Origin: a virus
Reading direction: 5' to 3' (one strand)
Length of the DNA: 31,256 nucleotides
IMG/VR virus record: IMGVR_UViG_3300030329_000957
Coordinates: 1 to 31,256 of that record
Position numbers and translations under genes: made by a program. Positions 1-31,256 of the stretch are shown piece after piece (positions within the stretch are counted from its first letter, which is position 1; the number at the start of each line of letters is the position of its first letter). The notes beneath the pieces were generated by a model. The model was given only the letters and a program-made list of their open reading frames with translations. It searched no databases and was not told the DNA's origin.

Positions 1-6
1 ATAATT

Positions 7-252
7 ATGGAACTTTCAGCTTACATACTTTGGAACGCTTTTATAACTCTGGTACTAGCTCCTATTTTTTACACGATCAGAGCAAACACAGCAGAAAATA
101 AAAGGATTGACATTCTTTTAAATAAGACGCGAGAAGAATTAGCAGGTAACTATGTTACTAAAGTAGAACTGGCAGACGATATTGATAGAATTCTAGAAAG
201 TATTGGAAAGCTTGAGAAAAAAATAGACAGACTTTTTGATAGGAATATATAA
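7..252 (+). CDS. Small membrane-anchored coiled-coil protein
   Basis: This 81-aa protein has one hydrophobic segment at about residues 6-24, followed by a charged helical region with a predicted coiled coil at about 50-78 (pattern ELADDIDRILESIGKLEKKI). Small phage proteins of the form 'TM helix plus coiled coil' next to internal virion genes are common in marine podoviruses, from memory. Their role is not established; assembly, virion or holin-accessory functions have been suggested. Its stop codon shares one base with the next start (TAATG at 250-254), so the two are probably translationally coupled. The ATG at 7 is only six bases from the window edge, so its ribosome binding site is not visible. 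I do not assign a function. Confidence 0.72.
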   Translation: MELSAYILWNAFITLVLAPIFYTIRANTAENKRIDILLNKTREELAGNYVTKVELADDIDRILESIGKLEKKIDRLFDRNI

Positions 253-3215
253 TGGCTAGGAAAAAGAAACAGTCGAAGAAGACACGATCCAGGGCAAGCG
301 TAGTTCGTCAGGACTATCGCAAGGGTGGAAGAGTTGGTCTTGATGAAGGTGGAACAGCTAACCCACATACTCATAGGCTTGTAAAAGAGCCAGGAGATGA
401 GGATGGCGGTACTACTAGCTCATGGGTTCCTCATCCTCCAACGGGATCAGGTAATACTACTCCTCCTTCAACTGTACCTCAATCTGAAATAACTAAAGTA
501 GAAACTGCTATACCTTCAGCCCCTCCTCCAGGCACGGGTGCGTCTGCTCCTTCGCCTGATCCTGCTCCTACACCTGAAGCTCCTAAACCAGAAGACTATA
601 CAAAGCCTGATCCAAATAATGAAGAAGGAACAATACCAGATCCAGACGCTTATGCAAAAGCTCAAGAACAATATACGAGGGACATGGAAGCTTGGAATAG
701 AGGCGAAGCTTTAAGAAGGGCTAAACTATATGGACAAGACGGAACTACTTCAGCAACTATTTCTGATCAGATCGGGACATTTGGAGGATCAGTCACTACA
801 CCTGAAATAGATGTTGCTACTTTAACTCCTGAAGAAGGAATAACAGCTACAGAAGATATTCAACAAGTAGAAGATTATCAAAATATTCAAGCTCCTCAAG
901 GCGTTACTATAGAGCAAATGAGGGCAGCACAAGGAAACGTAAATACAGCCGCTCTTCCAGAAGGTTTTGATCCTGCTACATACGCGGCTGCTGTAGCTGG
1001 AGAGCTTGATAAGATAGCTCCTGCTCAAACAGACGAACTTAGAGAAGCAAGAGCCGATGAGATTAGACAACTTACTCAAGAAGCTGTTGCAGCACAAAGA
1101 GACACCTCTGCCGAAGAAGCAGCTAAAGCTACAACTGTAGATGCTGTTATTTCAGACGGGGCCTTTGCGCCTGGAGTCGTTGGCGTTGGTGGGCAGGTTT
1201 CTCAAACAGCAGACGCTGAAGTTCAAACAAGAACAGCGATTACAGGTACTGCGCCTACAGCACAAGAAGCTCAAATTATTAATACATTAGGATTTGAAGC
1301 TGCTCAACGAAGCGCAGTACAAGGAGAAGCAAGAACAGGTATAGCTTCTTCTATGCTTGCAGAAACTGCAATAATTCCAGAGTCTATTGCTTCTGCTATT
1401 GTAGAAGACCCCGCAACAATGGAAGCTCAAATAGCAAATGAAGACGTTACTGTTCAAGCAGCAGTAGCTGCATTACCTACCGAAGCTTTAATGTCTGCTC
1501 AAATGGAAGCTCTAGTAGGAGGATTAGAATCAGGAGAAATACCAGCATGGGCTAAACCAGCCGTAGATGTTATTTCTCAGAACATGGTACAAAGAGGACT
1601 AGATGTTTCTACAGTAGCTAGAGATTCTTTGTTTAATGCTATTATACAAAGTGCTTTACCTATTGCTCAAGACAACGCACAAGCTTTGCAGGCTAGAGCA
1701 GCACAAAATCTTTCAAATCAACAACAGGCTAATCTAGCTGAAGCTCAACAAGAACAACAGCTTCGTATGCAGAATTTAGCCAATCGTCAAGACGCTGCTA
1801 GTCAAACTGCACAAATGGCACAACAGATGGGAGTGCAACAAGGTCAGTTTAGACAAGAGGCTGCTTTAACTACGGCACAACAGCAACAGCAATCAAGATT
1901 ACAAAACTTACAGAATAGGCAAAATGCAACAGTTCTGAATGCTCAAAATCAACAAGCAATGGCTGTTCAGAATTTAAGCACAGGAACTCAACTAGATTTA
2001 GCTAATTTAGAACTTTTAAATGAATCTGGAAGAGAAAACATGTCTGCCGATCAACAGGGTAGACTATTAGAATATCAAACTGCTGCTCAGTTTATGAATC
2101 AAAACGCTGACTTTACTCAGCAAATGAGAAAAGCTAATTTATCTTCACAGCAACAAATTCAATTAGCTAATTTGACAGCTTTAAATCAGGCTAGTACAGA
2201 TAATTTAAATTCTTCGCAGCAGACCGAGCTTGCTAATCTTAATAAGCGTATGCAAATGAATTTACAAAATTCAGAACTTGCACAGCAGATGGGGATAGCA
2301 CAATTAAATGTAGATCAGCAACGAGCCATGCAAAATGCAACGATGGTTGCTAATATGGACATGACTAAATATACGACTGCTCAACAAGTAGAATTAGCTA
2401 ATAGTAAATTTATGCAAACAATGACGCTTACTGATTTTAACGCTAATCAACAAGCAGCTATACAAAACGCAACGTCTTTAGCTTCTTTAGATTTAGCTAC
2501 AGCAGATCAGAGGACTAAACTAACTATTGAAAACGCCAGAAACTTTTTACAGACAAACATGGCTAATTTAAACAATAGACAACAGTCTGTGGTTTTAGAT
2601 TCGCAGTTAAGACAGCAACGAATGTTATCTGATCAGGCAGCGACAAATGCTTCAAGACAGTTTAATTCCACATCTGAGAATCAGACTAATCAATACTTAG
2701 CTAGTTTAGCAGCTAATATGGTTCAATTTAATTCTCAACAAGCTAATGCTATGGAACAGTTTAATATTACTGAAGACAATAGAATGACGGCTATTGAAGC
2801 AGGAAATGAAATAGACGTAGCTAAATTTAATAATGAGTTAAGCGCTAAGATTGATCAGTTTAATGCTGCTTCAGATTATCAAAGGGACGCATGGAACGCG
2901 GCTAATGCACAAGCAGTAGAACAATCTAATGTTGCTTGGCGAAGACAGGCGAACACAGTAGATACAGCAGCACAAAACGCTGCCAATCAGCAGAACGCTA
3001 TGAATACTTTTAATTTAACAAAAGACGCACAAAACGCGCTTTGGCAAGAGTTAAGAGATAAAGCTACTTATACTTGGCAAGGCGGTCAAAATCAATTAGA
3101 TAGAATTTCTAGATTAATGTCTACTGCTTTATCTAATGATTCTATAAAAAGTGGAACTAATTTAGGATGGGGCGATGGCTCTTTAGCAGATCTATATGAT
3201 CTACTTATAACATAA
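252..3215 (+). CDS. Gln/Asn/Ala-rich repeat virion protein (987 aa)
   Basis: This large protein has three parts. Residues 1-45 are very basic with a Gly-rich stretch (RQDYRKGGRVG), a motif I recall from marine phage structural proteins. Residues about 50-115 are Pro/Thr/Ser-rich and look disordered. From about residue 480 to 960 there is a long, irregularly repeated helical region of roughly 20-25-residue units rich in Gln, Asn, Ala and Met, for example NLSNQQQANLAEAQQEQQ and NLQNRQNATVLNAQNQQ. There is no signal peptide or clear enzyme motif. It precedes internal virion genes and starts at an ATG overlapping the upstream stop, with AGGA at 241-244. The size, helical repeats and context suggest a virion protein, possibly an ejected core protein or a fibre/stalk component. 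I infer the virion role from position and composition only. Confidence 0.7.
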   Translation: MARKKKQSKKTRSRASVVRQDYRKGGRVGLDEGGTANPHTHRLVKEPGDEDGGTTSSWVPHPPTGSGNTTPPSTVPQSEITKVETAIPSAPPPGTGASAPSPDPAPTPEAPKPEDYTKPDPNNEEGTIPDPDAYAKAQEQYTRDMEAWNRGEALRRAKLYGQDGTTSATISDQIGTFGGSVTTPEIDVATLTPEEGITATEDIQQVEDYQNIQAPQGVTIEQMRAAQGNVNTAALPEGFDPATYAAAVAGELDKIAPAQTDELREARADEIRQLTQEAVAAQRDTSAEEAAKATTVDAVISDGAFAPGVVGVGGQVSQTADAEVQTRTAITGTAPTAQEAQIINTLGFEAAQRSAVQGEARTGIASSMLAETAIIPESIASAIVEDPATMEAQIANEDVTVQAAVAALPTEALMSAQMEALVGGLESGEIPAWAKPAVDVISQNMVQRGLDVSTVARDSLFNAIIQSALPIAQDNAQALQARAAQNLSNQQQANLAEAQQEQQLRMQNLANRQDAASQTAQMAQQMGVQQGQFRQEAALTTAQQQQQSRLQNLQNRQNATVLNAQNQQAMAVQNLSTGTQLDLANLELLNESGRENMSADQQGRLLEYQTAAQFMNQNADFTQQMRKANLSSQQQIQLANLTALNQASTDNLNSSQQTELANLNKRMQMNLQNSELAQQMGIAQLNVDQQRAMQNATMVANMDMTKYTTAQQVELANSKFMQTMTLTDFNANQQAAIQNATSLASLDLATADQRTKLTIENARNFLQTNMANLNNRQQSVVLDSQLRQQRMLSDQAATNASRQFNSTSENQTNQYLASLAANMVQFNSQQANAMEQFNITEDNRMTAIEAGNEIDVAKFNNELSAKIDQFNAASDYQRDAWNAANAQAVEQSNVAWRRQANTVDTAAQNAANQQNAMNTFNLTKDAQNALWQELRDKATYTWQGGQNQLDRISRLMSTALSNDSIKSGTNLGWGDGSLADLYDLLIT

Positions 3216-3225
3216 GGATACAATA

Positions 3226-4449
3226 ATGGGTATTTTAAGAAAACTTTTTAAAGGCGTTAAAAAAGTCTTTAGCAAGATTGGCAAAGGAATTAAAAAGGTT
3301 GTCAAGAAAGTCGGTAAGTTTGCTGATAAGCTTGGTATTGTAGGCCAGCTTGGTCTTATGTTTGTACTTCCTCATATAGGCGCAGGACTTATGAGTGGAT
3401 TAACAAAGTTAGGATCGACTTTAGCTGGAAGCTCTTCTTTAATTGCAAAAGGTGCAGGAGCCATTCTTAATACCGGATTAAAATTTGCCACTACTGTTGG
3501 TAATGTTTATCGTACCGTTACTGGAGCAGTTACAGATTTCATAGGAACCGCTGGAAAATATATCGGCGGTAAGTTGAAATTACCAGGCTTTGAAAAAATG
3601 TCATTAGAAAAAGCATGGAGTACTTATTCTAATGACGTAATGAAAAATGTATCAAGTATTATAGATCCTTGGAAACAGGCTGTAACAATTAACCCTGCTT
3701 TCGGTTCAACTGTTGCAGACCAAGCCAAAGCAGTAGGCATGTCTCCAGAACAGTTTGTACAAAATTATACTATGCCTGAAAATGTAGCTGCTAGTTTAGA
3801 AGGTTTGTCTGGTAAAGAGTTAGCTAACTTTAGATTTGATTCTGTCCGAGAACGAATTTTTAAACCTGGACAAGCCTCTACTGTAAAGGCTTCGGTACTT
3901 ACTCCGATTACCGAGCCTTTTCAAGCGGTACGAAATACAGACTTTTGGGGCTTTGCTCCTGAAGTTGTTCCTCCTACAGGGTCTTGGATTACAGACCCTG
4001 AAAATGCGGGGAGACTAATTCAAACTGGTCAAGCAGAGGGAGTAACAAAAGCAATTACACCCGCTCCAGGGACAGTAGAACCAAGCGGTGTGGTAGGGTC
4101 TTCTGTTGTATCTCCCGAAACACAAGCATCTTTATTGGCTCCACAGCCAGAAAAAGGGTGGGTTAGACAATCATTAGAGGCTGTTCCTGGTCAGACAGCA
4201 ACTGCGGTAGCGACAAATGTTATACTATCAGAAATTCAGGGAGATTCTCCTGAAATTCCTAAGAACGAAGTATTAAGCGGAGGCTTTGATTATTTTTCTC
4301 CTTCAGACGTTAGGGTTGCTCAAGAAATCAGATCACAGCCGCTGTACCAAACGCCTGTTGTATCTGTGATGGGAAGTAACATAGTAAGGAATGGAAGTGT
4401 TAGTGGTAGTTCTGTTTATGAAGAAGTTCTTAGGCGTGGGCTAGGTTAG
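3226..4449 (+). CDS. Internal virion-type protein with Lys-rich amphipathic N-terminus (407 aa)
   Basis: The first 37 residues alternate Lys with hydrophobic residues (GILRKLFKGVKKVFSKIGKG and onward), giving a strongly cationic amphipathic helix like a membrane-active peptide. A hydrophobic segment follows at about 37-62 (LGIVGQLGLMFVLPHIGAG), then Gly/Ala/Thr-rich sequence to about 110, and a Pro-rich C-terminal half. I recall similar short N-termini in marine phage proteins of unknown function beside ejection proteins. The gene lies between the Gln-rich repeat protein and the acidic 211-aa protein, with AAGGA at 3214-3218 in front of the ATG. Membrane insertion during genome delivery is plausible but inferred. 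The N-terminal peptide could instead bind DNA or the inner head surface. Confidence 0.65.
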   Translation: MGILRKLFKGVKKVFSKIGKGIKKVVKKVGKFADKLGIVGQLGLMFVLPHIGAGLMSGLTKLGSTLAGSSSLIAKGAGAILNTGLKFATTVGNVYRTVTGAVTDFIGTAGKYIGGKLKLPGFEKMSLEKAWSTYSNDVMKNVSSIIDPWKQAVTINPAFGSTVADQAKAVGMSPEQFVQNYTMPENVAASLEGLSGKELANFRFDSVRERIFKPGQASTVKASVLTPITEPFQAVRNTDFWGFAPEVVPPTGSWITDPENAGRLIQTGQAEGVTKAITPAPGTVEPSGVVGSSVVSPETQASLLAPQPEKGWVRQSLEAVPGQTATAVATNVILSEIQGDSPEIPKNEVLSGGFDYFSPSDVRVAQEIRSQPLYQTPVVSVMGSNIVRNGSVSGSSVYEEVLRRGLG

Positions 4450-4479
4450 GATAGGTTAGTAATAAGGAGAATAAAGACT

Positions 4480-5115
4480 ATGGCAGATCTACAATCACTT
4501 GGATTACAACCAGAAAAAGGTCTTGATCCTGCAATTCAAGAGTCTGTTGCCAATGATAGATTATCTTTGGATAGACCTATACCAGGAGAATCTTTGACTA
4601 ACGACCCCGATAATCCTTATCCTTTTGAAACTACGCCTGAATATGCAAACAGGACAGACGCTTTAGAATATCTATTTGCTTCTTTTGTAGAAGAAGGTTC
4701 TTATGAAAAGCTATTAAATTTAATGGCTAATGATATTCCAGTTATGACGTTATCACAAGTTTTTATTTATAAAGGTTTTATAGAAGGAAAATGGAATCCT
4801 GATTTAATGCTCATGCTTGCAGAGCCTACTGCTTATATACTTATGGCTTTAGCTGAAAGAGCAGGAGTAGATTATAAAATAATTCCTGACGAGGATGATG
4901 ATGAATTAACAGACGAAGAAAGGCTTGGAGAACCAGAGCCAGAAGATGAAGAATATAAATTATTTGGTAAAAAATACACGCCAGAAAAACTAAAGGAAAT
5001 GGAAAGAAAAAGTAAAATATCTGAAGGTGTTTTACCTACTGAGATTTCTCAAAAAATAAAAGACGTTCCTGTTCCTCGCGGATTATTAGCTAGACCGGAA
5101 CAAGAGGCCGTATAG
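4480..5115 (+). CDS. Acidic virion-associated protein of unknown function (211 aa)
   Basis: This soluble-looking protein has a recognisable segment ESLTNDPDNPYPFE (about 37-50), then a helical domain at about 57-135 with VPVMTLSQVFIYKGFIEG, and a strongly acidic stretch DEDDDELTDEERLGEPEPED (about 147-166). From memory, proteins with the LTNDP(D/E)NP motif and a following YKGF..G.WNPD segment occur in many marine myo- and podoviruses near structural genes, without a known function. A good Shine-Dalgarno (AAGGAGA, 4464-4470) precedes the ATG at 4480. Its place inside the run of virion genes supports a structural or assembly role. The acidic region could mimic nucleic acid or serve as a scaffold-like contact surface; that is speculation. 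Confidence 0.65.
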   Translation: MADLQSLGLQPEKGLDPAIQESVANDRLSLDRPIPGESLTNDPDNPYPFETTPEYANRTDALEYLFASFVEEGSYEKLLNLMANDIPVMTLSQVFIYKGFIEGKWNPDLMLMLAEPTAYILMALAERAGVDYKIIPDEDDDELTDEERLGEPEPEDEEYKLFGKKYTPEKLKEMERKSKISEGVLPTEISQKIKDVPVPRGLLARPEQEAV

Positions 5116-5128
5116 GAGTATTAGATAG

Positions 5129-8100
5129 ATGGCTCAACAAACCGATCAACAACAACTTGCAAAAGTATTTGGGTCTTTAATGGCTGCTAAAGATAGTGGC
5201 GATCAAGGCCCTGATCCACAAATAGAATATTATAAGCAACGGGAAAAATTTGAAAAGCGAAGAATGGTTAGTAGTATTCTTGCGCCTATTGCAGGTCAAT
5301 TTTTAGGAAATTTAGTTGCTGCTCCTTTTAGAGAACCTGTACAAGATTTTTTAGATACTCAAAAAGGCCGTGATCTATATGGACAATGGGCCGCGCATGA
5401 TATAGAAAGAAGAAAGGTAGAAGCTCTTACTCAACAAATGGAAAACTTTGATGGCTCTGGAATAGATTATTATAGACATATTAATAAACAAAGAATGGAT
5501 ACTGAGTTTACAAATAAATTCGGAGAAAAATGGTATGAACAGCCTTCTATGCAAGCTATAGCTCAAAATTATAATGATCATCTTGATACTATTGCTAGGA
5601 AAGAATATAACGAATATTTAGAAGCAGTTGATTATTATAAATTATTTCCTGATCAAGAAACCTTTCTGGAAAATATAGAAAGGTATGGGCCAAGATCTTC
5701 TAATTTAGGTCAAGCTGTTTATAGAAGAATTAAAAGAGCTATAAGCGGTCAATCAGAAGAAGAATATATAGAGCAAGCCATCTTAAATATAACTGGAGTT
5801 AATTCTCATATTTTTGCGCAAAAGATGGACGATCCTCTTATTGGATCTGACGATGTGTCAATGGATGTCGAAACTTTTAGAGACTCAATAGCTAGAAGCA
5901 TTTCTCCTGTTTCTCGCGAAGAAATGTTTGCATACATACAAGAAGCACAAGAACAGTATATGCTTACTCCTTATGGGCAGCAAAGAACTTTTGAAAACCA
6001 ACAACAGATTCTTAACGATGCAAGCCGAAGGCATGTATCTGCTTGGAGAACTTCTAGTCTGACAGGAGATGCAGAAGGATGGTCATCAATACATGAACAT
6101 TCTTTTAACACGTTTCGAAATAACAACGATGGAAGGCTTCCTACTTCAGACGAATTAAATTTTGAAATAAATAAAATATTAGGAATAGAGCTTGTTGATC
6201 ATAAGGGAGAAATTTCGAATGCTTTTCTTAATGATGATATGTTTAAATTTTTTCGAGATGGAGAAACTATTGAATTAGATGATGGTGAACAACGATATGT
6301 TACAGGTTTTAATGAAAGTATTTTTAATAAACTATTCAATAATCCTGAAAGACAAGAAAATGTACCGTGGAATCCTGAAGAGAGCCTTGAAGGTAATTTA
6401 GAACGCGCTTCGGCTTCTAATAAATTTGGGACTACCGCAAGAGAGTCATTTGTGAATACAAGGAACAACTATTTAAACCACATAATTTCAACTGCTAAAG
6501 ATATGCAATCTATTTTGCTTGCTAATGGCATGATTACAGATATTGATTTTTTAGTAGGCCCAGGAAAAGAAGTTGAGCAGAAAAACATGCTTCTTCACTT
6601 GTCTGAAAGAATAGCGAGGGATTTTGTAGAGCGAGGAGATATAACGATTTATGAAAATAATCTTTGGAGTTTTGATGGAACAAGTCCTAGTATAACTAAG
6701 AGAATGTTGACGGGTCAGGTTTTTTCTAGGGAAGCGATAGCCTCTCTTCTTCAAGATGTTGAAAATGATTCAGAAATAGAAAACGATTTACAGACATTAG
6801 AAGGCCCAGATGTACCAGTAGCAGGCACAGATGTACCAGGAGCAGGCACAGATGTACCAGGAGCAGGCATAGATGTACCAGGAGCAGGCACAGGTGTACC
6901 AGGAGCAGGCGCTGCGAGTGAGGATGAAGAAGAACCATTTCTTGATCCTTCACCGCTTTCTCAAATTACACAAGAAAATAGACCTCCAGATTACGGTAAT
7001 AAAATAGCTAGTGAATTAGCAACAATATTACAAGGAAGCGGGTTTGCGTTAGGTTCTCCTGAAGACGTACCTATAATGTTAGAATATTTTAATAATTTTA
7101 ATGAAGAGCAATTAAATATACCAGGAACAAGAGCTTTTAATTTTATGACTCTTCCTTTTTTTAATAGCCTTCAACAAAATTCTATAGATCCTATAGCTAT
7201 TCCAGGTTCAGATGGTTTGTTTATGCGTATAAGCCCACAAAGACGGCCTCACGCATCAACTATCTTAAACACGATTGAAGAAAGCGTAGATGGGAAATTT
7301 TTACAAATTGAAATAGGAAGATTTGAATCGTTATCAATTGAGAAACCACCTGAATTTGTGCTAGGACGAGGAACGCTGGCTACAGAAGTAGAGGAACGTG
7401 CTTCTATCGAAGAAGAGGGGATGTTTGTGCCTTTGAATAGTAGAGCGTCTAGAGAAGCATTGAGAAATTTGGAAATACCTAATGAGATTTCTACTCATTT
7501 AGCTGTTATAGCTAATAACTCTTATATTCCGTTATTGAAAGAATTAGATTCTTTAGAAGTTTCCATAAATGACATGATACCTAAAACTACTTTTGGTGGA
7601 GGTCGCTATATGGACTCAAGGACAGGAGAATATAAAGGAGACACTCCAGAAGAAATAAGAATAAATCAAATTAAAATGGCGTTAGATATTATGCAACGCT
7701 CTATAGGAGTTCCAGGCATAGACAAAGCAGGGCCTCGTCCTATTATGCACGATCTCTTGTTACAGTCTTATATGAAACATATAGGGCCAACTGATGATGA
7801 AGAAAGGCTTTTGATTTCTCGACTTTCTGATGCTGACATGAGTGGCCTTATAGCAAAAGGAACTGAAGCTTTATTAAATACTCCTCTTGGCCCTGGTTCT
7901 AGAACCTTATTAAGAGAAGCCCCTGAATATTTTGGATCGGCAGCGGTAGAAGCTGGAGGCTCCTTGCTAAGAGCCGCCAGAGATGTTGATGTTGGCGCGG
8001 GAATAGAAAGAGCGACAGAAGCGGTTGGTGAAGGAGCAGCAAGAGCAGCACGAACAGTTACAGAAGCTGGTAGATCTTTATTAGAAGGAGCTAGAGACAG

Positions 8101-8767
8101 GCTAGACAGTGTATACTTCCCTGGACTAGGGAACCGCGCACTTGCAGCTAATGTAGCATTTAAAGAGTCTATTTCAAAAAGACCTCTTGAACAGCGGAAA
8201 GGACAGGACGGGTCTTTTTCTAGGTTATCTTCTAGTCAACAACAAGAAGCACAAGATAGTAGATTTTTAAAAGATATTAGAAATTATAATTTCGATAGAT
8301 TAAATATTAAAGATAACTGGACAGCAGATACTTATCTAAACCTTTTAAATGACGCAATTATTTTAGCTGAATCGTCAGGAGATTTCCAAGCTGAACATTC
8401 TGAAGGAGCTTCTGGAGGGTATCAGTTTAAAGAAGAGTCTGCAAAAACTGCTGCTAGAAGAGTTATTAATATGTCAAATAGGATCACAGGAGGAAAAGAA
8501 AATCCTCCTCAATGGGTAGTAGATGTAGCTGAAGGAACTCTAGGAATATTAGATCTTTCTCCTATGCGACAAAGGATTCTTTTTGAAGGAGATATGTTTG
8601 AAAGAGAGGGAACCGATGAAGTTGTTTCTTCTATTCTTCAAGGAGATATAGAAGCTTTGAATACCTTCTATTATGATTTCCACCACACCGAACCTGATTT
8701 GCAGTCAGGAACTAGAAGTAATTGGGAAAAATCTGTAAGAAATATTTTAAATCAGTACGGGCTATAA
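5129..8767 (+). CDS. Internal virion protein with C-terminal transglycosylase-like domain (1212 aa)
   Basis: The first ~1060 residues are mostly helical and charged without a domain I can name; they include five Pro/Gly-rich heptapeptide repeats (about 561-595, consensus DVPGAGT) that look like a flexible linker. The last ~145 residues resemble a lysozyme-like (SLT-type) fold: a helix ending in a Glu, LAESSGDFQAEHSEGASGGY, with E1081 as the likely catalytic acid and the GA-SGGYQF segment matching the family's GA.G..Q pattern. Near the C-terminus is FYYDFHHTEPD. In T7, gp16 carries a transglycosylase that locally opens peptidoglycan during genome entry; there the domain is N-terminal, here it is C-terminal. 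SD AGGAG lies at 5114-5118. The virion role is inferred from size, context and this domain. Confidence 0.72.
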   Translation: MAQQTDQQQLAKVFGSLMAAKDSGDQGPDPQIEYYKQREKFEKRRMVSSILAPIAGQFLGNLVAAPFREPVQDFLDTQKGRDLYGQWAAHDIERRKVEALTQQMENFDGSGIDYYRHINKQRMDTEFTNKFGEKWYEQPSMQAIAQNYNDHLDTIARKEYNEYLEAVDYYKLFPDQETFLENIERYGPRSSNLGQAVYRRIKRAISGQSEEEYIEQAILNITGVNSHIFAQKMDDPLIGSDDVSMDVETFRDSIARSISPVSREEMFAYIQEAQEQYMLTPYGQQRTFENQQQILNDASRRHVSAWRTSSLTGDAEGWSSIHEHSFNTFRNNNDGRLPTSDELNFEINKILGIELVDHKGEISNAFLNDDMFKFFRDGETIELDDGEQRYVTGFNESIFNKLFNNPERQENVPWNPEESLEGNLERASASNKFGTTARESFVNTRNNYLNHIISTAKDMQSILLANGMITDIDFLVGPGKEVEQKNMLLHLSERIARDFVERGDITIYENNLWSFDGTSPSITKRMLTGQVFSREAIASLLQDVENDSEIENDLQTLEGPDVPVAGTDVPGAGTDVPGAGIDVPGAGTGVPGAGAASEDEEEPFLDPSPLSQITQENRPPDYGNKIASELATILQGSGFALGSPEDVPIMLEYFNNFNEEQLNIPGTRAFNFMTLPFFNSLQQNSIDPIAIPGSDGLFMRISPQRRPHASTILNTIEESVDGKFLQIEIGRFESLSIEKPPEFVLGRGTLATEVEERASIEEEGMFVPLNSRASREALRNLEIPNEISTHLAVIANNSYIPLLKELDSLEVSINDMIPKTTFGGGRYMDSRTGEYKGDTPEEIRINQIKMALDIMQRSIGVPGIDKAGPRPIMHDLLLQSYMKHIGPTDDEERLLISRLSDADMSGLIAKGTEALLNTPLGPGSRTLLREAPEYFGSAAVEAGGSLLRAARDVDVGAGIERATEAVGEGAARAARTVTEAGRSLLEGARDRLDSVYFPGLGNRALAANVAFKESISKRPLEQRKGQDGSFSRLSSSQQQEAQDSRFLKDIRNYNFDRLNIKDNWTADTYLNLLNDAIILAESSGDFQAEHSEGASGGYQFKEESAKTAARRVINMSNRITGGKENPPQWVVDVAEGTLGILDLSPMRQRILFEGDMFEREGTDEVVSSILQGDIEALNTFYYDFHHTEPDLQSGTRSNWEKSVRNILNQYGL
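6809..6913 (+). repeat. 21-bp tandem repeat, about five copies, within a virion gene
   Basis: A 21-bp unit beginning gatgtaccaggagcaggcac is repeated at 6809, 6830, 6851, 6872 and 6893 with a few substitutions. Each copy encodes DVPGAGT or a near variant. The copies stay in frame, so unit gain or loss by slippage would change linker length without disrupting the protein. Confidence 0.9.
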
Positions 8768-8770
8768 AGA

Positions 8771-11700
8771 ATGGCTAAATCTTCCGATTATAAAGATCAA
8801 TTTTATTCTGAGCCTTTAACAGGCAGAGGAGCTTCTGCTTTAGAAAGATTTGGATATGGTTTATCTCGTTCGACTTGGTTGGGAGGAGAGCTTTATCGTA
8901 TGGGTAAAGCTAAACTACAGCCAGGAGACTACAGAGAAAATATACAAAGATTAGAAACTGAAAGATTAGAGCGTTTACAAGAAAAGTATCCTGATATAAC
9001 TCCAAAAGAGGCTTCTAGTGGCGCTGCTTTATTTGGAGAAGCTGTTGGATTAATGGCTGACCCTGCTGTGTTTGGAACAATGTATTTAGCTGCTCCTGCA
9101 AAGGGTGCATCTTTATCTCGGTTGGCGTTAAGAGCAAGATCAGCAGGTATTTTCGGTGCTGAAGGAGCCGTTCGTTCAGCTACTTATCAAGCATCCAGAG
9201 GAGAAGAAATTGATCCGACAAATGTTTTATTAAGTTCTGTACTAGGGGGAGGATTGGGCGCGGTTTTTCCTATGGTAGGACAAAGAAGAAGATTATTGGG
9301 TGGCCCTAAAGAAGAAACAGGTTTAAAGCCGCTGACTCCTCAACAAATAGATAATCCAATTTCTTATAAACCCGCTAGTGAGATTTCTCCTTCTGAAGCA
9401 TTACAAAAATATAGGGACGAGATGAGGCCGAGGATAGTTGATACGCCTTTAACTGCTTCCAAAGAACAGGCTATACATAGCTCGTTAATAGCAGCTAGAA
9501 CCCGTCCTGATATGCCTAAGTCTTTATTGGAAAACGTAAGGGACATTCCTAATAATAATGAAATTCCTGCTTATCTTGAAGCTCTTGATGCAAGAATTAA
9601 ACAAGAAAGACTTAGAAGGGTTAACAAAGAAGTCGGGGCTTTGTCCGATAAAGAGTTTAGAGCTTTAAGAGAAGAAAGAATTAGGGCTTACAAAGAAAAA
9701 AAAGAGTTAGGGTATAATACTATAGATCAAGCGATTGACATTTCTGATGGAGCTATGGCAGGAATCTCTCAATTAGCTGAAGATGGTCTTCTTTCTCCTA
9801 CGTCTATAAGACGAGCTATTATAAGACCTATAATAGGTGCAGCAGGAGGCTATGGAGTAGGAGCGACTGCTAACCTATACACAGAAGAAGACAATATAAA
9901 TCCTATAATGTTTGCTTTGATTGGCGCTTCTGGTGGAGCTTTATCTGCTAAACTGGCTAATTCAACTTTTTCGCCTTTAATAAAAAAAGCAGGAAAAGAA
10001 GCGGTAGACGATACAATTAAAAATACCATTTGGTCACATGCTTCTGTTTTATTTGCAGGAACTATGGCTACAAGAGCAAACGCTTTTGGAGGTAGATTAG
10101 AAGCTTTGTCTAGAATGCTCTTCAATCAGGTAGGTGCAGACGCTAGAGGAGCTTCTAGAGTAGCTTTAGAAACTCAAAACTCTTTAGTAAGCCAGGAAAT
10201 AAACACTACAAGGAGGATTTTTTTACAGGATCAAACATTAGGAGATACAAAGATTTCTTTGTTAGGGTTTAATAAAGACATAGTTCGTTATAGAGAAGCC
10301 GCTGGTAAATATACCAGAGGATTATATGGACAAGTTGAAACACGACAAGCCATTGAAGGGCTAAAGAAGGCTGGTTTTAATGATGCAGAAATAGAAATGA
10401 TTCGATCTGTTTCTAGAGGAATGAAAGATCAAACTGGCAAATTAGCGAATGAAGTAAAAGCAGTTTTACCAGAGGTTGAGCTACTAGACGATTATGGTCT
10501 TCCTCAATTTCACAACTATGCCAAGATTATAAAAAATGAAAAAGCTGCTAGAGAAGCTTATACAAGGGCTTTTAGAGTGCAGGCTAAGACAGATAGTCGT
10601 ATAAAAGATCCGGTAGCCGCCGCTAATAAATATATAGATGATATTATAAGAACAGGTTCTCCAGGAAAAAAGACTGGAGGACAATGGATAGGCGCAGATT
10701 ATACTAATCCTAACATGAGAATGCGTCCTCTTATTAAGAATTTTGAATATGACAGACAACTTAAAGATATTAACGCTGTTAGAGAAATAGAAGACTTTAT
10801 GGTGTGGGACGTAGAAGAAGTCATGTCTCGGTATGTAGAATCAACTATTCCTTCGTTGTCTTTTGCGAGGACATTTGGAGGAAGGGGAGAAGTTATAACT
10901 TCAATGAAAGCCGCTATCGCTAAAGATTTTAAGAAAGCAATGGATAATGCTTCATCTCCTTCTGAACAAAGAGCATTACAACGTGTTTTAAATAAAGAAA
11001 TGAAAACTATACATGATATGGTAGACGCTTATCATGGAAGGCTTCATGCTGCTCATGGTGTAACATCTAATAATATAGCTAATAATGTTTATGCCGTAGC
11101 AACAACATTAGCAAACTTGACATACCTACCGAAAGTTGTAATTACTAGTTTAGGAGATCTGGTACAGCCTTTTCAAAACAGTGGAGTATTTTCAGCCATG
11201 AAAGGATTAGGAAGAACTTCTAGTAAAAAAGGTTTTCACAAAGATGGGTTTGGTGATGTAGGTGTTTTAGAGCATGAGTTACGGGCTTATGCCATGAAAA
11301 ATAATAATGGATCTACTCTTCAAGATGCTGCTTATGCTGCAAACCAGAAGTGGTTTAAGATTAATGGATTAGCAGCTTTAACAGGTTTTGCTAGAAAGTT
11401 TGCTTACAATACTGGAATAGAAGAGGGTTTTAAAATTGCACAGAAACTAGGAACAAGTCAATCTAGATCACTAAGAACGAGTGCCAATAATTTGGGAATT
11501 TCTAATGAAGTAGCAGACTATCTCCGAAAGTTTAAAACAGTAGACGAAGCTTGGAAAGACCAAACCGCTAACACATATTTGAACAGAATTGGTGTTAAGG
11601 CTGCCGATAGAGATGCCCTTATTCCTCAGATAGGCAATAGACGAGGTTTTTCACAATCTAAAAACCCTGCTATTCGTGCTACAGGTCAGTTCTTATCTTG

Positions 11701-12589
11701 GGCGCAGGCTAAAAGCGCACAAACAAATTCTCTGGTTAAGAGGATGGAATCAGGAGATGCGGCTTTAGCTGTTAGAATGTTAGGGTCTTTAGTTCTTTAT
11801 GATGGTATTTTAACCTTTAGAGATTTTCTAAATGATCCTACAGGGAAAAGATTAGATAGAAAGGGAGTTCAAAGCTATCCTGAAAACTTTGCTCGCTTAG
11901 AAACAATAGGAAGAGCGAGCGACTTGTCAGGAAACTTTACTCCGTGGTATATAGGCAAGGTTGCTCAATTAATGTCAACAAACACCGCTTATAATCCTGT
12001 TTCTAATATTGCTCCTAGTTTAGGGTGGATGTGGGACATGATGACAGGGTTTTCTCCTGTTCCGTTTAAAGGAAACGTAGGTACTGTTTGGAGTAATTTA
12101 GCAGATGATGATCCAGAAGGAGCATTAGTTCAAGTTCTAGATAGAGCGCCTTTAGGAAAAGAGATCATGGCTTTAAGAGAAGTTCTCCTAGATGATCCAT
12201 TAGTAGACCGAAGAGCTTTAGCTAAAGGTGGAGTTGTTGAAAATGTACCTCAAGTACCAGAAGAGCCTGATGAAAGAATAGATAAAATGACAGGACTTCC
12301 TTATAATGTACAAGCTGGTAAAGCTTTTATAGATGAAGAGGACAAAGAAAAAAGAACTGAATTAAATAAGGGTGGAATGGCCTCACGAATAGCATTATTG
12401 ATGAAGGACGAACCAGGTAAACTTCTTCCTAAAGTAGCTTCTGTAAGGGATTATACTCCTTCTGCTAACGTATTAGAAAATTTAAAACGATCTAAACCAA
12501 AGTCTACTAAGACTTCTATTTCTGATGCTGGAAAAGATTTGGAAAAATTGCAAGCTGCAAGTGATGCTGTCATAGATTCTAAATCATAG
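8771..12589 (+). CDS. Large internal virion / DNA-ejection-type protein (1272 aa)
   Basis: This very large protein follows the transglycosylase-bearing protein by three bases (TAA at 8765-8767, ATG at 8771) and lacks a strong SD, suggesting translational coupling. It has Gly/Ala-rich hydrophobic segments at about 85-150 (ALFGEAVGLMADPAVFGTMY) and 350-395 (IGAAGGYGVGATANLY) that could insert in membranes, a long helical centre, and a C-terminal tail with KGG-VVENVPQVPEEPDE (about 1155-1172) followed by MTGLPYNVQAG. I recall that VPQVP..PDERIDK.TG.PYN.QAG tails are common in the largest internal virion protein of marine podoviruses. No catalytic motif is obvious. By position and size it is the likely counterpart of T7 gp16-like core proteins. 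The ejection role is inferred. Confidence 0.72.
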   Translation: MAKSSDYKDQFYSEPLTGRGASALERFGYGLSRSTWLGGELYRMGKAKLQPGDYRENIQRLETERLERLQEKYPDITPKEASSGAALFGEAVGLMADPAVFGTMYLAAPAKGASLSRLALRARSAGIFGAEGAVRSATYQASRGEEIDPTNVLLSSVLGGGLGAVFPMVGQRRRLLGGPKEETGLKPLTPQQIDNPISYKPASEISPSEALQKYRDEMRPRIVDTPLTASKEQAIHSSLIAARTRPDMPKSLLENVRDIPNNNEIPAYLEALDARIKQERLRRVNKEVGALSDKEFRALREERIRAYKEKKELGYNTIDQAIDISDGAMAGISQLAEDGLLSPTSIRRAIIRPIIGAAGGYGVGATANLYTEEDNINPIMFALIGASGGALSAKLANSTFSPLIKKAGKEAVDDTIKNTIWSHASVLFAGTMATRANAFGGRLEALSRMLFNQVGADARGASRVALETQNSLVSQEINTTRRIFLQDQTLGDTKISLLGFNKDIVRYREAAGKYTRGLYGQVETRQAIEGLKKAGFNDAEIEMIRSVSRGMKDQTGKLANEVKAVLPEVELLDDYGLPQFHNYAKIIKNEKAAREAYTRAFRVQAKTDSRIKDPVAAANKYIDDIIRTGSPGKKTGGQWIGADYTNPNMRMRPLIKNFEYDRQLKDINAVREIEDFMVWDVEEVMSRYVESTIPSLSFARTFGGRGEVITSMKAAIAKDFKKAMDNASSPSEQRALQRVLNKEMKTIHDMVDAYHGRLHAAHGVTSNNIANNVYAVATTLANLTYLPKVVITSLGDLVQPFQNSGVFSAMKGLGRTSSKKGFHKDGFGDVGVLEHELRAYAMKNNNGSTLQDAAYAANQKWFKINGLAALTGFARKFAYNTGIEEGFKIAQKLGTSQSRSLRTSANNLGISNEVADYLRKFKTVDEAWKDQTANTYLNRIGVKAADRDALIPQIGNRRGFSQSKNPAIRATGQFLSWAQAKSAQTNSLVKRMESGDAALAVRMLGSLVLYDGILTFRDFLNDPTGKRLDRKGVQSYPENFARLETIGRASDLSGNFTPWYIGKVAQLMSTNTAYNPVSNIAPSLGWMWDMMTGFSPVPFKGNVGTVWSNLADDDPEGALVQVLDRAPLGKEIMALREVLLDDPLVDRRALAKGGVVENVPQVPEEPDERIDKMTGLPYNVQAGKAFIDEEDKEKRTELNKGGMASRIALLMKDEPGKLLPKVASVRDYTPSANVLENLKRSKPKSTKTSISDAGKDLEKLQAASDAVIDSKS

Positions 12590-12591
12590 CA

Positions 12592-12846
12592 ATGCTCCTA
12601 TACCTTGAAACAGATCTTGACAACGCTTACAAAATAGATTGTAAAGAGCGTACAAAGAAAGACAAGCCTTGGATACAAAGGGAAGAGTTTCGAGGGCTTT
12701 ATGAAGAACTTATAGAGTTATATATGGAAAAGGCTCAAGACCACATCTTTGTAGATATTGATTTAGAAGAGCTACCAGGATGGGTACTAGGAGAAGTTGA
12801 AAGGACGTTACAGCATGAAGTTGTATTCACTGAAGAGGAAGAATGA
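12592..12846 (+). CDS. Small acidic hypothetical protein (84 aa)
   Basis: This protein of 84 residues is rich in Glu and Asp, with no signal peptide or membrane helix. It has a helical centre (REEFRGLYEELIELYMEKAQ) and a C-terminal run of four Glu. It starts two bases after the preceding stop and ends in an ATGA overlap (12843-12846) with the exported Asn-Thr-repeat gene, so it belongs to the same transcription unit. I do not recognise the family. The tight packing and continuous late-strand arrangement make it a real gene, but its role is unknown. Confidence 0.6.
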   Translation: MLLYLETDLDNAYKIDCKERTKKDKPWIQREEFRGLYEELIELYMEKAQDHIFVDIDLEELPGWVLGEVERTLQHEVVFTEEEE

Positions 12847-13931
12847 ACCATATGGCAAACTTTGTTTTCGACAAACATTTTACAATAATTTTTATCTTGC
12901 TTATGCTTGGATTGCTTCCAGATGAAGTATTCTCTCAGCAGACAGGGACATGTACAGCAGGATCACAATACTGTGAAGCAAATTCGCTTGTGACAACCAC
13001 AACGGGTACGAATACTAATACTAATACAAACACCAATACTAATACTAATACAAACACGAACACTAATACAAATACGAATACTAATACGTCTACGGCAACC
13101 AACACAAATAATAATACTAACGTAAATACAACTTCGTATTCAGGCTCGTCTACCAATACTAATGTTAATACAAATACATCAACAAACACTAACAGTAATA
13201 CAAACGTAAACACGAACACTAATAACAACAACTCGACAGTTAGTTCGTCTTCTACAGCAACCAATACCAATGTTAATACGTCTACTGTTAATCAATCAGT
13301 AAGTAGCAGCAATGTAAATACATCAACCAGTACAAGCAATGCTACGGCTACTAATACGAATAATAACAATTCGGTATCTGAAAGTACTTCATCTTCGGAA
13401 GTCACGACAAATAATACAAATGTCAATACCAACGAAAACATCAACCGTAATGAAACGGTACAACGCATTGAACAGGACATTAATAGTCCTCCTCCAAGCG
13501 CAATCGCTCCGAGCATAGGAAGCTCTTATTCACAAGACCTATGTACGACAGGAGTGAGTGGTGCTTTACAGACTCAAATCTTTGGGTTCTCTGGAGGCAG
13601 AAGCGTAACTGATACAAACTGTGAGCGTATCAAGCTTTCAAAGACCTTATACGATATGGGCATGAAGGTAGCAGCAGTTAGTCTAATGTGTCAGGATGAA
13701 AGAGTATTTTCAGCTATGGAAATGGCAGGAACGCCTTGTCCTTATATGGGCAGTATAGGCGAAGAAGCCCAAGAGAATTGGGACAGGAATCCACAGGATC
13801 AACCAGACGGGATGGTTAGTGTTTCTCATAATTTTAAAGAGGCCGATAGCGATTCTGAATATGAATATCGTGTTTGGACAAAGGAAGAGTTTTGTAATGA
13901 AATGCCTGACGAAGCTGTGTGCCAGTCTTAG
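12843..13931 (+). CDS. Exported Asn-Thr-repeat protein with Cys-containing C-terminal domain (362 aa)
   Basis: The N-terminus is basic then hydrophobic (HFTIIFILLMLGLLPDEVFS, about 12-31), a convincing signal peptide or anchor. From about 50 to 210 the chain is almost only Asn, Thr, Ser and Val, starting with about 13 uninterrupted Thr-Asn pairs. The C-terminal ~140 residues are a conserved-looking domain with four or more Cys (CTTGVSG, TNCERIKLSKTLYDMGMK, SLMCQDERVF, GTPCP). I recall related C-terminal domains in marine phage genomes without a known function. The repeat composition resembles surface-exposed or amyloid-like stalks. The ATG overlaps the upstream stop (ATGA); a second in-frame ATG lies at 12852. 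A host-surface or virion-fibre role is possible; phage proteins rarely carry a secretion signal, so an envelope function is my preferred inference. Confidence 0.68.
   Translation: MNHMANFVFDKHFTIIFILLMLGLLPDEVFSQQTGTCTAGSQYCEANSLVTTTTGTNTNTNTNTNTNTNTNTNTNTNTNTNTSTATNTNNNTNVNTTSYSGSSTNTNVNTNTSTNTNSNTNVNTNTNNNNSTVSSSSTATNTNVNTSTVNQSVSSSNVNTSTSTSNATATNTNNNNSVSESTSSSEVTTNNTNVNTNENINRNETVQRIEQDINSPPPSAIAPSIGSSYSQDLCTTGVSGALQTQIFGFSGGRSVTDTNCERIKLSKTLYDMGMKVAAVSLMCQDERVFSAMEMAGTPCPYMGSIGEEAQENWDRNPQDQPDGMVSVSHNFKEADSDSEYEYRVWTKEEFCNEMPDEAVCQS
12998..13460 (+). repeat. Low-complexity Asn/Thr-coding repeat tract
   Basis: The sequence is dominated by imperfect hexamers of the form AAY-ACN (Asn-Thr). 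It is uninterrupted from about 13008 to 13089 and more degenerate up to about 13460. Third-position variety (act, aca, acg, acc) shows the repeat is old or selected at protein level rather than a very recent microsatellite expansion. Both strands show spurious open frames here because of the composition. Confidence 0.88.
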
Positions 13932-16242
13932 CCTTCTTCTAGGAGGACTTGCAAGCGCAACCGACTTCACTATAGGGTCAGCGTCTATTCTCGATCTGAG
14001 GAATCAGTCAGGCACGTCACAATGGAACATATCAGACGATGGTAGATCAGGAGCAATTAATTTAGGTTTTACATTTGGATTTTATGGAAATGAATACACT
14101 CAAGGATACATGTCTACGAATGGTTGTTGGTCGTTTACGACAGTCTATTGCAATGATTATACACCAGATCCGCTACCGGATACAGTTTATACTATCTACC
14201 CGTTTTGGACAGATCTTATCAGGGATAGCGGCTCTCGAATGCTTACCAAGTATTTTGATAATCCTAATGGCGATGACTATTTTATAGCGGGTTGGTATGA
14301 TTTAAGAGAATACCATAGAGCCTCTGATAACACGTTTGAAATGTGGTTATATGAGAACTCTAATAACATCGAGTTCAGATACGAAGATCTAGACATTATC
14401 CGACATGATGTTCTGATTGGTACTCAAGGAAGTTCTACAGAATATGAGCAGTACCTGTTTCACGATGAATGCTCTACAGGATCTACAAATGTTTCTGAAT
14501 CTTGTGTAACTAGTGATTGGAATAATACAGCCCATAATACAGCTTTAGAGAATAAGTCTCTAATGGTAGAGGTAGATATAACAGCGCAATGTACCGCTGA
14601 TCCTTTATATTCTGTGAACTGTAATGGTTACGCACTGGCTTATTTTAATCAGCAATGCGGTATAGATGCTTTATATGATACAGACTGTACCGGATATGAA
14701 CAGGCATACATAGATCAGCAATGTACTTTTGATCCATTGTATCACACTTCTTGTCAAGGATATGAGTCAGCAATGGCTCAACAACAGGCGATAGAAGATT
14801 CGTATACAATGGATGAGGAGTATGAAGACGGAAGTTACAGTCAGGAAGAGTATGATATGTACGGCTTTTCTCCTGACGAAATGTATATGAGTGAAGGTTA
14901 TGAATCAGAAGAGGAGTTTTACGGATATGAGACAGACACTTGGGAAGATCCTTACTATGATCAGTACTACTATGAAGAAGATTTGGAATCGTTTGAAGAG
15001 CCTTATGAAGAGGAAACGCTAGCATTAGAACCAGAATATCTATATGATCCTGTCTGGTTTGATATGGAGTTCGATCCTACTGCTGATGAGTTTGTTATTT
15101 ATGATGTAGATACAGAATATGGAGATTCTTATATTGCACAGTTAGATGAAGAGTATATCTTTGAAGACTTGGCAATCACTGAAAACTGGTTAGCTGTTGA
15201 AGATGATTGGCTAGAGGACGAAGCTTTAGAAGAATTAGAGCCTACACTTTTAGAGGAACAGGCCGAAGAAGTACTTGAAGAACTAGCAGAGATAGTAGAA
15301 GAGACTGAACTGCTTTTTATTGAAGACGAAGCTTTAGAAGATTTGATAGATGAGGAAGAACTAGAACTTCTCACAAATGAAGAAGCTTACGAAGAGCTAG
15401 TAGAAGAGGACAACATAGAGGCGATTGAAGAGCAAGAAGAAGCTTTGATTGGTGAGGAAGAGCCTGGAGAGGTTCTTGCAGAGTCTGGAGGGTCTAGTTC
15501 TTCTAGGGTTAGCTTTAACCAGGCTGTCTCTGTGGCCTTAAACTCTGTAAGAGATACAGGGACACAGGCTATGGGGTCTTCGGGGTCTGGAGAGGCTCTC
15601 AGTGCGTCTGAGGACGATGGTAGCGGAAGCTTCCTAAGAGATCAGGAAGAGCAATCATCAGGTCTTCAAGCGTTCCAGGCAGTAGAGATAGGCCCTGAAA
15701 TAGCTGCTTCACCTTTTGAAATAGCGGAACAGCAGCAAGAACAACAGGCTCAAGATGAGTTGGTATTTGAAGACGGGGAAACCTTTTCACAAGCTGACAT
15801 GCAGTTTGAAGATAATTTTAATGTGGCGATAGCTGTAGGAGGAGACATAGGAACATTCCTTAGTCAGCAAGATCCAGACTTCGGAAGGTTTGATATAGCT
15901 CCACCAACAGTCAGTGAACAGAGGATTGCACAAGCCGTAGAATCTTTAGCAGATCAGATAGGGGCAGAGGCTGCTCAAGAGAACTTACAAGAACAGCTAG
16001 ATTCTATGATGCAGGATGGTGGATTTGATACTGATCAGACGGCAGCAGTAGCTTTCATGGGCTATAGAGAAGGCTTCTCACAGTACACAGGAATGATTCA
16101 AGTTCCTGATGGATCTAGCTGGTATCTTAGTACGACTATGTACGCTGAAGAAGATGTACAAGACAACAACTTTAGCTTTTATATGATGGCTGGAAAGTCT
16201 CAGAAGAAGTTGAATGATATGGTAAATGTTGAATATAATTAA
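13897..16242 (+). CDS. Exported nidogen-like protein with Cys repeats and a long acidic region (781 aa)
   Basis: I place the start at 13897, inside the end of the previous gene (35-bp overlap), because AAGGAAGAG at 13881-13889 is well spaced and the product begins with a textbook signal peptide (MKCLTKLCASLSLLLGGLAS, cleavage likely after ASA). Residues about 24-225 resemble a nidogen-like beta fold: LGFTFGFYGNEYTQGYMSTN, YPFWTDL, FEMWLYENSNNIEFRYEDL, then VLIGTQGSS. Residues 232-297 carry three 22-residue units with Cys at the first position of each (C232, C254, C276) and the pattern C..DPLY...C.GY. Residues about 300-560 are extremely acidic and Tyr-rich, then Glu/Leu-rich. The C-terminus is Gln-rich with a final compact segment. 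It is probably secreted or surface-displayed; function unknown. Nidogen-like folds usually mediate extracellular binding. Confidence 0.7.
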   Translation: MKCLTKLCASLSLLLGGLASATDFTIGSASILDLRNQSGTSQWNISDDGRSGAINLGFTFGFYGNEYTQGYMSTNGCWSFTTVYCNDYTPDPLPDTVYTIYPFWTDLIRDSGSRMLTKYFDNPNGDDYFIAGWYDLREYHRASDNTFEMWLYENSNNIEFRYEDLDIIRHDVLIGTQGSSTEYEQYLFHDECSTGSTNVSESCVTSDWNNTAHNTALENKSLMVEVDITAQCTADPLYSVNCNGYALAYFNQQCGIDALYDTDCTGYEQAYIDQQCTFDPLYHTSCQGYESAMAQQQAIEDSYTMDEEYEDGSYSQEEYDMYGFSPDEMYMSEGYESEEEFYGYETDTWEDPYYDQYYYEEDLESFEEPYEEETLALEPEYLYDPVWFDMEFDPTADEFVIYDVDTEYGDSYIAQLDEEYIFEDLAITENWLAVEDDWLEDEALEELEPTLLEEQAEEVLEELAEIVEETELLFIEDEALEDLIDEEELELLTNEEAYEELVEEDNIEAIEEQEEALIGEEEPGEVLAESGGSSSSRVSFNQAVSVALNSVRDTGTQAMGSSGSGEALSASEDDGSGSFLRDQEEQSSGLQAFQAVEIGPEIAASPFEIAEQQQEQQAQDELVFEDGETFSQADMQFEDNFNVAIAVGGDIGTFLSQQDPDFGRFDIAPPTVSEQRIAQAVESLADQIGAEAAQENLQEQLDSMMQDGGFDTDQTAAVAFMGYREGFSQYTGMIQVPDGSSWYLSTTMYAEEDVQDNNFSFYMMAGKSQKKLNDMVNVEYN
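14590..14787 (+). repeat. Three in-frame 66-bp units encoding Cys repeats
   Basis: Units starting at 14590, 14656 and 14722 each encode about 22 residues with the pattern C-x2-D-x-LY-x3-C-x-GY, followed by AY or SAM and a QQ. The DNA has diverged more than the protein, which suggests the protein pattern is under selection. The paired Cys could form disulfides after export. Confidence 0.78.
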
Positions 16243-16827
16243 ATGACTAAAAGATTTTGGAAAACAAATAGTGTTTCTAACTATACAGCGAGTGAACGAA
16301 TGGCAGAAGTAGAATACAAAGGAATAAAGGTCGGTGGAGGCAAGCTGTTATTAATATTGCCACTACTAGGCACACTTTCTGGTGGGTTGTGGGGAGGCTT
16401 TGAATTATATAATAGACTTCTGGATGCAGAAGCAAAGCTATCGTCCTTACAACCAGCAGCGATAACGGCTGAAATTAACAGGCTTGAGACAGTTTATGAC
16501 ATTATACGAGAAGAACTCGTAGCAGACATAGCTGGAGTATCTAACGATATTGAAGATGTGTCCCGTGACATAGACGAGTCAAATAGACTTTCAAGAAGCA
16601 TCGAATCTTCTACTGCTGAAACGCAAAGGGAAGTTCGTAATGATATATACGGGATAGAAAGAGCTATGCAAACACAATTTCAAGACATGAACGAAGAACT
16701 AAGAACCATGAGAAGCGATCTGGATGATGAAATCAGATCTATAAACGAAGACTTGCGAGAGATACGCAGCGACTTAGAAGAAAGGATAGAGCAGATATTG
16801 GCTAATCCTTTAAACGATGTAGAATGA
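16243..16827 (+). CDS. Membrane-anchored coiled-coil protein (194 aa)
   Basis: One strong transmembrane segment at about 34-56 (GGKLLLILPLLGTLSGGLWG) is followed by a long, highly charged coiled coil from about 60 to 188 with repeated I/L heptads (for example DDEIRSINEDLREIRSDLEE). The N-terminal ~30 residues are polar. The ATG directly abuts the preceding stop (TAA 16240-16242). Another possible start is the ATG at 16300 (MAEVEYKG). I recall proteins with this outline next to lysis genes in marine phages but no established function. A periplasm- or cytoplasm-spanning rod is the simplest reading, for example a spanin-like or holin-accessory part. The topology is not decidable here. Confidence 0.7.
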   Translation: MTKRFWKTNSVSNYTASERMAEVEYKGIKVGGGKLLLILPLLGTLSGGLWGGFELYNRLLDAEAKLSSLQPAAITAEINRLETVYDIIREELVADIAGVSNDIEDVSRDIDESNRLSRSIESSTAETQREVRNDIYGIERAMQTQFQDMNEELRTMRSDLDDEIRSINEDLREIRSDLEERIEQILANPLNDVE

Positions 16828-17039
16828 AGACATTTAATTTTAATCATCCTAAAGATGTAAACATGGGATATATAGAACACCTATGCTTTACATTAAAAGA
16901 AAGTGTAAGATCTTTAGTAGCTTGTATCGTTATGCTTATACATGGTCTTATTCCTTGTATATTTGATTGGTGGTACAGTGATCATATTGAAAAGACTAAA
17001 GAAAGACTAGATAAAGTAAATAAAGGTAGAATAAAATGA
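16824..17039 (+). CDS. DUF6356-like small membrane protein
   Basis: This 71-aa protein has the arrangement I associate with DUF6356: an N-terminal FNHPKDV, then GYIEHLCFTLKESVRSLVAC, a hydrophobic helix (ACIVMLIHGLIPCIFDW, about 33-49) and a short charged tail. The family is small, membrane-associated and uncharacterised, found in proteobacteria and phages. The start overlaps the previous stop (ATGA, 16824-16827) and the stop overlaps the next start (ATGA, 17036-17039). It is therefore tightly coupled to the coiled-coil membrane protein and the holin-like protein, which supports a lysis or envelope role. The family assignment is from memory. Confidence 0.68.
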   Translation: MKTFNFNHPKDVNMGYIEHLCFTLKESVRSLVACIVMLIHGLIPCIFDWWYSDHIEKTKERLDKVNKGRIK

Positions 17040-17425
17040 TTGATAAACTAATAGGGCCAGTAACAAGCATTGTAGATAAGTTTGTAGTTGATAAAGACTT
17101 AAAGATGAAATTACAACACGAACTTGAGACAGCATTACACGATGCTAACATGGCACAGATAGAAGTTAACAAGGCTGAAGCTGCACATAAGAGCATCTTT
17201 GTAGCGGGGTGGAGGCCGTTTGTTGGTTGGGTCTGTGGTGTTGCACTTAGTTATCATTTTATTCTGGCTCCGCTTTTACAGTTTGGATTCGCTGTTGGAG
17301 GAATAGATCAAGAACTACCAGAGTTTGACTTTAGTCAGCTATCTACAGTACTGATGGGTATGCTAGGACTTGGTGGACTTAGGACGTTTGAGAAGATGAA
17401 AGGCGTATCAAGAGAGAGTAAGTAA
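17036..17425 (+). CDS. Holin-like three-TM protein (GTA holin 3TM type)
   Basis: This 129-aa protein matches the outline of the three-TM holin family described for gene transfer agents. It has an amphipathic N-terminal helical region (residues 1-50, with DKDLKMKLQHELETALHDAN), then the marker segment FVAGWRPFVGWVCGVALSYH (about 56-75), a second hydrophobic stretch at about 76-90, and a last one at about 104-118 (LSTVLMGMLGLGGLRTFEK). The WRPFVGW-C motif and the final G-LRT-EK are the parts I recognise. Holins form inner-membrane lesions that time lysis and release endolysin. No separate endolysin is evident nearby. Start and stop overlap the neighbours (ATGA and TAATG). Confidence 0.8.
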   Translation: MIDKLIGPVTSIVDKFVVDKDLKMKLQHELETALHDANMAQIEVNKAEAAHKSIFVAGWRPFVGWVCGVALSYHFILAPLLQFGFAVGGIDQELPEFDFSQLSTVLMGMLGLGGLRTFEKMKGVSRESK

Positions 17426-17715
17426 TGGCTAAGAAAAAAGACCCAAGATTAGCAAGAGCAGGAGTGTCAGGCTACAATAAGCCTAAGAGAACCCCTGGAC
17501 ATAAAACAAAGTCCCATGTTGTCGTGGCTAAAGAAGGGGATAAGGTAAAGACAATACGCTTCGGTCAGCAGGGGGTTTCTACGGCTGGTAAACCCAAAGC
17601 TGGTGAATCTGCAAGACAAAAGGCAAGAAGGAAATCCTTTAAGGCGCGTCACGCTAAGAATATATCGAAAGGAAAAATGTCAGCAGCTTATTGGGCTGAC
17701 AAGGTAAAGTGGTAA
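17425..17715 (+). CDS. Small basic conserved phage protein (96 aa)
   Basis: This highly basic protein is rich in Lys, Arg and Gly, with recognisable segments RLARAGVSGYNKPKRTPGH, KSHVVVAKEGDKVKTIRFGQ and ARRKSFKARHAKNISKGKMS, ending in SAAYWADKVKW. I recall near-identical small proteins in many marine phages (pelagiphages, cyanophages and uncultured marine phages) without an assigned function. Charge suggests nucleic-acid binding. The start overlaps the holin stop (TAATG, 17423-17427). The late, lysis-region position argues for a virion or packaging role rather than early regulation, but this is inference. Confidence 0.75.
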   Translation: MAKKKDPRLARAGVSGYNKPKRTPGHKTKSHVVVAKEGDKVKTIRFGQQGVSTAGKPKAGESARQKARRKSFKARHAKNISKGKMSAAYWADKVKW

Positions 17716-17719
17716 TGTA

Positions 17720-17905
17720 ATGATAAACGAAATCTATAGCTGGATGGATCAGGTAATAAGACATTCCTTCTCTATTTGGTTAGCCATTCTTTTATTGACA
17801 TTTATATGGGGGTCTACTGTATGGGCTGTCTCTAAATGGACAGGATGGTTTAAGGCTTACGCAAAATTTTTAAAAGAAGAAGAAGAGAAAAGAAACAGGA
17901 GATAA
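17720..17905 (+). CDS. Single-TM small membrane protein (61 aa)
   Basis: The chain starts with a short polar segment, has one strong hydrophobic stretch at about 19-39 (SIWLAILLLTFIWGSTVWAV), an aromatic interface (SKWTGWFKAYAKF) and a very basic/acidic tail (EEEEKRNRR). It begins four bases after the previous stop. Size and topology fit a holin/antiholin or a small lysis accessory, but no family is recognised. Its location between the basic protein and the lipoprotein-like gene is the only contextual clue. Confidence 0.58.
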   Translation: MINEIYSWMDQVIRHSFSIWLAILLLTFIWGSTVWAVSKWTGWFKAYAKFLKEEEEKRNRR

Positions 17906-17914
17906 TATAAAACA

Positions 17915-18124
17915 ATGAAAGCCCGTCCTCTTAGACTAGCTTTTTATATGATATTATTGATTCAAATATCATGTTCTGTTGGGCCAAGGCGTAACGGCGC
18001 TTTAACTGTAGAACATCGTCCTGTAGATTATCCCTGCCCAAGAGGAACACTAAAGATGGGTGATCCTAGATTTCCTAAATTCTATACTTGCGAAAAACTT
18101 TGGCCTAGAGAAACATCATGGTAA
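17915..18124 (+). CDS. Putative small lipoprotein (69 aa)
   Basis: The N-terminus is MKARPLRLAFYMILLIQISC followed by SVGPRR. It is a basic n-region, a hydrophobic core and a Cys at residue 20 in a lipobox-like context (I-Q-I-S-C, acceptable but not ideal because the -3 position is Gln-Ile rather than Leu-x). The mature part has two more Cys and many Pro. If lipidated it would sit in the outer or inner membrane. It precedes the TonB gene by nine bases. In classical lysis modules an outer-membrane lipoprotein pairs with an inner-membrane partner (spanins), so a spanin-like pairing with a neighbour is possible. AGGAG ends at 17901, a slightly long distance from the ATG. Confidence 0.55.
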   Translation: MKARPLRLAFYMILLIQISCSVGPRRNGALTVEHRPVDYPCPRGTLKMGDPRFPKFYTCEKLWPRETSW

Positions 18125-18133
18125 GGAGATAAC

Positions 18134-18733
18134 ATGTTTACTAGAATTGCAGCAGCCGTTTCATTTGGAACAGGGATTACATTTGGTTTATTGTTCATAA
18201 TGCAGTTGTTAATTTCAACTGGAGAACAGGCCATGACGGAGACTGAGAACTTCAGGCTTGGAGATTTCGTGCGTGTTGAACGAACTGAAGTTGTCGAGGT
18301 AAAGAAAGAAAAGCCTGAGAAACCTCCAGAACCAGAGCAAATGCCTGAAATGCCTACGCCTGATATGTTAAATAACTTTGATAACTCTATGGCTGTCTCT
18401 GTATCTGCGCCTCAAATTAGAACAGGTATGAGCATAGGCGGAGTAGGCTTTGGTATAAGTGATGGAGAATATCTGCCTATTGTAAAGGTAGCTCCTGTGT
18501 ATCCAGCAAGGGCTTTGAACAGGGGCTTGGAAGGCTACGTTATTGTAGAGTTTACAGTGACTAGACAAGGAACAGTAAGAGATGTAGGCGTTGTAGAATC
18601 TACAAGTACTTTGTTTGAACGTGCAGCTATGGAATCTGCTTTAAAGTTTAAGTATAAACCAAGAGTCATTGATGGTGTAGCTGTTGAAGTCCCTGGTGTA
18701 AGAAATAAAATAACCTTTGAAATTTCTGCTTAG
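18134..18733 (+). CDS. TonB family energy transducer protein
   Basis: This 199-aa protein has the TonB architecture: an N-terminal inner-membrane anchor (about 8-29, FGTGITFGLLFIMQLL), a periplasmic Lys/Glu/Pro-rich linker (about 55-78, KKEKPEKPPEPEQMPEMPTP) and a C-terminal TonB domain (about 113-199) with the signature P-YP-ALNRGLEGYV (YP at 123-124), VEFTVTRQGTVRD and the helix FERAAMESALKFKYKP. TonB uses ExbB/ExbD energy to open outer-membrane receptors such as those for siderophores and B12. No exbB/exbD or receptor is nearby, so it would have to use the host's. A strong SD (AAGGAGAT) precedes the ATG. The linker is short compared with E. coli TonB (239 aa) and the sequence resembles TonB2-type proteins. 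It ends the + strand array. Confidence 0.88.
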   Translation: MFTRIAAAVSFGTGITFGLLFIMQLLISTGEQAMTETENFRLGDFVRVERTEVVEVKKEKPEKPPEPEQMPEMPTPDMLNNFDNSMAVSVSAPQIRTGMSIGGVGFGISDGEYLPIVKVAPVYPARALNRGLEGYVIVEFTVTRQGTVRDVGVVESTSTLFERAAMESALKFKYKPRVIDGVAVEVPGVRNKITFEISA

Positions 18734-19297
18734 TTATAAACTATATTCAAAATTCTGTGTCTCTGCATTAAGACTTACAAGCTTTGCCCCGTTTCTAATA
18801 TGATAATGTGTTGCCATTGGTGTAAGCGGAGACAGCGTAACAACTCTTTTTAAGTTTTTGATCTTCGCATATTTAAGAGTCTCTTGCATTATTTTCTTTC
18901 CCGCTCCCTTCTGTCTTGACCAGACAGTATAAGCAACGGCTATGTTTGCGTTTTTCTCATACTTACTGACCTTACTCATTAAGTCCAACTCACGAACAGT
19001 ATGAGGTACATCATTAGTAAAGGCTAAACATATAATCGCTTTGGTTTCTTTCCCGTGTTTAAGGCCAAAAATTTTCCTATCAAACGACCTCCTCCATTGT
19101 AAATCTATTTCTGGTCTAACCGGATCTTCGGAAACATCTATAGTCTTTAGTTCTACAAGCCTCGCCTTTCTTGTCCAATTAGAATCAATACGGGTTTTTT
19201 CTTTAAACCGAGTAAGTATCGTTTTTAACACATCGTATAGTCCTTGTTTAATATAGGTAGTTCTTCTGTTGCTACGGGACTCCAACCCAACTTCCAT
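18734..19297 (-). CDS. Putative GNAT-like acetyltransferase
   Basis: This 187-aa protein has a C-terminal half suggestive of the GNAT fold: a strand (ANIAVAYTVWSRQ), a helix after a GAG motif (KGAGKKIMQETLKYAKI), a strand (RVVTLSPLTPMA), then HYHIRNGAKLVSLN, an order often seen in GNAT proteins. The N-terminal half includes ARLVELKTIDVSEDPVRPEI and a strand-rich region. I recall similar proteins in marine phages annotated as acetyltransferases; no substrate is known. The start at 19297 lies inside the end of the repeat micro-protein gene and its SD is poor; TTG or a downstream GTG could be the true start. It is the last gene of the leftward array, its stop touching the convergent TonB stop. 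Confidence 0.62.
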   Translation of the reverse strand: MEVGLESRSNRRTTYIKQGLYDVLKTILTRFKEKTRIDSNWTRKARLVELKTIDVSEDPVRPEIDLQWRRSFDRKIFGLKHGKETKAIICLAFTNDVPHTVRELDLMSKVSKYEKNANIAVAYTVWSRQKGAGKKIMQETLKYAKIKNLKRVVTLSPLTPMATHYHIRNGAKLVSLNAETQNFEYSL

Positions 19298-19469
19298 CGG
19301 GAGCCTGCCTTGGACTTACTCCAACCCAACTTCCATCAGGAGCCTGCCTTGGACTTCCTCCGACCCAATTACCGTCTGGAGCCTGTGTTTGTGAGTAAGC
19401 CTGTGTCAAGAGAAATAGAAAAGCTATTATCGTAATTACCACTAGAAGCCAAGATAACTTCAAACCCAT
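19272..19469 (-). CDS. Secreted/anchored micro-protein with APDGSWVG repeats
   Basis: This 65-aa protein starts with MGLKLSWLLVVITIIAFLFL, a signal peptide or membrane anchor ending about TQAYSQ, followed by three copies of a 13-residue unit (consensus QAPDGSWVGVSPR; the first reads QAPDGNWVGGSPR). I chose the ATG at 19469, not the in-frame start at 19490, because the upstream gene's stop lies at 19473-19471 and GGGAAAG is suitably placed. No family is assigned. PDG-W-G repeats like these occur in small exported proteins of marine phages, from memory. It may be envelope-targeted and is produced from the leftward array. Confidence 0.62.
   Translation of the reverse strand: MGLKLSWLLVVITIIAFLFLLTQAYSQTQAPDGNWVGGSPRQAPDGSWVGVSPRQAPDGSWVGVP
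19275..19388 (-). repeat. 39-bp tandem repeat in the micro-protein gene
   Basis: Three 39-bp units, the last truncated, share a core that reads tccaacccaacttccat on the + strand, with a few substitutions. They encode the 13-residue APDGSWVG repeats on the - strand. The first unit (in transcription order) is the most divergent. The third unit contains the ATG used in the other frame by the acetyltransferase-like gene. Confidence 0.88.
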
Positions 19470-19470
19470 T

Positions 19471-19698
19471 TTACTTTCCCACACTGGCACAACCGTTTCG
19501 GAAGTGGCTGTTTAAAGTTTGTAATTTATCGTCTGCTTCAGCTAGTAACGCTATTAACCCGTCTAAAGATTCCATTATGCTAGGATGTTCGGCTACTCCC
19601 ACGCTACTCATTAGGTAGTTTTCTATGTCTATCTTAATTCCCTCTATCTGTGCTTCGTACTTAAGTCTCAAAGCTTTTATTTTTGGGTGTCTTCCCAC
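19471..19698 (-). CDS. Small hypothetical helical protein (75 aa)
   Basis: The protein is mostly helical: a basic start (GRHPKIKALRLKYEAQIEGI), a middle with EHPSIMESLDGLIALLAEAD and a Cys near the end. It has no membrane segment. It lies in the tightly packed leftward array, its stop just ahead of the repeat micro-protein start. I recall no named family. A good SD (GGAGAGA) is seen upstream of the ATG at 19698. It may be a coiled-coil accessory protein. Confidence 0.6.
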   Translation of the reverse strand: MGRHPKIKALRLKYEAQIEGIKIDIENYLMSSVGVAEHPSIMESLDGLIALLAEADDKLQTLNSHFRNGCASVGK

Positions 19699-19715
19699 GC
19701 TGTCTCTCCTTGTTC

Positions 19716-19967
19716 TTAAGTGGCATCGTCTACAATCTCATATATCCAATAATCTAAAATCATATCTCTAGGTATAATCATTGGAGTGTTGATAGTTTTC
19801 TTATCCTTCTCATAAAAATCTGTGCATAAAATAATAGCATCGGAGGTTTCTTTAATCAAGAACCCTATGGTAGACCTGACAACTGGCTTTAGTTTTCTTG
19901 CGTCTTCTAAAGTAAAATCATCTGTGTCTATCCAAGCATCTCCCCATTTTACTTCTACAACTTTCAT
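19716..19967 (-). CDS. Small hypothetical phage protein (83 aa; start uncertain)
   Basis: I use the ATG at 19967, giving MKVVEVKWGDAWIDTDDFTL as the N-terminus; an upstream GTG at 19994 is also in frame but overlaps the previous gene more. Neither start has a strong SD, so coupling to the upstream stop (TAA at 19971-19969) is likely. The protein has alternating beta strands and helices: VRSTIGFLIKETSDAIILCT, then a Pro/Met-rich end (TPMIIPRDMI). I recall similar short proteins in phages with a (V/E)V.W.DAW.D pattern, function unknown. Its compact beta-rich look could be an SH3-like or small regulatory fold. Confidence 0.62.
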   Translation of the reverse strand: MKVVEVKWGDAWIDTDDFTLEDARKLKPVVRSTIGFLIKETSDAIILCTDFYEKDKKTINTPMIIPRDMILDYWIYEIVDDAT

Positions 19968-19968
19968 G

Positions 19969-20220
19969 TTAAACAAATCGTTGCAAGATTCCACTAAGAA
20001 GTATAAACATTCCTATAGCATTCAATGTTATTAAAGCCCTATCTCTCCATATACACGCTACACAAAACCATCCAGTAACTCCTACAAAAGATAAAAGAGT
20101 GTCTAAATAATTAGACCCGTCTGAAGCTCTTATAGCCATCGCTGCTATTAAGCATAAAGAAGCGGCCCATTTAATGCACCAGGACAATTTATCTTTAGGC
20201 GTTGTATCTTCTAATCGCAT
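19969..20220 (-). CDS. Small two-TM membrane protein (83 aa)
   Basis: Hydrophobic segments are seen at about 15-29 (CIKWAASLCLIAAMAI), 40-57 (LLSFVGVTGWFCVACIW) and 61-79 (LITLNAIGMFILLSGI), so two or three membrane helices are likely. An RD-ALI-LN-IG motif links the last two. It overlaps the gene before it by 10 bp (20211-20220). Membrane proteins this size in leftward arrays are often of unknown function; a role in envelope modification or superinfection exclusion is conceivable. I give no family name with confidence. Confidence 0.6.
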   Translation of the reverse strand: MRLEDTTPKDKLSWCIKWAASLCLIAAMAIRASDGSNYLDTLLSFVGVTGWFCVACIWRDRALITLNAIGMFILLSGILQRFV

Positions 20221-20429
20221 TTTAAATTCCCTAATTCTTCTTCAAGAATTTTGTGAAGAGGTTCCAAGTATATTCGCCCTTCCCTTATTATTTTTTTTAT
20301 GATAGGACATTCATCTTTATTGAATACTTTTTTAACATCCTTTTCTGGAAGACCGCTTAATTCGGTTACTAGGTTTCCTTTTGAATCAATCAAAATTCTA
20401 AATGATAAAATGTTTCCTTCTTTTGTCAT
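20211..20429 (-). CDS. Small hypothetical protein (72 aa)
   Basis: This is a short soluble protein with mixed strands and helices: ILSFRILIDSKGNLVTELS, then EKDVKKVFNKDECPIIKKII and an acidic C-terminal helix (YLEPLHKILEEELGN). The start overlaps the stop of the reductase gene (ATGA, 20426-20429), so translation is coupled. It is not recognised. Sitting directly after the reductase it could be linked to nucleotide metabolism, for example as a small glutaredoxin-like partner, but it lacks a CxxC motif, so that specific idea is not supported. Confidence 0.6.
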   Translation of the reverse strand: MTKEGNILSFRILIDSKGNLVTELSGLPEKDVKKVFNKDECPIIKKIIREGRIYLEPLHKILEEELGNLKCD

Positions 20430-22336
20430 ATAATTTCACAGGTTCCTGCGGAACAGGCAAGCTCTTTAGTGTTCTCTGTCATGTCTTCTGTCTCATATTC
20501 AGGAAGCCTTGACCAATCAACTGTATCTGTAGTTTTCTTTAGCCACTCTTTATATTCTTTAGCAGTTATCTCTTGGTAAGGGGCTTGTTGATAAGAGTGA
20601 TCGGAATAAGGAAGAAAAGATATACCAGAAACAGAATCAAAATTCTTATGCACCCATGCTCCTACTTCCAACCATTCTGATTCTTTGACAGAGATAGTTA
20701 CAGAAGGCTTATGCTCACACCAATTATCCTGGTAACGCTTCCAAATACTCAAATGTTCAAGGGCTGTTATGTCTTCCCTAGTTATAGCTCCTTCAGGAGA
20801 CTTGATAGGAAAGTAAAACACAAACGTATGGTCTGGTTTAGTTATATCGTCTTCGTAGTAAACTCCCTGATCAACCATAAGTTTTGCTAGTGGGTCTTTT
20901 TTATCTGCTCTGATTGTTCTCAAGTAATAAGGGCTGTGCCTTGTGTGGATTCCTGATGCACTGTCTACTAATTGGCTAACAGTTCCGCTAGGTTTCACAC
21001 AAGTAACTGCTGCTGATTGATTGATTCCTAGTTTCTTTGCCCATTTTTTATTCTCTTCAACAGCTATTCGTTTTAAGCGTTCAAGATCAATACTTCCGTC
21101 TACCATTCCTTTATTATCAAGAATCCCTGTAAAAGAAACACCAAGCAAAGCTTCTTCTTTTGTATTGTTTTCCCATGCTTTGCTTAAATATCTAAAATTA
21201 GTAAGTGTAGCTTGGAAAGTTCCTAAGATGGTAGCCAGCTTTGTCTTTCTTTGAATGTCTTCTAAAGTATCCTCTGCTCTAATAACAACCTCTGTTAAGT
21301 TACAGAACTGCTTGTTGCGTAGAATAATCTCACTACAGGGGTTAGTGCCAAAGTCTGAATACTCTTTTCTCCTTCCGTTCTTGGCTGCTTGCTTCTCCGC
21401 TGCTGTCCTATTAAAGATACCCCGTTCTCCACTCTTGCTCTCGTATAAGGATAGCCACTCTTTAAGAAAGGCTCCTGTTTCTACAGAATCTGTATAAGCT
21501 ACAGAATTATTAGATAAGGCTCTTTGTTGGTTGTCTTCCCACCATGCTCCAGACTTAGCATTACGCATACGAGCGTCTGAAAGGTTACTGAGAGAGATCA
21601 AAGCACTTCGCCTTACCCCTCCTACTACTACAACCTCTGCAACCTTACACATCAAATCATGGCAATCAATGGATACTAGCTTTTTATATCCTATGCCTAT
21701 AGCGTCTTTAAAAATATTAATAGTAAATCGAAACAAGTCTTCTAGGGGCGCTGGCCCACTGGCTCTTCCTCCAAAAGTTTTCAGTCTTGCTCCGTGTGGA
21801 CGAACATTCGATACGTCCCACTGTGGAATTTGTCCAGAATATAAAAGAGAAATTAATTCTTTATACGCTTTAGCCCATCCTATTTTAGAATCAGCTACTT
21901 TTATTATCGTGTCTGTTGGATGTAGTTCTTCTGGTAAGTCTGGAAGTTTATTAACGTACTGCCTTTCAACGCTGAACCCTACCCCTGTTCCGCACATTAG
22001 TATGTAAAGAGCTTCATCAAACGCTCTTAGAGTATCTACAGCCAGATAACTACAGTTAAACCCTGCAACATGGTCACGTTCTAATGCTTTACCTGCTGAC
22101 ATTAAAGCCCTCATGCTTGGCATTACTTCCAAGTTTAACACAGCGGTTTCTAGTTCTTTTCTTTCTTTAGTAGATAAAGCAAAGTCGTGTGTGTCTTTTA
22201 AATAATTAACAAAGAAGTCGAAGTATCTTCTTACGGTTTCTTCCCAGGTTTCCCTTCTTACTTTGTCTTCATTCCATCTAGCATATCTGCTTAGATGAAT
22301 AAATTGTTGGTAATTTGTAGGTAATTCAGTTGTCAT
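20426..22336 (-). CDS. nrdJ: Class II (AdoCbl-dependent) ribonucleotide reductase, monomeric type
   Basis: This 636-aa enzyme reduces ribonucleoside triphosphates to deoxyribonucleotides using an adenosylcobalamin-derived thiyl radical, supplying dNTPs for phage replication. The key residues are present: C95 (AGFNCSYLAV), the NPCSEI loop (N332, C334, E336), C345 (FCNLTEV) and the C-terminal redox pair C628/C633 (ACSAGTC). These correspond to C119, N406/C408/E410, C419 and C731/C736 of Lactobacillus leichmannii RTPR (739 aa). The GRASGP and VRPHGARLKTFGG segments fit the monomeric type. No intein is seen and the length is near complete. Its start shares one base with the preceding stop (TAATG), so it is coupled to the 57-aa gene. 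The host must supply B12. Confidence 0.93.
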   Translation of the reverse strand: MTTELPTNYQQFIHLSRYARWNEDKVRRETWEETVRRYFDFFVNYLKDTHDFALSTKERKELETAVLNLEVMPSMRALMSAGKALERDHVAGFNCSYLAVDTLRAFDEALYILMCGTGVGFSVERQYVNKLPDLPEELHPTDTIIKVADSKIGWAKAYKELISLLYSGQIPQWDVSNVRPHGARLKTFGGRASGPAPLEDLFRFTINIFKDAIGIGYKKLVSIDCHDLMCKVAEVVVVGGVRRSALISLSNLSDARMRNAKSGAWWEDNQQRALSNNSVAYTDSVETGAFLKEWLSLYESKSGERGIFNRTAAEKQAAKNGRRKEYSDFGTNPCSEIILRNKQFCNLTEVVIRAEDTLEDIQRKTKLATILGTFQATLTNFRYLSKAWENNTKEEALLGVSFTGILDNKGMVDGSIDLERLKRIAVEENKKWAKKLGINQSAAVTCVKPSGTVSQLVDSASGIHTRHSPYYLRTIRADKKDPLAKLMVDQGVYYEDDITKPDHTFVFYFPIKSPEGAITREDITALEHLSIWKRYQDNWCEHKPSVTISVKESEWLEVGAWVHKNFDSVSGISFLPYSDHSYQQAPYQEITAKEYKEWLKKTTDTVDWSRLPEYETEDMTENTKELACSAGTCEII

Positions 22337-22509
22337 TATTCGTCTTCTTCATACATTTCCGATAACTTATCAAGAACTTCTTCAGCGTGTTCCTCTTTAA
22401 AATCTTCTCTCTTTATCTTTTTTATTTTCTTTTCTCTTGCGTTCCTTCTAGCTTTCTTTCGTTTTAAGAATCCTTTTCTTCGTTCTGCTTTTCGATCCCA
22501 ATCAGTCAC
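22336..22509 (-). CDS. Small charged protein (57 aa, GTG start)
   Basis: I read this gene directly on the - strand from GTG at 22509 to TAA at 22336. The product has a basic first half (TDWDRKAERRKGFLKRKKAR) and an acidic second half (HAEEVLDKLSEMYEEDE). Its start overlaps the end of the DUF3310-like gene and its stop shares a base with the reductase ATG. The position and phase are consistent with a real gene in the packed array. It has no recognised family. The basic region might bind nucleic acid. Confidence 0.62.
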   Translation of the reverse strand: MTDWDRKAERRKGFLKRKKARRNAREKKIKKIKREDFKEEHAEEVLDKLSEMYEEDE

Positions 22510-22801
22510 TGTCTTTGCTCTTTTTTACGAGGTAAAGAGCTATGATTGCATAGTGAATTATTTTAGCAAGTTCTAACCTCTTGCTAGACTTCTTTCCAAA
22601 GCGCATTGCATACTTCATTATGTTACCAATACAAAACCCTTCTCCATGTCCTGCATCTATAATCATATCAGTTGCTTGATACTTTCCAGAGCTATAATGT
22701 TTATGATAAGTAGAATCAATATAGTTCAGCATCTCTCTTAACATCTCATCTTCTTGAAACTTATATTCTTTCTTGCGAACAATCAAATCACTGTCCAACA
22801 T
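22502..22801 (-). CDS. DUF3310-like phage protein (99 aa)
   Basis: I take the ATG at 22801 (MLDSDLIVRKKEYKF) as the start because it overlaps the endonuclease I stop; the longer in-frame reading to 22984 only shadows the endonuclease I gene. The product contains HYSSGKYQATDMIIDAGHGE, then FCIGNIMKYAMRFGKK and KRLELAKIIHYAIIALY. This is the pattern of DUF3310: HY...eaiDvi, then fc.GNi.KYi.R.gkK, then el.Ka..Y. The family is common in phages and has been called nucleotide kinase-like, but its function is not firmly known. It sits between DNA-processing and dNTP-making genes, which fits nucleotide metabolism or replication. Confidence 0.75.
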   Translation of the reverse strand: MLDSDLIVRKKEYKFQEDEMLREMLNYIDSTYHKHYSSGKYQATDMIIDAGHGEGFCIGNIMKYAMRFGKKSSKRLELAKIIHYAIIALYLVKKSKDSD

Positions 22802-23201
22802 CTGTCCACTCCTCCGGTAAGGTGTCTTCAGTAAACCATCTGAAATCATTAGTCTCTGCCCATTCAGCATGAGTCCTTTTTGTTCCGTCCTTTCTCTTTT
22901 TAGCTTGAGGCATAGGCGAGTAAGGGCTTGAGAACAAAAAGACAAGCTCCGTATTTTCTGGTAAAGCTTTCTTAATCCAAACATATTTCCTGTATTCTGC
23001 GAAATCCCAAAACCTTCCCTTTGCTTCTAGTAATATTGTTAAACCATTGAAAGACTTAACAAAATCTGGTTCGTAGTGGTGCTCTATAATGTAATGGATC
23101 TTGTCCTGGTGGTGTTGCCAAGATTTCAAAATACCATCATGTAAACTTTCTTCCCATCTGGAATCGTACTTAGGTCTAGCTTTTCTAGGCTTTCTTCTAA
23201 T
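22788..23201 (-). CDS. Endonuclease I (T7 gp3-like Holliday junction resolvase), apparent ATT start
   Basis: Read from an ATT at 23201 this gives 137 residues, against 149 in T7 gp3. It resembles T7 endonuclease I: PDF with D46, EAKG with E59 and K61, VFLFSS, and the ending RWFTEDTLPEEW, parallel to T7's FADKLIPAEW. T7's catalytic E20 corresponds to E17/E18 in RWEESLHDG. No ATG, GTG, TTG or CTG exists in frame upstream of that glutamate; the first conventional start, TTG at 23129, would remove it. The ATT has a good SD (GGAAAGGAA, 23216-23208) and overlaps the upstream stop as ATTAG. The enzyme resolves four-way junctions and branched DNA before packaging and helps degrade host DNA. Confidence 0.85.
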   Translation of the reverse strand: MRRKPRKARPKYDSRWEESLHDGILKSWQHHQDKIHYIIEHHYEPDFVKSFNGLTILLEAKGRFWDFAEYRKYVWIKKALPENTELVFLFSSPYSPMPQAKKRKDGTKRTHAEWAETNDFRWFTEDTLPEEWTDVGQ

Positions 23202-23373
23202 GGAATGTTCCTTTCCTGGCTTCTAATTCCAAGTCAATGGCTTTACTTAAAAGAACTAAAACTTCTTCATCTACATAATCTACAGAGTTTCCCGACATAA
23301 TAAAACCTGCTAAAGCTATTACAATATCTGGTAACGTGTGCTCTGTTTCATTGGGGTCGAGTTTAAGCTGCAT
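23197..23373 (-). CDS. Small hypothetical protein (58 aa)
   Basis: I read this from ATG at 23373 to TAG at 23197. The product starts MQLKLDPNETEHTLPDIVIA and ends with a Leu/Glu-rich helix (VLLSKAIDLELEARKG). It overlaps the end of the preceding 106-aa gene by 55 bp and its stop overlaps the endonuclease I start. A shorter start at the internal ATG (MSGNSVDY) is possible. It fills a stretch that would otherwise be a gap in a packed operon. I recall short phage proteins ending in a similar AL-LELE helix with no known function. Confidence 0.55.
   Translation of the reverse strand: MQLKLDPNETEHTLPDIVIALAGFIMSGNSVDYVDEEVLVLLSKAIDLELEARKGTFH
23208..23216 (-). promoter_or_regulatory. Shine-Dalgarno that selects a near-cognate ATT start
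   Basis: GGAAAGGAA (on the - strand, 23216-23208) lies 6 bases before the ATT at 23201. The same bases lie inside the coding end of the 58-aa gene. The spacing and the stop-start overlap ATTAG make reinitiation at ATT plausible, as known for infC in bacteria. Confidence 0.6.
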
Positions 23374-23639
23374 TGAATCTGTTCCATTGTAACATTCTCA
23401 ATTTCTAATTCTGGTCTTTGTTTTATTACTCTCTTGATTCCGTTTTTTACCCACTTAAAAGAGTAAGCGTTTAAGTGAATACGATTGTTTGCAAAGAAGT
23501 GTGTCTCGTCTGGTAACAAGTTTTCAATGTTTTCCTTCGTTACCTGTTCAGCTTCTTCATCTGGCAATAAAGATTGAACCCATTCTATAAGAAGCTGTCT
23601 GGTTCTTCGATTTATTCTCCTTGCTTTTCTAGCGTTCAC
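23319..23639 (-). CDS. Hypothetical phage protein (106 aa, GTG start)
   Basis: The protein begins with a basic stretch (NARKARRINRRTRQLLIEWV), then has LLPDEEAEQVTKENIENLLP, ANNRIHLNAYSFKWVKNGIK and a C-terminal MEQIQ. The start is GTG at 23639, overlapping the exonuclease stop by 11 bp, with GGAG upstream. I recall close relatives in marine phages, all unannotated. It is soluble, mostly helical and basic at the N-terminus. Neighbouring nucleases suggest a DNA-linked role, but nothing in the sequence shows one. Confidence 0.62.
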   Translation of the reverse strand: MNARKARRINRRTRQLLIEWVQSLLPDEEAEQVTKENIENLLPDETHFFANNRIHLNAYSFKWVKNGIKRVIKQRPELEIENVTMEQIQCSLNSTPMKQSTRYQIL

Positions 23640-24501
23640 TAGGCGTTAGCTCCAAAACTTTAGGCGTAGATACAACCCTAGTAAAATACTTGATTCCGTT
23701 TGCATACTTGAAAAGTCTCAAACCAAAACCATTATTAGCGTCTGAATGACATTCCATTTTATAAGGACAGTATACGCATTGACGAGGAAGCCTCATGTTT
23801 CCACGTTTTCCTTCTGGTATAGGATTATAACATCTTGAAGGAGGTTTGTCAAGGTCTGCTGCGCTTCTTATGCTTTTTATCTTGTCCTTTATATTTATTT
23901 TAACTAGTGGGCCTGGTTGATAGAAGGCAAGCTCTCCACTTTCTTTATTCATTGCCAAGAAGCCACCTTCATCTGTACCTTCAGCGGTTTCATATCCTGA
24001 TAACTGTGCCATGTATCCAAAAGGATCATCATCATGTAGCGTTCCTTCAACAAACTTTTTGAAAGCAAACGAAGAGGCTGTCTTAATATCGACAACCTGC
24101 CCGTCTATCTTACAATCCATGTGTCCCTTCACACCGTCTACTTCTATTTCCTTTTGCTCGTCCTCTACCTCATGGCCTGAAAGCTTGACAAGAAGAAGGA
24201 CTAACTCTTCTAGAATATGTCCATATAAAAACTTAATAAACACTGAAGGGTGTGTACGATTATGTGCTAAGTTTCCATTCTTTAAATCATACCAAAGCCT
24301 TCGCATAGGTCTTCCTATGATAGACATTCGTAAACTGGTTCTTTCTTTACGAGGAGTAGACCAAGACTTTAAAACTGTTTTAATCCTTTCTCCAAACTCT
24401 TCTACTTGTTCATCAGATATGACTAGCTCTTCTGAATCACACAAACAAGAGAGAGTTTCATAGATGTCATCTACAACAGTATCTACTTTTTTAATCGTCA
24501 C
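23629..24501 (-). CDS. RecB/Cas4-like PD-(D/E)XK exonuclease with Cys cluster
   Basis: I place the start at GTG 24501 because AAGGAGG (24517-24511) is ideally spaced; the upstream ATG at 24561 overlaps the previous gene by 71 bp. The 290-aa product has the PD-(D/E)XK nuclease core of the RecB/Cas4 group: H95 and E98/E99 (YGHILEE), D129 (GHMDC), D138-x-K140 (VVDIKTAS), and the QxxxY motif (YMAQLSGY, Q166, Y170). Cys at 224, 242, 245 and 251 (SRCYN, QCVYCPYKMEC) could bind a 4Fe-4S cluster, as in Cas4 and AddB. In T7 the equivalent job, degrading host DNA and processing replication intermediates, is done by gp6, a different fold. Surrounding nucleases and polymerase support a recombination-repair role. 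Confidence 0.82.
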   Translation of the reverse strand: MTIKKVDTVVDDIYETLSCLCDSEELVISDEQVEEFGERIKTVLKSWSTPRKERTSLRMSIIGRPMRRLWYDLKNGNLAHNRTHPSVFIKFLYGHILEELVLLLVKLSGHEVEDEQKEIEVDGVKGHMDCKIDGQVVDIKTASSFAFKKFVEGTLHDDDPFGYMAQLSGYETAEGTDEGGFLAMNKESGELAFYQPGPLVKINIKDKIKSIRSAADLDKPPSRCYNPIPEGKRGNMRLPRQCVYCPYKMECHSDANNGFGLRLFKYANGIKYFTRVVSTPKVLELTPSER

Positions 24502-24829
24502 TATCTTGTTCCTCCTTATGCTCGATGAAACGAAGCTTTCTAGTGTTTGGATTAAACCCAAGAAGTTGAACGCCTAATTTCTTTTGTTCAGGGGAACGAT
24601 GGTTTGATTTTGAGAAAGGCCCTTTGACTCCTCCTGGTCTTTTCTGAGCCATGAAAGATTTAACGTCTATAAGTTTAATGTCTCCTTCCTTATTCATAGC
24701 AATCAAATCAACGGCCCCTGTACAGCCACAGTTTTTAAATACTTCATACCCACGATCCCATAGCCATGTTACGGCATAGAACTCCGCCAAGTCACCTTTT
24801 CTACTGTCACAATGTTCAGGCTTTTTCAT
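24491..24829 (-). CDS. Hjc-like PD-(D/E)XK nuclease (112 aa)
   Basis: This small protein has the pattern of archaeal Holliday junction resolvase-like nucleases: GDLAEFYAVTWLWDRGYEVF with E16, a beta strand with D41 (GCTGAVDLIAM), and D55-x-K57 (IKLIDVKSF). An extended basic C-terminal part follows (KRPGGVKGPFSKSNHRSPEQ). Such nucleases cleave branched DNA, and group I intron-type relatives also exist. With endonuclease I the phage would then have two junction nucleases. The ATG shares a base with the preceding HTH stop (TAATG). The motif assignment is confident; the substrate is inferred. Confidence 0.75.
   Translation of the reverse strand: MKKPEHCDSRKGDLAEFYAVTWLWDRGYEVFKNCGCTGAVDLIAMNKEGDIKLIDVKSFMAQKRPGGVKGPFSKSNHRSPEQKKLGVQLLGFNPNTRKLRFIEHKEEQDSDD
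24511..24517 (-). promoter_or_regulatory. Shine-Dalgarno deciding the exonuclease GTG start
   Basis: AAGGAGG on the - strand, nine bases from GTG at 24501. It lies within the end of the Hjc-like gene, so the two are co-translated. Confidence 0.78.
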
Positions 24830-25026
24830 TATTCGCTCAACGAATACACCGCGTAGTCATTGTCCTTGTGAGTTACTATGTTATGTCCTGCCTTTCTCAA
24901 ATCATTTATCCTGGCAGCTAGTCGGAAGCATCGGAAGTCTATCAAAGCGTCTATTGGTGAGATAGTTTTCCCTTCCTGTAAACGGGCTAAGATGTTTGCG
25001 TTTTGACTTGTTTTAGAAATTCTCAC
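24829..25026 (-). CDS. Small helix-turn-helix protein (65 aa, GTG start)
   Basis: The protein has the layout of the phage HTH_39-type domain: QNANILARLQEGKTISPIDA, then LIDFRCFRLAARINDLRKAG and HNIVTHKDN, a winged-helix-like DNA-binding unit. Such proteins are thought to regulate phage transcription or bind DNA. GTG at 25026 has AGGAG eight bases upstream. It overlaps the next gene by one base. It may act on early genes around it, but I see no operator to link it to. Confidence 0.76.
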   Translation of the reverse strand: MRISKTSQNANILARLQEGKTISPIDALIDFRCFRLAARINDLRKAGHNIVTHKDNDYAVYSLSE

Positions 25027-25040
25027 TGTGTTTTCTCCTG

Positions 25041-25607
25041 TTATAAATAAGTTTCACTAGAAGTTATTTTATATTTCTTTCCTTTGCTTTTTGCTTTGTT
25101 ATTTATGCGAAGGTTATTATCACTAGCAGACACCCATTCTAAATTGTGAATAGCATAGTCTAATTTGTCCTCGTTAAGATGATCTACAGTATAAGTAAGG
25201 CTTGGACTAGGGCATCTGATAAATCCCATAGCAAAAATTCTATGGCAATACACTCGTCTGTTTCTTAAATAAGAATTTTTAATTCCTTCCTCTCCTTCTA
25301 AATTATAACACGGATAAACCCCCCTGCTGAATGTAGGAGTCAGCAAATAATTTCTATAATTAAGTATAAAAGGAAAATCAGACCTTCCTTTATAAGCAGG
25401 TAGAAGATGCTTTCCTCCGGTTTTATATACCGTGTACTTCCCTTTTGGCAAGGCGGCTAAAAATTCTGATGTACGATTTAAATCTTTTACTCTTTGTCCT
25501 TCTCCTTCAAAGAAAACAGCGCACTCAGTAATATCCTTTTTGTCTTCTGGACTTATTTCAATATTTAGTTCAAGACCTTTTAAAGATAATTGTTTAATGA
25601 GTTTCAC
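25041..25607 (-). CDS. HNH homing-type endonuclease (188 aa)
   Basis: The C-terminal half is an HNH_3-type nuclease: VYCHRIFAMGFI, then VDHLNEDKLDYAIHNLEWVS (VDH-N and NLEWVS are the metal-binding HNH core), then NLRINNKAK. The N-terminal half holds a beta-rich segment with TEFLAALPKGKYTVY-like pattern and NYLLTPTFSRGVYPC. Free-standing HNH nucleases of this sort sit beside conserved phage genes and promote their own spread by cutting sites in relatives that lack them. Here the GTG overlaps the DNA polymerase stop by 14 bp, and the gene splits polymerase from HTH. No intron sequence or DNA polymerase disruption is apparent. Confidence 0.84.
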   Translation of the reverse strand: MKLIKQLSLKGLELNIEISPEDKKDITECAVFFEGEGQRVKDLNRTSEFLAALPKGKYTVYKTGGKHLLPAYKGRSDFPFILNYRNYLLTPTFSRGVYPCYNLEGEEGIKNSYLRNRRVYCHRIFAMGFIRCPSPSLTYTVDHLNEDKLDYAIHNLEWVSASDNNLRINNKAKSKGKKYKITSSETYL

Positions 25608-27357
25608 TCCAGTTGTCTCCTATTTTGTATTCTCCGTCCAAAGGACAGAACAATCCTAAAGATATTCCTGCTTCTTGTATTGCTTCAACACCTGCTTTAC
25701 CTACCTCCTCTGCATGATCTTCTCTTACTTCTATCTGCCACTCGTCATGCACATTAGCTACAAACTCAGCCTCGTATCCTTTCTCTTTAATCTTCTTATC
25801 TAGAATTACTAAAGCTTCTTTCATTGCTACTGCTCCTGCACTTTGCAAGAGCGTGTTAAGGGCGGCGTACTCGCTTCGGATAAGAATCTTTCTACCGTCC
25901 AATCCTTTCAAGTAGCCTCGTCCAGATGCCTCTGACACTCTCTTCTTGAGATCTTTGAATGCTCCCAAATTATGAAGGAAACGTTGCTTAAGTCTTTCTC
26001 CATCTGTTGTATTTCCTCCAACCACTTGTCCAAGTTTCTTATTTCCTGCACCGTAGATGAGGGCATAGATGAATGTCTTCGCCTGATTTCTTGATTCAAG
26101 TCCTGCAAGCTTTTGATTAGTGGTGTGTATATCTCCGTTAATGATTTCATTTCTGTAGTCCTCGTCTTTCATGTAGTGTGCAAGCATTCTGATCTCCAGA
26201 CCACTCGCATCAATTCCAACAAGTTTATTTCCTTTGTCTACAATCCAGCACTCTCGACATTCTTTCCCATAGGGCGAAGCCAAGTTAGGAACCTGTGCCA
26301 TGTTAGGCTTCATGTGTGTCATGCGTCCTGTAATTGCGCCTGTGCTTTTAATAAAGCCATGTACTCTCCCATCTTTGTCGTCTATTGCGTTTAGCCAGGA
26401 ATCCACTTGAGCTATTCTTTTCTGAACAAGAAGGTACTCTGCAATCAGGGAAGCTTCAGGTATTCCTTTGACCCCCATCAAAACTTTCTCATCTACAATC
26501 GGTCTTCCGTGTTCAGTAAACTTCTGAGGCTTCCACCCAAACTCTTGTAAGTATTGTCCTATCTGTATTCGTGAGCCTAGATTAAATTCAACCGTCTTGT
26601 ATCTTTTAATTGGCTCAAGGTTATTCTTAGCGGTAGCCTTCTCGTACTCTTCGTTAGTAAGTCTTCCTCCTTTAGCAACTCTGCTAATACTTCCGTCCTT
26701 CTTACGTTTAGGAATTAAAACAATCTCTTCTATCTTAGGCTTGAATATCTTCCTAACATCTTCTTCAACCTCTCCTAATCTTTCTCTTAGTCTAGCTAAC
26801 AAAAGATAGGCTTTCTCTTGGTCTATCAGGAATCCGTGTCTTGTTTGCCTCTCTAATATCTTAGATACCTCATGCTCTAATATAACAGACTTCACAGAAA
26901 ATCCTTTACCTTCTTTCTGAAGATACTTGAAGACTTCCAAGTTCAGTTCTACGTCCCTGATGCAGTAGTCTAGCATCTCTGCCGAGTATCTATCGTACTC
27001 TTCAAACACGATCTTAGGAAAGTTTAAACGAGAAGGCGCACCCCATGTTGCAAGCGCATGTGCGTTAGGGCCACTCCTGGTTGGATTGAATAACCGAGAT
27101 AGAATTAGAGTGTCTACGACTTTAGTATTTTCATCAACAACCTTTCTTCCTGTTAATCTCTCAAGCACTGGAATGTCATAGCCCAAGATATTATGGCCCA
27201 CCAGATAATTACTTCTCTCAAGCAGGTCACATCCGTCCTCTATCTGGTCAGGCCCAAACGTATATAGCTGTCCACTATCTATGTTCTTAGCAACCAGACA
27301 CCAGATTCTAGAAGGCTTTAACGAGTCTGTCTCAATGTCAAAAACTACTCTTGTCAT
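25594..27357 (-). CDS. T7-type family A DNA polymerase with 3'-5' exonuclease
   Basis: This 587-aa enzyme replicates the phage genome (T7 gp5 is 704 aa). The exonuclease domain has D7/E9 (DIETDSL), VGHNILGYDIPVL (about 53-64), D82 and D135 (YCIRDVEL). The polymerase motifs are A (LVGIDASGLEIRMLAHY, D383), B (RNQAKTFIYALIYGAG, R423-K427-Y431-Y435) and C (VHDEWQ, H537-D538-E539). Y431 aligns with Phe762 of E. coli Pol I and Tyr526 of T7, a form usually found in virulent phages. T7's thioredoxin-binding insert is not evident. The ATG overlaps the primase stop (ATGA). The absence of a DnaJ-type insert separates it from the HMO-2011 type. Confidence 0.95.
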   Translation of the reverse strand: MTRVVFDIETDSLKPSRIWCLVAKNIDSGQLYTFGPDQIEDGCDLLERSNYLVGHNILGYDIPVLERLTGRKVVDENTKVVDTLILSRLFNPTRSGPNAHALATWGAPSRLNFPKIVFEEYDRYSAEMLDYCIRDVELNLEVFKYLQKEGKGFSVKSVILEHEVSKILERQTRHGFLIDQEKAYLLLARLRERLGEVEEDVRKIFKPKIEEIVLIPKRKKDGSISRVAKGGRLTNEEYEKATAKNNLEPIKRYKTVEFNLGSRIQIGQYLQEFGWKPQKFTEHGRPIVDEKVLMGVKGIPEASLIAEYLLVQKRIAQVDSWLNAIDDKDGRVHGFIKSTGAITGRMTHMKPNMAQVPNLASPYGKECRECWIVDKGNKLVGIDASGLEIRMLAHYMKDEDYRNEIINGDIHTTNQKLAGLESRNQAKTFIYALIYGAGNKKLGQVVGGNTTDGERLKQRFLHNLGAFKDLKKRVSEASGRGYLKGLDGRKILIRSEYAALNTLLQSAGAVAMKEALVILDKKIKEKGYEAEFVANVHDEWQIEVREDHAEEVGKAGVEAIQEAGISLGLFCPLDGEYKIGDNWSETH

Positions 27358-29063
27358 AGCTGGTCAAGATTTAAAGATGTCTCTTGCTCCTTGTCAGTTG
27401 AAAGTGTAAGCTCGTCCGTGTCCATTTCAGAAAGCCTGCCTGTCTCTCTATCATATATCAGATGCGTAGCCACTCCTACATCACCAGTGTATCTGCTTTT
27501 CAATATCCTTATTCTTGTGGTGTTAGCTTCAGTAGCATCATCTGATTGTTGGTTACGCTCTAGGGAAATCACACAGTCGGACAGTTGAGCTATGCTTTGA
27601 CTGCCTCTCAAGTGACTTAAAGAAGTCTCTACACCGTTTTCATGTCCCTTGTTACCATCTACCCTGCGTAAGTGTGAAACGAGTATCAGACCTGCTCCTG
27701 TTTCTTCTACAAGGGATCGAAGCCTAGTCATTATATTATCTATAGACCTTCTCTCATCGCCTACAGCAAGGGAAGAAACAAGCATGTGTAAATGATCTAC
27801 GACTATCCATTTACAATCACACCCCACGATCATAAATCGTAGCTTGGAAAAGATTTCATCTATGTCATTCGTTCCAAAGTGTGCGTGAATCCATACTCGA
27901 TTCTTGTTCTTTCCATCATACAATATATCAAACATCTTATCAAGCTGTTCTTCTGTGAACTGCTCTCTAACATGATCAATATACATTCTGGCGTTGGCTT
28001 CAATGGATAAGATACCATCAACTGTCCTTCTCCAATCTTCCTCAAGGCTGATGATTCCTACATTGTCTTTTGTTGTTTTAATTAGCCAATGCTCAAGCTC
28101 TCTAGTTACTGAAGATTTACCAAGACCTGTACCTCCTGTCAAGGTTACTAGCTCTCCTTGCCTGAGTCCATAGAGCTTATCGTTGAGTCCTTTCCACGGA
28201 TAGGGTGCTGACTCTTTCTTCTCTCTGTTCTTGAACTTGTCCTTATTGTCTGACACATTCAAAACACCAGAAGGTGTGTAGACTTTCGCTTCCCAAAAAG
28301 ATTTTACAAAGGCAGAATGAGCATTCTTTTTAAGCATCTCATTAGGATCTTTGAACCCGTTAGGTAAGGTCATTATCCTAGCACTACCTGGCTTTAGAAC
28401 TCTTGCTACTTTTCTAGCTGCTTCTCTTCCTGGCTTGTCATTGTCAAAACAGATTACAACATTATCGTAGCCTTCAATGAATTCTAAAGACTCTTTAATA
28501 TCTTTGACCGCGCCAGCAGCACCAGACTTAATACTTACTACAGGCCACTTACCGCCGAACAATTCAAAGCCAGCCATCGCATCACATTCGCCTTCAACAA
28601 CGGTAATAAACTTACCAGACTTCGGAGCTATCTGCTGTCCGAACAGTCCCGTGTTAGGAGCAGAGCCTTTCCAAGAAAAGAACTTCTGATCTACATACCT
28701 TGTTTTAGCTGCTGTGATTTCGTTCGATGTGAAGTAAGGGTATATGTGTTGAATAACTTTACCTTGAGCGTTTGTAATTATTTTAACCCCAAACTTCTTG
28801 GCCGTTGCTTCTGATATACCTCTATCTGTCAAAGCCCCAAACATTCCCTCAAGCTCTGACTCTGCCACGCTTGAGCGTTCTGCTTTTACAGTGTGTACTG
28901 CTTTTCCTTGGGCTAATTCCTCTACATTTTCAACTTCGGCAATGTATTCCTTACATGAGAAGCAATACCCCGAACCGTCTTCGTTAATTGAAAAGCATCC
29001 ATTATGTTCGCATGATGGACATGACAAGTGTGTGTACTTAAAGCTATTCTTGGCAGCTTCCAC
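27354..29063 (-). CDS. Bifunctional primase-helicase (T7 gp4-like)
   Basis: At 569 aa this matches T7 gp4 (566 aa). Residues 15-37 hold a four-Cys zinc motif (CPSC...CFSC, C15, C18, C34, C37) that recognises priming sites. The TOPRIM primase core has E157 (VVEGECDAM) and the acidic pair D207/D209 (CFDNDKPG). The RecA-like helicase has Walker A GGTGLGKS (310-317), a Walker B-like segment (WIVVDHLHMLVS), and the motif GAGLILVSHLRRVDG. It unwinds DNA 5' to 3' and makes primers for the polymerase encoded next. Starts at GTG 29063 with AGGAG seven bases upstream; its stop overlaps the polymerase start. The C-terminus is acidic, as in gp4, where it contacts polymerase. Confidence 0.94.
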   Translation of the reverse strand: MEAAKNSFKYTHLSCPSCEHNGCFSINEDGSGYCFSCKEYIAEVENVEELAQGKAVHTVKAERSSVAESELEGMFGALTDRGISEATAKKFGVKIITNAQGKVIQHIYPYFTSNEITAAKTRYVDQKFFSWKGSAPNTGLFGQQIAPKSGKFITVVEGECDAMAGFELFGGKWPVVSIKSGAAGAVKDIKESLEFIEGYDNVVICFDNDKPGREAARKVARVLKPGSARIMTLPNGFKDPNEMLKKNAHSAFVKSFWEAKVYTPSGVLNVSDNKDKFKNREKKESAPYPWKGLNDKLYGLRQGELVTLTGGTGLGKSSVTRELEHWLIKTTKDNVGIISLEEDWRRTVDGILSIEANARMYIDHVREQFTEEQLDKMFDILYDGKNKNRVWIHAHFGTNDIDEIFSKLRFMIVGCDCKWIVVDHLHMLVSSLAVGDERRSIDNIMTRLRSLVEETGAGLILVSHLRRVDGNKGHENGVETSLSHLRGSQSIAQLSDCVISLERNQQSDDATEANTTRIRILKSRYTGDVGVATHLIYDRETGRLSEMDTDELTLSTDKEQETSLNLDQL

Positions 29064-29078
29064 GATCTCTCTCCTAAA

Positions 29079-29354
29079 TTAGTTGTCATTACTACCTTCA
29101 CTCTCTGCATCAGACACTAATTCATCATCTTCAATGAGGGCCTCCTCCGTTAAGCTGTTCTCAATCACTGAACGTAACTGAGTCAAAGCTGCTGTATGAA
29201 TCGCTTGCTGCTTGTTCAACTGCTGCAAATCTGTATTGGCTTCAACCATTAGTTTAAACGCTTGTTGTGATTGACCAGGAAGTTTAGACACATCGTAAGT
29301 TTCTCCATCTACAATGTATGTCCACTTCTTTTCTCTTTGTTGTGCTTGCTCCAT
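29079..29354 (-). CDS. DUF6447-like helical protein (91 aa)
   Basis: The N-terminal pattern KKWTYIVDGETYDVSKLPGQ and the helix with DLQQLNKQQAIHTAALTQL match what I recall of DUF6447: a beta hairpin with 'dG..Y....L' followed by an 'L..q.a...tA' helix. The C-terminus is acidic. The function of the family is unknown. The gene is between the SSB and primase-helicase. A GGAG lies nine bases before the ATG. Its position among core replication genes suggests an accessory role. Family assignment is moderate. Confidence 0.64.
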   Translation of the reverse strand: MEQAQQREKKWTYIVDGETYDVSKLPGQSQQAFKLMVEANTDLQQLNKQQAIHTAALTQLRSVIENSLTEEALIEDDELVSDAESEGSNDN

Positions 29355-29357
29355 ATT

Positions 29358-29828
29358 TTAAAACTCCAAGTCAGGATCTTCATTCCTGGTTGCAGGCGAG
29401 TCACCTCCAGCAAACTCCACTAGCTCCACAACCTGTGCAGCCACTAACTCTGGACGTTTAACTGTCGATTTACCTTTGCCCTTATACTCGACATGCTTCC
29501 ACTGAACTCGTACTTTTGATCCGTTGCCTACATTCAAATCCACATCTTTTCCTTCCATGTCTACTAAACGTGGAGGCTTGTTAGGTGAACCATCATTGTT
29601 GTAAGCAAACTTCTTAAACACGATCACAGGATCAGGAGTGAAGTTACGTTGTCCCGCTGCAAAGCAGCTAACATATCCTTTGGATTTGAATTGATCAAAT
29701 GTTTCATCGGATACCGCCACACTCACCTCATAAAAGGCAGGCTGAAACCTGTCATTAGGGACAGTTACATAAGGGTAATAGGCTATTCCCTCTACCACAC
29801 TAGGGATACCGTTTATCTCTGTTGCCAT
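29358..29828 (-). CDS. Single-stranded DNA-binding protein with acidic C-tail (156 aa)
   Basis: I take the ATG at 29828 (MATEINGIPS) because AAGGAG at 29843-29838 is ideally spaced; an upstream in-frame start at 29858 lacks support. The product looks beta-rich (OB-fold-like): AYYPYVTVPNDRFQPAFYEV, then PDPVIVFKKFAYN, then GSKVRVQWKHVEYKGKGK. It ends DPDLEF, an acidic tail with terminal Phe as in T7 gp2.5 and bacterial SSB, used for contacts with polymerase and helicase. It coats ssDNA at the fork and helps recombination. It lies one gene ahead of primase-helicase. The assignment relies on fold pattern, tail and context rather than strong identity. Confidence 0.75.
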   Translation of the reverse strand: MATEINGIPSVVEGIAYYPYVTVPNDRFQPAFYEVSVAVSDETFDQFKSKGYVSCFAAGQRNFTPDPVIVFKKFAYNNDGSPNKPPRLVDMEGKDVDLNVGNGSKVRVQWKHVEYKGKGKSTVKRPELVAAQVVELVEFAGGDSPATRNEDPDLEF

Positions 29829-29848
29829 TCGTTTGTTCTCCTTTACCA

Positions 29849-30643
29849 CTAAAACCAAGGACTGCTATTGTCTAGTTTAACTACCATTTCACAATTTGTC
29901 AAGACTGTTTCTTGCTCATTAAACTTTAGCCCATTTACATAAGTGCTTACCGCCTCCATCAAATTAGAAGGCGCTGTGTCAGATTGTAACCCTTTCAAAA
30001 CTGTCGAACCATCTGTTGTCACATCATAACGTACCATTACGTCATGCGTTCCACTATGATTTGACCTTGAAAGCCTCCGTTCCAAAGGTCGTAACTGTTC
30101 TTGTTTGTTGAGAGGCGTGACTTCACAAGGCTGTTCCCTGGATAGAGCACCTTCAAAAACATTCTCATATGGGGCAATTTGAATTGATCGAAGTTCCTCA
30201 ATCTGTGCTGCAAGTTCTGCTAGTTCCGTATTAAATTCAGCCATTACTTCTCGAAGACTTTCTACACTGATCTCAGAGGCATCCAATCTTTGTACGTTTT
30301 TATCTAGATATGTGAAGATTTCAATACTTTTGACTTCCAAATCTTTCACTCGGTCAGCAACCGAAGCTGCATCTAGATTAGCTGCTTCTCTATCCGTGAC
30401 ATATTGGGATTGAAATATTCCAAATGCTCTCGCATTGCTATCTGCACTACTCGAAACATCTGCCACTTGTGAGATGATTGTCTGGTCAGCAGCATTAAAA
30501 TCTGTCTCAACCCTACGCATCTGTGCCAGCGAGTATCGTCTAGCACTTTCAATGCTTTCAGTCAGACTCTCGACTATGAAGTATCCACTAGCAGCATTCA
30601 AAGCTGCTGCCACAGTCAGCGCAACAAGCATAATTCTAAGCAT
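29849..30643 (-). CDS. TM/coiled-coil protein with TonB/TolA-like C-terminal domain (264 aa)
   Basis: Residues 4-24 form a membrane anchor (IMLVALTVAAALNAASGYFI). Residues 25-155 are a helical, heptad-rich rod with a coiled coil at about 85-155. The C-terminal ~70 residues (about 195-258) look like the TonB/TolA domain: DVMVRYDVTTDGSTVLKGLQ, a helix (SNLMEAVSTYVNGLKFNE), then TNCEMVVKLD. Cys173 and Cys251 could form a disulfide, as in TolA. The outline anchor-rod-domain is that of TolA/TonB, though the YP signature is absent. The start is the ATG at 30643, with AGGAGG just upstream. It is one of the first genes of the early operon, so it may act on the host envelope soon after infection. The domain call is my own reading and needs a profile search. 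Confidence 0.6.
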   Translation of the reverse strand: MLRIMLVALTVAAALNAASGYFIVESLTESIESARRYSLAQMRRVETDFNAADQTIISQVADVSSSADSNARAFGIFQSQYVTDREAANLDAASVADRVKDLEVKSIEIFTYLDKNVQRLDASEISVESLREVMAEFNTELAELAAQIEELRSIQIAPYENVFEGALSREQPCEVTPLNKQEQLRPLERRLSRSNHSGTHDVMVRYDVTTDGSTVLKGLQSDTAPSNLMEAVSTYVNGLKFNEQETVLTNCEMVVKLDNSSPWF

Positions 30644-30923
30644 CACTTCCTCCTTCCTCTACTAATTCGTTGTCTAAGCACATAGCTTCCAATAGAAAAG
30701 TATATGCAAGTTTATTTAAAGTACAATAACCATTGTCAGGATCTACCCATCCTAATATGGAGGGAACCATCTTTCCATTTTTATAAGCCACGATATTGAT
30801 CACTCCTAATATTTCCTCCTTCCATACATCATTTCTAAGCTCATCAAACAACTCCATCATCAATGCTTTCTGTTCTTTGTCCAGCTTTGGAGTATGGCTT
30901 TTGTCCAGTGCTATTCTTTCCAC
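30636..30923 (-). CDS. Small hypothetical protein (95 aa, GTG start)
   Basis: The protein has a helical first half (KEQKALMMELFDELRNDVWK) and a mixed second half with GVINIVAYKNGKMVPSILGW and YCTLNKLAYTFLLEAM. The start GTG at 30923 has GGGGAG nine bases upstream, the region that also ends the 81-aa gene. Its last eight bases overlap the start of the TolA-like gene. It shows no membrane helix or known motif. Early position suggests an anti-host or regulatory role; this is inference. Confidence 0.58.
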   Translation of the reverse strand: MERIALDKSHTPKLDKEQKALMMELFDELRNDVWKEEILGVINIVAYKNGKMVPSILGWVDPDNGYCTLNKLAYTFLLEAMCLDNELVEEGGSDA

Positions 30924-30926
30924 AAA

Positions 30927-31172
30927 TCAAATCTCCCCTAGATGCTCAATAAAAGAAGGGATCAGTTCGTAAATCTCTTCTTCAGTTTTTTCCAAAAGTC
31001 CATCATGGTTCTGTTCAACATAGTCACAAAACCTTCTAGCTAGTGCATGTTTTGTCGGAACCCTTACGCCCATAGACATTACGAAAGCCTTCGTATACAT
31101 GTCCACGATTTTCTCTCGTTGACGTTGGTTTTTTTCGTGAGCTAATCCCTCCAGTCTCCAGTATCGTGTCAT
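30927..31172 (-). CDS. First gene of the early operon, hypothetical (81 aa)
   Basis: The ATG at 31172 is preceded by AGGAG (31183-31179) and by the strong promoter at 31225-31197, so this is the first gene of the leftward array. The protein is rich in charged residues: LAHEKNQRQREKIVDMYTKA, VRVPTKHALARRFCDYVEQN and a Glu-rich helix (EKTEEEIYELIPSFIEH). The TKHALARRF..YV pattern may be HTH-like, but that is weak. The first early gene often encodes a host-takeover factor. I do not recognise it. Confidence 0.58.
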   Translation of the reverse strand: MTRYWRLEGLAHEKNQRQREKIVDMYTKAFVMSMGVRVPTKHALARRFCDYVEQNHDGLLEKTEEEIYELIPSFIEHLGEI

Positions 31173-31178
31173 GTCAAA

Positions 31179-31183
31179 CTCCT
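31179..31183 (-). promoter_or_regulatory. Shine-Dalgarno of the first early gene
   Basis: AGGAG on the - strand, six bases ahead of the ATG at 31172. It supports that start and marks the beginning of the leftward transcript. Confidence 0.7.
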
Positions 31184-31196
31184 CGCATTTTTACAA

Positions 31197-31225
31197 AGTA
31201 TATCATATCTAATTTTAAATGTCAA
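31197..31225 (-). promoter_or_regulatory. Near-consensus sigma70-type promoter for the early operon
   Basis: On the - strand TTGACA (31225-31220) and TATACT (31202-31197) are separated by exactly 17 bases (31219-31203). This is a perfect -35 hexamer and a five-of-six -10 hexamer. It lies 24 bases ahead of the first ATG. A host RNA polymerase promoter here fits an early operon that needs no phage polymerase. Confidence 0.85.
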
Positions 31226-31256
31226 TACATTAAAAAGAAATTCCACCACCGCCTCG

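Follow-up and report, generated by a model that had tools for sequence, protein, structure and literature searches.

Where does translation begin in a phage gene whose reading frame holds no conventional start codon ahead of an essential residue? This question is raised by an endonuclease I gene in the window, i.e., the whole 31,256-base virus record analyzed here (IMG/VR IMGVR_UViG_3300030329_000957), the source of which is an uncultured, probably marine phage. The gene (Phage_endo_I, PF05367 match) occupies positions 22788..23201 of the minus strand and comprises 137 codons when read from an ATT (23199..23201, minus strand) to a TGA (22790-22788). Its frame is closed upstream by an in-frame TAG (23223..23225, minus strand); in minus-strand order, this TAG (23225-23223) is followed by seven codons (KPGKEHS), the ATT (23201-23199), RRKPRKARPKYDSRWEESLHDGI and the TTG at 23127..23129, the first conventional in-frame start codon. 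Reading the frame from the TAG onwards bears out the statement of the initial annotation that no ATG, GTG, TTG or CTG lies upstream, as none of the four occurs before TTG 23129. Among the genes of the window, an audit of 38 others showed in each an ATG, GTG or TTG close to the beginning of the frame; the endonuclease gene is the sole exception.

The product is predicted to be a full-length T7-type endonuclease I with a Holliday-junction resolvase fold. Its Pfam PF05367 profile match (E = 3.7e-8) reaches 33.6 bits, above the curated cut-off of 29.1, and T7 endonuclease I accounts for each of the five best PDB fold matches (E = 4.5e-6 to 2.9e-5, probability 1.00, TM about 0.5) of a structure model derived from 21 sequences (mean pLDDT 89.8), although a sequence search of the PDB with the endonuclease returned nothing significant. 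Residues E17, D46, E59 and K61 show no variation across A2 and A3, even when the distantly related HTVC109P and CRP-804 enzymes are included in the comparison, and we take them to correspond to the T7 active-site residues E20, D55, E65 and K67. Profile, catalytic E/D/ExK residues and fold all place the protein in the phage endonuclease I family (PF05367, T7 gp3), and the window gene shares these features with gene 3 of T7, the start of which is conventional, unlike the ATT found here. The codon of E17 (23151..23153, minus strand), aligned with the T7-type catalytic E, lies between the ATT and TTG 23129; as had been proposed, initiation at the TTG would remove the equivalent of T7 E20.

The alignment of homologous loci that the initial annotation had suggested as a check supports an ATT start. 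The close relatives (L001-L005, L007-L010; 76-81% identity) all carry ATT at the window's start column, with ATG, GTG and TTG absent from the open frame before it, and the window's clade (clade A) consists of seven distinct frames, 7/7 with ATT. In L010 (on one contig with L081 and L470) an in-frame stop lies one codon before the ATT (TGA TCC ATT). The residues encoded ahead of the ATT vary within clade A (KPGKEHS, KKDKDIP, GKGQS, EQDKERF, S) while those behind it (RRKPRK.RP.YDS.WE) are mostly retained, i.e., conservation sets in at the ATT itself. Furthermore, the ATG start of L064 (MARKPRKPRP) aligns exactly with the ATT of IRRKPRKARP.

A Shine-Dalgarno (SD) sequence, AAAGGAA (23208..23214, minus strand), is situated 6 nt before the ATT (6–7 nt depending on the count) and forms a predicted anti-SD duplex of -5.6 kcal/mol; the strong SD noted initially is thus present, and it is conserved among the relatives as AAGGA, AAGGG or GGGG. 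Median anti-SD pairing at ATT starts amounted to -5.2 (clade A) and -6.1 kcal/mol (clade B, described below) vs. -0.9 kcal/mol for random AT[TC] triplets (p = 1.7e-4 and 3.7e-10, respectively, values that overstate independence, as the sequences are related). The gene shows two features of the class with natural AUU-type starts (infC, pcnB): the lack of a canonical start that spares its essential residues, and a conserved near-cognate codon preceded by an SD. When grouped by start codon, the medians were weakest for ATG (-2.4 and -3.8) and stronger for TTG (-5.6) and ATC (-4.5). An SD strength that rises as the start codon weakens is the order expected if the SD offsets a poor codon; compensation is no worse a reading of it than low expression, and this tempers the idea that ATT simply lowers expression. 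Weak SDs were observed at the ATC-start loci L251, L313 and L383 of clade B, where the choice of start may depend more heavily on coupling with the gene ahead.

In order to place these starts in the wider family, seven scans of viral contigs with different family queries were combined with other fetched loci, yielding 512 complete frames (201 distinct), and starts were assigned by our own motif rules derived from aligned N-termini. No ATG, GTG or TTG precedes the catalytic motif in 34 distinct frames (18 distinct N-termini), and in each of the 34 the start column of the family is occupied by ATT or ATC. A second group, clade B, comprises 88 distinct frames, which start with ATT (30), ATC (28), ATG (28) or GTG (2); some of its members have a canonical codon further upstream, and their ATT assignment is based on homology and the SD. 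The endonuclease frame is closed by a stop one codon before ATT or ATC in 12 frames (e.g., *VISTKKK, *GISTKKK, *VIKVKSG, *LIKTKSG, *LIKAKVK). Two pairs of loci, L266/L272 (ISTKKK, ATT) and L267/L268 (MSTKKK, ATG), encode identical catalytic parts of 144 aa. In the STK-type ATT genes of clade B, all pairwise nucleotide differences in codons 2-5 (267/267) fall on third positions, which is expected if ribosomes read these codons in the frame of the endonuclease immediately behind the ATT. As a control, the gene directly upstream was inspected in clade B, and for 65 of the 67 distinct cases an ATG, GTG or TTG was present among its first 20 codons (in L303, one of the two exceptions, an ATG is found at codon 21).

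A tree uniting clades A and B was disfavoured though not rejected (p-AU 0.078), and the exchange of AT[TC] with other starts required a minimum of 7 to 10 changes on poorly resolved trees, in which no direction can be assigned. An independent origin of ATT in the two clades is suggested by their different upstream genes: in clade A the endonuclease is preceded by a homologue of the window's 58-aa ORF (23197..23373, minus strand; frame +2 relative to the endonuclease; homologues in L081, L009, L082, L001, L083 and L012), in clade B by a homologue (about 26-38% identity) of the window's 106-aa ORF (23319..23639, minus strand), which in the window itself lies two genes upstream of the endonuclease. 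The same junction has therefore formed with two different upstream genes. Taken together, a conserved AUU/AUC start that recurs in two clades and is probably termination-coupled is well supported by these comparisons.

This junction consists of a stop-start overlap, ATTAG, in which the TAG of the 58-aa ORF (23197..23199, minus strand) and the ATT have one T in common. The overlap had been noted from the window alone as fitting reinitiation; it is conserved in the relatives, and a start overlapping the upstream stop is what characterizes termination-coupled pairs, so either coupling or reinitiation would be consistent with it. Each of the 37 ATT frames (37/37) is preceded by a gene whose stop (24 TAG, 13 TAA) has the last base of the ATT as its first; among the 40,520 ATT triplets of the same DNA, the background is 16.5%. 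Where the STKKK-type genes of clade B have ATG (L267, L268, L273, L285, L294) or ATC (L379, L251) instead, the upstream gene lies in the same frame and ends with TAA at +8, because no TAG can form when the start codon ends in G or C. With the upstream gene in frame +1, overlaps are often ATGA (29 frames), TTGA (17) or GTGA (4). Only ATT allows a one-base overlap with TAG or TAA, and the overlap phase can therefore explain the start codon. It leaves the 28 ATC frames unexplained, although ATC may be derived from ATT. ATTAG and ATTAA resemble the well-known ATGA and TAATG termination-reinitiation overlaps, of which the family also uses ATGA along with TTGA and GTGA, in that bases are common to the start and the upstream stop; they differ in having a single base in common and in being of another phase, possible only with ATT.

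Three other accounts of the locus were weighed against an ATT start. A programmed frameshift near the end of the upstream gene, leading into the endonuclease frame and producing a fusion protein, might be envisaged given that the genes directly overlap, that no stop interrupts the upstream frame ahead of the junction and that an SD-like site lies upstream. We consider it very improbable, since the two genes do not keep a constant frame with respect to each other (+2 in most cases, +1 in L298, L309, L300, L274, L385 and L012), the upstream gene belongs to different families in clades A and B, and in the 12 frames mentioned above a stop one codon ahead of ATT or ATC leaves no open overlap long enough for shifting. 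No obvious slippery run was found at the junction, the SD spacing suits initiation, and near-identical genes have ATG in place of ATT at the same column. The varying relative frame also speaks against a shift from the 58-aa gene, which the initial annotation had kept in view. A truncated protein starting at TTG 23129 appears marginally less probable still. No other conventional start lies in the 5' half of the frame, but this TTG is replaced by TTA in every clade A relative and hence is not a conserved start, its SD is weak (-1.2 kcal/mol), and the protein would lack the invariant E17. Moreover, the stretch between ATT and TTG 23129 is conserved as protein, with an excess of third-position changes (74/74/154). 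The least probable account, with a chance we regard as close to negligible, is a sequencing or assembly error that conceals an ATG or a missing base. More distant relatives do have ATG at the aligned column, as had been anticipated as a point against the ATT, yet the same ATT is found in independent contigs of clade A variants and again in clade B.

An explanation of a different kind, compatible with initiation at the ATT, is that this codon serves no regulatory choice and is a by-product of a compact overlap: it would follow from the phase in which the genes overlap, with a stronger SD compensating for it. To this we give even odds. It agrees with the TAG or TAA overlap of all 37 ATT starts, with the occurrence of the STKKK-type ATG and ATC of clade B where the upstream gene continues to the TAA at +8, with SDs that become stronger as codons weaken, and with the use of ATGA, TTGA or GTGA by members whose upstream gene is in frame +1. 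The 28 distinct ATC frames argue against it, as they retain a non-canonical start without the ATT-stop overlap.

Our preferred reading, to which we assign a probability of about 0.87, is that a true AUU start, an SD in the end of the upstream gene and a one-base stop overlap together define the translation start of the endonuclease. The position of this putative start, its conservation, the overlap and the SD emerge directly from the comparison of homologues. The AUU would presumably be decoded by initiator tRNA as fMet, and the SD inside the upstream gene's end, together with an AUU whose third base is the first base of UAG or UAA, would set the start. Ribosomes that terminate on the upstream gene would probably re-initiate one base away, and fresh 30S subunits may bind the SD as well. 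We infer initiator tRNA use, coupling, a reduced yield and IF3 sensitivity from this arrangement; low expression of this host-DNA-damaging nuclease, as put forward initially, or its control by IF3 could follow from it. A broader scenario is speculative and, taken as a whole, rather unlikely: AUUAG/AUUAA might be a recurrent overlap in which AUU exists for sharing its third base with the stop, weak, IF3-sensitive and termination-coupled, and AUU, together with AUC derived from it, might serve marine phages in timing or limiting a nuclease that destroys host DNA. Since gene finders do not accept AUU or AUC as starts, such cases could be common and yet go unnoticed.

Natural AUU and AUC starts are known from a handful of genes in bacteria and phages. 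Gene 26* of phage T4 also has an AUU start in a phage gene, but there the codon is internal and gives rise to a shorter product of the same gene. We know of no AUUAG/AUUAA overlap with an upstream stop in infC or pcnB of E. coli; these are cellular housekeeping genes, whereas the present case concerns a phage nuclease with a natural exchange of ATT, ATC, ATG and GTG within one family. In a passage of PMC5472188, infC is cited as having a natural, inefficient and IF3-repressed AUU start, and pcnB is cited for a natural, inefficient AUU start in a passage of PMC13009471 (Binns and Masters 2002). In S. aureus, cvfC1 (AUU) as well as ccpN and citZ (AUA) have non-canonical starts with strong SDs that are reported to be conserved, with AUU and AUA reporters yielding about 10% of AUG in poor medium (PMC13009471); those starts are chromosomal and experimentally mapped, whereas the phage endonuclease starts come from comparison. 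The GTC start of Streptomyces sigR was overlooked by annotation and such a start can limit the product via IF3 (PMC5472188), a case that differs in its codon and in concerning the stoichiometry with an anti-sigma factor. Overproduction of IF3 reduces re-initiation in E. coli, an effect that is smaller in the presence of an SD (PMC2268962). Our literature search, which covered papers available without subscription, found no report of an AUU start of a phage endonuclease.

A putative AUU/AUC start that has comparative support in a phage gene family and is tied to an AUUAG/AUUAA overlap is larger than a single-gene observation. The family contains natural ATT, ATC, ATG, GTG and TTG variants, including pairs with identical catalytic domains, and these provide matched sequences for testing what the start codon and the stop overlap each contribute. 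A simple rule, ATT starts in direct overlap with a TAG or TAA stop, can also be tried elsewhere, and gene callers limited to ATG, GTG and TTG would truncate or miss such genes.

All ATT- and ATC-start relatives are uncultured contigs. A near DNA search of phage records gave no match, and the 193 cultured-phage records with an endonuclease (tblastn) were all below 60% identity, so no isolate of clade A or B was found. The endonucleases of HTVC115P, HTVC109P and CRP-804 were rejected as clade members, being distant and having annotated ATG starts. The nearest polymerase relatives of the window are the Pelagibacter phages HTVC103P, HTVC104P and HTVC115P (about 50% identity), a kinship that might be a weak hint at the host. 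Pseudomonas phage LUZ24 (NC_010325) was considered as a further missing-start case and rejected: in the stretch L461:1381-1896, its annotated endonuclease gp43 is a 60-aa fragment, and the full frame has a TTG start (L461:1453) behind a strong SD, AAGGAGGG, overlapping gp42 by about 200 nt.

For the DUF3310 gene of the window (22502-22801, minus strand), the probable start is not ATG 22984 but ATG 22801, which has an SD of -9.5 kcal/mol and lies within the final part of the endonuclease gene. For the gene at 23629-24561 (minus strand), the SD of the listed TTG 24561 is weak (-2.4) and that of the in-frame GTG 24501 is very strong (-11.3 kcal/mol), and the gene therefore probably starts at 24501. 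Elsewhere, the predicted product of 12843-13931 (plus strand) contains a long low-complexity tract of NTNT and is followed by a large acidic protein (13819-16242), the two genes overlapping.
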